Source: Bacteroidia bacterium
GTDB taxonomy: Bacteria; Bacteroidota; Bacteroidia; UKL13-3
Direction of reading: 5' to 3'
Assembly: GCA_021740845.1 (NCBI GenBank)
Contig: JAIOYZ010000025.1
Span: 1-58,461 of the forward strand
Length of the DNA: 58,461 nt
The notes under the pieces are model-generated. The model did no database searches, was not told the origin of the DNA, and saw only the letters and a list, made by a program, of their open reading frames with translations. Position 1 is the stretch's first letter. Every line of letters starts with the position of its first letter. Shown piece by piece: positions 1 through 58,461 of this stretch. A program made the position numbers and the translations under genes.

Positions 1-510
1 ACCCTCCCAATCAAATGCCTCCTTCGCGTCGAAGCAGCTGGCTGAACTGCGATTAGATAAACCACGACTTCTAAACCTTAAACGATTAAACGCATAAACG
101 ATTAAACAAAAAACCAAACACCCTCCTAATCAAATGCCTCCTTCGCGTCGAAGCAGCTGGCTGAGCTGCGATTAGATAAACCACGACTTCTAAACCTTAA
201 ACGATTAAACGCATAAACGATTAAACAAAAAACCAAACACCCTCCCAATCAAATGCCTCCTTCGCGTCGAAGCAGCTGGCTGAGCTGCGATTAGATAAAC
301 CACGACTTCTAAACCTTAAACGATTAAACGCATAAACGATTAAACAAAAATCAAACACCCTCCCAATCAAATGCCTCCTTCGCGTCGAAGCAGCTGGCTG
401 AGCTGCGAATAAACCACAAATTCTAAACCTTAAACGAATAAACGCATAAACGATTAAACAAAAAACCAAACACCTTCTTAATCCAATGCCCCTTCGCGTC
501 GAAGCCCGAA
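1..510. repeat. tandem repeat of about 119 bp, four copies plus a partial fifth
   Basis: Units begin at 2, 121, 240, 358 and 473 (periods 119, 119, 118, 115). The first may extend beyond the window and the fifth is recognisable only to about 510. Each unit holds a short hairpin (CTTCG-cgt-CGAAG), a second inverted pair (CAGCT...AGCTG) and an internal direct repeat TAAACGATTAAAC. Copies differ at only a few bases, so the array is recent or homogenised. The fifth copy overlaps the last codons of the WD40 gene, so the unit may have been copied from that gene end. Long open frames across the array look like repeat artefacts. Confidence 0.9.
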
Positions 511-1401
511 CAACAACATCACCTTATCATCCCCAATACTCACAAATCTATTTTCATCAATCCAAGCCAATTTATTTACCGAATTGGCGTGCGAATTGTT
601 TCGCGCTTTATCTACCACTTTTAGCAATTCAAAGGTATGCGCATCCCAAACTTTTATGGTTTTATCCATACTGCCCGTTATAAAATAATTTCCTTCGGGC
701 TGAACCGAAATAAATTGTACGTGAAGATTATGTGCTGCAATTTCTTTTTCTAAACTCAGACTTGGTTCAAACCGCCATATTTTTAGCATGGCATCTCTAC
801 CTCCACTTAATAGATGTTTGCCATCTTGTGTGAAAGCTAAAGAAAAAACAGAATTTCCATGTGCTTCTTTTACGCCATCAAATTGCGCCAAAGTATCCGA
901 TAAAAACTGAATGGAATAATCGCTAAAGCCTGCGGCTAAAAAATTCTTCTCGGGATGAAACACCAAGCTGCGCGCACTTTTATCAGAGCATTTTTTTACC
1001 AATACCGTTTCATAAGTATTAACATCTGTTTTAGAAATACAGCCATCGCCACCTGCGGCATATATAAATCCTTGGTACAATTTTAAATCAAAAACACCCA
1101 AGGTATGAATGGCCAAATTTTTCAATTCCTTTTGCGAAACCAAATCAATAACATGAATATTTCCAGGTCCAGTGCCAATCCATAATTGCTGATTAGCTTC
1201 GTGTAAAAACAAAGAATAAACTGGCTCGTTTAACCTGCTAATTAATTTGCCTTCCTCTGGCTTTTCCAAATCCCACTCTACCACATAGCCATCCGCCGCC
1301 CCTGTATAAACGCGTTTATTTTGCTGGCTATAATACAAACCATAAATACTCCCCGCATGTCCGGTAAATTTTTGTAGCAATGAAACTGAAACCTTTGTCA
1401 T
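478..1401 (-). CDS. WD40 repeat protein, seven-bladed propeller
   Basis: A 307-residue protein made almost entirely of about seven WD40-like repeats, enough for one closed beta-propeller. Typical blade ends are visible (GAADGYVVEWD, GGRDAMLKIW, GSMDKTIKVWD). There is no signal peptide or membrane segment, so it is probably a cytoplasmic protein-interaction scaffold; its partner is unknown. The last residues (about LRREGALD) are encoded by the truncated fifth copy of the adjacent tandem repeat, so the original C-terminus may have been replaced or the repeat derived from it. It is divergent from the phosphopantetheinyl transferase gene, with about 50 bp between starts. Confidence 0.85.
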   Translation of the reverse strand: MTKVSVSLLQKFTGHAGSIYGLYYSQQNKRVYTGAADGYVVEWDLEKPEEGKLISRLNEPVYSLFLHEANQQLWIGTGPGNIHVIDLVSQKELKNLAIHTLGVFDLKLYQGFIYAAGGDGCISKTDVNTYETVLVKKCSDKSARSLVFHPEKNFLAAGFSDYSIQFLSDTLAQFDGVKEAHGNSVFSLAFTQDGKHLLSGGRDAMLKIWRFEPSLSLEKEIAAHNLHVQFISVQPEGNYFITGSMDKTIKVWDAHTFELLKVVDKARNNSHANSVNKLAWIDENRFVSIGDDKVMLLFGLRREGALD

Positions 1402-1454
1402 TCTTGTAAAATAATTGCTTCAAAAATGGCGCTAAAAAAGTAAACTTGCAGCAT

Positions 1455-2102
1455 ATGCCTTTGGTAATTCAAAAAAATATCTCCGCAAACTGCTTCTTGG
1501 CCGTTTGGCACATCACAGAATCCATAGAGGAAATGAGGCTAAACTTAGGCGAAAACTTAATTGAGAAAGACAAAGAAAAAAAATTGGTTCAGGCCAACGC
1601 CCGCCATTATCTGGCCAGCAGAATTCTCTTAACAAATCTATTTCCCGCCCAAACCATAGAACTTCTAAAAAATCAAAACAATAAACCCAGTCTCTTTTTG
1701 AACCAACAAGAATGGAGCATTTCTATTACCCACTCCTTTGATTATGCCGCCATTCTCATTCAAGAAAATGGCCACCTTGGAATCGACATTGAGCGCATAG
1801 ACCCACGAATTACAAGGGTGAAACAAAAATTTATGAATGAGGCAGAGAAAGAATTTGCTGGGGCAGAAAATCAGATTGCAGAGCAGGTTCTTATTTGGAG
1901 TGCCAAAGAAACGCTCTATAAAGTTTATGGCAACAAAGAACTCGATTTTAAAAACAACCTATATATTGAACCCTTTGTTTTAGCCCAACAAGGCAGTATT
2001 CAAACTCGCATTTCCAAAGAAGATTTTACACAAAACTGCGAGGTAAATTTCTTTCAAGTAGATAATTATTACCTTACCTATTCCATTCAAACAAATTCAT
2101 AA
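1455..2102 (+). CDS. 4'-phosphopantetheinyl transferase (Sfp/AcpT superfamily)
   Basis: A 215-residue protein with the hallmarks of the family that moves phosphopantetheine from CoA to a serine on carrier proteins: SITHS near residues 90-94, GIDIERID near 109-116 (Mg-binding acidic residues) and WSAKETLYK near 148-156. The reading frame can be extended to a TTG at 1446, but the ATG at 1455 gives the usual N-terminus and is preferred. The methylmalonyl-CoA epimerase gene starts one base after the stop, so the two are probably co-transcribed. Whether its target is the fatty-acid ACP or a secondary-metabolism carrier cannot be told. Confidence 0.88.
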   Translation: MPLVIQKNISANCFLAVWHITESIEEMRLNLGENLIEKDKEKKLVQANARHYLASRILLTNLFPAQTIELLKNQNNKPSLFLNQQEWSISITHSFDYAAILIQENGHLGIDIERIDPRITRVKQKFMNEAEKEFAGAENQIAEQVLIWSAKETLYKVYGNKELDFKNNLYIEPFVLAQQGSIQTRISKEDFTQNCEVNFFQVDNYYLTYSIQTNS

Positions 2103-2103
2103 C

Positions 2104-2511
2104 ATGCTAGAAAAAATAGAACATATCGGTATTGCCGTTAAAGATTTAGAAAAATCAGAAGCATTATTTAATGCCTTGCTGAACCAAACGCCGTATAAAA
2201 GAGAAGTTGTAGAAAGCGAATCGGTTCAAACCGTATTTTACCAAAGCGGACCCAACAAAATTGAATTGCTACAAGCGCTTGCACCCGAAAGTGCCATTGC
2301 CAAATACATAGATAAAAAAGGCGAAGGCATTCACCACATTGCTTTTGCCGTGGATGATATTGTGGCTGAATTGGCGCGCTTAAAAGATGCCGGTTTTCAG
2401 CTCATTCACGAAACGCCCAAAGAAGGTGCCGACGGGAAACTAATTGCTTTTCTCCACCCAAAAGACACCAATGGTGTGCTTATTGAGTTGTGCATGGATA
2501 AAAATAAGTAA
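2104..2511 (+). CDS. mce: methylmalonyl-CoA epimerase
   Basis: A 135-residue vicinal-oxygen-chelate (glyoxalase-fold) protein that interconverts (R)- and (S)-methylmalonyl-CoA in propionate metabolism. It has the two beta-alpha-beta-beta-beta halves of the fold. Likely metal ligands are His7 (EHIGIAV), one of His77/His78 (GIHHIAF) and Glu128 (VLIELC). Length and the DTNGVLIEL end match the family. It follows the phosphopantetheinyl transferase by one base. The mutase subunits are not in this window. Confidence 0.93.
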   Translation: MLEKIEHIGIAVKDLEKSEALFNALLNQTPYKREVVESESVQTVFYQSGPNKIELLQALAPESAIAKYIDKKGEGIHHIAFAVDDIVAELARLKDAGFQLIHETPKEGADGKLIAFLHPKDTNGVLIELCMDKNK

Positions 2512-2524
2512 AATTAATTTTCTA

Positions 2525-2842
2525 CTAAAATTTAATTTCTTCTATCAGCGACCGAAATTCGTTGATGGTCTTTTGATCCTTGCTTCCTGCCAATTTTTCC
2601 AAACCAATTTCTAAAAGTTTTAGGGCTTCATCTTCTTCATTTCTAAGCTGGTAGAACAAACCCAATTGGTAATATGCAGGCACATAATTTGGATCAACCA
2701 GAAGGCATTTCTTAAAATACGCTGAGGCCAAATCTCCATTTTGCATGCCCAAATACTCCATTCCCAAGGCATACAAAACAAAGGTATCCTGCGAATTTTC
2801 GCCTTCCATTTCCAAGAGTTTTTCTAAACGTTGTTTCTGCAT
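2525..2842 (-). CDS. small TPR-repeat protein
   Basis: A 105-residue cytoplasmic protein with two to three tetratricopeptide repeats: a helix pair with ALGMEYLGMQNGDLASAYFKKCLLVDPN around residues 25-52, then VPAYYQLGLFYQLRNEEDEALKLLEIGL. TPRs are protein-docking helices; no catalytic domain is present. It is convergent with mce, its stop lying about 13 bp beyond the mce stop, and is divergent from etfB. Its partner is not inferable. Confidence 0.8.
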   Translation of the reverse strand: MQKQRLEKLLEMEGENSQDTFVLYALGMEYLGMQNGDLASAYFKKCLLVDPNYVPAYYQLGLFYQLRNEEDEALKLLEIGLEKLAGSKDQKTINEFRSLIEEIKF

Positions 2843-2958
2843 TTCAGATTCTTAATATTTCAGTTATTTTTGCCCACTCAAATTAAAAGATTTTTAGGCG
2901 CAGTTTTTCATTTCTGAACCTAAACTTCCTAACACATAAATTAAAAAAAACTACGAAC

Positions 2959-3696
2959 ATGAAAGTTTTGGTTTGCATCAGTAATGTTCCGGATACCACT
3001 ACCAAAGTGGGTTTCTCCGACAACAACACAAAATTCAACACGCAAGGTGTTCAATTTATTATTAACCCCTACGATGAATTAGCATTAACAAGAGCCCTTG
3101 AAATTACAGAAAAACAAGGTGGTACTGTAACGGTGGTAAATGTAGGTTTGGCCGATACAGAGCCAAGTATACGCAAAGCATTGGCCATTGGCGCTACAGA
3201 TGCGGTAAGAATAAACGCAGAGCCAGTTGACGCTTATTTTGTTGCAGAACAAATTGCCAATTATGCCAAAAATGAAGGCTTTGATTTTATCTTAACAGGT
3301 AGAGAAAGCATTGATTACAATGGTGGAATGGTAGCAGGTTTATTAGGTGAAATGCTAGGAATGCCAAGCATTAACGTAATTACTTCCATTGAAATTGAAA
3401 ACGGCATCGCACATTTAGAGCGCGATATTGATGGCGGTAGAGAAAAATTAGATTGCAGTTTGCCATTTGTTGCCGCTGCTCAAAAGGAACTTACAGAGCC
3501 TCGTATTCCTAACATGCGTGGTATTATGGCCGCCAGAACCAAACCTTTAAAAGTTGTTGAACCAACAGGTACAGAAGCGCCAACAAAAAGTATTTCCTTT
3601 GAATTACCAGCTCCAAAAGGTGCTTGCAAACTTATTGATGCAGCAAATGCAGGTGAGTTGATTTCTCTTTTGCACAACGAAGCAAAAGTTATCTAA
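2959..3696 (+). CDS. etfB: electron transfer flavoprotein, beta subunit
   Basis: A 245-residue ETF beta subunit. It pairs with EtfA to carry electrons from acyl-CoA dehydrogenases to the quinone pool through ETF:quinone oxidoreductase, and it binds AMP. Family features visible are the N-terminal MKVLVCISNVPDT, INPYDELALTRALEI near residue 37, and the adenine-binding stretch ending LTGRESIDYNGGMV near residues 113-126. A TATTTTTG box at 2865-2872 could be the -7 element of its promoter, though no good -33 TTG was found. etfA follows after 19 bp. Confidence 0.95.
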   Translation: MKVLVCISNVPDTTTKVGFSDNNTKFNTQGVQFIINPYDELALTRALEITEKQGGTVTVVNVGLADTEPSIRKALAIGATDAVRINAEPVDAYFVAEQIANYAKNEGFDFILTGRESIDYNGGMVAGLLGEMLGMPSINVITSIEIENGIAHLERDIDGGREKLDCSLPFVAAAQKELTEPRIPNMRGIMAARTKPLKVVEPTGTEAPTKSISFELPAPKGACKLIDAANAGELISLLHNEAKVI

Positions 3697-3715
3697 TCCT
3701 TAAAAAAAATTCATT

Positions 3716-4690
3716 ATGAAAATAGTCGTATTCGCAGAAAATCAAAATGGCAATTTCAAAAAATCTACTTTTGAAGCAGTTGCCTATGCAGCTGGTATTG
3801 CCAGTTCAACCAACGGTTCTGTAACTGCCGTTTCCATTGGCACCATTTCGGATGATAAATTAGCTGAACTAGCCACTTATGGCGCAGACCAAATTCTTAG
3901 CTATGCACAAGAAAGCTTAAACACTTTTACCGGCGAAGCTTATAGTCAAGTTTTAAACCATGCTGTTGAAGTTGCTGGTGCAGAATTAGTAGTAATCTCA
4001 AATACCTACAGTGGTAAAATGGTTGCTCCACGCGTGGCTGCAAAACTAAAAGCTGGCATGGCTAGTGGTGTTGTTTCTTTTCCAAATACTAGCAATGGCT
4101 TTGTAGTTCGTAGAAGTGTTTTCTCTGGAAAAGCATTTGCAGATGTAAACATGAGCTCGAGCAAAAAAGTTGTTGCCATTACTCCTAACTCATTTACTAT
4201 AGCAGAAAATGCAAAAGCGGTAAACATTCAAACCGCAGATGCAAGTATTGATGCAGCAAGTGTACGCACCAAATCTATTGAAGTTTCTATTGCCTCTGGC
4301 AAAATCCCTTTAACAGAAGCAGAATTGGTTGTAAGTGGTGGAAGAGGAATGAAAGGTCCAGAAAACTGGCATTTAATTGAAACTCTTGCCGACACACTAG
4401 GAGCAGCAACCGCTTGCTCTAAACCCGTTAGTGATATCCATTGGCGCCCACATACAGAACATGTTGGTCAAACAGGTATCACCATTAAGCCTAACTTATA
4501 TATTGCTATTGGAATCTCTGGTGCCATTCAACATTTGGCAGGAGTAAGTTCAAGTAAAGTAATTGTTGCCATCAACAAAGATCCAGAAGCTCCTTTCTTC
4601 AAAGCCGCAGATTACGGTATCGTTGGTGATGCATTTGAAGTGCTCCCTATGATTATTGAAGCTGCAAAAAAATTAAAAAGCGCTTCCTAA
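3716..4690 (+). CDS. etfA: electron transfer flavoprotein, alpha subunit
   Basis: A 324-residue ETF alpha subunit, partner of the preceding gene. The C-terminal FAD-binding domain is clear: VSGGRGMKGPENW near residues 206-218, ACSKPVSD, then HVGQTGITIKPNLYIAIGIS and GAIQHLAGVSSSKVIVAIN, ending with the usual ADYGIVGD. The more variable N-terminal domain contacts EtfB. Length is normal. It probably shares an etfBA transcript; no strong hairpin was noticed just after the stop. Confidence 0.95.
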   Translation: MKIVVFAENQNGNFKKSTFEAVAYAAGIASSTNGSVTAVSIGTISDDKLAELATYGADQILSYAQESLNTFTGEAYSQVLNHAVEVAGAELVVISNTYSGKMVAPRVAAKLKAGMASGVVSFPNTSNGFVVRRSVFSGKAFADVNMSSSKKVVAITPNSFTIAENAKAVNIQTADASIDAASVRTKSIEVSIASGKIPLTEAELVVSGGRGMKGPENWHLIETLADTLGAATACSKPVSDIHWRPHTEHVGQTGITIKPNLYIAIGISGAIQHLAGVSSSKVIVAINKDPEAPFFKAADYGIVGDAFEVLPMIIEAAKKLKSAS

Positions 4691-4741
4691 AAAATAAAAA
4701 ACATGCGATTTATGTAATAGATTTAGCGTATTGTATAATAC

Positions 4742-4768
4742 TTGCCCATGTTAAGTAATCTAGCTTTG
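4742..4768 (+). promoter_or_regulatory. Bacteroidota-type promoter before the broken barrel gene
   Basis: TTG at 4742-4744 and an exact TAnnTTTG -7 box, TAGCTTTG, at 4761-4768, with a 16-bp spacer (slightly short). Transcription would start near 4775, just before the ATG at 4785. Confidence 0.5.
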
Positions 4769-4784
4769 TATCTTATTAAAGATT

Positions 4785-5423
4785 ATGAAAAAGATTATAT
4801 TAACATGGGCATTTTTATGCTCAATTGCAAATTTAGCAATCGCCCAATCAGATAATTTAGACTACCGTGAACGATTAACGTTTGGAGTAAAAATTGGAGC
4901 CAATTATGCCAATGTTTACGACGAACAAACAGAAAACTTTCAGGCTAATCCAAAATTTGGCTTAGCTTTAGGTGGATTTTTATCCATACCTATTGGAAAA
5001 TATTTGGGATTTCAACCTTAAGCACTTTTCTCTCAAAAAGGGTTTAAATCAAGTGGAACCATTTTTGGTAATGCCTACAATATTAGCCGTACCAGCAATT
5101 ATTTAGACTTTCCATTGCTATTTGCTGTTACTCCTAGCGAGTTTCTTACCATTGTTGCCGGACCACAATACTCCTACCTAATTTCACAAAAAAATACATT
5201 TGCAAATGGGTCTACAACAATTGAACAGGAAAATGCATTCGACAACGAAAACATTCGCAAAAACACCCTTTGTTTTACAGCTGGACTCGATTTAAATGTA
5301 GCACATTCGGTTGTTAGTGTAAGGGCTGGCTGGGATTTAAGAAACAATATTGGCGATGGAACTTCTACCACACCTAGATATAAAAATATGTGGTACCAAG
5401 CTACTTACGGTTATAGATTCTAA
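4785..5423 (+). pseudogene. PorT-family outer-membrane beta-barrel protein, interrupted by one in-frame TAA
   Basis: The frame opens with a signal peptide (MKKIILTWAFLCSIANLAIA) and reads as a small outer-membrane barrel. A TAA at 5019-5021 stops it after 78 residues. The same frame continues without a shift through ALFSQKGFKSSG to a barrel-like C-terminus ending in YGYRF at 5423. In this family the interrupted spot normally reads QPELLYSQKG, so the TAA most simply replaces a Glu codon (GAA or GAG). A good promoter stands upstream and a terminator downstream. This is either a recent nonsense mutation or a sequencing error; the full length would be about 212 residues. Confidence 0.8.
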
Positions 5424-5455
5424 ATAGATTATCAAAAGACGAAAAAAGAGATTTT

Positions 5456-5491
5456 TAAAGAGCATTCATCAAATTGCTGGATGCTCTTTTT
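5456..5491 (+). terminator. intrinsic terminator after the barrel gene
   Basis: The hairpin pairs AAAGAGCAT with ATGCTCTTT, closing a loop of about 16 bases, and is followed by a T run. Confidence 0.7.
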
Positions 5492-5588
5492 ATTTAATTC
5501 AGATAGATTTCGAATTTTAATTCGTAATCCTTACTTTTTTATCTGAATCTTATTCCCTTATTTCGTTTCCAGCAAAAAAAAGTGTTGC

Positions 5589-6182
5589 ATGAGCAGGGTT
5601 AAATTGAACATTGTTGGATTAAGCACAGGACAAACGAGCGGATCATATACATTAATACTGGGTGAAGAAAATACAAATAGGAAGCTACCAATTGTAATTG
5701 GCAGCTTTGAGGCGCAGGCAATAGCGGTTGAAATAGAAAAAATAGTTCCATTTAGACCCATGACCCACGATTTATTTGTGAATTTTTGTAAGTCCTTTGA
5801 AATTTCGATCCACGAAATTGTTATCTATAGTTTAAATGAAGGCGTCTTTCACGCCAAAATGATTTGCGAACAAAATGGCGAAATCAGAGAGATTGACGCG
5901 CGCACTTCAGATTCTATCGCATTAGCGGTTCGGTTCAAATGCCCTATTTATACCTACGAAGAAATTATGGATGCCGCTAGCGTGGTTTTTAACGAAGATC
6001 TAAACGAGGCTCTTACCGAACCTACCGAAGAAAAAGTAAGTAAAAAAACCAAAAGCGAAAACGCAGAATACACTCGCATGACTTTAGAGCAACTAGAAAC
6101 CATTCTAGAAAAAGCAATTTCCGTTGAAGACTACGGAACCGCCGCGAGAATTCGCGACGAGATTCAAAGAAGACAAAAATAA
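5589..6182 (+). CDS. bifunctional nuclease (DUF151) with C-terminal UVR motif
   Basis: A 197-residue protein. Residues 1-130 are the DUF151/bifunctional nuclease domain (LPIVIGSFEAQAIAVEIE near 33-50, then RTSDSIALAVRFKCPIY near 105-121), a family reported to have DNase and RNase activity. Residues 160-197 form a UVR motif (LEQLETILEKAISVEDYGTA) like the helical hairpin of UvrB/UvrC that mediates protein contact. The pairing of the two is common in Bacteroidota. The next gene follows after 2 bp, so the two are probably co-transcribed. The physiological substrate is unknown. Confidence 0.88.
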   Translation: MSRVKLNIVGLSTGQTSGSYTLILGEENTNRKLPIVIGSFEAQAIAVEIEKIVPFRPMTHDLFVNFCKSFEISIHEIVIYSLNEGVFHAKMICEQNGEIREIDARTSDSIALAVRFKCPIYTYEEIMDAASVVFNEDLNEALTEPTEEKVSKKTKSENAEYTRMTLEQLETILEKAISVEDYGTAARIRDEIQRRQK

Positions 6183-6184
6183 AT

Positions 6185-7468
6185 ATGGAAAAATTTACCG
6201 GTTTAATAGGTATCGCCCTAATTTTAGGCATTGCTTTTTTACTTTCTAACAATAGAAAAGCAATTAATTACCGTTTGGTAGTTAGCGGCCTAGGACTGCA
6301 ATTTCTCCTTGCTTTATTCATTCTTAAAACTACTATTGGTTCAAACATTTTTGCCTTTGTGGGCAAGAAAATTGAAGGCCTTTTAACCCTCGCAGACAAA
6401 GGTGGTGAATTTGTTTTTGGTGGACTAATTAAACCAGATTTATTGCGCCCCATTTTTGGAGATCAATACAGCTTTTTGTTTATGTTTAAAATTATGCCAA
6501 CCATCATTTTTGTGGCGGTTTTGGTAAGCATGGCTTATCATATTGGTATCATGCAAATCATAGTTTCATTTTTCGCTCGCATCGTACACACTTTAATGCG
6601 TGTGAGTGGCAGCGAGGCTTTATCCAACGTTGCCAGCGCTTTTGTTGGTCAGGTTGAAGCTCAAATAATGATTAAGCCTTATATCTCCACCATGACCATG
6701 AGCGAATTGCTTGCGAGTATGAGCGGAAGTATGGCAACAATTGCTGGTGGAGTTATGGCAGTTTATATCTCTATGGGAATTCCTGCTCCGTATTTATTAG
6801 CTGCAAGCATAATGGCCGCTCCCGGCGCATTGGTTATTTCCAAAATAGTTTGGCCAGAAACAGAAGAATCGCCAACAAAAGGTGCTATAAAATTAGAAGT
6901 AAAAAAAGCACACGCTAATTTATTAGATGCCATCTCTCACGGTGCATCAGACGGACTAAAAATATCGCTTAATGTAATTGCAATGTTAATTGGTTTTATT
7001 GCCTTAATCGCTCTAGCAGATGCTCTTTTAGGCAAGCTTTGCCAATTGCCAGATACCATTGGTTTTCTTTTTGGAATGAAAGAATCGTTTAATATTCCTA
7101 GCATTAGCTTGGATAAAATATTTGGATATTTCTTCTCCATTTTTGCTTGGGCAATGGGCGTTCCAGCTCAAGATACTCAAGTGGTTGGTTCCTTAATGGG
7201 AACAAAAATGGTTATCAATGAATTTGTAGCTTACTCCAAATTATCACCCATGATTGCTTCAGGAGCCTTAAGCCCAAAATCTGTAGTTATAGTAAGTTTT
7301 GCTCTTTGTGGCTTTGCTAATTTTAGTTCTATCGCCATTCAGGTTGGAGGCATAGGAGAACTAGCACCAAGCAGAAGATCAGATTTAGCCAAGCTAGGAT
7401 TTAAAGCTTTAATTATTGGCACCATGGCTTCATACCTAAGCGCTACTTTGGCTGGCTTAATGATGTAA
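6185..7468 (+). CDS. concentrative nucleoside transporter (CNT/NupC family)
   Basis: A 427-residue inner-membrane protein with about ten hydrophobic segments. It has the CNT signatures GQVEAQIMIKPYI near 157-169, GTKMVINEFVAYSKL near 339-353, and CGFANFSSIAIQVGGIGELA near 379-398. Members import nucleosides with Na+ or H+. No dedicated nucleoside-salvage gene adjoins it; the only partner is the nuclease-family gene 2 bp upstream, so coupling of nucleic-acid breakdown to uptake is a tempting but unproven reading. Confidence 0.92.
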   Translation: MEKFTGLIGIALILGIAFLLSNNRKAINYRLVVSGLGLQFLLALFILKTTIGSNIFAFVGKKIEGLLTLADKGGEFVFGGLIKPDLLRPIFGDQYSFLFMFKIMPTIIFVAVLVSMAYHIGIMQIIVSFFARIVHTLMRVSGSEALSNVASAFVGQVEAQIMIKPYISTMTMSELLASMSGSMATIAGGVMAVYISMGIPAPYLLAASIMAAPGALVISKIVWPETEESPTKGAIKLEVKKAHANLLDAISHGASDGLKISLNVIAMLIGFIALIALADALLGKLCQLPDTIGFLFGMKESFNIPSISLDKIFGYFFSIFAWAMGVPAQDTQVVGSLMGTKMVINEFVAYSKLSPMIASGALSPKSVVIVSFALCGFANFSSIAIQVGGIGELAPSRRSDLAKLGFKALIIGTMASYLSATLAGLMM

Positions 7469-7488
7469 AACAAATCTTATTTCTTTAG

Positions 7489-7926
7489 TTAAATTTCGGG
7501 AAAAACTTCTGTTGGCATATAAACGCCACTTTCGTTTAAAACAAAAAGCAAGTGGCTTAATCCATTGCTAACAAACAAATAAGGCACTTTAAAAACTAGG
7601 TTATACGTAGCAATTTGAAAGATGGTTTCCTTGCTCAAACTTACCTCTGGAGCCTTACATTCTATCAACATTTCAGGCTTCCCCAATTTATTGTACAACA
7701 ATACATCAAAGCGTTTTTTTAAATGGTTATAAGTAAGGGCTCGTTCTACGGCAATCAAACTTGCTGGGTATAATTTGGTTTGAACCAAAAATGCCAAAAC
7801 ATGCTGCCGCACCCATTCTTCAGGAGTTAATACTATATCCTTTTTGCGTATTGGGTCAAAAATAAAATACTTGTTTTCTTTCTGTTTGATCCTAAACTCA
7901 TATGCTGGAAAATTTAAGGATTGCAT
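7489..7926 (-). CDS. orphan HsdR N-terminal-like nuclease domain protein
   Basis: A 145-residue protein matching the stand-alone type I restriction HsdR-N domain family common in Bacteroidota. A PD-(D/E)XK-like core is visible: Glu in ERALTYN, Asp in RFDVLLYN near residue 79, and ECK in MLIECKAPEV near residues 94-96. No hsdM, hsdS or helicase part is near, so it is not a restriction system by itself. It starts 11 bp after the secreted 703-residue gene on the same strand and may be co-transcribed with it. Function unknown. Confidence 0.8.
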   Translation of the reverse strand: MQSLNFPAYEFRIKQKENKYFIFDPIRKKDIVLTPEEWVRQHVLAFLVQTKLYPASLIAVERALTYNHLKKRFDVLLYNKLGKPEMLIECKAPEVSLSKETIFQIATYNLVFKVPYLFVSNGLSHLLFVLNESGVYMPTEVFPEI

Positions 7927-7937
7927 TACCGAGAAGA

Positions 7938-10049
7938 TTATTTAATAATGGCAAAACTGCCACTTTGAACCTCACCAGTTTTCAAATCTTTAACAGTAAA
8001 TAAATACACACCAGTACTCAATTGGGTTTTAGTATCGCTCAACACATCCCAAGCATGCTCGCCTCCACTCATGGTGGTTTTGTCTACCGAACCAAAATTA
8101 GTACTCCATCCAATTCCCTCACCTTGGTAGGTATCACTGTTATGAGAAATCCTCGAAATTAAATCGCCGCTATTGGTATAAATATGAATATCACATTTAG
8201 AAGGCAAATTATAGAAATACAATTTACGGGTTCTAGAAGTTCCTCCATCCCAAGCAGCAGTGGTATTGTATGGATTTGGATATACCCCAACTTTCTTGGC
8301 ATCCTTTCCATTAAAATCATTAGGAGTAGTTCCTGCAAAAACCCTGTTTTCATTTTCAGTAAACGAAGATTCTAAACTAGGAATTCCCAAGTTTTTATCC
8401 CCTTTATCAAACGCGGTAACCACCACTGCATATTGCCAACCATTGGCCAAATTATCCATGGTATATTTATACTGATAGTTAGTAGTATCGCCTTCAAAAA
8501 CTTTTGGTTCAGACAGTTTAATAAAATCAAAACCATTATTAAATCCAATTCCATTTCCTGCAGAATCCCATTGAGCAATAAGGTTTACATCATCCAAAAT
8601 ATTTAATTTTAAATCATCGCCAGCATTGCTTCTATAAATTCTATACCCTTCAAAATCTCTAGTTCTAGAAATTGGATCAACAGAATACTCCGATTTATTA
8701 CTCCAATAAACCTCAATTTTACTTTCTGTTGCCACAACTTTCATATTAGGAGATTCAGGCGGTTCAGGCAAAATATAGCGGTCCAATTTTCCATTATTAT
8801 TCAAATCCAATTCAAGCTTATACTTTCCATCTTCGTTTACATCTTCACCCACATAAGTAGCTCTCGCTCTTTTTAGGTTATCCGTTAATTCCTTTTGCGA
8901 TTCTGTAGTAGAAATAATATTGCTGCTCGATGGTGGCAAAAAACTAATAGGCTCTTTTTGCTTGGCGCAAACAAAAGCAACTGCAAATGTAAATTTCTCC
9001 CCGGGTTCTATGTTTACAATCGGACCAGCAGATAGCAATTGTAACCAGTTTGCAGGTATTCCATAAATTGGACCATCTCCTCCATAAAGAGTAGTTGAAT
9101 CTATGCTTTTACTTAATTTTAAATATCGCTCTTGGTCGTTGCCAGGTGTATTCCAAGGCACGTTTACGGAGTTGAAATTCCAGAAATTATAGTTTACCTG
9201 TGGGGCCGGAAAACCTCTACTTAAAAAGGTATCTGGTTTTTGTGGGTTAAAAAACAATCCTCTCCAATCCATACCCAAAAACTGAATGCCGCCATAAGAT
9301 TTGGTGTATTCAATATCATCACCATAACTCTCATAGGCAAACAAGGAGTAATATTTATGGTCTATCCCATTTCTACCTTTATTAAAGAAAGCAGTACCTG
9401 CATCACGAGTTACATTTACATTTCTTACTACCAAATCACTAAAGGTTCCTAAATAAACAGAATCCCACCTATTAGAAGATGCATTTGTAATCTCATAATT
9501 GCAAATCACAAAAAAATCGGCAAAAGAAAAATTCCAAGCATAGGTTTCTAAATGCATCACCGCTCCCAACGGATTTTGATGTCCGCCAATAGGTATAGAA
9601 GTTCCAGGTATTACCACAAAACTGTCTGTTTGATCCATTATAAAATCTTGATGCGATATTGCCGAGGAAGAGTAATTGCTACTGCTTGGCAATTTTGAGC
9701 GCTCTTTTATGGTACTTAAGGGCGTAAACTCAAATCCACTTCCGCCAGTGCTATAACCTGCACTTGCATCTACAGAACTTGTGCTCACCCTCATTTGACC
9801 GTCCACATAAGCGCCAATCCAAAGGCCAGCTTCAAATAAATGTTCAACACCGCTTCCTTGTGGAAAAGCCATAGAAGGAGGCCCTTGGGTATTGCTTCTA
9901 ACGGTTGGCCTTCCGTAAGTCCCGTAATTATTAATAGTTAAACCTAATCTTCCAACACTTGTGCTTTTACTTTGAGAAGGCACTTGGGCTTGAACCAAAA
10001 TAGTGTTCAGCAAAAAAAGAATAGAAAGGATAATTTTTGTAGGATTCAT
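7938..10049 (-). CDS. large secreted protein with FlgD/T9SS-like C-terminal domain
   Basis: A 703-residue exported protein. Residues 1-21 are a signal peptide ending in VQAQ. The middle shows no named enzyme. Around residues 398-418 is an acidic calcium-binding-like stretch (DVNEDGKYKLELDLNNNGKLD region), followed by a fibronectin-like part (EVYWSN...RTRDFEGYRIYRS). The last roughly 90 residues (VGVYPNPYN ... STGVYLFTVKDLKTGE) are a FlgD/T9SS-type sorting and anchoring domain. It is probably exported by the type IX system and held at the surface. It is divergent from the next T9SS gene across 183 bp. Confidence 0.8.
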   Translation of the reverse strand: MNPTKIILSILFLLNTILVQAQVPSQSKSTSVGRLGLTINNYGTYGRPTVRSNTQGPPSMAFPQGSGVEHLFEAGLWIGAYVDGQMRVSTSSVDASAGYSTGGSGFEFTPLSTIKERSKLPSSSNYSSSAISHQDFIMDQTDSFVVIPGTSIPIGGHQNPLGAVMHLETYAWNFSFADFFVICNYEITNASSNRWDSVYLGTFSDLVVRNVNVTRDAGTAFFNKGRNGIDHKYYSLFAYESYGDDIEYTKSYGGIQFLGMDWRGLFFNPQKPDTFLSRGFPAPQVNYNFWNFNSVNVPWNTPGNDQERYLKLSKSIDSTTLYGGDGPIYGIPANWLQLLSAGPIVNIEPGEKFTFAVAFVCAKQKEPISFLPPSSSNIISTTESQKELTDNLKRARATYVGEDVNEDGKYKLELDLNNNGKLDRYILPEPPESPNMKVVATESKIEVYWSNKSEYSVDPISRTRDFEGYRIYRSNAGDDLKLNILDDVNLIAQWDSAGNGIGFNNGFDFIKLSEPKVFEGDTTNYQYKYTMDNLANGWQYAVVVTAFDKGDKNLGIPSLESSFTENENRVFAGTTPNDFNGKDAKKVGVYPNPYNTTAAWDGGTSRTRKLYFYNLPSKCDIHIYTNSGDLISRISHNSDTYQGEGIGWSTNFGSVDKTTMSGGEHAWDVLSDTKTQLSTGVYLFTVKDLKTGEVQSGSFAIIK

Positions 10050-10232
10050 CTTATGAATGCAAATATGCGCTTTTAAGCCAAAATCTCTAATAAGTTAATG
10101 TGAATTTTCTGATAGAAATATTTCTCCACAATGAATTATTAATCTGTTAATTATTGACCAAAAATATGGCTTTATAGGCATAATTAGTTAATTTCGCCCC
10201 TCATTTAAATTAGAAACTAATTAAAAACTAAT

Positions 10233-12686
10233 ATGAAAAAAATCCTACTAACGCTTAGCATCTTTACGATTGCTTTAGCCTTAAAGGCTCAGAACCCTTA
10301 TCCAGTGGTTCCTATCGACACAGTTCAATTTGTAAACGCTTCCAAATTGGCTGCAACTTTTCCAAACGACTCCTCAGATTACATCAATCCTGCATTTTCT
10401 AATCCAACTTATGGCGATACTGTAAGATTTGATGGTATTGTATTGTTCGATCCAAGAATGTACGGTTTAAGTACAAGCAGAAAAGCAACTGTACTTTCTA
10501 CAGATACCTTTGGCAGACCTTGGGGTGGTGTAGAAGTAATGTGCGAACCTTCTGGTACAGGTAAAACTTTGGCCCAGTTATTAAATGAAACCAAATTTTA
10601 CGACAACATGAAACCTGGTACCAAAGTTAGAGTTACCGGTGTTATCAGAACTTTTAGAGGTACTGCTCCTGTAGGAACCAGACAAGGACAAACTCAAGTT
10701 AACATGATTAAGGCTAGTCCACTTTGGGAAAATGGTGTTGAATTATTAGACTTAGATCCAAAAATGGTTAAAGCTACTCATATAAGAATTGATTCTTTAA
10801 TGACAGGTAATGCATCTATTGGCCAAGTTCAAAACAAAATTAGTGGAGAACAATGGGAAGGTGCTTATGTTGAATTACAAAACGTAACTGTATTCTCTCG
10901 TCAAGCAAGTGGTAGCCGTTGGTTCTGGAGTGTTGCCGATGATAATGGTAACGCAATCGACTTAGGTGATTTCTCTGGTTGGTTCAGAAATGATAATAAC
11001 GCTGATAGTTTATTGCCTGCAGGTAGATTTACTCCACCATTGATTGGAACTAAAATAAGTTTCATCAGAGGTGTAATTGTTGAATCTGCAATTGGTGGTC
11101 AATACCGTTTTACAATCAACCCATTAATGCCAAACGATTTAGGTCCTATTAGCTACTCTCCTCCTACCGTAGTATCTCGCGAAAGATTCCCAGCTATGGC
11201 AACTTCTAACGATTCAGTTGCTGTTATTGTTAAAATTCAACAAGGTTCTGCTAAAGTAGCTAACGTTAAATTATTCCACACAGTTGGTTATTCAAATACA
11301 AGCTTTGATAGCATAACTTTAACAAGAAATACTTTCCCTAATGATACTATGGTTTATTATGGATATATCCCTCAAAGAAACAACAATGATTTAGTAAAAT
11401 ATTTCATCAGACCAACCGATATAAACGGATTTTATACTAACTCACCTGATACATTTGGTTCATACAATGCATACATGGTTTCAGATGCTGGTGTTAAAAC
11501 AATTCAAGATCTTCAATTTAGTCCATATCCAAACAACCAAACTATTTGGCATAACGATAGTTTAGGTGGTGTTGATGTTAGAGGTATTGTAACTTCAACT
11601 GATATGACCCAAGGAACTACAAATATCTTAACCATTCAAAATGGTACAGATTTAAATAGTGCAATCATTGTTAACCGTAAAGTTGGTGATGTTACTAGCG
11701 CTTGGAAAGTTGGAGATTCTATCTCTTTAACTAACTTTAAAGTTGTAGAAAGCTTTGGTATGACTACCTTAAACAATGTTGCTGGAACAATAATTTCTTC
11801 TGGTAATACCTTACCTACTGCAATTACTTTTGATATTGATTCAATTGCAACCATTAGTGCTAGCTCTCAATTAAGATCAAGACTTTGCCCTTATGAAGGT
11901 ATGTTAATGAACTTCAACGATGTTTATGTTGTAAACATTAACGCAGATGCTCCAAGTAACTTTGGTGAATTTGTAATTAACTCAGACATGGGCAAAACAA
12001 CAGGTTTAAGAGTGGATGATATTAGCACTAAATTACCTGATAACTTCAATAACAATTTGGTTCAAAACCAATTAATGAGTCATGCTAAAGGTATCTTTAT
12101 CTTGTCTTTCAGCAACTGGAAATTAGAACCACGCGATAGCAACGATTTAGATTTCTCTGGTGCTCCTGATACAGAAAAACCTGTTATTACTTTAACTGGC
12201 AAAAACCCAGATTCATTGGTAATTAACGGAACTTACACAGAGCCTGGTTTTACAGCTATGGATAACAAAGATGGCGATATTACTGCCAATGTAGTTAGAA
12301 CTTCTGGTATTGATGCTACTAAAGCTGGTTCATATATCATTAGCTACGTAGTTAGTGATATGGCAAACAACAAAGATTCTGTAACTCGTACAGTTATTGT
12401 TTATAGTCCAGTTGGTTTGAACCAAAATGAATTAACTTTTGCTTTAACTAGTGTTTACCCTAATCCAGCTAATGATCAATTAAACATAAGCGTAACAGGT
12501 ATTCAAACCTTACCTTTAACTGCTAGCATCTTAGATTTGAGTGGAAGAACTTTAAGCAGCCAAACTTTCACAAGCAAAACTATCCAACATACTTTCTCAA
12601 CTAGTGAATTCCAAAACGGCATTTACTTCTTGAACCTAGAAAGCGCTGGTGGTTCTAAAACTATCAAGTTTGTAATTAGCAAATAG
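10233..12686 (+). CDS. secreted T9SS type A protein with Ig-like domain
   Basis: An 817-residue exported protein. Residues 1-19 form the signal peptide (MKKILLTLSIFTIALALKAQ). A long beta-rich middle has two OB-fold-like stretches (VRFDGIVLFDP; VDVRGIVTSTD) such as occur in proteins related to extracellular nucleases, but no catalytic site was recognised. Residues about 650-730 are a DUF5011-like Ig domain (EPGFTAMDNKDGDITANVV). The C-terminal 75 residues (SVYPNPANDQLNISV ... NGIYFLNLES) are a T9SS type A sorting signal. A terminator follows. Confidence 0.85.
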   Translation: MKKILLTLSIFTIALALKAQNPYPVVPIDTVQFVNASKLAATFPNDSSDYINPAFSNPTYGDTVRFDGIVLFDPRMYGLSTSRKATVLSTDTFGRPWGGVEVMCEPSGTGKTLAQLLNETKFYDNMKPGTKVRVTGVIRTFRGTAPVGTRQGQTQVNMIKASPLWENGVELLDLDPKMVKATHIRIDSLMTGNASIGQVQNKISGEQWEGAYVELQNVTVFSRQASGSRWFWSVADDNGNAIDLGDFSGWFRNDNNADSLLPAGRFTPPLIGTKISFIRGVIVESAIGGQYRFTINPLMPNDLGPISYSPPTVVSRERFPAMATSNDSVAVIVKIQQGSAKVANVKLFHTVGYSNTSFDSITLTRNTFPNDTMVYYGYIPQRNNNDLVKYFIRPTDINGFYTNSPDTFGSYNAYMVSDAGVKTIQDLQFSPYPNNQTIWHNDSLGGVDVRGIVTSTDMTQGTTNILTIQNGTDLNSAIIVNRKVGDVTSAWKVGDSISLTNFKVVESFGMTTLNNVAGTIISSGNTLPTAITFDIDSIATISASSQLRSRLCPYEGMLMNFNDVYVVNINADAPSNFGEFVINSDMGKTTGLRVDDISTKLPDNFNNNLVQNQLMSHAKGIFILSFSNWKLEPRDSNDLDFSGAPDTEKPVITLTGKNPDSLVINGTYTEPGFTAMDNKDGDITANVVRTSGIDATKAGSYIISYVVSDMANNKDSVTRTVIVYSPVGLNQNELTFALTSVYPNPANDQLNISVTGIQTLPLTASILDLSGRTLSSQTFTSKTIQHTFSTSEFQNGIYFLNLESAGGSKTIKFVISK

Positions 12687-12708
12687 GAATAGATTAATAT
12701 ATTTTATA

Positions 12709-12745
12709 AAAGAGCCTTGCCTTAATTGGTAAGGCTCTTTTTTTT
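12709..12745 (+). terminator. intrinsic terminator
   Basis: A 13-bp stem (AAAGAGCCTTGCC paired with GGTAAGGCTCTTT, one G-U) closes a six-base TTAATT loop and is followed by a run of T. It ends the 817-residue T9SS gene. Confidence 0.88.
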
Positions 12746-12748
12746 GCT

Positions 12749-12766
12749 ATCCGATTAAAATCGGAT
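12749..12766. promoter_or_regulatory. 8-2-8 inverted repeat upstream of ssb
   Basis: ATCCGATT-AA-AATCGGAT is a perfect inverted repeat directly after the preceding terminator and about 130 bp before ssb. A second, fully palindromic 12-mer, CGTTAATTAACG, lies at 12816-12827. Either could be an operator for ssb; no promoter was clearly identified, and no regulator is implied by the sequence. Confidence 0.4.
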
Positions 12767-12894
12767 ATATCCGTTTAAGCTCCGTTTCTTTAAAAATAGT
12801 TTCAAATATTTGTTACGTTAATTAACGCAATACCCAAGCGTCTCTTTAACAGCCCGGCCAGGCAAATTGTAAAACATTTAACTATTTTAAAAAC

Positions 12895-13245
12895 ATGTCA
12901 AACCTAAGAAACAGCGTCAGACTCATGGGCCACATCGGACAAACCCCAGAATTGCGCACTACCACCAACGGAAAAAAAGTTGCCTCCTTTTCATTAGCCA
13001 CCAACGATAGCTACATGGATACAAACGGGCAAAAAGTAACTGAAACCATCTGGCACACCTTAATTGCCTGGGGAAAACAAGCAGAATTTGCAGAAAAATA
13101 CCTTGAAAAAGGAAAAGAAATCTGCATCGAGGGAAAAATAAACAACCGAAATTACGTAGATAAATCGGGACAAAAAAAATACCTCACCGAAATTATTGTT
13201 TCCGACATTTTAATGGTTGGTCCAAAAGAAAAAAAGGCCGCTTAA
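12895..13245 (+). CDS. ssb: single-stranded DNA-binding protein, short form
   Basis: A 116-residue OB-fold SSB (residues 1-107; LMGHIGQTPELR near 10-21, FSLATND, IWHTLIAWGKQAEFAEKYL). It coats single-stranded DNA in replication and repair. It is shorter than typical SSB: the glycine-rich linker and acidic tail (DDxxPF) used to recruit partner proteins are missing, and it ends in basic residues (PKEKKAA). This suggests a second, full-length SSB elsewhere in the genome. It lies upstream of recA but is separated from it by a terminator. Confidence 0.92.
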   Translation: MSNLRNSVRLMGHIGQTPELRTTTNGKKVASFSLATNDSYMDTNGQKVTETIWHTLIAWGKQAEFAEKYLEKGKEICIEGKINNRNYVDKSGQKKYLTEIIVSDILMVGPKEKKAA

Positions 13246-13274
13246 TTAAATTTCATTCAAAAACATTTTCTCAA

Positions 13275-13315
13275 AAAAGCCTGGTTTCCAACTGGAAATC
13301 AGGTTCTTTTGTTTT
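13275..13315 (+). terminator. intrinsic terminator after ssb
   Basis: The hairpin pairs AAGCCTGGTTTCC with GGAAATCAGGTT around an AACT loop and is followed by TCTTTTGTTTT. It separates ssb from recA. Confidence 0.75.
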
Positions 13316-13374
13316 GATAATAATATTAACACTATTTGGATAAAAATAAATACATTTTTTTATAAGTATTTATT

Positions 13375-13382
13375 TACCTTTG
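13375..13382 (+). promoter_or_regulatory. recA promoter -7 box
   Basis: TACCTTTG matches the Bacteroidota -7 consensus TAnnTTTG and is identical to the -7 box of the proximal str-operon promoter in this window. No TTG lies 17-23 bp upstream, so the -33 element is weak or absent. The predicted leader is about 95 nt. Confidence 0.45.
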
Positions 13383-13481
13383 CCTTACGCTTGGTAAAAC
13401 TTGTGGATAGTATTACTCCATCTTCACGCTATTACCAATAGAAAGCGCTTAATTTTGAAACCAAATAAAACGAACAAGAAT

Positions 13482-14513
13482 ATGAGTACCGACGTAAAAG
13501 AAAAACTAAAGGCCCTCCAATTAACCATTGATAAATTAGATAAAACATACGGCAAAGGCACCGTTATGAAAATGAGCGACCAAAAGGTGGTGGATGTTGA
13601 ATCCCTTTCCTCTGGTTCTCTTTCTTTAGATATCGCTCTAGGAATTGGTGGCTATCCAACGGGTAGAATTATTGAAATATACGGACCAGAATCTTCTGGT
13701 AAAACTACCTTGTCTATGCACGCAATTGCAGAAGCTCAAATGAAAGGTGGCATCGCAGCATTTATTGATGCAGAACATGCCTTTGATAGAAACTACGCAG
13801 AAAAATTAGGTATCGATATCGAAAACTTAATCATCTCTCAACCAGATGATGGAGAGCAAGCTTTGGAAATTGCTGAAGCTTTAATTCGCTCTGGTGCAAT
13901 TGATATTATTGTTATCGACTCTGTTGCGGCATTGGTTCCTAAAGCAGAATTAGAAGGCGATATGGGCGATAGTAAAATGGGTCTTCAAGCTCGTTTGATG
14001 TCTCAAGCTCTTAGAAAATTAACAGGTACCATTAACAAAACTGGTTGTATCTGTATTTTCATTAACCAATTACGTGATAAAATTGGCGTTATGTTTGGAA
14101 GTCCAGAAACTACAACGGGTGGTAACGCTCTTAAATTCTATTCTTCCGTTCGTTTAGATATCCGCAGAATTGGTCAAATCAAAGATGGTTTGGATATCGT
14201 TGGTAACCGCACCAAAGTAAAAGTAGCAAAAAACAAAGTTGCTCCTCCTTTCAGGACAGTAGAATTTGATATCATTTATGGTGAAGGAATTTCTAAATTA
14301 GGTGAAATCATCGATTTAGGTGTCGACCTAGAAATCATTAAAAAATCAGGTTCTTGGTTCAGCTATAACGAAACCAAATTGGGTCAAGGTAGAGATGCCG
14401 TAAAACAAATTTTAACAGACAACCCAGAATTGTCTCAAGAAATTGAAGGACTTATCAGAGCCAAAGCCAGCGCAGTAGACATGCCTAAGGGCAAAGCTGC
14501 TGATGCAGAATAA
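13482..14513 (+). CDS. recA: recombinase RecA
   Basis: A 343-residue RecA, the strand-exchange ATPase of homologous repair and SOS induction. Walker A is GPESSGKTT, Walker [12 protein letters not shown], and the L2 loop region reads [19 protein letters not shown]. An in-frame TTG extends the frame upstream to 13401, but the ATG at 13482 gives the normal start ([12 protein letters not shown]) and length. The acidic C-terminus is short. A strong terminator follows at 14534. Confidence 0.97.
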
Positions 14514-14533
14514 GAATAATAAATTGATTACAC

Positions 14534-14567
14534 AAAAAAAGGCAACCATCACTGGCTGCCTTTTTTT
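14534..14567 (+). terminator. intrinsic terminator after recA
   Basis: AAAAAAAGGCA pairs with TGCCTTTTTTT. The A and T runs on both sides make it able to act in both directions, serving recA and the convergent YceI gene. Confidence 0.85.
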
Positions 14568-14571
14568 ATTT

Positions 14572-14581
14572 GGTTCAAACC
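14572..14581. repeat. intergenic copy of the dispersed GGTTYRAACC near-palindrome
   Basis: GGTTCAAACC between the convergent recA and YceI genes. One of 18 GGTTYRAACC copies in the window; most of the others lie inside genes. Confidence 0.75.
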
Positions 14582-14645
14582 GAACCTTTTAAAAACTTAA
14601 TTATGAAACCAAAATTTAATGGTTAATAAAAGTATACTTTACATA

Positions 14646-15194
14646 TTACTTAGCTTTTGGCAATAATACTACGCTTACTTTTACATCTATTTCTTCTGCA
14701 ATCTTTGCCGTAACAATAGTTGGAATCTCAATTTTATGATCCACATTTTTCACTTTAAAATTGCTCACCAAATGAATTGTGCCATCCTTTACAATAATGA
14801 CTCCTTCAATAGTTCTATCTTGCTCCACACCGTGAATATTTAATTTACCAGTTACCGTTACTTTGTATTCGCCATCCTTTGTTAAATCAATATTCTCATT
14901 CACCTTTCCTTTGAAACTGCTTTTAGGAAACTTATCGCTTTCCATGTATTTCTCATTGAAATGCTCTTCCATTAATTTGTTCTGAAACTGAAAGGATGTA
15001 TTGGTAATCATAAATGCCAACTCTTTTGTAGAAACATTCATTACCGCTAAAACGGTTTTGCATTCCCCTCTAATATCTTCCATAGGTGTGGTTGAGAAAA
15101 ATACCACATTACCCGCTTGGGTTGAAAAAACCTGTGCAACCGACATCAAACTTGAAGCCGCTGCAAAAACAAACAATACTAAATACTTTTTCAT
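14646..15194 (-). CDS. YceI family protein (first copy)
   Basis: A 182-residue exported protein (signal peptide MKKYLVLFVFAAASSLMSVAQ). The YceI lipocalin-like barrel binds polyisoprenoid lipids, including quinone-like molecules, in characterised members. Family pattern: FSTTPMEDIRG, FQFQNKLMEEHFNEKYMESDKFP near residues 67-89, then GKLNIHGVEQDRTIEG near 126-141. It is the last gene of the cytochrome run starting at 18323, 36 bp after the DUF5777 gene. A paralog of 196 residues sits at 22047-22637 in the regulator operon. Confidence 0.87.
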   Translation of the reverse strand: MKKYLVLFVFAAASSLMSVAQVFSTQAGNVVFFSTTPMEDIRGECKTVLAVMNVSTKELAFMITNTSFQFQNKLMEEHFNEKYMESDKFPKSSFKGKVNENIDLTKDGEYKVTVTGKLNIHGVEQDRTIEGVIIVKDGTIHLVSNFKVKNVDHKIEIPTIVTAKIAEEIDVKVSVVLLPKAK

Positions 15195-15230
15195 ATTCTT
15201 TTTAATTTATAATTTACTTACTCAATTACC

Positions 15231-16142
15231 TTACCACTTTTTTGCTTTCTTCTCTTTCTCCATAGAAAAAGTTCTGCTAATATTAAATCCTAATCTAACT
15301 CCTGCATTGGTCCAAGAGGTAGACGTTTCTCTCACCATTTGTTGTTCCAACATTCCCAATCCATTGCACACCATCAACTGAAACACGTGTCCTCCTGTTT
15401 CAATATCCACTCCAATAGCTAAGTAATCATACAACTTCTCTCCTGCTCTCGTTGTCATATCCGTTCCATTTAATCTTGGGTAGTATTCAAAATTTAAACG
15501 GAAGCTTCTATTCAACTTAATACTTCCACCAACTCCCATTGCATAAACAGTATTTGCATCTGTTTTTTTCTGAACCAAATTATAATGCGTTACACTGGGC
15601 GCAACTTGCAAACTCAATCTATCTCCAAATTTTCTAGCAATAATAATCTGATTGAAATAACTCATGCGAGAAGAAAAATAGTTGTTTCTATTGGGCTCTG
15701 TCCATTTCATAGTATTTACTCCAACATTACCGTAATAGCCAACACTAAAAGGCATTCCACCTTTACCTTTGCTTTGCTTTAGCAATTTAATCTTTAGGTT
15801 TCCATCGTAAGTTTTATTAAAAGAACTTCTAGCAAAACCAAGTTGAATTCTATCCGTAATACCATAATCAAAAACCAATCTCATATTGGCTTGATCCAAA
15901 CCCCAAAGCTCATAAGCACCTTTATTTACTTCACCAAAACGATGTAGAATCACAAAATTCAAATGCTTTCCCGCAACATGTTCAATACTTTGTCCTGTTA
16001 TTACTCTTGTAGATTTAAACGTTGCAAATACAGGAACTGGTTTTTGAGGATTTTCATTTTCTAACATATTTAACAAATCATCCTGCGCTTGAGTGCTTGT
16101 ACAAATAGCAATCATCAATAAACTCCATAAAAATTTCTTCAT
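15231..16142 (-). CDS. DUF5777 outer-membrane beta-barrel protein
   Basis: A 303-residue exported protein (signal peptide ending TSTQAQ) resembling the DUF5777 barrel family. Conserved-looking motifs are the SIEHVAGKHLNFVILHRFGE region near residues 53-72, DQANMRLVFDYGITDRIQLG near 83-102, and alternating hydrophobic beta-strands to the end. It probably sits in the outer membrane. It starts 3 bp after the CX4CH lipoprotein gene and precedes YceI by 36 bp, so it belongs with the cytochrome run. The molecular function of DUF5777 is not established; a conduit or anchor for the surface cytochromes is my inference. Confidence 0.8.
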   Translation of the reverse strand: MKKFLWSLLMIAICTSTQAQDDLLNMLENENPQKPVPVFATFKSTRVITGQSIEHVAGKHLNFVILHRFGEVNKGAYELWGLDQANMRLVFDYGITDRIQLGFARSSFNKTYDGNLKIKLLKQSKGKGGMPFSVGYYGNVGVNTMKWTEPNRNNYFSSRMSYFNQIIIARKFGDRLSLQVAPSVTHYNLVQKKTDANTVYAMGVGGSIKLNRSFRLNFEYYPRLNGTDMTTRAGEKLYDYLAIGVDIETGGHVFQLMVCNGLGMLEQQMVRETSTSWTNAGVRLGFNISRTFSMEKEKKAKKW

Positions 16143-16145
16143 ATC

Positions 16146-16496
16146 TTAATTATTTTTCGCTCCCGCATTTATCCAATTTGTTAATTTAGCGATATCAGAA
16201 CTAGCCATTGGACCACTTGTAGGCATGGTTCTTTCTGTTATTGCTCTAGCCTTTACCCTTTCAATATTGCCACTTAGCCCAACGTATGTCGACAAATCTG
16301 GGGATTGCATACCCGCAATATGACAACCACTATAAGCACAATTTGCAGTCATTAGAGGTTTGATGTCTGCCGCATAAGTATAAGTAGTAGTATCGTTTCC
16401 TGTAAAACTATTAGGATACAACTCTTCTTCGTTATCCTTGTAACAAGAGGTAAGACTAATGCTTACTACTATAAGTCCAAAAATTCTCTTTATCAT
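16146..16496 (-). CDS. small cytochrome-c-like lipoprotein with CX4CH motif
   Basis: A 116-residue predicted lipoprotein (lipobox ending SLTSC at about residue 18). One cytochrome-c-like domain follows: DIKPLMTANCAYSGCH has a haem-type motif with four residues between the cysteines (CX4CH) instead of two, and a distal Met appears in ERTMPTSGPM, in the MP position usual for these domains. It ends in KLTNWINAGAKNN, the common final helix. It lies 1 bp after the 154-residue cytochrome gene and 3 bp before DUF5777. Haem attachment at CX4CH needs testing. Confidence 0.78.
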   Translation of the reverse strand: MIKRIFGLIVVSISLTSCYKDNEEELYPNSFTGNDTTTYTYAADIKPLMTANCAYSGCHIAGMQSPDLSTYVGLSGNIERVKARAITERTMPTSGPMASSDIAKLTNWINAGAKNN

Positions 16497-16497
16497 A

Positions 16498-16962
16498 TTA
16501 ATTTATTTCTAATTTATTTGTAGTTACTCCATGACAGCTATTGCAACTTCCACCTTCATATTTTTGGTTCATATATTTTGTGTTTGAACCAACCGTTATG
16601 CTTGGATAACAGCCTCCTTTAAAATCTATAATTTGATTGGTATAAAAATTTCCGATTTTATCTGAAACCAAACGCTTAATTAAAGCACCTTGCTTGTTGG
16701 GCTTTTCCCACAACTCAATTGTAGCATTGGTTTGTGGGCTATTTCCGCTAGAATATACCGTTCCCGCAACTGTCCACCAGCCAGCTTCTCTTACAGCCTC
16801 TGAACCACTTACATTGTGACAGCTTCCACAATTTTCACCAGCATTATGGCTTTTTTCGTCAGAGCTACTTTCTTCAAGATTGGCATTTATTTCATCTACA
16901 TGCGAACACGCAAACACAAATGTCATAAATACCGCCAATACCAATACTTTATTCAAAATCAT
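16498..16962 (-). CDS. lipoprotein with two CXXCH motifs (copy B)
   Basis: A 154-residue predicted lipoprotein (lipobox near residue 19, VFAC). It has two canonical haem motifs, CGSCH near residues 45-49 and CNSCH near 140-144, flanking a beta-rich middle (WWTVAGTVYSSGNSPQTNATI, SITVGSNTKYMNQK) that looks like a carboxypeptidase-regulatory or Ig-type fold. It is a close paralog of the 155-residue gene at 17112-17579, from a tandem duplication. Role: probably surface or periplasmic electron transfer; this is inferred from the motifs only. Confidence 0.8.
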   Translation of the reverse strand: MILNKVLVLAVFMTFVFACSHVDEINANLEESSSDEKSHNAGENCGSCHNVSGSEAVREAGWWTVAGTVYSSGNSPQTNATIELWEKPNKQGALIKRLVSDKIGNFYTNQIIDFKGGCYPSITVGSNTKYMNQKYEGGSCNSCHGVTTNKLEIN

Positions 16963-16988
16963 TTTTCTATTTTTCTATTCCAAAAATA

Positions 16989-17111
16989 CTAAATATTTGG
17001 ATACCCTTTCTCAACCCAAATCTGTATTTGTTTGATTTTACAATCCTCTAATTTGCCTCCTTTAGGCATTGCAGAAAGGGTGAAATTTGCCATATACTTG
17101 GCAGCAATTTT
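16989..17111 (-). pseudogene. C-terminal remnant of a cytochrome lipoprotein gene
   Basis: Forty codons and a TAG whose translation (SAMPKGGKLEDCKIKQIQ and WVEKGYPNI) closely copies the last 40 residues of the diheme lipoprotein at 17604-18323 (SAMPKGGKLDDCKIKQIQ, WIDKGYPNN). It has no start codon and no haem motif. It begins directly after the TAG of the 155-residue gene and in the same frame. It is the residue of a duplicated gene pair whose second diheme gene was mostly deleted. Confidence 0.85.
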
Positions 17112-17579
17112 CTAATTAATTGTCAATTTCCCTGTACTTACGCCATGACAACTATTACAACTACCACCATTAAATTTTTGGTTCATATAAATTGTTTTTG
17201 AACCAACAGTTATACTTGGATAACATCCTCCATTAAAATCAATAGTTTGGTTGGTATAGAAATTCCCTTTGCTATCAGAAACTAATCGCTTTATTAATTT
17301 ACCTTGTTTGTTTGGCTTTTCCCATAATTCAATGGTAGCATTCTTTTGAGGGCTAGTTCCATTTGAAAATACAGTTCCTGCCACTGTCCACCAACCTCCT
17401 TCTCTTACAGCTTCCGATCCACTTACATTATGGCAACTTGCACAATTTTGTCCCGGGTTATGACTTTCATCTTCTCCATCACCACTTTCTCTTGAATCTG
17501 TGCTCACTTGATCTGAATGAGAGCAAGCAATAACAAAAGCCGAAAACACCAACATTATAAATATTTTATTCCACTTCAT
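17112..17579 (-). CDS. lipoprotein with two CXXCH motifs (copy A)
   Basis: A 155-residue paralog of the 154-residue gene just downstream, with the same order: lipobox (VIAC near residue 19), acidic linker, CASCHNVSGSEAVRE, a beta-rich middle (WWTVAGTVFSNGTSPQKNATI), and C-terminal CNSCHGVSTGKL. The two share most residues between the haem motifs and differ mainly in the linker. It ends in TAG, immediately followed in frame by the remnant at 16989-17111. It lies 24 bp after the diheme gene and is probably part of the same transcript. Confidence 0.8.
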   Translation of the reverse strand: MKWNKIFIMLVFSAFVIACSHSDQVSTDSRESGDGEDESHNPGQNCASCHNVSGSEAVREGGWWTVAGTVFSNGTSPQKNATIELWEKPNKQGKLIKRLVSDSKGNFYTNQTIDFNGGCYPSITVGSKTIYMNQKFNGGSCNSCHGVSTGKLTIN

Positions 17580-17603
17580 TTCTTTTCCCCTTCACTTATT
17601 AAA

Positions 17604-18323
17604 TTAATTATTAGGATACCCTTTATCAATCCATTTCTGAATTTGTTTGATTTTGCAATCATCCAATTTACCACCTTTAGGCATGGCAGAATAAGGCGAA
17701 AGTTGATTTATACTGCCCATCAACTTTCCATTTGCAGCAATCGAAGCCAAACCAGAATAAGTACTTACATCAATTCCGCCTCCAGCATTTGCAGGGTTGT
17801 GGCATCCAAAGCAATAAGTATTTATAGTTTTAGAAACAATGCCCGAATAGGTAACATTGGTAGTATCACAGGCACCAGAATTACAGGTTAAATTCTTTGC
17901 TCCCTGGTTTATCCATTTTGCAATCATTGCCTTTTGCTCTGTAGATAAAGCAGCATTTGGCGGTGGTGGCATTCTTTCCTTTGAGCTAAATAAAGACTCA
18001 TAAATTTCTGTTTTGTTTGGATTATTTGGAACCACTTTGGTAGTACTTAATACCATTTCATAAGAGTACAAACGAACACCATCTTCCGCAGTTCCAGCAT
18101 CATGACAACCACTCATGGCACAATTAGAATTCAATATAGGCAAAATGTCTTTGTCAAAATAAACCACATTTGAATCACAAGGATCTGGGTTGGTATTTCC
18201 TCCGCCTCCACCATTATTATTTGTTGGTGTGCCAGTAACCAAAACTTCTGGGCTATGCTTACAAGAAGAAATTCCTATTACTAGGGAAACGATTACAATT
18301 GATACTTTAGTTAATGCTCTCAT
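17604..18323 (-). CDS. cytochrome-c-like lipoprotein with one CX4CH and one CXXCH motif
   Basis: A 239-residue predicted lipoprotein (lipobox ISSC near residue 21) with a Gly/Asn-rich linker and two planctomycete-type cytochrome-c domains in series. Domain 1: NCAMSGCHDAG (CX4CH) with a distal ERMPPPPNA. Domain 2: TYCFGCHNPAN (CXXCH) with SAMPKGGKL. Both end in the usual W-I-x-x-G-A/Y helix. It is the first gene of the cytochrome run. The predicted LytTR operator lies 62 bp upstream of the ATG. The C-terminal 40 residues recur as a remnant at 16989-17111. Confidence 0.82.
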   Translation of the reverse strand: MRALTKVSIVIVSLVIGISSCKHSPEVLVTGTPTNNNGGGGGNTNPDPCDSNVVYFDKDILPILNSNCAMSGCHDAGTAEDGVRLYSYEMVLSTTKVVPNNPNKTEIYESLFSSKERMPPPPNAALSTEQKAMIAKWINQGAKNLTCNSGACDTTNVTYSGIVSKTINTYCFGCHNPANAGGGIDVSTYSGLASIAANGKLMGSINQLSPYSAMPKGGKLDDCKIKQIQKWIDKGYPNN

Positions 18324-18384
18324 ATGGTTGAAAATTGATGAAACAAATCTGCTATATTAAATGGTGTTTGTAAAATTTTTGTCT

Positions 18385-18415
18385 CCCAATCGGGAAAAAT
18401 ATATTCCGAATCGGG
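18385..18415 (-). promoter_or_regulatory. predicted LytTR operator: two 10-bp direct repeats 21 bp apart
   Basis: On the minus strand CCCGATTCGG (18406-18415) and CCCGATTGGG (18385-18394) are in direct orientation with starts 21 bp apart, i.e. two helical turns. The match extends outward as TTTnCCCGATTnGGA. This is the geometry of LytTR-type response-regulator sites (two direct repeats with about 12 bp between). It lies between the LytTR gene and the cytochrome run, upstream of a weak -7-like CAGATTTG (minus strand, 18344-18351), as expected for an activator site. Confidence 0.6.
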
Positions 18416-18425
18416 CAAATTGGAT

Positions 18426-19187
18426 TTATTCTATTCCAATCAACCATTGCTTAAAGTCTGGCGAACGTTCTGCTGAAACAACAATTTCATCAGAATAATT
18501 GGGATTCAACACCAATTTCACCCTCGATTTAGAATGGGTAAACATCTGCTCTATAGATTTAATATTTACAATAAATTGCCTATTAATTCTGTAAAAAACC
18601 TTTGGATCAACCATCCCTTGCACTTCATCTAAATGAAAATCCATAAGCATTTTATGCCCATCAAACGTACATAAATATTCTGCCTTATCCTCTGTAAAAA
18701 AGTAAGCTATATCTGCTATTTCAACCACCTTAATTGCCTGACCCAATTTAATAACAATTCGTTTCTGAAAACCTTTGTTTGGCGTTTGAAAAACTTTTAA
18801 TAATTCTGCAATTTCTAGCTTTTCTTGAGGCTTAGATAATTTCTTAAACTTATCCACTGCAACTTGCAAGTCTTGTTTCTTTAAAGGCTTTAGCAAATAA
18901 TCAATACTATTTAGTTTAAAAGCCTTAATCGCAAATTCATCGTAAGCAGTTATGAAAATAACTGGCGTTAAAATCTCCACTTGTTGGATAATTTCAAAAC
19001 TATCTCCATCCGCCAAATGCACATCCATAAATATCAAATCCGCCTGCTTATTGGTTTTTAAATATGCTACCGATGTTTGAACACTATCAAAAACCTCCAA
19101 AACCTCAAAGTCGTAATCCAAACTCTTCAACAAAGAAATCAATCGCTCAACAGCAGATTCTTCATCTTCAATTATTACTATTTTCAT
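18426..19187 (-). CDS. LytTR-family response regulator
   Basis: A 253-residue two-component regulator. Receiver domain in residues 1-120: acidic pocket IIEDEE near 5-10, phospho-acceptor Asp55 in LIFMDVHLADGD, Thr in PVIFITAYDE and Lys in YLLKPLKKQDL. LytTR DNA-binding domain in about 145-250 (KVVEIADIAYFFTEDKAEYL; FYRINRQFIVNIKSIE). It overlaps the sensor kinase gene by 20 bp, so they are made together and are almost certainly partners. The direct repeats 10 bp beyond its stop are the obvious candidate target. Confidence 0.93.
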   Translation of the reverse strand: MKIVIIEDEESAVERLISLLKSLDYDFEVLEVFDSVQTSVAYLKTNKQADLIFMDVHLADGDSFEIIQQVEILTPVIFITAYDEFAIKAFKLNSIDYLLKPLKKQDLQVAVDKFKKLSKPQEKLEIAELLKVFQTPNKGFQKRIVIKLGQAIKVVEIADIAYFFTEDKAEYLCTFDGHKMLMDFHLDEVQGMVDPKVFYRINRQFIVNIKSIEQMFTHSKSRVKLVLNPNYSDEIVVSAERSPDFKQWLIGIE

Positions 19188-22050
19188 TTGATTTTATATA
19201 AGGGATTTTCACTATAAACGAGTCATTATTTTTCTCTATCAACACCTTCAAAGCTTGTAAAAGCTCATACCTCCTAATAATATTATTTAATCCAGTTTTG
19301 GTTGATGGTTCGCTACTACTTTTTATTTGAAGTTTATTCTTTACCAAAAAATAATAATCAGAAAAAGGTTCAATTCTTATTTCTAAAGGATGTGCCTTAG
19401 AAACTACATTGTGCTTAATTGCATTCTCCACCAAAATCTGCAAAGTCATTGGTGCTATATAACTTGAACTCTCCTTTAATTCAGGCGCAACTATTAGGTT
19501 CAAATTTTCTCTAAACCTCTTTTTTTGAATAAAATAATAATCATCTAAAATAGCCAATTCATCTTTCAAAGGAATCAAATCCATTTCCTTGTATTGCAAA
19601 ATATTTCTAAAAAAATCTGATAGATGTTCCACATAAGCAACGGCATCGCTTGGGTTCAACTCAATAATTCCAGATAAGGTATTAAAGCTATTGAATAAAA
19701 AATGTGGATTCACCTGATTCCTTAAAGTATCCAATTGAAACATTACCTTTTCATTATACAACTCTTCTTCTTTTCGCCTTTTCTGGGTAATTAAATAAAA
19801 AGCCAACCAAGTAAAAAACACCAAAAGAAAACCCATAAACACAAAAAACCAAACGCTTTGATAATATGGTTTACTTATCTCAAACGAATAACTGGCTTCC
19901 TCTTCAGTTACAAAATTATTACTCGGCAATGCCTTAATTCGCAAAGTATACTTCCCTGCTGGCAATTGAGGATAGGTAATTCTTAAATTCCTAGACTTAA
20001 TCCATTCTCTATCGTAACCTTCTAACTTTATCTGATAATTAACTTCCTCTGGCATATGATACCAGACACCAATATAATCAAAACTCAAGTTATTCTCAGA
20101 TGAATTAAAAACCCTATTCGGCGTTTTATCAAACTCCTCTAAAAACAAAAAGGCTTTCTTTATTATCGGTTTAGGTCCTTTCCACAACAAATTTCTACAA
20201 GGATCATAAATTACAATTCTATTTCCCGCTCCAATAAAAATTCTCCCATCATCTGCATTGCAACTTACTTTATTAACCAATTCACCTTCCTCAAATCCAA
20301 TCTCCTTATCGTGGTATAACATATTTCCATTTAATATATTTACCATGTCTATTCCCTTACCATTCGCAAGAATTAAATTATCTCTATGGTCGGCTATAAT
20401 AGAACCATACCCCATCTCCCTAATTCCATTCTTACTTCCAAAACTTACAAACTTAGTTCCATCCCATTTAAACAATCCTGCATCTGGAGAATTAAACCAC
20501 AAATTGTACAAATTATCCTCGCATATAGAATTAATAATACCAGTATTCAATCCATCTTTTTTGCCGTATTTTTTTACCCCATCAGGAGTAATTGCTACCA
20601 ATCCATTTCCATCTGTTCCTAACCAAACTATTCCTTTAGAATCTACAAATACCTGATAATAATAAAAAGATGCATTTTGAAGGTTTTTGGGAATTGAAAC
20701 AAATCCTACCTGATTCAAATTGGTTCCATTTTTAAAGCAAGACAATCCTCCCAATGTTGCCATCCATATTGTATTACCTAATCCAGAAATAGATATAACA
20801 TTATTGTTTTGCAGGCCATTTTTTTCATTAAAATTTAACAGCTCTTTAGTTTTTGGTTCGAACCTAAAAACGCCTTTACCAAAAGTCCCAAACCACACAA
20901 ACCCACTGCTATCACAAAAAATACTTACCGCTTGAATATTTTTTATTTTATCTGGCAAATTAAGGTAACTCCCATTCTTCCAAGCATAGGTTTGTTTGGT
21001 ATCGCTAAACCATAAAATACCATTTCTGTCTGAACCAATACTTTGAACCCCACCTTTCGAAAATTTAGGCAATTGAATAAACGAGAATAGCTTATTCACG
21101 GTAACCACATGTTCCGATTTATCACTTATCCATAAATTCCCTTCTTTATCTTCTGCAATCCCAGAAATCCTGTTATTTACAATTGAATTTTGCTTGTTTA
21201 ATTTAAGAGTTATTTCATTGTTCTCCACCAATAACAAACCACTATCTTCAGTGGCAATCCAAACATGACTTTGCTCTTTAACTATCTGAACAATGGCACC
21301 AAATTGCCAGATTCCTGATTTAATAAATGGATGTAATTCTTGAGAACCTGCATTCATTTCAAAAATCCCCATAGATTGGGTGCCAAATAATAGCGCGCCT
21401 TTTTTCCAAGGAACTATATCCGTAATAATTGGATCAGAAAGAAATTCATTTTTCTCAAACGGCCTGCAAATTGGAATACCCTTTTGTATACTTCCAATAG
21501 ATAATCCATTGTCTGTTCCAACCCAAACAAATCCTTTAGAATCCAATTCAAGGGCATTAATATCCTTAGATACCAAACCATCTTTTTCAAGCAATTGATA
21601 TTGCTTTTCATTTTTAATAACAAACACTCCAGAGCCTTTGGTGCCAAGCCAAATTTCACCATTTAATCTAAATGCTAAACTAGAAATACCCGCCCCATCT
21701 TGGTTATGAAAACTAGTTAATTTATGTAGAACTCTATCTTTTAAAAAATAAACATTCCCTTTATTAGTTCCCACCCAAACTTGCTTTTTCTCGTCATTTT
21801 TAATTACCGTAATTTTTTGATTTAAAATAGAATCTGGAAAAGGATAATGATCCACATTCATACCATCGTGTTGAAACAAACCCAATTGTGTACCCATCCA
21901 TAAAAACCCTTGCTCACCTGCATAAATCTTCGAAACCTTCAACCCAATATACTCGTGCTCAAATGTATTTATCCTAACCAATGGTGCTTGGGAATACCCT
22001 TTAAAAAAGGCAAAAAACAAGGCAACATTTATTATTAACCTGAATTTCAT
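19168..22050 (-). CDS. sensor histidine kinase with periplasmic beta-propeller (LytS-type kinase)
   Basis: A 960-residue sensor. A signal peptide (residues 1-20) precedes a long run of two-component-regulator propeller repeats with the WxGT signature (WVGTNKGNVYFL, WLGTKGSGVFVI, WVGTDNGLSIG). Then come a Y_Y_Y domain near 650-715, one membrane segment near 725-748, and a His_kinase domain with NPHFLFNSFNTL (phospho-acceptor His) and ATPase N-box LVENAIKH. Unlike polysaccharide-locus hybrid sensors it has no receiver or AraC domain; the separate LytTR regulator follows. Its start overlaps the YceI stop by 4 bp. The ligand is unknown. Confidence 0.92.
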   Translation of the reverse strand: MKFRLIINVALFFAFFKGYSQAPLVRINTFEHEYIGLKVSKIYAGEQGFLWMGTQLGLFQHDGMNVDHYPFPDSILNQKITVIKNDEKKQVWVGTNKGNVYFLKDRVLHKLTSFHNQDGAGISSLAFRLNGEIWLGTKGSGVFVIKNEKQYQLLEKDGLVSKDINALELDSKGFVWVGTDNGLSIGSIQKGIPICRPFEKNEFLSDPIITDIVPWKKGALLFGTQSMGIFEMNAGSQELHPFIKSGIWQFGAIVQIVKEQSHVWIATEDSGLLLVENNEITLKLNKQNSIVNNRISGIAEDKEGNLWISDKSEHVVTVNKLFSFIQLPKFSKGGVQSIGSDRNGILWFSDTKQTYAWKNGSYLNLPDKIKNIQAVSIFCDSSGFVWFGTFGKGVFRFEPKTKELLNFNEKNGLQNNNVISISGLGNTIWMATLGGLSCFKNGTNLNQVGFVSIPKNLQNASFYYYQVFVDSKGIVWLGTDGNGLVAITPDGVKKYGKKDGLNTGIINSICEDNLYNLWFNSPDAGLFKWDGTKFVSFGSKNGIREMGYGSIIADHRDNLILANGKGIDMVNILNGNMLYHDKEIGFEEGELVNKVSCNADDGRIFIGAGNRIVIYDPCRNLLWKGPKPIIKKAFLFLEEFDKTPNRVFNSSENNLSFDYIGVWYHMPEEVNYQIKLEGYDREWIKSRNLRITYPQLPAGKYTLRIKALPSNNFVTEEEASYSFEISKPYYQSVWFFVFMGFLLVFFTWLAFYLITQKRRKEEELYNEKVMFQLDTLRNQVNPHFLFNSFNTLSGIIELNPSDAVAYVEHLSDFFRNILQYKEMDLIPLKDELAILDDYYFIQKKRFRENLNLIVAPELKESSSYIAPMTLQILVENAIKHNVVSKAHPLEIRIEPFSDYYFLVKNKLQIKSSSEPSTKTGLNNIIRRYELLQALKVLIEKNNDSFIVKIPYIKSNENSNN

Positions 22051-22637
22051 TTCTTAGCAAATAAGGATGAGAATTCAACCATAATCTCTTCCGAAATTTT
22101 TTGATTTACGATGGCCGGTATATTAATTTCATGGTCGCTCAAAACAACATTAAAAACAGACAGCACATTTATTTCATTTCCTCTAATTTGGATGGTAATT
22201 TTTATTACTCTTTCCTGGGATACGCCATGTATAATCAATTTCCCTTTTGCCCTTACAGTATATTTACCATCCTTACTCCAATCAATTTTCTCAATTATTT
22301 TTCCAGAATAAGAACAAAATTCATACTTGGCAGATTCAATATATCGCTCATTAAAATGTTCTCGTTGCAAATCACTATTAAACCCAATAAATGAGTTATT
22401 CTCTACCGTAACTGCAAAGGTATTTTGCTCTGGATTAATTAGGCCTTTTAAGTGAACTGAACTAGCCTTAATTACTTCTAAATTGGCATAAGAAAAAAAA
22501 GAAATTTTCCCAGATTTTAAGGGATAAAGTGCCGCATTTTGTCCCAATAATTGCGACGAAATCAAAACTAAAAACAAAACGGAAACGTATTGTAAAAATA
22601 ATCTTTGGACCCTAGAAACCATGCCCAAAGATACCAA
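22047..22637 (-). CDS. YceI family protein (second copy)
   Basis: A 196-residue exported YceI-like barrel, paralog of the one at 14646-15194. It shares the order LQREHFNERYIESAKYEF near residues 87-104, then YTVRAKGKLIIHGVSQERVIK near 125-145 and a C-terminal HEINIPAIVNQKISEEIMVE. Its stop overlaps the start of the sensor kinase gene (ATGA), so the lipid-binding protein and the sensor are translationally coupled; it could present or withhold the ligand that the kinase senses. The start at 22637 includes a somewhat long N-terminus before the hydrophobic signal; a later start is possible. Confidence 0.83.
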   Translation of the reverse strand: MVSLGMVSRVQRLFLQYVSVLFLVLISSQLLGQNAALYPLKSGKISFFSYANLEVIKASSVHLKGLINPEQNTFAVTVENNSFIGFNSDLQREHFNERYIESAKYEFCSYSGKIIEKIDWSKDGKYTVRAKGKLIIHGVSQERVIKITIQIRGNEINVLSVFNVVLSDHEINIPAIVNQKISEEIMVEFSSLFAKK

Positions 22638-22659
22638 TCAAAAAACTAAAACCAAATAA

Positions 22660-23388
22660 CTAAAACTCGCTGGCCTTTATAAATTCAGCCAATTGTGGAT
22701 TTCCCGAATCTCTTAAGTTGTCTTTATTCCCCTCCCACAAACTTTCGCCTTTATAAATAAAAACAATATGATCACCCATATCAAAAACACTTTTTATATC
22801 ATGAGAATTTACAATGGTTGTAATATCATATTCCTCCGTAATTTCCATAATTAACTCATCAATAACCCTAGAAGTTAATGGATCCAAACCACTATTTGGT
22901 TCATCGCAAAATAGATATTTAGGATTCAAAGCAATGGCCCTTGCAATACCAACCCTCTTCTTCATTCCCCCACTAATATTAGATGGAAACAATTTATTGG
23001 CATTATCTAGCTTCACCCTTTTCAAGCAAAAATTTACCCTATCCAAAATCTCGCTTTTGCCCATAGTTGTAAACATCCTCAAAGGAAAAGCAACATTATC
23101 CTCTACACTCAATGAATCAAATAAAGCTCCTCCTTGAAACAGCATTCCTATCTCTTGCCTTAATTTTTTCTTTTGGTAATAATCTAGTCTTAGAAAATCT
23201 CTATTGTCAAAATCAATAATGCCACTATCTGGTTCTAATAAACCAACCATGCATTTCATTAATACACTCTTTCCTCCTCCACTGGCTCCAATTACAAAAC
23301 TGCATTTGCCTTTTTTAAAGGTTGCACTTACGTTCTTTAAAACAGGCCTACCATCAAATGATTTGGTTATATCTTTTAATTCGATCAT
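22660..23388 (-). CDS. ABC transporter ATP-binding protein, MlaF type
   Basis: A 242-residue ABC ATPase: Walker A GASGGGKSVLMKC near residues 33-45, Q-loop MLFQGGALFDSLSV, signature NISGGMKKRVGIARA near 136-150, Walker B KYLFCDEP, and the H-loop in IVNSHD. It resembles MlaF, the ATPase of lipid-trafficking transporters that maintain outer-membrane asymmetry. The permease gene overlaps by 4 bp upstream. An MCE-domain protein (MlaD) is not in the window. It ends 22 bp before the second YceI gene on the same strand. Confidence 0.9.
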   Translation of the reverse strand: MIELKDITKSFDGRPVLKNVSATFKKGKCSFVIGASGGGKSVLMKCMVGLLEPDSGIIDFDNRDFLRLDYYQKKKLRQEIGMLFQGGALFDSLSVEDNVAFPLRMFTTMGKSEILDRVNFCLKRVKLDNANKLFPSNISGGMKKRVGIARAIALNPKYLFCDEPNSGLDPLTSRVIDELIMEITEEYDITTIVNSHDIKSVFDMGDHIVFIYKGESLWEGNKDNLRDSGNPQLAEFIKASEF

Positions 23389-24128
23389 TTGTAAAGCATC
23401 AATTGAGTTAAAATATAATCAAAGAAAATAATTGATATACAACTTTGAACCACCGCCTTGGTACTTGCCGATCCAACTTCCAAAGCCCCTCCTTCAGTTT
23501 GATACCCATTGTGCGCCGATATAGTTGCTATTAAAAATGCAGAAAAAAACGCTTTGGTTAATGCATGGGTAATGAAGAAAGGATCAAAATCCATTCGCAA
23601 TCCTTGTATAAACATATCAACCGTTACAATTTCAGAGAAATAACAAGAAATTGCACCCCCAACATTTGCTAAAAACATACTGTAAGTAACCAAGGCAGGA
23701 ACAGAAATTAAAGCTGCAATAATTTTAGGTAAAACCACATAACTAGCTGCATTAACTCCCATAATTTCTAAGGCATCTATTTGTTCACTCACCTTCATTG
23801 TGCCAATTTCAGAAGCAATGTTCGAACCAATTTTACCTGCCATTACCAAAGCCGTAATGGTTGGCGAAAATTCTAAAATATTAGCATCACGCACAATCCT
23901 ACCCAAAATAGTCATCGGCACCAAACTGCCTTGTAACTGACTACCAAATTGAATTACCGCCACAGCACCAATAAATGTAGAAATAATGGAAACAATTCCA
24001 AAGGAATCATTTCCCATTTTATAAACTTCCATCATCAGAGAACGCCAAAACATCATCCATTTATCTGGCGGCCTAAAACAAGATCTTAAAAACAGTAAAT
24101 ACCTACCGAAGCTTTCTAAATAAGTCAT
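23385..24128 (-). CDS. MlaE-type ABC transporter permease
   Basis: A 247-residue inner-membrane permease of the MlaE/YrbE family with about five hydrophobic segments. The family core is VAVIQFGSQLQG near 56-67, then FSPTITALVMAGKIGSNIAS near 88-107, GTMKVSEQIDALEIMGVNAA, and a hydrophobic C-terminus. It works with the overlapping MlaF-type ATPase to move phospholipids between the membranes. It is divergent from the SDR gene across 134 bp, with no clear promoter match beyond a GATTTTTG box. Confidence 0.9.
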   Translation of the reverse strand: MTYLESFGRYLLFLRSCFRPPDKWMMFWRSLMMEVYKMGNDSFGIVSIISTFIGAVAVIQFGSQLQGSLVPMTILGRIVRDANILEFSPTITALVMAGKIGSNIASEIGTMKVSEQIDALEIMGVNAASYVVLPKIIAALISVPALVTYSMFLANVGGAISCYFSEIVTVDMFIQGLRMDFDPFFITHALTKAFFSAFLIATISAHNGYQTEGGALEVGSASTKAVVQSCISIIFFDYILTQLMLYK

Positions 24129-24262
24129 TCTATGCTAATTGGAAAATTAATTGGACAAAAATCCATGGTAAATATAATCGATTCTATAATAAGTACAAGT
24201 TTGATAGATTAATTTAAATAAATGAACAGATTCAGCGCAAAAACCAATAATTTCGCTCACAC

Positions 24263-24988
24263 ATGAATCCATTAAAATCAATCCCTACTATTCTTATAAG
24301 TGGATGCACAAAAGGTATCGGTTTGGCCATTGCCAAAATGTTTGCTGCTAAAGGCTTTAACGTGGCTGGTTGTGCCAGAAATCCCGAAGAATTAAAAGAC
24401 CTTTTCACAGATTTCTCCATGCGCTACCCTCACCAAAAATTCTTTATGGAAGTATGCGATGTAAGCAATAAAGAACTAATAAAAGTTTTTGCAAAAGATG
24501 TATTAGCCGAATTTGGAAAAGTAGACGTTCTGGTAAACAACGCTGGGCTTTTTCTGCCTGGCTCCATTTTAGAAGAAACCGAAGGCGATTTTGAAAAACA
24601 ATTTCTTACCAATGTAAGTAGCGCCTATCATTTAACTCGAGTTATTGCTCCATCTATGGTAAAAAACCAAATAGGTCATATTTTTAATATTTGCTCTACT
24701 GCTAGCATCACGGCTTACTCCAATGGCGGCTCATACTGTATCAGCAAACATGCAATGTTCGGTTTGAACCAAGTATTGCGCGAGGAATTAAAAGACAAAA
24801 AAGTAAAAGTTACTGCCATCCTTCCCGGCGCAACCCTTACCGATAGCTGGAGTGGAACCGATTTGCCAGAAGAAAGGTTTATGCCTGCAGACGATATTGC
24901 CAAATTGGTTTTCAATGCTTATGAACTTTCTGCCCAAACAAATGTTGAACAAATAATTGTCCGCCCAATTTTGGGAGATATAAACTAA
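24263..24988 (+). CDS. short-chain dehydrogenase/reductase
   Basis: A 241-residue classical SDR with a Rossmann fold. Cofactor motif SGCTKGIG near residues 11-18 (TGxxxGxG type), NNAG near 90-93, catalytic Ser in NICSTAS, and the catalytic pair YCISK near 152-156. Substrate is not evident; the Cys at residue 13 in place of the usual Gly/Ala and an Arg in CARN suggest NADP(H) use, but this is a guess. ispG follows after 18 bp and is probably co-transcribed. Confidence 0.9.
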   Translation: MNPLKSIPTILISGCTKGIGLAIAKMFAAKGFNVAGCARNPEELKDLFTDFSMRYPHQKFFMEVCDVSNKELIKVFAKDVLAEFGKVDVLVNNAGLFLPGSILEETEGDFEKQFLTNVSSAYHLTRVIAPSMVKNQIGHIFNICSTASITAYSNGGSYCISKHAMFGLNQVLREELKDKKVKVTAILPGATLTDSWSGTDLPEERFMPADDIAKLVFNAYELSAQTNVEQIIVRPILGDIN

Positions 24989-25006
24989 AACCTACCAATA
25001 AATAAT

Positions 25007-26971
25007 ATGGATTTGAACCCAAACTTATTTGTAAACAGCTTAAGCAAATACACAAGAAGAATCACCAACACCGTTAAATTGGGCGATTTGTACATGGGTA
25101 GCGATTACCCAATTCGCATTCAAAGTATGACCACCACCGATACCATGAACACCCTTGGTTCTGTTGAGCAAATTACTAGAATGGTTGATGCCGGTTGCGA
25201 ATTGGTGAGACTTACTGCCCCAAGTATGAATGAGGCCCAAAACCTTGCGGAAATAAAAAAAGAACTTCACAAAAGAAAAATCTTTGTTCCACTAGTTGCC
25301 GATATTCACTTTACTCCAAATGCAGCAGAATTAGCTGCTAGAATTGTAGAAAAAGTACGCATCAACCCAGGTAACTATGCCGACAAAAAGAAGTTCCAAG
25401 TTTTAGAATATTCCGATTTAGAATACGAAGCTGAAATTGATAGAATACGTGAAAAATTTATTCCTTTTATAAAAGTTTGTAAAGAATACGGAACAGCCGT
25501 GCGCATTGGAACAAACCACGGGAGTTTGAGCGATAGAATTTTAAGCAGATATGGCGACACTCCAATGGGAATGGTTGAAAGTGCTATGGAATTTCTAAAA
25601 ATTGCCGAAGAAGAAAACTTTCATAATATTGTTCTTTCCATGAAGGCTAGCAACCCTCAAGTAATGATTCATGCATACCGACTTTTGGTTCAAACCATGA
25701 ACCAAAATAACATGCATTACCCATTACATTTAGGTGTAACTGAAGCTGGTGATGGCGATGATGGTAGAATAAAATCTGCTCTAGGAATTGGCTCACTTTT
25801 AGAAGACGGAATTGGAGATACCATTCGCGTTTCTTTAACAGAGGACCCAGAATTTGAGGTTCCGGTGGCTCAAAGACTCGCAGCTCGTTACAAAAACAGA
25901 GAATCTAACCCCGAAATTCAACCTGCTTCAAAATCTCTTTTGGTTCAAACCGAAAAATTTTACGAATACCAAAAACGCAAAACCAAAGAAGTATATAACT
26001 TTGGTGGAAGCCAAGTTCCTAGAGTTATTGGAAATTTTGCTTCCCAAATCCCAAGTTTTGAAGACCTAAAATCTATTGGCTATAATTTCGATCCTATTCA
26101 AGACAAATGGAGCATGTCAGAATTAGGTGCAGATTTTATTTTCTTAGGCGAAAACGCAGCGCCATTTATGCTTCCTGTTGGTTTAAGAGCCATTTACAAA
26201 TCCAATTTCTGGCTGAACCTAGCCGATAAAAGCAATGCATTTCCATTATTTACTATTGAGGATTTCTTAAGCCAAAACGTATTTTCTAGCACACTCAATT
26301 TCCTTTTATTAAATACAAAAGACTGTTTGAACCAAACCTTGCTAACAAAATTAAAAGCCCAGGATAAATTTGTGTTGGTACTTTCTTCCAATCATGTGCA
26401 TGTTTTGCCTGATTTGAGAAATTCTTTTGGAATATTAGAAGAAAATGGAATAGATAATCCAGTGGTATTTGGCCTAGAATATGGCATGAGTTCAAAAACT
26501 GAAACTTCTTTGGATCTAACTATGCTGTTTAGTAGCACAGATTCTGGCGCTTTATTAACAGATGGCTATGGCGATGGAATTTTCTTTCTTTCAAGCCCCG
26601 AAGACAAAAAACGTCTCAACGATATTTCTTTTGGAATTTTACAAGCTGCTAGGACAAGAATTAGCAAAACAGAATATATAAGTTGCCCAAGTTGCGGAAG
26701 AACTTTATTTGATTTACAGGAAACTACCGCCTTAATTAGAAGTAGAACCGATCATTTAAAAGGTATAAAAATTGCAATTATGGGTTGCATTGTTAACGGC
26801 CCAGGCGAAATGGCCGATGCAGATTATGGTTATGTTGGGTCTGGACCAGGAAAAATTACACTTTATAAAGGTAAAGAGGTGGTAAAGAAATCCTTAAATT
26901 CTGACCGTGCAGTGGACGAATTAATAGAATTGATAAAGGCGAACGGCAATTGGGTGGAAATAAATGCCTAG
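25007..26971 (+). CDS. ispG: 4-hydroxy-3-methylbut-2-enyl-diphosphate synthase (IspG/GcpE), long form
   Basis: A 654-residue IspG, the iron-sulfur enzyme of the non-mevalonate isoprenoid pathway that reduces methylerythritol cyclodiphosphate to HMBPP. The N-terminal TIM barrel is clear (IRIQSMTTTDTMNTLG; LVRLTAPSMNEAQNLAEIKK region; NPGNYADKKKF). The C-terminal cluster domain carries CPSC near residue 563 and GCIVNGPGEMADADYGYVG near 593-611, giving the three cluster Cys. It is longer than the E. coli enzyme by an insert of about 250 residues between these domains, as in Bacteroidota and plants. Confidence 0.95.
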   Translation: MDLNPNLFVNSLSKYTRRITNTVKLGDLYMGSDYPIRIQSMTTTDTMNTLGSVEQITRMVDAGCELVRLTAPSMNEAQNLAEIKKELHKRKIFVPLVADIHFTPNAAELAARIVEKVRINPGNYADKKKFQVLEYSDLEYEAEIDRIREKFIPFIKVCKEYGTAVRIGTNHGSLSDRILSRYGDTPMGMVESAMEFLKIAEEENFHNIVLSMKASNPQVMIHAYRLLVQTMNQNNMHYPLHLGVTEAGDGDDGRIKSALGIGSLLEDGIGDTIRVSLTEDPEFEVPVAQRLAARYKNRESNPEIQPASKSLLVQTEKFYEYQKRKTKEVYNFGGSQVPRVIGNFASQIPSFEDLKSIGYNFDPIQDKWSMSELGADFIFLGENAAPFMLPVGLRAIYKSNFWLNLADKSNAFPLFTIEDFLSQNVFSSTLNFLLLNTKDCLNQTLLTKLKAQDKFVLVLSSNHVHVLPDLRNSFGILEENGIDNPVVFGLEYGMSSKTETSLDLTMLFSSTDSGALLTDGYGDGIFFLSSPEDKKRLNDISFGILQAARTRISKTEYISCPSCGRTLFDLQETTALIRSRTDHLKGIKIAIMGCIVNGPGEMADADYGYVGSGPGKITLYKGKEVVKKSLNSDRAVDELIELIKANGNWVEINA

Positions 26972-27002
26972 TGCAACCCTTAACAAAGAAATAATGTCTA
27001 TC

Positions 27003-27032
27003 TTGTATATTATTGGAAAATCTTTATTTTCG
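27003..27032 (+). promoter_or_regulatory. promoter of the 456-residue T9SS gene
   Basis: TTG at 27003-27005, a 19-bp spacer, and TATTTTCG at 27025-27032 (one mismatch to TAnnTTTG). The predicted start is near 27039 and the ATG is at 27057. Confidence 0.6.
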
Positions 27033-27056
27033 AAACTTTAAAACAAATCAATACAA

Positions 27057-28427
27057 ATGAAAAAACTGTTACTAACAGCTTTTGCCGCATTAACTTTTGG
27101 AACTGCAGCAATGGCCCAAAAAATTGACAACAGCAAAGACCGTCGTTTTCAATCGGTAAGTGAAGCAAAAAACCCTTTTAACCATAAATCTTTAGGCAAG
27201 GGTGGAGAATTCATATCTGATTGGTACGATATTATTGAATTAATTGGTCAAAGTAATGTTGGTGCAAACTTAACTGGCTTTGTAAACTTCTTAGTTCACG
27301 ATTCACTTAACAAATTTGTGAATGATGATGCTACTTTAACCTACGGTGCATGGCATAGTGTTGGTCAAGTTATTGACCCAAAGGATGACTTAATTCAATT
27401 GTCTGCTTCTCCTCAAAATCAATTATCTAGATACAATAGCTACAAGTGCGATACTATCGCATTCCGTTATTTGTACGTAAGAAATGTAGATTCAATTGCA
27501 GATGGTATGGGCGGAAAAACAAATGTAGTAGATACTTTATTCGTAGCTTATTTTGCTGGTGCTCAAATTGAAAAATTACAATTCACCGCTTCTGGTGATA
27601 AATTAGCTATGGTTGATTGGAATTTTGCTAACAGAGCTCCTGCTAATTATATTAAAATGGATACTTTCTTATTATCTTCAGGTGTAAATGAGGCTTTAGA
27701 TACTACTAATGTACTAGATAATAACGGTGGTTTTGAAAATTCATGGACAAGCAAAATTGCTCAGTTCCCTGCTCCTGCTGGTATGAAAGTAGATGTTAAC
27801 CCTAATGGTTCTACAACTGCTAACTTAGTTGGTTTTACATACACATTTAAATCTGGCGTTCCTACCATCGAGAATGGTGATACTGCCGTATTTATTTACC
27901 AATTAGATCCTGCTACTGCTCCTGTTGGAATGCGCAGATCAAACTACTTTGGTTGCAGATTTGAACAAAATTCTGGTTCTATTGGTTGGGAAAACAAAAA
28001 CTTCTGGAACACTTCTTTATTCGCTTTGAAAAGCACTTCTTATGCTTCAAATAATGGTTGGGACGGTTATGTTTCTGGAAATGCATTTACCTCTGATTTA
28101 TTCTTAGAATCTTATTTCCATTTAACTGTAACTGGCGAAATTGGTGTTGGTTCTGAAGAAAACAACAAAGTTTCTATCAATAAAATTTTCCCTAACCCAA
28201 GTACTGGTTTAGTTAAAGCTACTTTTGAATTAACTTCAAATTCAGATGTAACAGTAAACGTAGTTAACTTAATGGGTCAAACTGTTAAATCTATGGATTT
28301 TGGTAAAACTGCTGCTGGTAAATATGATTTACCTATGGATTTGACTAGCTTAACTCCTGGTGTTTATATGATCAGCATCACTGCTGGAAACAGCACTACA
28401 ACTCAAAAAATTGTTATTGCTCAATAA
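27057..28427 (+). CDS. secreted T9SS type A protein
   Basis: A 456-residue exported protein. Signal peptide 1-20 (MKKLLLTAFAALTFGTAAMA). No enzyme family recognised in the beta-rich middle. The C-terminal 80 residues are a type A T9SS sorting domain (INKIFPNPSTGLVKATF; VVNLMGQTVKSMDF; LTPGVYMISITAGN). Codon use is uniform and T-rich, as in the 817-residue protein at 10233, which suggests high expression. Its own promoter and a very strong terminator make it a single-gene unit. Confidence 0.82.
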   Translation: MKKLLLTAFAALTFGTAAMAQKIDNSKDRRFQSVSEAKNPFNHKSLGKGGEFISDWYDIIELIGQSNVGANLTGFVNFLVHDSLNKFVNDDATLTYGAWHSVGQVIDPKDDLIQLSASPQNQLSRYNSYKCDTIAFRYLYVRNVDSIADGMGGKTNVVDTLFVAYFAGAQIEKLQFTASGDKLAMVDWNFANRAPANYIKMDTFLLSSGVNEALDTTNVLDNNGGFENSWTSKIAQFPAPAGMKVDVNPNGSTTANLVGFTYTFKSGVPTIENGDTAVFIYQLDPATAPVGMRRSNYFGCRFEQNSGSIGWENKNFWNTSLFALKSTSYASNNGWDGYVSGNAFTSDLFLESYFHLTVTGEIGVGSEENNKVSINKIFPNPSTGLVKATFELTSNSDVTVNVVNLMGQTVKSMDFGKTAAGKYDLPMDLTSLTPGVYMISITAGNSTTTQKIVIAQ

Positions 28428-28454
28428 TTAGTTCGGTTTTAATTAACCACATAC

Positions 28455-28491
28455 AAAAAAAAGCTCATCGGTTACCCGATGAGCTTTTTTT
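28455..28491 (+). terminator. strong bidirectional terminator
   Basis: A perfect 9-bp stem GCTCATCGG-ttac-CCGATGAGC is flanked by an A run and a T run. Confidence 0.9.
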
Positions 28492-28862
28492 ATGCCTAAA
28501 TTTTTGAAAACCTAACATCCTATTTTCTTATCTAAAGCAAACTTAATATTCTTCCCTAGGTTCAAACCGATTTCTAATTGCTGCTTTAAATAACAGCATT
28601 ACCTTAATTAACATTTGCAGGTTTAAATTAGAATTTACCTCTTGGTTCAAACATAAAAAACAGCCCTTTTCTTAGCTTAATAAAACTAACCAAACCAAAT
28701 TATTAATAAAGGCAAATCACTTTGAAATGGGTTAATAGGATTAAGGTTTAATTCGGCTTACCTATTTTCAACTACCTTAAAACTTATTTCGTTTGGTTTT
28801 TCTATTACTATCGCTAAAATCAATTGGCTTCTTCCTCAAAATCTAACCATAAAAGCACAAAA
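28492..28862. other. non-coding AT-rich gap between convergent T9SS genes
   Basis: About 370 bp with no convincing gene on either strand. It contains one full GGTTCAAACC at 28559-28568, a 9-of-10 match (GGTTCAAACA) near 28653, and scattered A/T runs. No promoter or RNA gene was recognised. Confidence 0.6.
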
Positions 28863-28896
28863 AAAAAGCAGCCTGGCTTTAACCAAACTGCTTTTT
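28863..28896 (-). terminator. intrinsic terminator of the 367-residue T9SS gene
   Basis: AAAAAGCAG pairs with CTGCTTTTT around an imperfect inner stem (GG with CC); read on the minus strand it ends in a T run. Confidence 0.65.
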
Positions 28897-28914
28897 AATA
28901 AGTATTGAACAAAT

Positions 28915-30018
28915 CTATTTTACAACAAATTTATTCGAAGTATTCATTCCATTTCCACTCAAAGTATAGAAATAAACTCCTGGCTTTAAATTAGTCACAT
29001 TAACTGGTAATTGACTCAAACCACTAGTTACTTCTACTTCTCTTGCTGGCATTACTTCATTACCTAAAATATCATAAACTTTTAAGGTAGCACTAACCAT
29101 TTTACTTGTTTGAGTTTCAATTGTAATTTGATCTTTTGCAGGAACTGGATACACCTTAGATTCTTGACGAACAATTTTGTTTTCCTTTAAACTAGTAGAA
29201 AAACCTCTGCTACTTGCAACCATATAATTCATATCTGTAATATTACCCAAAGTATCTTCATTAGCAGTTAAATAGGGTTGTCCAGAATTTTGTCCCATCC
29301 AAGTATATGAATTAGATGTAAAGTCTCCAGAGCCTAAATCTATTCCTCCTGGTACCTCAATGTAAGTTCCTGTTATGGTGTTTCTTATTTTGGCAGTAGT
29401 AGTAATTGTTTGAGTCATTTTTTGTCTTAATACGTCAAAACTTCCTACATCCATTTTCAAAGTTCCAAAACCATCAATTTCAGAATTAATATTAATTTTA
29501 TAGATAATCTTAATTGAATCTGCTAATGGAATATTTAATCCAATATCAGAAAGCAACATGGTAAAATAATTTTCTAATGAATCTTTGTATTTTGTTCCAT
29601 ATGTAGAGGTAAAAGTATAAGCCTTTAATGCTCCTTCTGATCCTCCAAAAGTACCAGCTTCAATTAAATACCTTAAGCCATTATTATTTAAAACCAAATA
29701 GGTTGGAAATTCTTCCAAGGTTATTGGATCTTTAGTGTAACTCACCAAATTACAACCAGCTGGCGCACCAGGATAAGTAAATCCATTGGCATAAAATGTT
29801 GTATCTAAATTACTTTTGTTAGGCCAAGATGTAATATCCCAAGTTTTATTTGCGCCTGCAACTTTTAAATCTGCAGAATGTGTTAAACTAATTAGGGTAT
29901 CGTCTGCAGTTAAAAACCAATCTCCTGCTACGGCAAAATCTGCCTTGTCAATTGTAATTTGTGATTGTGCAGCAAAACCAAATGCGAGAAAGGCTGCAAT
30001 AAGTATATTTTTTTTCAT
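28915..30018 (-). CDS. secreted T9SS type A protein
   Basis: A 367-residue exported protein starting at the ATG at 30018 (MKKNILIAAFLAFGFAAQSQ signal peptide). The frame can be extended upstream to 30057 without an ATG, but that would place charged residues before the signal and is unlikely. The middle is not assigned to a family. The C-terminal 75 residues (SKVYPVPAKDQITIETQT; LKVYDILGNEVMPA; LKPGVYFYTLSGNG) form a type A T9SS domain, here with PVPA in place of the usual PNP. Confidence 0.82.
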   Translation of the reverse strand: MKKNILIAAFLAFGFAAQSQITIDKADFAVAGDWFLTADDTLISLTHSADLKVAGANKTWDITSWPNKSNLDTTFYANGFTYPGAPAGCNLVSYTKDPITLEEFPTYLVLNNNGLRYLIEAGTFGGSEGALKAYTFTSTYGTKYKDSLENYFTMLLSDIGLNIPLADSIKIIYKININSEIDGFGTLKMDVGSFDVLRQKMTQTITTTAKIRNTITGTYIEVPGGIDLGSGDFTSNSYTWMGQNSGQPYLTANEDTLGNITDMNYMVASSRGFSTSLKENKIVRQESKVYPVPAKDQITIETQTSKMVSATLKVYDILGNEVMPAREVEVTSGLSQLPVNVTNLKPGVYFYTLSGNGMNTSNKFVVK

Positions 30019-30042
30019 TGTATTTAATTTCTTTTTGTTCAA

Positions 30043-30070
30043 CAAAGATGCTGCCAAAATCTGAATGCAA
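30043..30070 (-). promoter_or_regulatory. possible promoter of the 367-residue T9SS gene
   Basis: On the minus strand TTG (30068-30070), a 17-bp spacer, then CATCTTTG (30043-30050), one mismatch from TAnnTTTG. Confidence 0.35.
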
Positions 30071-30085
30071 AACTTTATTTTTCAT

Positions 30086-30112
30086 AAAAAAAGTCCCGCA
30101 GGACTTTTTTTT
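30086..30112 (-). terminator. intrinsic terminator after the DUF2807 gene
   Basis: AAAAAAAGTCC-cgca-GGACTTTTTTT, a perfect 11-bp stem with flanking A/T runs. It ends the ECF sigma operon on the minus strand. Confidence 0.85.
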
Positions 30113-30116
30113 AATA

Positions 30117-31574
30117 TTAATCTTGAAAAGGAATTAATGTGATTCCTGCTGTAAAAACTCGCAAATCTGGATTTCCATGGTCTTGGTTGAAAAATGGAGT
30201 TAAGCTATAATTAGCAAATGCCCTAAACCATCCATAACCAATTCGTGCCGTAGCTGTTAATCTAAATGGATTAATACTATAATCATCAACAGATTTTATT
30301 TGCTCTTCATATCCCATATAACTTGTAACAGTCTTCACATGAGAATATGCCTTGAATGAACCAATTACACCAACCGCTAAGTGGAAATTATTTCTATCTT
30401 TTCTTGTTCTAGGTGCGTATTTTATAAATAATGGAACACTCAAATTATAATTATACAAGGTGTTTTTAGAAAGTGGCACCAAACCAGAATCTGCTATTAT
30501 TGTAGTTCCATTAGCTTTCAATACCTGATCGGAATTAAAACTAAAGTTTTGAAACTCCATTCCAAAACCACTAGAAATAGCCAATTTGTTTCTTATTATT
30601 TGAACATCGCCTTCCAATAGGTTCAAACCATAAAACCACGACTTTTCTACTCTACAATCCAAGTAATTGTATTTTGCTGGTAAATTGAATTCCATTTTTG
30701 GCGATAACATCTGGTTCATTCCAACCTCAAAACCGGCATACACTCTCTTCAATTCATACTTTTTGCTTGAACCCTCTACTTTCTTATCCTCGTCTTCCAA
30801 TTCAACTTTTAAATCCTCACCTTCCTCAATTATTAAAAGTTTTTTCTTTCCAACACTAATTCGTGTGGTATCATCGTGGTTTATCCTTTCGTCCTTAATA
30901 TTATCTCCTGTTTGCGCATCAACAATATTAGAAAGTCCGCTAACATTAATTTTCTTATTTATCGGTGCACCAGCGTAAAGTCCTTTAGAGGCCCCAGCTG
31001 CATCTACTTCTAAATTTTCGGAAACGAATACATTAAAATAAGATGCTCCTGCTACATCCAACTTCATGTCTTTTACTTTAAAATCACCAGCGTAAAATTT
31101 AGATGCTCCAGCAAGCTCAATATCTGCATGGGCTGCTGTTCCTGTTAATGTGATTTTAGATGCTCCATTCGACTCAATTTTGGCATCTGTAACAACCAAA
31201 TTTAATTTGGCTTTAGTAGCACCGTTGCATTCTAAACTAAAATGTTCTCCTTTAATTTCACTTCCAGTTTCCATTTCAATTTCACCAGCACCATTCATTT
31301 CTATTGAATTAATATCTGTATAATAAATGGTAATGGGTTCAGACTTTGGAAATCCTTCCCCAGAATATTCTAGGGTTAACACCTTTTTGTCTACATTAAA
31401 TTTAATAGCCTCCAATCCTTTTTCATGGGTAGCTTTGGTAGCATTTCCATGAACCAATTTTAATTTAATTGGAGCATCAATTTCAATTTTATTAAATGCT
31501 GGCAACTCAACTTCTTTCTGCGCCCAAGCACTTGAACTAAGTGCCAGTAACGACAATAATTTTATGTATTTCAT
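30117..31574 (-). CDS. DUF2807 (GIN-domain) protein with C-terminal barrel-like region
   Basis: A 485-residue exported protein (signal peptide MKYIKLLSLLALSSSAWAQ). Residues about 22-230 form the right-handed beta-helix-like DUF2807/GIN domain, with repeated short phrases of the ASK/GA(S/T) type (NGATKAKLNL, NGASKITLTG, AGASKFYAG, AGASYFNVF, AGASKGLYAG). An acidic/lysine linker follows (about 245-270), and residues 280-485 look like an outer-membrane barrel. It is the last gene of the sigma-factor operon and the likely output or sensor of that regulon; its true role is unknown. Confidence 0.82.
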   Translation of the reverse strand: MKYIKLLSLLALSSSAWAQKEVELPAFNKIEIDAPIKLKLVHGNATKATHEKGLEAIKFNVDKKVLTLEYSGEGFPKSEPITIYYTDINSIEMNGAGEIEMETGSEIKGEHFSLECNGATKAKLNLVVTDAKIESNGASKITLTGTAAHADIELAGASKFYAGDFKVKDMKLDVAGASYFNVFVSENLEVDAAGASKGLYAGAPINKKINVSGLSNIVDAQTGDNIKDERINHDDTTRISVGKKKLLIIEEGEDLKVELEDEDKKVEGSSKKYELKRVYAGFEVGMNQMLSPKMEFNLPAKYNYLDCRVEKSWFYGLNLLEGDVQIIRNKLAISSGFGMEFQNFSFNSDQVLKANGTTIIADSGLVPLSKNTLYNYNLSVPLFIKYAPRTRKDRNNFHLAVGVIGSFKAYSHVKTVTSYMGYEEQIKSVDDYSINPFRLTATARIGYGWFRAFANYSLTPFFNQDHGNPDLRVFTAGITLIPFQD

Positions 31575-31587
31575 ATGTTTAATTATT

Positions 31588-32637
31588 CTATGGATGTGTT
31601 ATTCTTTCGTAAGCAAAATATTTAGAAACAATGGCAAATCCTCTAGTTCCATTTTGTGTATCTCTTTTGTCATGGTAAGAAATTCCAGTTGTTCTTTGTA
31701 CTAAATTCAAGGCTATTTCCCCAGCCGTTACTGTACCTCCTGTACGTATACTATCAGTATAAGCTAAGGTTTCAGATGGCAACTGCTTCTTAACCTTCTC
31801 CAAAAGCCATTCTCCTGGCTTCAAAAACTCAGCATTGCTCGAGGCCAATTCTGGTAATGCAGATTTATTTTTAGCTTCTACCTTGGCTAACAAATTAGGC
31901 TCAAAATCATTCAATTTTAAAGGTAAACTCGGAGCTTCTTTAGCGTTAATTTCAATTACCTTTTCAATTGATTTTTCTATGGTTTTGGTTTGAACCAATG
32001 GCTTTTCCTTTATCCTATTTTTGGTTTGAACCAAATCAAAATTTGGCGTTTCTATTTTCGTTTTAATCTTATCTATTGAACTAGGATTTTCCATTACTTT
32101 TGGCTCATTTGAAACCAAACCACTAGTTGACTCCTGCATTGTATTTGTACCTTTATAGAGCAAACCAATAAAAATAAAAGCCAACAACACTGCCGCAATA
32201 GAACCTAATTTTACATACAATGGAATTACAAAACCAAGCTTCTTTTTCAATTGGTTCTTGCCAAAAAACTCAACAGTTACTTTTGGCAATTTGGTAAGTT
32301 GAAACAAAGCATATTCTTTCTTTAAGGCTGGATATAGTTCTAAATTTCTTTCAAAACTCAATACATCCTCTTTGCTCAAATCACCTTCCAATGCAGCCAC
32401 CATCAGTTCTTCATCAACGGCCATTGTATCTTCTTTCTTAAGAAACCCAAAATCTATTTCAAGTTTTGGTTCAAAAAAAACTGCTTGGTTATTTTCAGAT
32501 TGTAACAAATTCAATTCCTCTTGCAAATCTTTATTAGCAGCCAAAAATGCAAACAACTCCTGTGTCAACTCCTGACTTAATGTTCCATCCAAATGGTCCA
32601 CCAAAAACACCTCGTAATTGTCTCTATTAATTTGCAT
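31588..32637 (-). CDS. predicted anti-sigma-like membrane protein
   Basis: A 349-residue protein with a cytoplasmic N-terminus, one membrane segment near residues 140-160 (LGSIAAVLLAFIFIGLLYKG) and a long periplasmic Lys/Glu-rich tail. It starts 2 bp after the ECF sigma gene, and the size, topology and placement suggest it holds that sigma factor inactive. No zinc-binding HxxxCxxC motif of the ZAS type is present, so this rests on context. Two GGTTTGAACC copies lie in its gene, 36 bp apart, each encoding Val-Gln-Thr. Confidence 0.6.
   Translation of the reverse strand: MQINRDNYEVFLVDHLDGTLSQELTQELFAFLAANKDLQEELNLLQSENNQAVFFEPKLEIDFGFLKKEDTMAVDEELMVAALEGDLSKEDVLSFERNLELYPALKKEYALFQLTKLPKVTVEFFGKNQLKKKLGFVIPLYVKLGSIAAVLLAFIFIGLLYKGTNTMQESTSGLVSNEPKVMENPSSIDKIKTKIETPNFDLVQTKNRIKEKPLVQTKTIEKSIEKVIEINAKEAPSLPLKLNDFEPNLLAKVEAKNKSALPELASSNAEFLKPGEWLLEKVKKQLPSETLAYTDSIRTGGTVTAGEIALNLVQRTTGISYHDKRDTQNGTRGFAIVSKYFAYERITHP
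31987..32032. repeat. two GGTTTGAACC copies 36 bp apart
   Basis: Copies at 31987-31996 and 32023-32032, both within the anti-sigma-like gene and both with TTTT on the left flank. This is the tightest cluster of the dispersed motif. Confidence 0.7.
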
Positions 32638-32639
32638 AG

Positions 32640-33125
32640 CTAAACCAAATTCTCCACTGTTCCCAAATAGTTTTTTAAGGCTATTCGAGCTCTATAAATA
32701 TAAACCTTAACCTGACTCTCATTCAACCCCGTAATTTCGCCAATCTCATCGTAGCTGTAACCTTCGTAATCTCTCAACATAATTACCGATTTCTGTATTT
32801 CACTTAAGGTATTTAATGCTTTGTCCAAAATTTTCCCAAGATCAGAATAGTTGTTTTCGGTTTGAACCAACTCTTCATGACGTTCTTCCAATAAACCACT
32901 CCTTTGCTCTTTTCTAATTTTGTCAATCATTGTATGATACCCTGTAGTAAACAAATAAGACTTCGATTTTGCAAATTCTATCTGCTCCACTTTCAACCAC
33001 ATCTTTTCAAACGTATCTTGAACAACATCTCGCGCAGAATCGCTGTCTTTGATGTTCTTCACAACAAAGCGAAACAATGCGTTTGCATATTGATCCACAC
33101 ATTTATTGTACTCAGTAGCGGTCAT
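32640..33125 (-). CDS. ECF-family RNA polymerase sigma factor
   Basis: A 161-residue sigma-70 family factor with region 2 (ALFRFVVKNIKDSDSARDVVQD, FEKMWLK; residues about 15-65) and region 4 (LSEIQKSVIMLRDYEGYSYDEIGEITGLNE near 108-137, a helix-turn-helix). It has no region 1 or 3, as in ECF factors. The anti-sigma-like gene follows by 2 bp and DUF2807 by a further 13 bp. A TGTAAC-N16-CGTC promoter-like site just upstream suggests autoregulation. Confidence 0.92.
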   Translation of the reverse strand: MTATEYNKCVDQYANALFRFVVKNIKDSDSARDVVQDTFEKMWLKVEQIEFAKSKSYLFTTGYHTMIDKIRKEQRSGLLEERHEELVQTENNYSDLGKILDKALNTLSEIQKSVIMLRDYEGYSYDEIGEITGLNESQVKVYIYRARIALKNYLGTVENLV

Positions 33126-33153
33126 TCAAGAGGCTTTAGGGGTTTTGGTCATA

Positions 33154-33180
33154 AGACGCCCAAGGGGCAATTTAGTTACA
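33154..33180 (-). promoter_or_regulatory. predicted ECF-type autoregulated promoter
   Basis: On the minus strand TGTAAC (33175-33180), a 16-bp spacer, then CGTCT (33154-33158), about 29 bp before the sigma ATG. This resembles the general ECF promoter (AAC motif in -35, CGTC-like -10). It differs from the TAnnTTTG promoters used elsewhere in the window. Confidence 0.45.
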
Positions 33181-33240
33181 CCAAATCAAAAAAAAATATA
33201 ATATTACTAGAATTATGGCTAATTTGTACCTGCATAACAT

Positions 33241-34104
33241 ATGAAAAACTATTACCTCATTCTTTGCAACCCCAAGTCAGGAAAGGGAAACTCCCTTAAA
33301 ATTCTGCCCCTTTTCGAAAACTTCCTCCAAAATAAAGGAATACCCTTTCAATCTTTTAAGGGAACATTTCCTGAAAATTTAGACTCCTATTCCACCATTG
33401 TAATCATTGGTGGAGATGGTACCATAAATTATGTTCTGAACCATTTTAAGGAAATCAGAATTCCCATAGCATTTATTAAAGGTGGTACAGGTAACGATTA
33501 TGCAACCTTTCATTTAGGAAATCTCTCTTTAGAAAAGCAATTTTCAAATGCAATTCAGTCAAATTCTGTTTTAGTAGATGCCGGCATTTGCAATAACAAG
33601 TATTTTCTTAACGGTGTAGGAATTGGATTTGATGGCTGGGTGGTAAAGAAAAACCTTGGAAAAAGGTTTTTCACAGGCAAAACAGCCTATTACAGTACCA
33701 TACTTTCTTTACTTCTATTTTATAGGGAAAGTTCAGTTAGCATTTCTGTTGACGAAGAAATTTTGGATCAAACCACCTTTATGTTAAGTATTGCAAAAGG
33801 CAAAACCTATGGTGGTGGATTTGAAGTGGCACCCTTGGCAAATCCAAATAACCATTTGTTCGAATTTATTGGTATAAAGAAAATTGGCCTAATAAATCGA
33901 TTGAGATACCTTCCTGTAATTGAAAAAGGGAAACACCTAAATCTTCCTTTTGTAAACTATACGAGAGGTAAAAATATTTCAATCATTGCAAACCACAAAC
34001 TTCAGGCGCATTTAGATGGTGAACATATGGAAAGCAATGAATTTAAAATTTCATTGCTTCCCAATTATCTTCAAATAAAATCAGCTTCGTTTCAAGCTAT
34101 TTAA
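33241..34104 (+). CDS. diacylglycerol/lipid kinase family protein
   Basis: A 287-residue protein with the DAGK catalytic domain: NPKSGKGNSLK near residues 10-20, GGDGTINYVLNH near 60-71, and FIKGGTGNDYA near 80-90. The family phosphorylates diacylglycerol, sphingosine-like or related lipids with ATP. Its lipid substrate is not shown by the sequence. It is divergent from the sigma gene. Its TAA overlaps by 8 bp the end of the convergent giant T9SS gene, so the genes share DNA at their 3' ends and there is no terminator between them. Confidence 0.9.
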   Translation: MKNYYLILCNPKSGKGNSLKILPLFENFLQNKGIPFQSFKGTFPENLDSYSTIVIIGGDGTINYVLNHFKEIRIPIAFIKGGTGNDYATFHLGNLSLEKQFSNAIQSNSVLVDAGICNNKYFLNGVGIGFDGWVVKKNLGKRFFTGKTAYYSTILSLLLFYRESSVSISVDEEILDQTTFMLSIAKGKTYGGGFEVAPLANPNNHLFEFIGIKKIGLINRLRYLPVIEKGKHLNLPFVNYTRGKNISIIANHKLQAHLDGEHMESNEFKISLLPNYLQIKSASFQAI

Positions 34105-37100
34105 CTACAACAAATGGTTTTCTTAAAAGGCTTCCATCATTAGAAACCATTTCTAAATAATATTTACCATTCGCTAAATCAAAATCTAATTCTAACTTCT
34201 GGTAAGCTGTATTTGCTAAAACCTTTGAACCTACTACCCTTCCTAATAAATCAATTATGTTAATTTGTTTAGTTTTGGTTTGAACCGAACCTAAATCTAA
34301 AATAAATTGCCCTGAATTAGGATTCGGATAAATTTGAATCAACTCCTTTTGGTTCAAACCTACTAAACCTGCCGCAGGCGCACAATTACTATCCAATTGA
34401 ACAATCACAGGAATAGAGTATAAATGGGTACATCCCAAATTAGTTGTGGCAGTTAAGCTTACAGTATAAGTTCCTATATTCGGATATTTTTTACCATAAA
34501 TAGAGTTTTGAAGAGTATCAATATTTCCATCCCCAAAATCCCATTGATAATTAGTTATCCAACCAATTCCTGTTAAATAAGACGAATTAATGAAATTGAA
34601 ATTTTGTTGACTTATACATTGAACAGTATCGTTTATTGAAAATAATGCCGTGGGTGTTGGTTTTCCAGCTGCAGTAACTTTAACAATAATGGTATCAGAA
34701 ATCCCTATGCATCCTAAATCATTTATAGCTACCATTACCGTTGCATAATATCCTGTATCTAAATATGCGTGGAAAGTAGAAGGAGTTTTTGTTTGATTAG
34801 AAACCTGGCCATCTCCAAAACTCCAATAAAATTGTGTTCCATTTGGTGAGGTACTCACAAAATTAACCCCTGTTTGGCATGCTGAAGAAATTACTTCAGT
34901 GTGCAAATAAGTAGCAATTGGGCCAGTACTGCTATTTACCACAATACTATCCGAATATGTTTTTGTACATCCACTTTCACTTTTTGCTGTCATAGTTACC
35001 TTGCGCTTTCCATCAAATGAAAAATAGTAAACAGGATTAACATTTGTTGAGGTGTCCTCTCCAGCAAAATCCCATAGGTATTGAATTGGTGATGCATCAG
35101 ACGCCTCCATGGCAGAGAAAAACTCTACCGACCTATCACAATTGCTTGATCTGCTTGAAAAACCACCATTGATATCGCTTACCTTAAAAAACTGAATGGC
35201 TGTATCTATACAGTTGTTTGCAACCGAAACAATTCTTAATTGGTGATCACCCCAACCCAATCCCGTAAAGCTAACTGGGGTTGAAAAACTATTAAATGGA
35301 TCGGTATCTAAACTTAAAGAATATGAATTTCCTCCAGTGCTTGTATTTGTTATAATACGGGCATCCGAGCAGTAATCACTAGCGGTTACAGATGCTGAAG
35401 CAATGGTTCCTTTATCACCTAATACACTATCTAATACTGATTGAGAAGTACATAAACCACCCGAACTAACTTGCAATAAAACGTGGCAATATTCTATTGA
35501 ATCAAAGGTGACTTTAGCGCTTGCCGTATTTATTCCAGTTGCATTTCCCGAACCAAAAACCCATTGGTAAGTATATAAATCACCTATGTCATTTGCCTCA
35601 AAAAGAAATTCGTTGCTGCAATTATTCTTGGTATAGGAGTACGTAGCACTTGGATTACTTAAAACTGTTATTGTTTTGGTAGTTTGTTCAAGTCCATTTA
35701 TTTTTAAAACTACTTCATAAACTCCATCTTTTGCGTAGAGATGTGTAGGTGAAGCTAAATTAGAAGTATCTCCATCCCCAAAATCCCAAAGATAGCTGCT
35801 AGCTAATGTTGAGGAATCTACAAAATTAACCAACCTATTTGCACAGGTGTTTAATTCAACCCCAAATTTTGCAAAAGGAATTGGATAAACTATTACTTGT
35901 TTACTTGTAGAATCTATACATCCTGTTGAAGCCAAAACAACTAAGGTTACATTAAATGTATCTGGTACCAAATAGTTTTTACCAAAAACATAATTATTTA
36001 CAGAATCCACCATTCCATCACCCAAATACCATATGTACTTCTGAATCCAACCAGCATTTAGCGTTTTAGATGTATTAATAAAATTAAAACTATTTGAAGG
36101 TAATGCCTGAATAGGTTTACTGTTAGAAAAGGATGCTACAGGGCCATAAGCACTAGGAGAAACATATACACTTTGGGTTTTAGTGCTAAAACAACTACCC
36201 ATATTAGTAGTTAATGAAACACTTACCCAACCTGTATCGTAAAAACTCTTAATCGGATTCTTTTGGTTCGAACCATTACCATCTCCAAAATTCCAAGAAT
36301 AAATCATTCCACTTCCACCACCAGTTGTTGAATCGTAAAATTGAAATTTATTTTCACAAATACTTGGAACCAAATAAGCACTAAAATTAGGCTTCAAATT
36401 AGTGGTTCCTGAACCAACCAAAACTTCTTTGTTTGTGCTTACCGTGCAACCACTGCTTGAGGTTACCATTAAAGAAACGGTATCAATTCCAGCTATTCCA
36501 AAATCAAAAGACGGATTAACATCAACTGAATTACCTTTGCTTGGTTTTCCAAACGACCAATAATATTTAAGTGCGCCATTATCCGTTGCTGAAGATGTAT
36601 TTGTAAACGATACAACTTGATTGCAAGAACTAGAATTGGAAATAAAGGATGGAATAGGACTTGAAATAAAAAACTCCTTAAATGTGGTATCGAAACAAGT
36701 TCCATTATTAACAGCAATTCTGGCAACGTGAAAACCTATACTCAAATTCGTTAAATCTATGCTTGATCCTATAGGTGCGAAAGTGTCTGCATCCAAATTA
36801 TAGGTGGCGGTAAGAGACGAATTACTCAAATTAGTAATCGTTCTAGAATTAGCACAATAATTCCCAAAAGGTGGTGTTAAATCCATTTTGGCAATAGCTG
36901 CCTCAGAGGCCAATTCTGGAGTGAAATTCAAAACAGATGGACTCATTCCACACCTGCCATAAGAGAAGACCATTACAAAAACGCTTGTATTTCCAGGTTT
37001 TGTAAAGTACCTAGTTGGGTTTTGAAGATTAGTGCTATTACCATAACTAGTGGTATCAAAAACCCAAGTATAATTTAAGTTTTGTCCAGCCAATGGCCCC

Positions 37101-40100
37101 AAAAACGTATATTGATTATTGCAATTTTTGGTATAACTAATACTAGGAACAAACGGTGTGGTTGCCACCGTAACATCTTTTGAATAACTAATGGTTCCGT
37201 TTATTGTTAGCCTAACAGTATAAATACTATCTTTTAAATATGTATGATTTGGATTCACCAACGTAGAGGTATCACCATCTCCAAACTCCCAAAGGTAACT
37301 TGTTGCCAAAGTAGAAGAATCCTCAAATTGAACATCTCTATTTGAACAACTATTGTTTACATAGTTAAATTTAGCACTTACAATTTGCTTAACATCTACC
37401 GTTTGAGAAGAAATATCAATACAGCCTACACTAGATTTTGATGCCAAAGTAATCGTATAAATTCCTGGCGAATTAAACTTCTTATTATAAATGCTATTAT
37501 TACTCGAATCCACGGTTCCGTCACCAAACGACCAGTAATATTTGGAATTATATCCTGGATTTAAATGTTTAGAAAGGTTGTAAAAGTTGAAACTTTGAAC
37601 ATCAAAAAATTGAGATGGATTTGAAATACTAAACTTAGAAATTGGCCCGCTAGAAACAGAAGAAATATAAACAGGCAATGTAATAGAAGAGGAACAAGTT
37701 GCTTTAGTAACTGTAAGTTTCACTGATACCAAACCTGTATCAGCAAATCCTTTACTCGGGTTCAATAAATTAGAAAACGTAGTATCTCCAAAATCCCAAG
37801 TATAACTTCCTCCATTTCCATTAAAGGTAGTATTAGTAAACTGAACTTGGTTCGAACAGATGGACGAAGGAATAGAATAGGTGAAATTTGCCGTGGGTCC
37901 AGTTCCAGAACCAACTAAAACGCTCTTTTTTAAATTAGAGGTACAACCACTAGTTGCAGTTACTTGCAATTGAACGGTGTCTACGCCAGGCACACCAAAA
38001 TTAAATGTTGGAATGGCTAGGGTAGATGTACCTTTAGATGGTGATCCAAAAACCCAAAAATAGCTAGGTGAACCAAATTCTACAGTCGATGAATTTGAAA
38101 ACGATAATTCTTGGTTACAAATATTACTTACCTCCACAAAATTGGCAGTTGCATTAGAAATTGCAAAACTTGCACTACTAGTATCATAACAAGAACTATC
38201 GTGTGCTGCCAATTTTACTAAATGTGACCCAATAGAAAGTAAATTTAAATTAACTGGTGCGCTAATGCTTGTAAAGGCTCCACCATCTAAACTATACATA
38301 AATACATTTCCAGACCCCGTACTTGTGTTGGTAAGAATTCTTGATGTAGAACAAAAATTATTTGAGGGTGCAGAAATGTTTAGGGAAGAAGTAACTCCCA
38401 CCTTTAAAGCATTTGTGTTAAACACCAATGGACTTGCAACCGCCAAACATCTACCCTGGGCAGATACAGATAAATCAATACTTGTACTACCAGAAAAATT
38501 AAATGATACTTTGGGTTGAACAATTGTATCTCCAGAATAAGTGGTTCCTGGTTCAAATCCCCAAGCATATGTATATCCGTATCCTACAGGAGCACCTGTA
38601 AGTGTATAAACAAAATTGCAAGAAGAAATAGGTGTTATTGATCCAATTACAGGTGTGGTTGCAACATATACAGTATCCGTAGAAATAGGCCCAGAGCCAT
38701 TTATTTGCAACTTAACAATATACACACTATCCTTAGAATATATATGAAAAGGACTTGTTAAACTAGATGTTGTACCATCACCAAAATCCCAATGCCAAGC
38801 AGTATCTAAAATTGAATTGTTTGTAAATTGAACTCCTCTATTTGAACAAGAATTGGGTGTATAATTAAATCTTGAAGTAGGTGTACCATACACATCTATT
38901 TTTAATACTTTATTATAGGAGCAATTGCCACTTTTTGCAGTAACAGTAAATGTGTTTGAACCAATTTGAGTTGGCTTACCTGTAATATTTCCTAAAATTG
39001 AATCAAGACTTAATCCATTAGGTAAAACGCCACTACTGATTTTCCAAATTGGAGGTGCTAATAATCCTGAAATTAAAAAGTTTTCATTATAGTCAAATCC
39101 AACATTACCATTAGAAAGCGCAGAAGTTAATATCAAAACATTAGGATCACAATTTCTAACCCCAACGACTGGAATTAATAAATCAGATGCACTTGTGGCA
39201 ACAATTCTTATTGAGCCTATGTAATTTCCAGATAGCAAATTCGCTTTGAACCGAACCCAAATATTCTTAAAAATCTCCCCGTTATTAGGGTTTAAAATCA
39301 AAGTATCAACAAAGCCTGAAGAATTATTCAATGATATTTCAAAACCATTTGGAGCGTATATTTCAACGGAACTAATTAAACTTCTACCTTCAAAAGAAAA
39401 AGCTTTAACAGGCAATTGGCTATTTCCAATTGTACTGTAAAATGTATCCAAAACAACTATAGATGACCTCTTAATCCTATTATTCCAGGCATCGCCAATA
39501 ATCCAAGCTCCTTGCTTATTTTTAACAATACTATAAGGATTTGCCAATTGTACCTCAGCAGCCACACCAATATTATTTCCCCAATTTCCACCACCAATAA
39601 AGGTACTAACCCAATTTGCCGAATTAGAAATCCTTCTTATTCTATTATTACCCTTATCAGCAACTATAACATCATTGTTTTGGTCAACAAAAATCCCACT
39701 TGGGTTAGAGAATTCTGCTAAATAGGAAATTGTATCCTTAAATCCTGCAGCTCCAGTACCTGCAAATGTGCTAGTAATACCAGTTGAAGTTACTTTCCTA
39801 ATGAGGTTATTTCCATAATCTGCTACATATACATTTCCAGATAAATCTAAAGCCACCCCAGTAGGTAAAGAAAATTGTGCTACACTAGAAATCCCATTTG
39901 TATTACCACCAGCTCCAGTACCAGCCAAAGTACTAACCACTCCTGAACTAATTTTCCTAATTTTATGATTGTATTGATCTGCCACATAAAAATTTCCAAA
40001 CCCATCTGTGGCAATACCAGTTGGAAAATTAAACCTAGCCGTTGTCAATGAGCCATCAATACTTCCTATAAATCCATCACCAGCAAAAGTTGAAACCAAG

Positions 40101-40525
40101 CCAGATGGCGTAATTTTTCTAATTCTGTTATTAAATTGATCAGCAACATAAACATTACCTGCAAAATCACAGGTAATTCCAGTTGGATTATTAAATTTTG
40201 CTGTTGTTCCTGAACCATCTAAAAAACCAGCGGAACCATTACCTGCAAATGTAGTAACCACTCCTGTTGAGGTAATTTTTCGAATTAGGTGATTAGCAAA
40301 ATCAGCTACATAATAATTACCAAAAGTATCTGCACAAACGCCAGTAGGTAAATTAAATTGAGCATTTATTCCAACACCATTAGCCGAACCTTGAGTACTT
40401 CCAGCCACAATCGAAATTCGATTTGCATCCAAACTTAAAGTTTGTCCATTCGAATTTCTGTAATCAAGCCCTACCAATAGCAAACTCAGAAAGAGTAGCT
40501 TTGAAAACGGGTAAAAATAGTTCAT
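34097..40525 (-). CDS. giant NHL/PKD-repeat surface protein with T9SS C-terminus
   Basis: A 2142-residue exported protein. The ATG at 40525 (MNYFYPFSKLLFLSLLLVGL signal) is preferred over a start at 40570. Residues about 30-350 are a six-repeat NHL beta-propeller (NHLIRKIT, NNRIRKITPSG, NHKIRKISSG). About 460-545 is a putative-Ig/cadherin-like unit. Residues about 548-2055 are three super-repeats of some 500 residues, each made of several PKD domains (WDFGDGTTS, WEFGDGDTS, WDFGDGDTS lead each repeat). The C-terminal 80 residues are T9SS (IQIYPNPNSGQFILDLG). Probably a surface adhesin or gliding-type protein. Confidence 0.88.
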   Translation of the reverse strand: MNYFYPFSKLLFLSLLLVGLDYRNSNGQTLSLDANRISIVAGSTQGSANGVGINAQFNLPTGVCADTFGNYYVADFANHLIRKITSTGVVTTFAGNGSAGFLDGSGTTAKFNNPTGITCDFAGNVYVADQFNNRIRKITPSGLVSTFAGDGFIGSIDGSLTTARFNFPTGIATDGFGNFYVADQYNHKIRKISSGVVSTLAGTGAGGNTNGISSVAQFSLPTGVALDLSGNVYVADYGNNLIRKVTSTGITSTFAGTGAAGFKDTISYLAEFSNPSGIFVDQNNDVIVADKGNNRIRRISNSANWVSTFIGGGNWGNNIGVAAEVQLANPYSIVKNKQGAWIIGDAWNNRIKRSSIVVLDTFYSTIGNSQLPVKAFSFEGRSLISSVEIYAPNGFEISLNNSSGFVDTLILNPNNGEIFKNIWVRFKANLLSGNYIGSIRIVATSASDLLIPVVGVRNCDPNVLILTSALSNGNVGFDYNENFLISGLLAPPIWKISSGVLPNGLSLDSILGNITGKPTQIGSNTFTVTAKSGNCSYNKVLKIDVYGTPTSRFNYTPNSCSNRGVQFTNNSILDTAWHWDFGDGTTSSLTSPFHIYSKDSVYIVKLQINGSGPISTDTVYVATTPVIGSITPISSCNFVYTLTGAPVGYGYTYAWGFEPGTTYSGDTIVQPKVSFNFSGSTSIDLSVSAQGRCLAVASPLVFNTNALKVGVTSSLNISAPSNNFCSTSRILTNTSTGSGNVFMYSLDGGAFTSISAPVNLNLLSIGSHLVKLAAHDSSCYDTSSASFAISNATANFVEVSNICNQELSFSNSSTVEFGSPSYFWVFGSPSKGTSTLAIPTFNFGVPGVDTVQLQVTATSGCTSNLKKSVLVGSGTGPTANFTYSIPSSICSNQVQFTNTTFNGNGGSYTWDFGDTTFSNLLNPSKGFADTGLVSVKLTVTKATCSSSITLPVYISSVSSGPISKFSISNPSQFFDVQSFNFYNLSKHLNPGYNSKYYWSFGDGTVDSSNNSIYNKKFNSPGIYTITLASKSSVGCIDISSQTVDVKQIVSAKFNYVNNSCSNRDVQFEDSSTLATSYLWEFGDGDTSTLVNPNHTYLKDSIYTVRLTINGTISYSKDVTVATTPFVPSISYTKNCNNQYTFLGPLAGQNLNYTWVFDTTSYGNSTNLQNPTRYFTKPGNTSVFVMVFSYGRCGMSPSVLNFTPELASEAAIAKMDLTPPFGNYCANSRTITNLSNSSLTATYNLDADTFAPIGSSIDLTNLSIGFHVARIAVNNGTCFDTTFKEFFISSPIPSFISNSSSCNQVVSFTNTSSATDNGALKYYWSFGKPSKGNSVDVNPSFDFGIAGIDTVSLMVTSSSGCTVSTNKEVLVGSGTTNLKPNFSAYLVPSICENKFQFYDSTTGGGSGMIYSWNFGDGNGSNQKNPIKSFYDTGWVSVSLTTNMGSCFSTKTQSVYVSPSAYGPVASFSNSKPIQALPSNSFNFINTSKTLNAGWIQKYIWYLGDGMVDSVNNYVFGKNYLVPDTFNVTLVVLASTGCIDSTSKQVIVYPIPFAKFGVELNTCANRLVNFVDSSTLASSYLWDFGDGDTSNLASPTHLYAKDGVYEVVLKINGLEQTTKTITVLSNPSATYSYTKNNCSNEFLFEANDIGDLYTYQWVFGSGNATGINTASAKVTFDSIEYCHVLLQVSSGGLCTSQSVLDSVLGDKGTIASASVTASDYCSDARIITNTSTGGNSYSLSLDTDPFNSFSTPVSFTGLGWGDHQLRIVSVANNCIDTAIQFFKVSDINGGFSSRSSNCDRSVEFFSAMEASDASPIQYLWDFAGEDTSTNVNPVYYFSFDGKRKVTMTAKSESGCTKTYSDSIVVNSSTGPIATYLHTEVISSACQTGVNFVSTSPNGTQFYWSFGDGQVSNQTKTPSTFHAYLDTGYYATVMVAINDLGCIGISDTIIVKVTAAGKPTPTALFSINDTVQCISQQNFNFINSSYLTGIGWITNYQWDFGDGNIDTLQNSIYGKKYPNIGTYTVSLTATTNLGCTHLYSIPVIVQLDSNCAPAAGLVGLNQKELIQIYPNPNSGQFILDLGSVQTKTKQINIIDLLGRVVGSKVLANTAYQKLELDFDLANGKYYLEMVSNDGSLLRKPFVVVK

Positions 40526-40684
40526 AATAATATTTTTTTGAGTAAAGGTTAAGTACTCGAGTGTAAGCAAAATAATAAAGAAAAATAACTACCCTTATCA
40601 AATATGATTAATAGCTATTTATTAGGACAAATGGCTCAAATTCCATTATAAGTAACAAAATCACTTACAGGAAAAAGTGCAAAA

Positions 40685-40713
40685 AAAAACCCGAATGAAA
40701 CATTCGGGTTTTA
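40685..40713 (-). terminator. terminator of the ribosomal-protein operon
   Basis: AAAACCCGAATG-aaa-CATTCGGGTTTT, a perfect 12-bp stem, 15 bp downstream of rplQ. On the minus strand it runs into a T tract. Confidence 0.9.
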
Positions 40714-40728
40714 AATTTTATTTGATAA

Positions 40729-41208
40729 TTAGTTAGCCTCTTCAGGCGTTTCAGTAGCGATTGGAGCAGCGGTTTCGGTAACTTTTGTTTTACCTCTACG
40801 AGTTCTTTTGGCAGTACCAACTTTAGCAGTTTTATCTTTCAACAAGTTCTCATTGAAATCTACCAATTCAATAATTGCCATTTCAGCGTTATCTCCTTTA
40901 CGATTCATCAATTTCAAAACTCTGGTATAACCACCTGGTCTATCAGCAACTTTTCCTGCTATTGGCCCAAAAAGTTCTTTTATTGATTCCTTATTTTTCA
41001 AATAGCTAAATACTACACGACGTGAGTGTGTGCTATCATCTTTAGCTTTGCTTATCAAAGGCTCAACATATTTGCGGAGTTCTTTTGCCTTTGCTGTTGT
41101 AGTAGTAATACGCTTATTTATGATAAGCGAAGTAGCCATATTAGCTAATAACGCCTTACGGTGAGAAGCTGTTCTACCTAAGTGATTAAATGTTTTTCCG
41201 TGTCTCAT
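40729..41208 (-). CDS. rplQ: 50S ribosomal protein L17
   Basis: A 159-residue L17 ([40 protein letters not shown]). About 115 residues match the usual core, and a Lys/Thr/Glu-rich tail of some 35 residues ([16 protein letters not shown]) extends it, as is frequent in Bacteroidota. Last gene of the operon, 55 bp after rpoA and followed by the terminator. Confidence 0.96.
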
Positions 41209-41263
41209 TTTTCTTTTTCGTATTAAATGCTACCTCAAGCAGCATCCGTCTCTTTCTTTTCTA

Positions 41264-42256
41264 TTAATCCTGATCCAATTTATATTTACTGATATCGATA
41301 CCAAAAGTTAAACCTTTGTCTCTAACCAATTCTTCCAATTCACTTAATGATTTCTTACCAAAGTTGCGGAATTTCAACAAATCAGCAATATCGTAAGAAA
41401 CTAATTCAGCCAATGATTTAATATCTGCAGCTTTTAAACAATTATATGCTCTAACAGATAAATCTAAATCCGACAAAGGTGTTTTTAAAATCTTGCGAAC
41501 ATGTAAGTAATTCTCATCAACTTCTTGAGTAGGTTCTTTAACCTGAGTATCAAGAGTAATTAACTCATCTGAGAACAACATGAAATGTTGAATTAAAATT
41601 TTAGCTGCTTCTTTCAACGCTTCTTCAGGATGAATAGAACCATCTGTCTCAATTTCAATTAATAATTTCTCATAATCTGTTCTTTGCTCAACACGGTAGT
41701 CCTCAACACTAAACTTAACGTTCTTAATTGGAGTATAAACCGAATCCATTGCAATAACACCAATCGCTGCATCCTTTGATTTGTTTTCATCAGCAGGAAC
41801 ATAGCCACGACCTTTATCTACAGTTAGTTCTATTTCTAAATGAACAAATGGCTCCATGTTACAAATTACTAAATCAGGGTTTAAAACCATGAAAGAGTTT
41901 GTATGCTTACCAATTTCACCGGCCAAAAATTGCTCCTGACCTTTAATATTGATATAAATTTTCTCATTATCAATACCATCCACAACACGTTTAAAACGTA
42001 CTTGCTTCAAGTTCATAATAACTTCAGTTATATCTTCAATTACACCCTTAAGTGTAGAAAACTCATGCTCAACACCAGTAATTTTAACTGAAGTAATAGC
42101 ATAACCTTCTAAAGAAGACAATAAGATCCTTCTTAATGAATTTCCAATAGTTACGCCATAGCCCTTTTCAAGCGGACGGAATTCGAACTGCCCAAAGAAC
42201 TCAGTGTCTTTGTGCATGATAACTTTATCTGGTTTTTGGAATGCAAGGATACCCAT
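41264..42256 (-). CDS. rpoA: RNA polymerase subunit alpha
   Basis: A 330-residue alpha subunit. The N-terminal assembly domain (residues 1-230; [20 protein letters not shown] near 34-53) is followed by a linker and the C-terminal DNA/activator-binding domain (250-320; [34 protein letters not shown]). Normal length. It lies between rpsD (21 bp) and rplQ, the classic alpha-operon place. Confidence 0.97.
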
Positions 42257-42277
42257 TTATAATTCTTAATTAAATGA

Positions 42278-42886
42278 TTATTTAGAATACAATTCAACGA
42301 TTAACTGTTCTTTGATGTTTTCAGGAATCTGATCACGCTCAGGATAAGCCATGAAAGTACCAGATAAATCCTTTGTTTCAAAAGAAATCCAGTTAAATTT
42401 CTTAGGATTACTTGCAGCTACTGAACTGGTAATAACTTCAAGTGATTTTGATTTTTCACGAACAGAGATAATATCACCTGGCTTCAATTGGTAAGAAGGG
42501 ATGTTTACCAGTTTACCATTAACATTAATATGTCCATGAGCTACCAATTGACGTCCTTGGCTACGTGTTTGTGCCAATCCTAAACGGAAAACTGTATTAT
42601 CTAAACGCGACTCAAGGAATTTTAACAAATTTTCACCTGTAATACCTTTTTTACGCGCGGCCATTTCAAAAGTTTTGAAAAACTGACGCTCTAATACACC
42701 ATAAGTATACTTTGCTTTTTGCTTTTCATATAACTGAATGGCATATTCAGTTAATTTAGTTCTTCTACGAGAATTACCGTGTTGACCCGGAGGGGTCTGC
42801 CTTTTTTCGTAAGACTTATCAGGTCCAAAAATTGGATCCTTGAAACGTCTAGCGATTTTGGTCTTTGGTCCTATATATCTTGCCAT
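42278..42886 (-). CDS. rpsD: 30S ribosomal protein S4
   Basis: A 202-residue S4 ([41 protein letters not shown]4 RNA-binding domain near 92-155 with [18 protein letters not shown]). The N-terminal zinc-binding cysteines of C+ S4 are absent. S4 is an assembly initiator and an autoregulator of alpha operons in other bacteria; no leader was identified here. Confidence 0.97.
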
Positions 42887-42904
42887 TGCTCTTCTTTTAT
42901 TAAA

Positions 42905-43297
42905 TTATACCCTACGTGCTTTAGGAGCACGACAACCATTGTGTGGTAATGGAGTAATATCTGTAATAGATAATACCTCTAAACCAGATGCTTGTAATGT
43001 TCTTATTGCAGAATCTCTTCCTGAACCTGGTCCTTTAATGAAAACATCAACCTTCTTCATACCTGCATCTACTGCAACTTTTGCACAATCGCCAGAAGCC
43101 AATTGAGCGGCATAGGGTGTATTTTTCTTAGAACCTCTAAATCCCATCTTACCTGCGGATGCCCAAGAAACCACTTGACCGGTTTGGTTGGTGATGGAGA
43201 TGATCACGTTATTGAAAGAAGCTTTAATATGAACTTGGCCATGGGCCTCAATACTTACTACTCTCTTCTTTGTAACTTTTTTATTATTCGCAGCCAT
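42905..43297 (-). CDS. rpsK: 30S ribosomal protein S11
   Basis: A 130-residue S11, of the small-subunit platform. Matches include [38 protein letters not shown] and the C-terminal [17 protein letters not shown] (the NGCR segment is universally conserved). Between rpsM (17 bp) and rpsD (18 bp). Confidence 0.97.
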
Positions 43298-43314
43298 TAT
43301 TCCTTATTTACTGA

Positions 43315-43692
43315 TTATTTAGTTACTTTTTTCTTACCTGCAACAGTCTTACGTTTTCCTTTACGGGTACGTGAGTTAGTACGAGTACGCTGTCCACGAA
43401 GAGGTAAACCCTTACGATGACGCAATCCACGGTAACATCCAATGTCCATCAAGCGTTTGATGTTCAATTGACGCTCCGAACGCAATTCACCTTCTACGGT
43501 AATTTTTTCGGTAACATACTTACGAATGGCATTCAACTCCTCGTCGTTCCAATCGTTTACTTTCTTGTCCAAATCAACTCCACTTTCGATTAAAATCCTC
43601 TGTGCAACTGAGCGTCCAATTCCGAAGATATAGGTCAAGCCTATTTCTCCTCTTTTGTTTTTGGGTAAATCTATACCTGCTATACGAGCCAT
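43315..43692 (-). CDS. rpsM: 30S ribosomal protein S13
   Basis: A 125-residue S13 ([40 protein letters not shown]; basic tail [20 protein letters not shown]). It contacts the tRNA in the P site and the L5 bridge. Begins 9 bp after rpmJ. Confidence 0.97.
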
Positions 43693-43701
43693 AATACTAT
43701 A

Positions 43702-43818
43702 TTATCCTTGACGTTGTTTAAACTTAGGGTTCTTTTTGTTAATTACGTAAACTCTTCCTTTACGTTTCACAATAATGCAGTCTTCACTGCGCTTTTTTAC
43801 CGATGCTCTGATCTTCAT
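43702..43818 (-). CDS. rpmJ: 50S ribosomal protein L36, zinc-free form
   Basis: A 38-residue L36 ([20 protein letters not shown], ending NPKFKQRQG) read directly from the minus strand. Of the C-C-C-H zinc ligands of the C+ form, only one Cys (residue 14) remains; the others are Ser, Asn and Phe, so this is the zinc-independent (C-) variant. Small but certain from its motif and its place between infA and rpsM. Confidence 0.95.
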
Positions 43819-43831
43819 TTTACCAGTTTTA

Positions 43832-44050
43832 TTACTTGTATCTGTAAATAATTCTTCCTTTTGAAAGGTCATATGGCGACATTTCTATCGACACTTTGTC
43901 TCCAGGTAAGATTTTAATATAATGCATTCTCATCTTACCTGAGATATGGGCAATCACCTCGTGCCCATTTTCTAACTGTACTCTAAACATCGCATTACTT
44001 AGCGATTCGGTTATTGTACCGTCTTGTTTTATTAACGACTGCTTTGGCAT
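43832..44050 (-). CDS. infA: translation initiation factor IF-1
   Basis: A 72-residue S1-like OB-fold protein ([59 protein letters not shown]), binding the A site of the 30S subunit during initiation. It is the first gene of the alpha-cluster part and has its own promoter-like element immediately upstream. No map (methionine aminopeptidase) lies between it and secY. Confidence 0.97.
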
Positions 44051-44069
44051 ATTATCCGCAAAAGGGCAG

Positions 44070-44099
44070 CAAAAATAGGTAATTTTTTAATAATGTCAA
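44070..44099 (-). promoter_or_regulatory. internal promoter before infA
   Basis: On the minus strand TTG (44097-44099, within TTGACA), a 19-bp spacer, and TATTTTTG (44070-44077), an exact TAnnTTTG. The predicted start is about 15 nt before the infA ATG. It would drive infA, rpmJ, rpsM, rpsK, rpsD, rpoA and rplQ. Confidence 0.7.
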
Positions 44100-44111
44100 C
44101 GATTTCTTTTA

Positions 44112-45473
44112 TTAAACCGCTGCACCTACCGCATTTCTACCCTTAATTCTCCCAGATTTCATTAATCCATCATAATGTCTCATCATCAAGTGACTTTCAA
44201 TTTGTTGCAAGGTATCTAAAACAACACCTACTAAAATCAACAAAGATGTACCACCATAAAACTGAGCAAACTGACTATTAATGTTCAACACATTGGCAAG
44301 TGATGGCAGAATTGCTACAAAGGCTAAAAAGATAGCTCCTGGTAAAGTAATTCTAGACATAACATTGTCAATAAAATCCGCCGTTGATTTTCCTGGTTTT
44401 ACTCCAGGAATAAATCCACCATTACGTTTCATATCATCAGAAATCTGATTCGCATTAACCGAAATGGCAGTATAAAAATATGTGAACAAAATAATCAATA
44501 AAGCGAACGTAATATTATAAGTCCAACTCATAGGATTAATAAATGCTCCCATAATTCCTTGCATAGTTTCATAATTCGGAAAAAACTGAGCAACTGTAGA
44601 AGGAATAAACATTAAAGCTTGTGCAAAAATGATTGGCATAACACCCGCAGCATTTACTTTTAATGGAATATATTGACGAACTCCTCCGTATTGACGATTT
44701 CCAACAACTCTCTTAGCATACTGAACCGGAATTTTTCTTGTACCTTGAACTAGCAAAATAGTAATCATGATTACAGCAAACAAGGCTGCTAATTCAATTA
44801 AGAAAATTACTAATCCTCCACCACTTTCACTTAGTTTAAAATTAAACTCTTCCTTTAATGCAAAAGGTAAACGAGCAATAATTCCTATCATGATAATCAA
44901 AGAAATTCCATTTCCAATTCCTTTTTCAGTTATTCTCTCTCCAAGCCACATAACAAACATGGTACAAGAAGTTAGAATTATTACCGAACTAAACATGAAA
45001 ATAAAATCAGACATTTCAGCAGGATTAGTAATAGAGATGATTGCTTGCGGGTTTTCAGATTTTAAGTTTATCAAAAACCCAATAGATTGCACTGCTGTAA
45101 TAACAATAGTTAAATAGCGTGTAATTTGATTGATTTTTCTTCTTCCTTCTTCTCCCTCTTTTTGCATTTTTTGAAAAGTAGGTACCGCCATACTTAATAA
45201 CTGAACCACAATGGATGCAGAAATATAAGGCATAATACCTAAAGCAAAAATAGATCCACGTGCAAACGCACCTCCAGCAAACATATTGATCAAGCCAAAT
45301 ATACCGCCGTCTGCTTGTGATGCAGATCCTTGTAACATATTGGGATCAACCCCAGGTAAAGTTACATAGGTTCCTAATCTGTAAGCTACTAACATCCAAA
45401 AAGTAATAACTAATTTATATCTTAGTTCTTCAATTCTATAGATGTTCTGAAATGTTTCAATTAGTTTCTTCAC
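44112..45473 (-). CDS. secY: protein translocase subunit SecY
   Basis: A 453-residue polytopic membrane protein, the pore of the Sec translocon. Ten membrane segments; motifs PYISASIVVQLLSMAVP near 83-99, GIGNGISLIIMIGI near 185-198, and NPMSWTYNITFALLIILFTY. Standard place after rplO (28 bp). It supplies the Sec export needed by all the signal-peptide proteins in this window. Confidence 0.97.
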   Translation of the reverse strand: MKKLIETFQNIYRIEELRYKLVITFWMLVAYRLGTYVTLPGVDPNMLQGSASQADGGIFGLINMFAGGAFARGSIFALGIMPYISASIVVQLLSMAVPTFQKMQKEGEEGRRKINQITRYLTIVITAVQSIGFLINLKSENPQAIISITNPAEMSDFIFMFSSVIILTSCTMFVMWLGERITEKGIGNGISLIIMIGIIARLPFALKEEFNFKLSESGGGLVIFLIELAALFAVIMITILLVQGTRKIPVQYAKRVVGNRQYGGVRQYIPLKVNAAGVMPIIFAQALMFIPSTVAQFFPNYETMQGIMGAFINPMSWTYNITFALLIILFTYFYTAISVNANQISDDMKRNGGFIPGVKPGKSTADFIDNVMSRITLPGAIFLAFVAILPSLANVLNINSQFAQFYGGTSLLILVGVVLDTLQQIESHLMMRHYDGLMKSGRIKGRNAVGAAV

Positions 45474-45501
45474 TTCTTTTTAAAGTGTTAATGGTTAAAA
45501 T

Positions 45502-45948
45502 TTAGTTACCGGCAATAGTACCACCAGCTGCTTCAATTGCTTTTTGTGCTGCTGCAGAGTATTTATCAGCTTTGATTTCCATCGCTGCCTTCAATTCTCC
45601 ACGACCTAATATTTTTACTAAGTCGTTCTTTCCTATTAAACCGTTTTCTTTCAAAATTTGAGAATCAACTTTAGTAATGCCCTTATCTGCTAACTCTTGT
45701 AATTTATCCAAATTAATTGGAGAAAACTCCACACGGTTAAGATTCTTGAAACCGAACTTAGGCACACGACGGTATAAAGGCATTTGACCTCCTTCAAAAC
45801 CACGTTTAGTGCTTGTTCCACTTCTAGATCCAGCACCTTTATGTCCACGAGCAGCTGTTCCGCCTTTTCCACTACCCTCTCCTCTACCAACTCTTTTTCC
45901 TTCTTTATGGGTTGAACCACTAGCAGGTTTTAATGTATGTAATTTCAT
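45502..45948 (-). CDS. rplO: 50S ribosomal protein L15
   Basis: A 148-residue L15 with the Gly/Lys/Arg-rich N-terminal arm (KRVGRGEGSGKGGTAARGHK) and the globular part (VNLDKL, KNDLVKILGRGELKAAMEIK region). The overlapping frame on the same strand is an artefact of the basic codons. Starts 13 bp after rpmD. Confidence 0.97.
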   Translation of the reverse strand: MKLHTLKPASGSTHKEGKRVGRGEGSGKGGTAARGHKGAGSRSGTSTKRGFEGGQMPLYRRVPKFGFKNLNRVEFSPINLDKLQELADKGITKVDSQILKENGLIGKNDLVKILGRGELKAAMEIKADKYSAAAQKAIEAAGGTIAGN

Positions 45949-45961
45949 TGCTGGCGCTTAA

Positions 45962-46141
45962 TTAAATTTTTTCAACTTTTAACAAATGAGCAACCTTATT
46001 GATCATTCCCATGATCTGTGGTGTACCTTCCACTTCTTTGCTCTGGTGCAACTTTGTAAATCCCAATGCACGTACTGTGCGTTTTTGGTCTTCTTTTCTG
46101 TCGATGGTACTTTTTATTTGGGTAATTTTATACTTTTCCAT
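45962..46141 (-). CDS. rpmD: 50S ribosomal protein L30
   Basis: A 59-residue L30 read from the minus strand (MEKYKITQIKSTIDRKEDQK, then RTVRALGLTKLHQSKEV and PQIMGMINKVAHLLKVEKI). Size and the G-L-x-K-L-H motif match the family; it sits between rpsE (5 bp) and rplO (13 bp) as expected. Confidence 0.95.
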   Translation of the reverse strand: MEKYKITQIKSTIDRKEDQKRTVRALGFTKLHQSKEVEGTPQIMGMINKVAHLLKVEKI

Positions 46142-46146
46142 CGTTC

Positions 46147-46668
46147 TTATTCTCCGTTAAAAACTTTCTTTAAACTTATACCTCTTTGCTGAGCTACAGT
46201 GAATGCATCACGCATTTCTAGTAAAGCATTAATGGTAGCTTTTACCACATTATGTGGATTTGAAGAACCTTTAGATTTTGCTAATACATCTGTTACTCCT
46301 GCACTTTCCAAAACTGCACGCATTGCACCACCTGCAATTACTCCAGTACCATGGGCTGCTGGCTTTAGAAATACACGACCGCCACCATATTTACCTAATT
46401 GCTCATGTGGTACAGTTCCTTTTAATACTGGAACTTTCACCAAATTCTTCTTGGCATCATCTACACCTTTTGAAATGGCGTCAGTAACCTCCAAAGATTT
46501 ACCTAAACCATAACCAACTACACCGTTTCCATCTCCTACAACAACCAAGGCTGAAAAACTAAAAGTTCTACCTCCTTTGGTTACTTTAGCTACACGGTTA
46601 ATAGAAACAACTTTCTCCTTAAGTTCGATATCAGTTGTTTTAACCTTTTTTATGTTTGCTGTTGACAT
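46147..46668 (-). CDS. rpsE: 30S ribosomal protein S5
   Basis: A 173-residue S5: N-terminal double-stranded-RNA-binding domain ([40 protein letters not shown]) and C-terminal domain ([40 protein letters not shown]). It acts in decoding accuracy. Confidence 0.97.
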
Positions 46669-46688
46669 ACTAATTCTTTTCTGAATGA

Positions 46689-47033
46689 TTAAAATTTAAG
46701 ACCACCTTCTCTTGCACCATCAGCCAATGCTTTCACACGACCATGGTACAAATAACCACCTCTATCAAAAACAACTTCACTAATTCCTGAAGCTACAGCC
46801 TTTTCGGCTAAAGCTTTTCCAACTAAAGCAGAAGAATCTACTTTAGGTGAAATCTCAGTTAACGCTCTTGATGATGTAGATACAAGTGTCTTACCATTTA
46901 CGTCATCAATAAGTTGAGCGTAAATAAATTTATTGCTCCTAAATACCGATAAACGTGGTTTTTGAGCTGTGCCAGATACGCGACTACGGATACGGGCACG
47001 GATTTTATTTCTTCTTGATTCTTTTCTAAACAT
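46689..47033 (-). CDS. rplR: 50S ribosomal protein L18
   Basis: A 114-residue L18, binding 5S rRNA with L5. Features: basic N-terminus ([20 protein letters not shown]), [17 protein letters not shown], and the C-terminal [20 protein letters not shown]. Follows rplF by 9 bp. Confidence 0.97.
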
Positions 47034-47042
47034 GGCTCAATT

Positions 47043-47597
47043 TTATTTAGAAGCAGTTTTACCTGCTTTTCTTCTTAATGTTTCACCTACAAACTTGATA
47101 CCCTTACCTTTATATGGCTCTGGTGCGCGTAATGAACGTATCTTTGCGGCTACTTGACCAATTAATTGCTTATCGATACCTTCCAATGTAACAATTGGGT
47201 TCTTACCTTTATCTTGTTCTGTTTTTACAGTTAATTCTTTAGGAATTTCAAAATAAATATGGTGAGAATAACCTAAAGTTAGGTCTAATATATTTCCATC
47301 TGCTGCTGCCTTATAACCAACACCCACTAATTCCTGACGTTTAGTATAACCTTGGGTTACACCAGTAATCATATTATTTACTAGTGAACGGTATAAACCA
47401 TGCAAAGCTTTATGACGTTTTTGTTCTGTTGGACGCTTTAATTCAACGATACCATCTGTAACATCTAATGAAATATCGTCTTCTAATTTTTGTGTTAATT
47501 CGCCTTTAGGCCCTTTAACTGTTACAACATTACCGGTAGAAACTTTAATATCTACACCTGCAGGTAGTTTTATGATTGCTTTTCCTATACGTGACAT
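47043..47597 (-). CDS. rplF: 50S ribosomal protein L6
   Basis: A 184-residue L6 made of two related domains (MSRIGKAIIKLPAGVDIKVS; NMITGVTQGYTKRQELVGVG; C-terminal RAPEPYKGKGIKFVGETLRR). It lies near the factor-binding site of the large subunit. Confidence 0.97.
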   Translation of the reverse strand: MSRIGKAIIKLPAGVDIKVSTGNVVTVKGPKGELTQKLEDDISLDVTDGIVELKRPTEQKRHKALHGLYRSLVNNMITGVTQGYTKRQELVGVGYKAAADGNILDLTLGYSHHIYFEIPKELTVKTEQDKGKNPIVTLEGIDKQLIGQVAAKIRSLRAPEPYKGKGIKFVGETLRRKAGKTASK

Positions 47598-47617
47598 AAT
47601 TTTTCTCTCCTAATATA

Positions 47618-48016
47618 TTAATACACGTAACACAATACTTCACCACCTACATTTTGGTTACGGGCTTCCTTGTCAGTCATAACACCTTTAGAAGTGGTTA
47701 CAACAGCAATACCCATTCCGTTGATTACACGTGGCATTTCAACAACACCTGTGTAACGACGTAAACCAGGACGGCTAATTCTTTGTAAATTTTTGATCGC
47801 TGAAGTTTTGGTTACCGGATGGTATTTCAACGCAATTTTGATTGTACCTTGATGGTTTATTACATCCTCAAATTTGTAATTTAAGATATAACCTTTCTCG
47901 AAAAGTACCCTAGTGATTTCCTTTTTCAATTTTGAGGAAGGAATCTCAACAATACGATGGTTTGCCTTGATCGCATTGCGAAGCCTAGTTAAATAATCTG
48001 ATATTGGATCTGTCAT
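47618..48016 (-). CDS. rpsH: 30S ribosomal protein S8
   Basis: A 132-residue S8 (MTDPISDYLTRLRNAIKANH; RISRPGLRRYTGVVEMPRVI; GIAVVTTSKGVMTDKEARNQ near the end), binding 16S helix 21. In E. coli S8 represses the spc operon by binding its mRNA. Here the gap before rpsH is 122 bp, the longest inside this gene cluster, and holds a promoter-like element and a hairpin. Confidence 0.97.
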   Translation of the reverse strand: MTDPISDYLTRLRNAIKANHRIVEIPSSKLKKEITRVLFEKGYILNYKFEDVINHQGTIKIALKYHPVTKTSAIKNLQRISRPGLRRYTGVVEMPRVINGMGIAVVTTSKGVMTDKEARNQNVGGEVLCYVY

Positions 48017-48033
48017 ATGTTGTTAATATACTT

Positions 48034-48068
48034 GCTGGTAGTAAGCCAAGGCTTTTACTCTTACCAAC
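48034..48068 (-). promoter_or_regulatory. leader hairpin upstream of rpsH
   Basis: On the minus strand the RNA can pair TGGT with ACCA, AGTAA with TTACT, and GC with GC around a small loop, with AAG and AA bulges on one side. The bulged stem begins 18 bp before the rpsH ATG, inside the predicted leader from the promoter at 48098. An S8 feedback site is a reasonable guess, not shown. Confidence 0.4.
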
Positions 48069-48097
48069 TAAGTTGTTGTTAAAAAATTAAAGGGATG

Positions 48098-48128
48098 CGA
48101 ATATACAACAACTCGCCTCCCATACCAA
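48098..48128 (-). promoter_or_regulatory. internal promoter between rpsN and rpsH
   Basis: On the minus strand TTG (48126-48128), a 20-bp spacer and TATATTCG (48098-48105), one mismatch to TAnnTTTG and the same TTCG ending as the promoter at 27003. The predicted leader is about 75 nt. Confidence 0.55.
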
Positions 48129-48138
48129 ATTTTTATTT

Positions 48139-48408
48139 TTACCAGCTAGCTTTGGTTACTCCTGGTATTTTTCCCATTAATGCCAATTCTCTGAATTGAT
48201 TACGGCAAATACCGAAATCTCTCATATAACCTTTTGGGCGACCTGTTAATTTGCAACGATTTTTCAAACGTACTGGAGATGAATTACGAGGTAACTTTTG
48301 TAAACCTTCAAAATCCCCAGCTTTTTTCAAAGCTTCACGCTTAGTAGCATATTGGGCTACCATTCTTTCTCTTTTGCGCTGACGTGCTTTTATTGACTCT
48401 TTTGCCAT
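48139..48408 (-). CDS. rpsN: 30S ribosomal protein S14
   Basis: An 89-residue S14 ([60 protein letters not shown]). The 89-residue length and lack of a CxxC...CxxC pair mark the zinc-free class. Located between rplE (10 bp) and the long spacer before rpsH. Confidence 0.97.
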
Positions 48409-48418
48409 CTTTAATTAA

Positions 48419-48967
48419 TTACGATTTTTTGAATGGAAAACCAAATTCTTTCAATAACTCCAAACATTGCTCATCATTTGTTGCAGTTGTAACAAAAGCG
48501 ATATCCATACCATTAATACGGTTTACTTTTTCCATAACTATTTCTGCAAAAATAATTTGTTCTGTCACACCCATATTGTAATTTCCTCTTCCATCAAAAC
48601 CCTTTAGTTTTAATCCTTGGAAATCACGAACACGAGGTAAAGAAATAGAAATCAAACGATCCAAAAATTCATACATTCTATCACCACGAAGGGTAACTCT
48701 TGTACCAATAGGAACATTCTTTCTTAATTTGAAATTGGAAATATCCTTTTTAGAACGAGTTCCAACTGCTCTTTGACCTGCAATCATTGAAAGTTCTTCA
48801 ATAGCTTGATCCACTAATTTCTTATCTGCTACTGCTTGACCAATACCTTGGTTGATACAAATCTTCAACAATTTAGGTACCATCATGCTATTTTTATAGC
48901 CAAATTTTTCCTGCATTGCTGGAATAATTTGTTTGGCATATTTTTCTTTTAATCTAGGCGTATACAT
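48419..48967 (-). CDS. rplE: 50S ribosomal protein L5
   Basis: A 182-residue L5 ([60 protein letters not shown]), binding 5S rRNA and contacting S13 and P-site tRNA. Starts 10 bp after rplX. Confidence 0.97.
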
Positions 48968-48977
48968 ACTATTCTTC

Positions 48978-49316
48978 TTAATCTATAAATTCACCAGACT
49001 TTTTTGAAACACGAGCTAATTTGCCTTTCTCATTGGTCTTACGACCAACACGAGTAGCATTACCAGCTTTATCTACAACTTTCAAATTTGAAATATGAAC
49101 AGGTGCTTCTTTTTTAATAATTCCACCATTCTGGTTCTGTGCATTAGGTTTGGTATGACGACTAACAATGTTAATTCCTTCTACCAAAGCTCTTAAGCTA
49201 TCAGTAATTACCTCTATTACGCGACCTTTTTTACCTTTATCGTCGCCGGCAATTATCTGAACCATGTCACCTTTTTTAACATGGAGTTTAGTCTGACTGT
49301 TAAATTTTCTTTCCAT
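48978..49316 (-). CDS. rplX: 50S ribosomal protein L24
   Basis: A 112-residue L24 with the KOW motif near residues 15-40 ([20 protein letters not shown]), then [13 protein letters not shown] and [20 protein letters not shown]. An early assembly protein of the large subunit. Follows rplN by 1 bp. Confidence 0.97.
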
Positions 49317-49317
49317 T

Positions 49318-49686
49318 TTATAATACCTCTGGTGCTAATGAAACAATTTTCATGAACTGTTTTTCTCTTAATTCGCGAGCAACTGGTCCAAAAATACGAG
49401 TTGCACGAGGCTCATCTTGTGCATTTAATAATACACATGAATTGTCATCAAAACGAATATAAGATCCATCCAATCTACGAACCTCCTTTTTAGTTCTTAC
49501 AACAACTGCTTTTGAAACAATTCCTTTTTTTACGGTTCCTGATGGAATTGCTGACTTTACAGTCACCACAATTTTATCTCCAACAGATGCATAGCGTCTG
49601 CCAGTTCCGCCCAGAACACGAATGCAAAGAACTTCTTTTGCACCACTATTGTCTGCTACTTTAAGTCTACTTTCTTGTTGTATCAT
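49318..49686 (-). CDS. rplN: 50S ribosomal protein L14
   Basis: A 122-residue L14, the standard length ([60 protein letters not shown]). Located at the inter-subunit face and the binding site of RsfS. Confidence 0.97.
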
Positions 49687-49688
49687 CG

Positions 49689-49958
49689 TTATTTAGCTTT
49701 TTCAATGATTTCTACTAATCTCCAACGCTTGTCTTTACTTAGCGGACGAGTTTCCATTACTTTTACGATATCATTCATCGCACATTCACCCTTTTCATCA
49801 TGCGCCTTAAACTTGGAAGTCATTTTAATGAACTTACCATATTTTGGATGCATCACTTTACGTTCAACAGCAACTACAATAGTCTTTTGCATTTTATTGC
49901 TAACTACCTTGCCAATGATGACTTTTCTAGAGTTTCTTACTTCAATTGTATTTTCCAT
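49689..49958 (-). CDS. rpsQ: 30S ribosomal protein S17
   Basis: An 89-residue OB-fold S17 ([60 protein letters not shown]). A TTG two codons upstream (49964) could also open the frame, but the ATG at 49958 is used here. Confidence 0.96.
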
Positions 49959-49967
49959 ATCCAATGT

Positions 49968-50168
49968 TTATTGAACGTTTGCTAATTGACGACTTCTTTG
50001 TTCTGTTAACAAACGTGCAATTAACTTTTTGTTTTCTTTAATAATATTAGGATTCTCAACAGGAGAAATAGCATGATTTAAAACCATCTTATTTAAACCG
50101 GCTCTTTCTTCTCTGATCCTACCTGCCAATTCCTTGTTCGACAGTTCTTTGATTTCTGAATTTTTCAT
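49968..50168 (-). CDS. rpmC: 50S ribosomal protein L29
   Basis: A 66-residue, all-helical L29 (MKNSEIKELSNKELAGRIRE; LNHAISPVENPNIIKENKKL; LIARLLTEQRSRQL), lying by the exit tunnel where SRP and trigger factor bind. 2 bp after rplP. Confidence 0.96.
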   Translation of the reverse strand: MKNSEIKELSNKELAGRIREERAGLNKMVLNHAISPVENPNIIKENKKLIARLLTEQRSRQLANVQ

Positions 50169-50170
50169 AA

Positions 50171-50590
50171 TTATTCGCTATATTCAGGTTTAACAACAAA
50201 TCTTGTAATAACCGGTAATTTTTGAGAAGCTAAACGCATTGCCTCTTGAGCAACTGCCATTGGCACTCCATCTGCTTCAAAAATAATGGTACCAGGACGG
50301 CAACGAGCAACCCAAAACTCTGGAGCTCCCTTACCTTTACCCATACGTACCTCAGCTGGTTTACGTGTCATTGGTTTATCTGGGAAAACACGGATCCATA
50401 CTTGTCCTTCACGTTTCATATAGCGGTTTAAGGCTACACGTGCAGCTTCTAGCTGCTTTGATGTTAGGAAACAAGTATCCAATGCTTTCAATCCAAAGGA
50501 ACCGAAGGATACAGAAAATCCACGTGTGGCATTTCCTCTAACTCTTCCTTTTTGTTGTTTCCTGTACTTAGTCTTTTTAGGCTGTAACAT
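50171..50590 (-). CDS. rplP: 50S ribosomal protein L16
   Basis: A 139-residue L16 ([60 protein letters not shown]). It shapes the A-site tRNA pocket. The arginine in position PKKTKYR is conserved; 34 bp after rpsC. Confidence 0.97.
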
Positions 50591-50624
50591 TTCTACAGTT
50601 TATTTAATCTTTTCGAACAATTAA

Positions 50625-51416
50625 TTATTTTCTTCTTCTATCAGCACCACCGCGGTTTCCACCATCTCTTCTATCTCCACCACGGTTTCCTCCTTCTCTT
50701 CTATCTCCAGATCTTCTATCTGGACGACCACCTTGACTACCACCTTTTTCATTTGGATTGTTAAATCCTAAATTAGGGGATAAATCACGTTTTCCAAAAA
50801 CCTCTCCTTTACAAATCCAAACTTTGATACCAATTTTTCCATAAACAGTTAATGCTTCAGAAATTGAATAATCAATATCAGCTCGTAAGGTATGCAATGG
50901 TGTACGACCTTCTTTGAAAGATTCAGAACGAGCCATTTCAGCACCACCTAATCTTCCAGAAACCATAACTTTTATACCTTCAGCACCCATTCTCATTGTT
51001 GAAGCAATTGCCATTTTTACAGCACGTTTGTAGGAAACACGCGCAACAACTTGACTTGCAATAGATTCACCAACTAAAGTAGCATCTAACTCTGGACGTT
51101 TAATTTCGAAAATATTAATCGCAACTTCTTTTTTGGTTAGCTTCTTAACTTCTTCTTTAATTTTATCCACTTCAGAACCCGCTTTGCCAATTACTATACC
51201 TGGACGTGAAGTATGGATTGTAATAATTACACGCTTTATAGTACGCTCAATTATAATTTTTGCAATACCACCTTTGGTAATACGGGCATGCAAATATTTT
51301 CTGATTTTTTCATCTTCAATAAGTTTATCAGCAAAATTTTTGCCTCCATACCAGTTGGATTCCCACCCTCTGATAATTCCTAAACGTAAACCTATTGGAT
51401 TAACCTTTTGTCCCAT
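50625..51416 (-). CDS. rpsC: 30S ribosomal protein S3 with Arg/Gly-rich repeat tail
   Basis: A 263-residue S3. The KH domain and C-terminal domain (residues 1-215) are standard ([60 protein letters not shown]). The last about 40 residues are low complexity, built from imperfect units such as [10 protein letters not shown] and [10 protein letters not shown], ending in ADRRRK. The tail is longer and more repetitive than in E. coli S3 and resembles RGG-type RNA-binding tails. Confidence 0.95.
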
Positions 51417-51426
51417 TATGATTAAT

Positions 51427-51813
51427 TTATGCGTTTTCTTTTGTTTCTTTATTTACAACCTGAGCTGCTGCTTTACTATCTACCACCAATGTAACATGGT
51501 TTGAGCGCTTACGGATACGGTGAGCTCTTCCCTGAGGAGCAGGTCTAATCCTTTTTACCATAGCACCACCATCTACGAAAATGGTTTTAACATACAACTC
51601 ACTATCTTCTACTCTACTACCTTCGTTTTTCTGTTCCCAGTTTGCGATGGCAGAACGAAGAAGCTTCTCTAAACGAAGAGAGTTCTCTTTTTTGGCATTG
51701 AATACCAAAATGTTGAAGGCATCATTTACTCGTTTACCACGAATCAAATCTGCTAATAACCTCATCTTACGTGGAGAGGTAGGGCAATTATTTAATTTTG
51801 CTACTGCTTCCAT
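51427..51813 (-). CDS. rplV: 50S ribosomal protein L22
   Basis: A 128-residue L22 ([40 protein letters not shown] region; [20 protein letters not shown]). Its hairpin (the last motif) lines the exit tunnel. 10 bp before rpsC, 5 bp after rpsS. Confidence 0.96.
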
Positions 51814-51818
51814 TCTTA

Positions 51819-52085
51819 TTAATCTTTCTTAACCGGATGCGACTTAAATGTACGGGTTGGAGCGAACTCGCCCAACTTATGACCAACCATGTTTTCAGTA
51901 ACGTAAACAGGAATAAACTTGCTTCCGTTATGAACTGCAAAAGTATGACCAACAAAATCAGGAGTAATCATCGACCTGCGACTCCAAGTTTTGATTACTG
52001 ATTTCTTCTTGTTATCGTTCATAGCAAAAACTTTCTTCTCAAGTTTTACTTCTACAAACGGACCTTTTTTTAATGAACGCGCCAT
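51819..52085 (-). CDS. rpsS: 30S ribosomal protein S19
   Basis: An 88-residue S19 ([60 protein letters not shown]), in the head of the small subunit beside S13. Confidence 0.97.
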
Positions 52086-52091
52086 ATCTCG

Positions 52092-52922
52092 TTATTTCTT
52101 CTTACGACTTTCGATGATAAATGAATTCGAATATTTTTTTGGTGTACGAGTTTTGTACCCTTTAGATTTCAAGCCTTTACGTGAACGTGGATGACCACCT
52201 GAAGCTCTTCCTTCACCACCACCCATTGGGTGATCAATTGGATTCATTGCAACTGGCCTAGTACGAGGTCTTCTTCCAATCCAACGATTAGCACCCGCTT
52301 TACCTTTTACTTCATTCATATGATCAGGATTTGAAACTTGACCAACTGTAGCGTAACAAGTAACTAAAATTTGACGAGTTTCACCCGATGCCATCTTTAC
52401 GGTAGCATACTTTCCATCACGATTCAATAATTGAGCAGCTGAACCAGCTGATCTAACTAATTGACCGCCTTTTCCTGGATGTAATTCAATATTATGAATT
52501 GTAGTTCCTAATGGAATTTCACTTAAAGGTAAAGCATTTCCTATCTCAGGAGCTATACCAGTTCCACTTACAACCGTTTGACCAGCATCTAAACCTTTCG
52601 GTGCAATAATATAACGCTTCTCTCCATCAGTATATACCAATAAAGCAATAAAGCAAGAACGGTTTGGATCGTATTGAATTGAATCAACTTTGGCTTCAAC
52701 TCCAAACTTATTACGTTTGAAATCAATAACACGATATAATTTGCGGTATCCACCACCAATATAGCGCATAGTCATTTTACCTGAATTGTTACGACCACCT
52801 GAGTTTTTCAAACTCACAATAAGTGATTTCTCAACCTTATAATCCGGCGTTAGCTCTTCATAAGTATTTTGAGCTCTGAAACGAGTACCCGGTGTAACTG
52901 GTTTAAATTTCCTGATTCCCAT
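52092..52922 (-). CDS. rplB: 50S ribosomal protein L2
   Basis: A 276-residue L2, needed for subunit joining and peptidyl transfer. Conserved parts: [17 protein letters not shown]-type segment near 38-54, [20 protein letters not shown] near 136-155, and [20 protein letters not shown] near 225-244, which includes the conserved His of the MGGGEG loop. Confidence 0.97.
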
Positions 52923-52930
52923 CGTTCTAT

Positions 52931-53221
52931 TTAAATATTTTGGAAGAAGTCAATCTTCTGACCTTCTTGTAATGTAATAACAGCCTTTTTAAAAGATGAC
53001 TTACTTCCCGAGAAGTGTCCTCTTTTGGTAAATCTGGCTTTTGATTTACCTGCATATATCATAGTGTTTACATTAGTAACGCTTACACTATAAATATCTT
53101 CCACAGCTTTTTTAATCTCTGTTTTTGTAGCGGATTTTGCCACAATAAAACTTACTTTATTTAACTTTTCGCTAATTGCAGTAAATTTCTCAGTAACCAA
53201 AGGCTTCATTAATATGCTCAT
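52931..53221 (-). CDS. rplW: 50S ribosomal protein L23
   Basis: A 96-residue L23 ([60 protein letters not shown]), at the tunnel exit, docking site for trigger factor and SRP. 1 bp after rplD. Confidence 0.96.
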
Positions 53222-53222
53222 C

Positions 53223-53855
53223 TTATCCCTTGTTTAAAATGTTCTCAATAACTTCAACTGAATTCTCTACAAAAATTACTTTATCAGCATGAAGGATATC
53301 ATATGTATTCAAATCTTTAGCAGCCATAATCTTCGCTTTAGGCAAATTTCTTCCAGATTTGTAAATATTCTCATTATAATCAGCCAACACTACCAAAGTT
53401 TTTGTATTTAATAGGTTCAAACCGTTTAAAATATTGATATAGTTTTTTGTTTTGGGCTCATCCATTGCAAATACTTCCAATACAGAAATATTGTTCTCTT
53501 GAGCTTTATAAGTTAAAGCACTCTTACGAGCTAATTGCTTTAATTTCTTATTTAATTTGAAACTATAATCACGTGGACGTGGCCCATGTATACGAGCACC
53601 ACCAATAAAAGTACCAGATTTTATAGAACCTTTACGAGATCCACCTGTACCTTTTTGTCTGTGCAATTTCTTAGTAGAACCACTTACTTGACTTTTTTCT
53701 TTAGCCGAATGAGTGCCTTGGCGTTGGTTAGCCAAGTATTGCTTCACATCTAAATAAATAGCGTGATCGTTTGGATCGATACCAAAGATGTCATCATTTA
53801 AGTTAACTACTCTTCCTGTGGTTGATCCGCTGGTATTTAATACTGCTAATTCCAT
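53223..53855 (-). CDS. rplD: 50S ribosomal protein L4
   Basis: A 210-residue L4 with the tunnel loop (KLHRQKGTGGSRKGSIKSGT near 68-87, then GPRPRDYSFKLNKKLKQLA). In E. coli L4 autoregulates the S10 operon; no such leader is visible before rpsJ here. The gene carries the only GGTTCAAACC copy (53414-53423) of the translation cluster. Confidence 0.96.
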   Translation of the reverse strand: MELAVLNTSGSTTGRVVNLNDDIFGIDPNDHAIYLDVKQYLANQRQGTHSAKEKSQVSGSTKKLHRQKGTGGSRKGSIKSGTFIGGARIHGPRPRDYSFKLNKKLKQLARKSALTYKAQENNISVLEVFAMDEPKTKNYINILNGLNLLNTKTLVVLADYNENIYKSGRNLPKAKIMAAKDLNTYDILHADKVIFVENSVEVIENILNKG

Positions 53856-53856
53856 T

Positions 53857-54474
53857 TTACTTCTCTATCAATACTATTGAACCTTTATGGCCAGGAACAG
53901 ATCCCTTTACCACTAATAAGTTCTGGTCTTTATGAACTTTCAAAATTTCAAGGTTGGTTTTCTTAACGCGAACACCACCAGTTCTACCAGCCATTCGCAT
54001 ACCTTTGAATACTCTAGATGGGTCAGAAGACGCTCCGATAGATCCTGGTGCACGTAAACGGTTATGTTGACCGTGTGTTTGCATACCAACACCTTGGAAG
54101 TTATGGCGCTTTACAACACCCTGAAATCCTTTACCTTTAGAAGTACCAACAACATCCACAAACTCTCCAACTTCAAATAAATCTACATTTAAAGTTTGAC
54201 CAACACTAAGTGTTTGTTCAAAACCTTTAAATTCAACCATTTTTGATTTAGAGGTAGTATTTGCTTTCTTGAAAATACCAGTTAGAGCAGCAGGAGTATT
54301 TTTTTCTTTAGCATCTCCGTAAGCTATTTGAACAGCGTTATATCCGTCTGTTTCAGACGTTTTAACTTGTGTTACAACACAGGGTCCCACTTCGAGAACT
54401 GTGCAAGGAATTTGCTTACCGGCTGCATCGAAAACGGTAGTCATTCCTAATTTTTTTCCTATTAAACCTGACAT
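53857..54474 (-). CDS. rplC: 50S ribosomal protein L3
   Basis: A 205-residue L3 ([80 protein letters not shown]), an early assembly protein close to the peptidyl-transferase centre. Confidence 0.97.
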
Positions 54475-54483
54475 AGTATTTTA

Positions 54484-54792
54484 TCAAACTTTAATTTCAA
54501 CATCAACTCCACTAGGCAATTCAAGCTTCATCAAAGCATCAACAGTTTTTGCGGTTGAACTATAAATATCTAACAATCTTTTGTACGAGCACAATTGAAA
54601 CTGCTCTCTCGCTTTTTTGTTTACGTGCGGTGAACGTAGAACTGTGTAAATCTTCTTGTGAGTTGGCAAAGGAATTGGTCCGCTTACTACGGCTCCTGTT
54701 GCCTTTACAGTTCTTACAATCTTCTCAGCTGACTTATCAACTAAGTTGTGATCGAACGACTTTAATTTAATCCTTATTCTTTGGCTAACCAT
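54484..54792 (-). CDS. rpsJ: 30S ribosomal protein S10
   Basis: A 102-residue S10 ([60 protein letters not shown]), also the NusB/NusG partner in antitermination. It follows fusA by 8 bp; there is no tuf between them, unlike many str operons. Confidence 0.97.
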
Positions 54793-54800
54793 GATATTTA

Positions 54801-56906
54801 TTACCCTTTTACGGCTTTTCCGTTAACTTTTGCTAATACTTCTTCTTGAATATTTCTAGGTGCTTCTGAGTAGTGGCTAAACTCCATTGAACTTGTTGCA
54901 CGTCCAGATGATAATGTTCTCAACTGAGTTACATATCCAAACATTTCTGCCAATGGAACTTTTGCTTTAACAACAGACGCTCCTGCTCTACTATCCATAC
55001 CTTCTAATTGACCTCTTCTCTTATTCAAGTCACCAATTACATCACCCATATTTTCCTCAGGTGTAATCACCTCAATTTTCATAATAGGTTCAAGTAACAC
55101 AGGGCTAGCTTTACGAGAAGCTTCTTTGAAACCAATCTTAGCTGCCAATTCAAATGACAATGCATCCGAGTCAACTGCGTGGAAAGATCCATCGTATAAA
55201 CGAACTTTTAAACTTTCAACAGCATAACCAGCCAATACACCATTAGTCATTGCTTGTTTGAAACCTTTTTCAACAGATGGAATAAATTCTTTTGGAATTG
55301 AACCACCCACGATTTCATTTACAAATTCTAAACCTGGTTTATCATCAGATCCTGGAATCAATTCAAACTGAATATCAGCGAACTTACCACGACCACCTGA
55401 TTGCTTTTTGTATACTTCACGGTGCATCACCGCGTTAGTGATTGTTTCTTTATAAGATACCTGAGGTGCACCTTGATTAATCTCAACCTTAAACTCACGT
55501 TTTAAACGGTCAACAATAATCTCTAAGTGAAGCTCTCCCATTCCTGAGATTACAGTTTGACCTGAATCTTCATCAGTATGAACTTTGAAAGTTGGATCTT
55601 CCTCGGCCAATTTGGCTAAAGCCATACCTAATTTATCAGAGTCTGCTTGGGTTTTAGGTTCAACAGCTAATCCAATAACTGGATCTGGGAAATCCATTGC
55701 TTCTAATACAATTGGAAATTTCTCTGCGCATAAGGTATCACCTGTTTTAATATCCTTAAAACCAACTGCTGCACCAATATCACCAGCTTCAAGAGCTTCA
55801 ATTGGGTTTTGCTTATTTGCATGCATTTGGAAAATACGAGAGATACGCTCTTTGTTACCGCTTCTTGTATTTAAAATATAAGAACCAGCATCTAATTTTC
55901 CTGAATAAGCACGCATAAATGCTAATCTACCAACAAATGGGTCAGTAGCAATTTTGAATGCCAAAGCAGTAAAAGGCTCATTTACATCAGGCTTACGCAT
56001 GATTTCTGCGCCAGTATCTGGATTTGTTCCAATAACACCTTCTTTATCCATAGGACTCGGTAATAATTCCATTACCAAATCAAGCATTGTTTGAACACCT
56101 TTGTTTTTGAATGAAGAACCGCACAACATTGGTACAATCTTCATGTCAATAACGGCCTTACGCAAGGCATCTAATATTTCTCTCTCTGAGATAGAAGCTG
56201 GATCATCGAAGAATTTCTCCATCAATTTATCATCATACTCAGAAACTGCTTCTAATAATTTCTCTCTCCACTCAGTAGCTTCTTCGATCATGTCTGCAGG
56301 AATGTCAATAGTTTCATAAGTCATTCCTTTGTCATGCTCATTCCAAATCATTCCACGGAAGTTGATTAAATCAACAACCCCCTTGAAACCATCTTCTGCA
56401 CCAATTGGTAATTGCAATGGAACGGCATGGCTACCCAACATTTCTTTAACTTGTTTTACAACGTTTAAGAAATCTGCACCAGAACGATCCATCTTATTAA
56501 CGAAACCTAAACGAGCAACATTATAATTATTTGCTAAACGCCAGTTTGTTTCTGATTGCGGCTCAACACCATCAACCGCAGAGAATAAGAAAACCAAACC
56601 ATCTAATACACGCAATGAACGATTTACTTCAACAGTAAAATCTACGTGACCAGGGGTATCAATAATATTGATATGGTAATTTTGGTTACGGTATTTCCAC
56701 TCAACAGTAGTCGCAGCAGAGGTAATTGTTATACCACGTTCTGCTTCTTGAACCATCCAGTCCATTGTGGAAGCACCATCATGAACTTCACCTATTTTGT
56801 GGTTTACACCAGCATAATAGAGGATACGCTCAGTAGTGGTAGTTTTACCCGCATCAATATGCGCTGCAATACCTATATTTCTTGTATATCTTAAGTCGCG
56901 AGACAT
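54801..56906 (-). CDS. fusA: elongation factor G
   Basis: A 701-residue EF-G, the GTPase that drives translocation. G1 [17 protein letters not shown] near 15-31, switch [12 protein letters not shown] near 59-69, G3 DTPGHVDF near 86-93, G4 NKMD near 140-143; domains II-V follow, with the domain IV segment [20 protein letters not shown] near 470-489. Full normal length. Starts 24 bp after rpsG. Confidence 0.97.
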
Positions 56907-56930
56907 TTAATTATTCCTCTTAATTCGTTA

Positions 56931-57401
56931 TTAGCTAATTTTAAAATGCGAGAACGCTTTATTGGCATCAGCCATCTTGTGTGTATCTTCACGTTTTTTA
57001 ACAGAAGCACCTTCATTCTTAGAAGCGGCTAAAATTTCATTGGCCAATTTATCTGCCATAGTTTTTTCGCCACGTGAACGTGCATACTTAATCATCCATT
57101 TCATTCCAACTGCAACCTTACGGTCTGGTTGAACTTCCATTGGAATTTGAAAAGTGGCTCCACCTACACGGCGAGATTTTACTTCCACTGAAGGCATTAC
57201 ATTATTCAAAGCCTTCTTCCAAACATCTAAACCACGTTCTTGTGCTTTAGCTTCTACTTTATCTAAGGCTGCGTAAAAAACACCATAAGCGGTAGTTTTT
57301 TTGCCTTCATACATCATGTTATTTACGAAGCGGGTTACCAGCACATCATTGAATTTTGGATCTGGTAATAAAATGTGCTTTTTAGCTCTTGATTTTCTCA
57401 T
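56931..57401 (-). CDS. rpsG: 30S ribosomal protein S7
   Basis: A 156-residue S7 (MRKSRAKKHILLPDPKFNDV; LVTRFVNNMMYEGKKTTAYG; VKSRRVGGATFQIPMEVQPD), the initiator of 30S head assembly and an mRNA-exit protein. 24 bp after rpsL. Confidence 0.97.
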   Translation of the reverse strand: MRKSRAKKHILLPDPKFNDVLVTRFVNNMMYEGKKTTAYGVFYAALDKVEAKAQERGLDVWKKALNNVMPSVEVKSRRVGGATFQIPMEVQPDRKVAVGMKWMIKYARSRGEKTMADKLANEILAASKNEGASVKKREDTHKMADANKAFSHFKIS

Positions 57402-57425
57402 CTGATTATTTGCTTAAGCTTATAA

Positions 57426-57836
57426 TTACTTCTTTTTTGCTTTAGGATCAACAGCTGCTTGACCTGGTTTAGGCTTCTTAGTGCCATATTTCGAACGTCT
57501 TTGGTTACGACCAGCAACACCGGCAGTATCTAAAGCTCCACGAACAATATGGTAACGAACACCAGGTAAATCTTTTACCCTTCCACCTCTTACTAACACA
57601 ATAGAGTGCTCTTGTAAGTTGTGACCTTCACCTGGAATGTAAGCATTTATTTCGTTTCCGTTAGTTAAACGAACACGTGCTACCTTACGCATAGCCGAAT
57701 TAGGCTTCTTAGGAGTGGTAGTGTACACACGAGTACAAACCCCTCTACGTTGAGGACAAGAATCAAGAGCTGGTGATTTACTCTTGGTTGAAACATCATT
57801 GCGGCCCTTACGAACCAATTGTTGAATAGTAGGCAT
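57426..57836 (-). CDS. rpsL: 30S ribosomal protein S12
   Basis: A 136-residue S12, the decoding-centre protein ([60 protein letters not shown]). The two lysines linked to streptomycin sensitivity in other species (PKKPNSA and VKDLPG loops) are unchanged. First gene of the 32-gene cluster, with two tandem promoters upstream. Confidence 0.97.
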
Positions 57837-57880
57837 ATCTTACTGTTAAATACGCATTAATTGTCTAAAAAATGGGACGG

Positions 57881-57911
57881 CAAAGGTAGGTGATTAGAAG
57901 TAGCGATGCAA
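57881..57911 (-). promoter_or_regulatory. proximal promoter of the ribosomal operon (P1)
   Basis: On the minus strand TTG (57909-57911), a 20-bp spacer and TACCTTTG (57881-57888), an exact -7 consensus. The predicted start is near 57874, a leader of about 38 nt. Confidence 0.7.
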
Positions 57912-58009
57912 GTGCTTGACAAAAAATATATAAAATATCATTTGCTGAGCGGGTTATAAGCTACTAATAACCATCAGTCTTTTCCGTAAGAATCCCTTTT
58001 AAGGGGCTG

Positions 58010-58040
58010 CAAACGTAGTGCTTATTTGTATAATAAACAA
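58010..58040 (-). promoter_or_regulatory. distal promoter of the ribosomal operon (P2)
   Basis: On the minus strand TTG (58038-58040), a 20-bp spacer and TACGTTTG (58010-58017), again an exact -7 consensus, 129 bp upstream of P1. The predicted RNA would begin near 58003 with CCCTTAAAAGGG, a short potential hairpin. Confidence 0.65.
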
Positions 58041-58279
58041 GACCACGTTGAAAATATTTATATTTTATCTTGAATAATGGAATTTACCATTTCTGAACTT
58101 AACCAAAATGCTCATTTCAGTAAATATATAATTCTTATTATCAATATATTAAGCAAAAAAACACAAAGAAATTTCTTTTATAAAAATTTATTACAATATT
58201 TTTTTATCCAGTTCAATTTATTAGGTAATGCTATTTGTTTGAACCAAAAATTTGCAGTTTTCCATTTATTAAATAAAGC
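58041..58279. other. non-coding gap upstream of the ribosomal promoters
   Basis: A/T-rich sequence between the P2 promoter and the terminator of the next T9SS gene. A short plus-strand open frame here lacks any recognisable motif and overlaps the terminator, so it is not called. It contains TGTTTGAACC, an incomplete copy of the dispersed motif, near 58238. Confidence 0.55.
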
Positions 58280-58316
58280 AAAAAGGCCTTGCAAATTTCT
58301 TTGCAAGGCCTTTTTA
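58280..58316 (-). terminator. bidirectional terminator after the last T9SS gene
   Basis: AAAAAGGCCTTGCAA pairs with TTGCAAGGCCTTTTT around a small loop, a strong perfect stem with A and T runs. Confidence 0.88.
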
Positions 58317-58334
58317 GTATAGAATGAAGTGGGA

Positions 58335-58461
58335 TTAGTTTCTAATCACTTTCACTGCTTTTGCTTTACCTGAACCAAAAGTCAAGAAGTAAACTCCTTT
58401 ATCTAATGTGCTTGGTATGCTCAATTGGTGAACCATTTCTTGTCCGTTTAACACTTGGCTA
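58335..58461 (-). CDS. T9SS-sorted protein, C-terminal end only
   Basis: The last 41 codons of a minus-strand gene that enters from beyond the window edge. Translation reads SQVLNGQEMVHQLSIPSTLD then KGVYFLTFGSGKAKAVKVIR and ends N-stop. The K-G-V-Y-F-L pattern and basic final strand are typical of the type A T9SS sorting domain. The body of the protein is not visible. Confidence 0.8.
   Translation of the reverse strand, partial: SQVLNGQEMVHQLSIPSTLDKGVYFLTFGSGKAKAVKVIRN

Follow-up and report, generated by a model that had tools for sequence, protein, structure and literature searches.

A candidate envelope redox operon of Bacteroidota, probably controlled by a YceI-associated sensor kinase and LytTR regulator

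How is an operon of haem lipoproteins, a DUF5777 barrel and a YceI lipocalin controlled, and what might it do in the cell envelope? We addressed this question in a contig of a Bacteroidia bacterium (the window, 58,461 nucleotides in all), where this effector operon lies next to a second operon encoding another YceI protein, a sensor kinase and a LytTR regulator. An initial annotation had proposed a regulated unit of the outer membrane for electron transfer or quinone sensing. The comparative evidence supports a regulated, electron-transfer-like unit of the outer membrane, while quinone sensing stays a putative role. Judged from genome comparison, the haem lipoprotein/barrel operon is probably switched on by the sensor-regulator pair, which travels with a YceI lipocalin.

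Gene content of the two operons

All nine genes of both operons are on the minus strand between positions 14646 and 22637 in the ORF list, with the positions and layout given initially (Table 1). The overlaps of 4 and 20 bp were likewise recovered, the latter between kinase and regulator within the YceI_B-kinase-regulator operon. A LytS-type His_kinase adjoining a Response_reg-LytTR regulator identifies this pair as a LytTR two-component system. For YceI_B, the ATG at 22622 is the more likely predicted start over the TTG at 22637. Domains were assigned by a Pfam scan of ten window proteins; in an NCBIfam scan, none of the nine locus proteins scored above its cut-offs. The inverted repeat of the probable terminator was absent from the output of the terminator scan.

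Table 1. Features of the locus and the evidence for each
Feature	Position	Strand	Basis
YceI_B, lipocalin of the kinase-adjacent clade	22047..22637	-	Pfam YceI, model, Foldseek, tree
Sensor kinase, Reg_prop propeller repeats + Y_Y_Y + LytS-type His_kinase (PF06580)	19168..22050	-	Pfam
LytTR response regulator	18426..19187	-	Pfam Response_reg 55.1 bits, LytTR 59.5 bits
Predicted operator, two direct repeats CCCGATTCGG / CCCGATTGGG, period 21 bp	18384..18415	-	kept in relatives
Predicted -7 box CAGATTTG (consensus TAnnTTTG, 1 mismatch)	18344..18351	-	63 nt from repeat start
239-aa lipoprotein, two cytochrome c-like domains (CX4CH and CXXCH)	17604..18323	-	Pfam
155-aa lipoprotein, two CXXCH, transthyretin-like middle (weak match)	17112..17579	-	ORF, Pfam, motif count
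Remnant, copy of the 3' end of the 239-aa gene	16990..17076	-	85% identity, translation
154-aa lipoprotein, tandem-duplicate copy of 17112-17579	16498..16962	-	repeat search
116-aa lipoprotein, one CX4CH, N-terminus CYKDNEEELYP	16146..16496	-	family comparison
DUF5777 (PF19089) outer-membrane barrel, 12 strands in model	15231..16142	-	Pfam 311.7 bits, model
YceI_A, lipocalin of the effector operon	14646..15194	-	Pfam 46.2 bits, tree
Probable terminator (inverted repeat + T run), between effector operon and recA	14534..14567	-	repeat search

The four lipoproteins are predicted c-type cytochromes, the 154/155-aa pair being borderline. The 239-aa protein is clearly over the Pfam cut-offs (PSCyt1, 45.5 bits; Cytochrome_CBB3, 36.9 bits), the 155-aa protein barely over one (Cytochrom_C, 21.7 versus 21.3), the 154-aa protein barely under (Cytochrome_C7, 24.7 versus 24.8) and the 116-aa protein under the cytochrome cut-off (15.8 versus 27). 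Their seven haem motifs comprise CXXCH plus CX4CH in the longest, two CXXCH in each member of the pair and a single CX4CH in the smallest. The lipoproteins thus carry haem motifs as initially described, but the label "CX4CH lipoproteins" fits only two of the four. The family of the 116-aa protein has a conserved haem-attachment motif and a later Met-Pro, as c-type cytochromes do. Among 90 rows picked by N-terminus, some of them near-duplicates, the final Cys and His are invariant (90/90) and Met-Pro lies downstream of the motif in 89, while the spacing varies (CXXCH 51, CX4CH 31, CX3CH 6, none of these 2).

The remnant recognised in the initial annotation proved to be the leftover of a 615-bp tandem duplication. 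It lies 615 bp from its counterpart in the 239-aa gene, and the 154-aa and 155-aa genes are 81% identical over 300 nt at a spacing of 614; one 614-615-bp tandem duplication is the source of both the remnant and the 154-aa gene.

Surface lipoproteins of Bacteroidota carry a signal (LES) right after the lipid cysteine, namely K-(D/E)2, Q-A-(D/E)2 or an acidic stretch (PMC5080379). The 116-aa protein starts CYKDNEEE at this cysteine, the exact K-D/E-D/E being absent from the window protein. A lipobox is present in 79 small members of the family, and 58 of these have at least three acidic residues at +2 to +8, against 2/27 and 1/25 of the longer lipoproteins. The N-terminus of this cytochrome resembles a surface-export signal, and its export to the surface is suggested, with weaker support than the control described below.

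Both YceI proteins exceed the cut-off of 23.7 for PF04264 (YceI_A, 46.2 bits; YceI_B, 30.8 bits). An AlphaFold2 model of YceI_B (pLDDT 92.3) has a lipocalin fold, and all 21 of its Foldseek matches at E<=0.001 are YceI-type chains, the BcnA and BcnB folds included. A PDB sequence search gave no match for YceI_B or DUF5777, and a single weak one, BcnB, for YceI_A. The N-terminal helix of YceI_B resembles a signal peptide. YceI proteins from other species contain isoprenoids, and isoprenoid or quinone binding is reported for most solved relatives (PMC9113575).

The initial annotation linked the operons through a paralogous YceI in each. The link stands, but a local duplication was rejected as the origin of YceI_B, which falls in a separate kinase-adjacent clade. 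A first tree omitted three YceI matches under 80 bits and L148-L152; in a later, quicker tree that includes them, all 27 kinase-adjacent rows form a single clade with no other row inside (branch 0.999). The rows L137, L127 and L128 in this clade are all kinase-adjacent. L116, one of the three low-scoring matches, has YceI_B as its best match, yet is not kinase-adjacent and falls outside.

A predicted operator and promoter

A direct repeat of CCCGTTCAG type with a period of 21 bp sits before the operon in relatives. The units of the window read CCGATTCGG and CCGATTGGG, and together they form the top-scoring motif site in the whole window. The period of 21 scores 284, other periods 157-214, and 100 shuffles gave 149 +/- 6 (maximum 171). 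The generic published LytTR consensus had been tried as the scan motif and was rejected as too degenerate for telling sites from noise. CCGTTC is common to the repeats of several relatives and the AlgR box, CCGTTCGTC (PMC4064291).

The repeats keep a fixed distance from a Bacteroidota -7 box, an element spanning -12 to -5 (PMC9723704). Sixteen of 19 sites have this box 63-64 nt from the start of the repeats, against a background of 0.33 sites per offset; for L042 the promoter-proximal pair was counted rather than the higher-scoring one a unit further upstream, and L009, which has no clear repeat pair, was excluded. Eight of 13 further hand-picked sites have the box at 63 or 64. Transcription in the window is predicted to start near 18339. 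A sigma-70 promoter scan performed no better than shuffles.

Occurrence of cassette and operator across genomes

The YceI-kinase-regulator cassette adjoins DUF5777/cytochrome genes in several lineages, in the orders cassette-operon, operon-cassette and DUF5777-cassette. With profile A3, kinase orthologues within the taxonomic order score 859-1251 bits against at most 331 bits for other kinases, and seven of seven adjoin DUF5777. The kinase is rare. When the two best candidates per genome were scored in 395 genomes of the phylum, two had an orthologue, the window's own genome and one other. The named isolates checked of Dyadobacter, Flammeovirga, Aquimarina and Fulvivirga lack the kinase. DUF5777 was found in 46 of the 118 genomes sampled across the phylum. 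Most DUF5777 genomes have no kinase, and the module therefore works without it.

The operator, called at a score of at least 15, is found mainly where the genome has the kinase. All three genus loci with the cassette carry it, whereas 13 fetched cassette-free loci (11 from the genus, two from another) score at most 8.5. Among loci outside motif training it was present in 6/15 with a kinase in the genome versus 1/58 without (p=1.8e-4), a comparison that was not blind because the selection of upstream stretches had been revised after an earlier round and the test then repeated. In an earlier count, made partly on training loci, the threshold was reached by 11 of the 15 loci with the cassette and by four of the 102 without. 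Two of these four, L111 (scoring 16.9) and L023, have no orthologous kinase. When a locus is scored with its own clade left out, 13 of 18 have their top site before the operon; the exceptions are L009, L058, L070, L073 (where the site before the operon ranks second) and L097, and in L071 the best site nearly ties with one elsewhere (20.5 versus 20.3).

The association is incomplete. Of the 15 untrained loci whose genome has the kinase, nine stay below 15; L058 and L097 have degraded repeats only, and before the operons of L070, L100, L075, L108, L110 and L089 we found no convincing repeat. A prediction that 54 untested loci, none with an operator at this threshold in the first round, would have no kinases failed. 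Kinases were found in 5 of the 49 genomes searched (four loci were covered by an earlier search and L105 was left out): those of L150, L151 and L152 adjoin a second DUF5777 copy, L106 has an operator that the first round had passed over, and L075 is a miss.

That cassette and operon are mere neighbours on a conserved chromosome stretch is very improbable: most genus members have the operon without the cassette and 6 of 10 kinases found genome-wide sit away from DUF5777, as such a view would expect, but gene orders differ between families, the promoter spacing is fixed, and in three of the six untrained loci with both operator and kinase (L061, L094, L106) the operator precedes the operon although the kinase is on another contig. 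In G183 the cassette lies downstream of the operon, and the operator is still before the operon. Loss of the neighbourhood in relatives, or a regulon excluding the cytochrome genes, would have spoken against the unit initially proposed; instead, the neighbourhood is kept, and the regulator's predicted operator sits before the cytochrome genes. These data support a link between kinase, operator and operon, together with the predicted promoter geometry.

Possible roles of the module

Cytochromes occur in 111 of 120 DUF5777 directons (five of the 120 are duplicates, the same genome having been reached twice), and two directons without cytochromes contain Rieske proteins; the 80 named loci are the top-ranked of 591. 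A paralogous DUF5777 locus is accompanied by FeS, NrfD and cytochrome genes. Some operons include T9SS-tailed haem proteins, and one relative has an upstream protein with six haem motifs and an MtrC/MtrF-like match below cut-off. A redox role of the module is suggested by this gene content, with weaker support than its control. In much of the family, MlaE-MlaF-like lipid-transport genes are the immediate upstream neighbours.

The DUF5777 model (pLDDT 92.9) is a 12-strand barrel with KdgM/NanC/FapF-like structure matches (Z about 17), which points, again more weakly, to an outer-membrane barrel. Porin-cytochrome conduits of the Mtr/Pio type combine a barrel of about 26 strands with a multihaem periplasmic cytochrome, and MtrCAB and PioAB have a large barrel and a decahaem protein. 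They resemble the window in encoding haem proteins with an outer-membrane barrel, but the window has one- and two-haem lipoproteins and a smaller barrel model. The 12 strands make an Mtr-type conduit unlikely and, with at most two haem motifs per window protein, led us to reject membership in this class.

We favour, with a probability of about 0.6, an envelope redox module under YceI_B-kinase-LytTR control through the paired repeats. Periplasmic YceI_B and the propeller kinase would sense an envelope change; the kinase would phosphorylate the regulator, which would bind the repeat pair at about -75 to -45 and activate the operon of haem lipoproteins, barrel and YceI_A. The lipid that YceI_A may carry would be redox-active, most probably an isoprenoid quinone, and the outer-membrane lipoproteins would exchange electrons with it; the barrel may house or pass the partner molecule. 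We infer the signal, the ligand, the electron partners, the direction of electron flow and activation rather than repression.

Envelope repair is a less likely account, in which the module would act in the outer membrane as a quencher of superoxide or lipid peroxyl radicals and the kinase would sense oxidised lipid. It takes as its model BcnA and cytochrome b561 of Burkholderia, with c-type lipoproteins replacing the latter. The YceI-cytochrome pair of Burkholderia is genetically tied to lipid peroxidation (PMC9113575), and the BcnA/BcnB folds matched by YceI_B and the MlaE-MlaF-like genes fit this account. However, the ten window proteins scanned include no cytochrome b561, and the paralogous DUF5777 locus keeps respiratory company. 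The BcnA-LcoA system of Burkholderia cenocepacia is similar in its envelope location and in encoding a YceI lipocalin with a haem redox protein; it differs in having a cytochrome b561 beside YceI, whereas the haem proteins of the window are c-type lipoproteins, accompanied by a DUF5777 barrel and by a second YceI that comes with a two-component system.

Extracellular electron transfer, by which surface cytochromes would pass respiratory electrons through or beside the barrel to external acceptors, seems unlikely. The surface-signal-like N-terminus of the small cytochrome, the T9SS-tailed proteins, the FeS-NrfD-cytochrome genes and the six-haem-motif protein speak for it, but the small barrel and low haem count speak against it, and the locus has no decahaem partner.

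Within the favoured reading, a controlled envelope redox module, we tentatively suggest a receptor role for YceI_B: with quinone or oxidised lipid bound, this lipocalin might dock on the propeller kinase as the ligand-binding half of the sensor, read the redox or lipid state of the outer envelope directly and switch on the surface redox module for repair or draining. AlgZR and other LytS/LytTR systems share the LytS-type kinase and LytTR regulator, but the window kinase is set apart by its propeller repeats and by the YceI lipocalin encoded with it, and the paired repeats here have a 21-bp period and a fixed distance from a Bacteroidota promoter. LuxPQ and TorTS are two-component systems with a periplasmic binding-protein partner whose gene, as here, travels with that of the kinase; the putative partner in the window, suggested by gene adjacency, is a lipocalin. 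We know of no earlier two-component system with a lipocalin as receptor, and our literature search returned no report of one. The open-licence literature searched holds no description of this gene set or redox control circuit and does not mention the name DUF5777.

If the suggestion is true, YceI_B and its kinase would, to our knowledge, be the first case of a lipocalin serving as the receptor of a two-component system. The findings lead us to propose that YceI lipocalins can partner with sensor kinases. The likely DNA switch obtained from genome comparison makes the redox control circuit testable, and the operator with its promoter geometry provides a handle on what the YceI-kinase pair senses and hence on the purpose of the module.

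Genes of the window locus

The nine minus-strand genes proposed in the initial annotation were borne out as placed. Pfam searches recovered DUF5777, cytochrome-like lipoproteins, two YceI proteins, a sensor with Reg_prop, Y_Y_Y and His_kinase domains and a LytTR regulator, and an NCBIfam scan of the same proteins returned nothing further above cut-offs. Against the Pfam cut-offs, one of the four cytochrome-like lipoproteins was clear, two were borderline and one fell below; together they carry seven haem motifs. The two middle lipoprotein genes are tandem copies of each other, and the gap between them retains the final codons of the neighbouring 239-aa gene. The remnant previously described there is therefore a duplication scar. 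The duplicated gene is present as a single copy in the two cassette-bearing relatives within the genus (G304 and G053).

The flanking genes are of housekeeping type (recA, ssb, ribosomal proteins and EF-G, named by eye from translations). Immediately upstream, 22 bp from the YceI gene of the regulatory cassette (YceI_B, sensor kinase, LytTR regulator), lie MlaF- and MlaE-like genes, also named by eye. Their synteny with the cytochrome-DUF5777-YceI operon, beside divergent SDR and ispG-like genes, is common to many fetched family loci, and this shared gene order suggests that the operon may have a lipid-transport connection.

Features located in the window and in compared loci
Feature	Location	Content
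Predicted operator	window 18384..18415 (-)	direct repeats, 21-bp period
MlaF- and MlaE-like genes	window 22660-24128	
Second DUF5777 operon (L004)	G000:C29:26000-44000	FeS protein (TAT-like signal), NrfD, class I cytochrome c, haem EB_dh-like protein, CX4CH lipoprotein
Large haem-motif protein, relative G304	L027:17819-19483 (-)	554 aa, six haem motifs
Operator and -7 box before lipoprotein gene	L009 11546	138 aa, weak lipocalin-like match
Operator and -7 box before lipoprotein gene	L042 7214	138 aa, weak lipocalin-like match
Three tandem operator-like units	L061 8633-8684	21-bp period
Three tandem operator-like units	L126 7542-7593	21-bp period
Three tandem operator-like units	L042 4845-4896	21-bp period

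Genomic company of DUF5777

DUF5777 was found in 56 of 58 family genomes and 46 of 118 phylum genomes sampled, and in none of the 14 controls. The directons surrounding DUF5777 genes numbered 120, five of them duplicates; a cytochrome-family member was encoded in 111, YceI in 96 and an OB-fold protein in 46 (PF12869 in those members scanned). Nine directons lacked cytochromes: in four (L068, L077, L106, L111) these lie just beyond the stretch as cut, two Dyadobacter operons (L064, L085) encode a Rieske protein, two Flammeovirga operons encode a 162-aa protein (without a Pfam family in the one scanned, L082), and the last is at a contig end. A Rieske protein adjoins cytochromes in L104, and some operons have an extra T9SS-tailed haem protein. 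By eye, the first gene in each of the two Dyadobacter DUF5777-YceI-Rieske operons looks as if it encodes an ECF sigma factor; the module may there be under another regulator.

The second DUF5777 gene of the window genome belongs to a separate operon, possibly encoding a quinol-linked electron-transport complex. FeS and NrfD genes recur beside DUF5777 in L040, L043, L045 and L075, and not in L044 or L079. DUF5777 thus accompanies electron-transfer proteins in two ways. Upstream of the cassette in G304 is a large protein with an MtrC/MtrF-like match, below cut-off; the window genome (G000:C25) matches its first 116 residues only.

The regulatory cassette and a predicted operator

Among 19 genus genomes searched, some incomplete, YceI_B was found in the window genome, G304 and G053; in the others for which the complete region was retrieved, the operon comes straight after MlaE-MlaF. 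In a different genus of the family (L009, L042, L127, L128) the order is cassette-DUF5777-cytochromes, cassette-operon order occurs in ten more named loci (L058, L070, L071, L073, L088, L097, L103, L109, L114, L124), the cassette immediately follows DUF5777 in L150 and L152, and in L029, from another family, the operon comes first. A profile of thirteen cassette kinases, with up to 13 candidates scored per genome, picked out seven orthologues (859-1251 bits) from the order's 64 genomes, all seven adjoining DUF5777 and four absent from the profile (G053, G041, G037, G024). The next nine kinases reached at most 331 bits, none at a known DUF5777 place (for G304 and G308, places from fetched loci only). 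With the best two candidates per genome, orthologues at E<=1e-150 occurred in 2 of 395 phylum genomes, namely G183 and the genome of the window itself. Where the fetched DUF5777 locus lacked an upstream same-strand cassette (65 genomes), ten genomes held an orthologue (at least 623 bits): three adjoin DUF5777 (L150, L151, L152), one (L126/L141) lies about 8 kb away on the opposite strand, and six sit elsewhere (L137, L138, L139, L140, L148, L149). The linkage is therefore common, not a rule. Among 98 YceI proteins placed in a tree, those adjacent to the kinase formed a single clade (100/99), whose 22 rows are all kinase-adjacent; with previously dropped and later rows, 27 such rows grouped together with no other row inside.

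The 102-bp gap between the regulator and the first cytochrome gene contains CCCGATTCGG-N11-CCCGATTGGG, whose strict pattern occurs once in the 4.09-Mb genome. For 17 cassette loci, the sequence following the regulator was searched for paired motifs at periods 14 to 28, with a clear optimum at 21 (284 bits versus 157-214 at other periods, 20 and 22 being shadows); 100 dinucleotide shuffles gave 149 +/- 6, at most 171. When the set was cut to 12 loci, the score was 189 versus 114 +/- 5.5 (maximum 130). When the matrix excluded the clade of the locus being scanned, 13 of 18 loci had their highest-scoring site overall in front of the operon, including L124 and L071, outside training, and L029, in which the cassette comes after the operon. 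Three loci have three units in tandem rather than two (Table).

Among 73 named loci outside training (the named loci being the best 80 of 591), scores of at least 15 were reached in 6/15 with the kinase in the genome versus 1/58 without (Fisher 1.8e-4; rank test 0.011); column-permuted matrices reached this threshold in a mean of 0.21 of the 15 loci, at most 3, over 200 trials. The 13 cassette-free loci, 11 from the genus and 2 from a neighbouring one, scored at most 8.5; in the window genome, no site at the second DUF5777 locus exceeded 11.5. In three positive loci (L061, L094, L106) the kinase is on another contig, as a trans-acting regulator predicts. Operator-like sites also precede YceI_B in L073, L137 and L149, with a -7 box only in L149, and additional genes in L009, L042, L139 and L148; the 138-aa lipoprotein of L009 and L042 is a candidate extra regulon member.

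Of 19 sites, 16 have the Bacteroidota -7 box TAnnTTTG (up to one mismatch) beginning 63 nt (14 sites) or 64 nt (2 sites) from the start of the repeats, including six of the nine outside the training set, versus a mean of 0.33 sites and at most 3 at other offsets. In Flavobacterium psychrophilum this box covers -12 to -5 (PMC9723704), which would place the repeats at about -75 to -45, a position typical of activators.

A putative outer-membrane redox module

The YceI_B model is a YceI lipocalin, and its 21 structure matches at E<=0.001 are all YceI-type chains; BcnA, BcnB, E. coli YceI and polyisoprenoid-binding proteins are included. The high-confidence model of DUF5777 is a barrel of 12 strands resembling KdgM, NanC and FapF, and residues invariant over 70 rows include H67, K171, ETGGHVFQ and R290. 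In most relatives the small cytochrome starts with C-Y-[YK]-D-[NK]-E-E, similar, although not identical, to the Capnocytophaga surface-export signal (PMC5080379). The open-licence literature searched yielded no paper on DUF5777, nor any description of this gene set where YceI was sought together with kinases, LytTR, quinones or cytochromes.

Based on the barrel model and the surface-signal-like cytochrome, we read the operon as a probable outer-membrane redox module, in which YceI would ferry a putative redox lipid to putative haem lipoproteins and the barrel. The nearest functional precedent is BcnA-LcoA, in which lipid peroxidation is restricted by a YceI lipocalin together with cytochrome b561 (PMC9113575).
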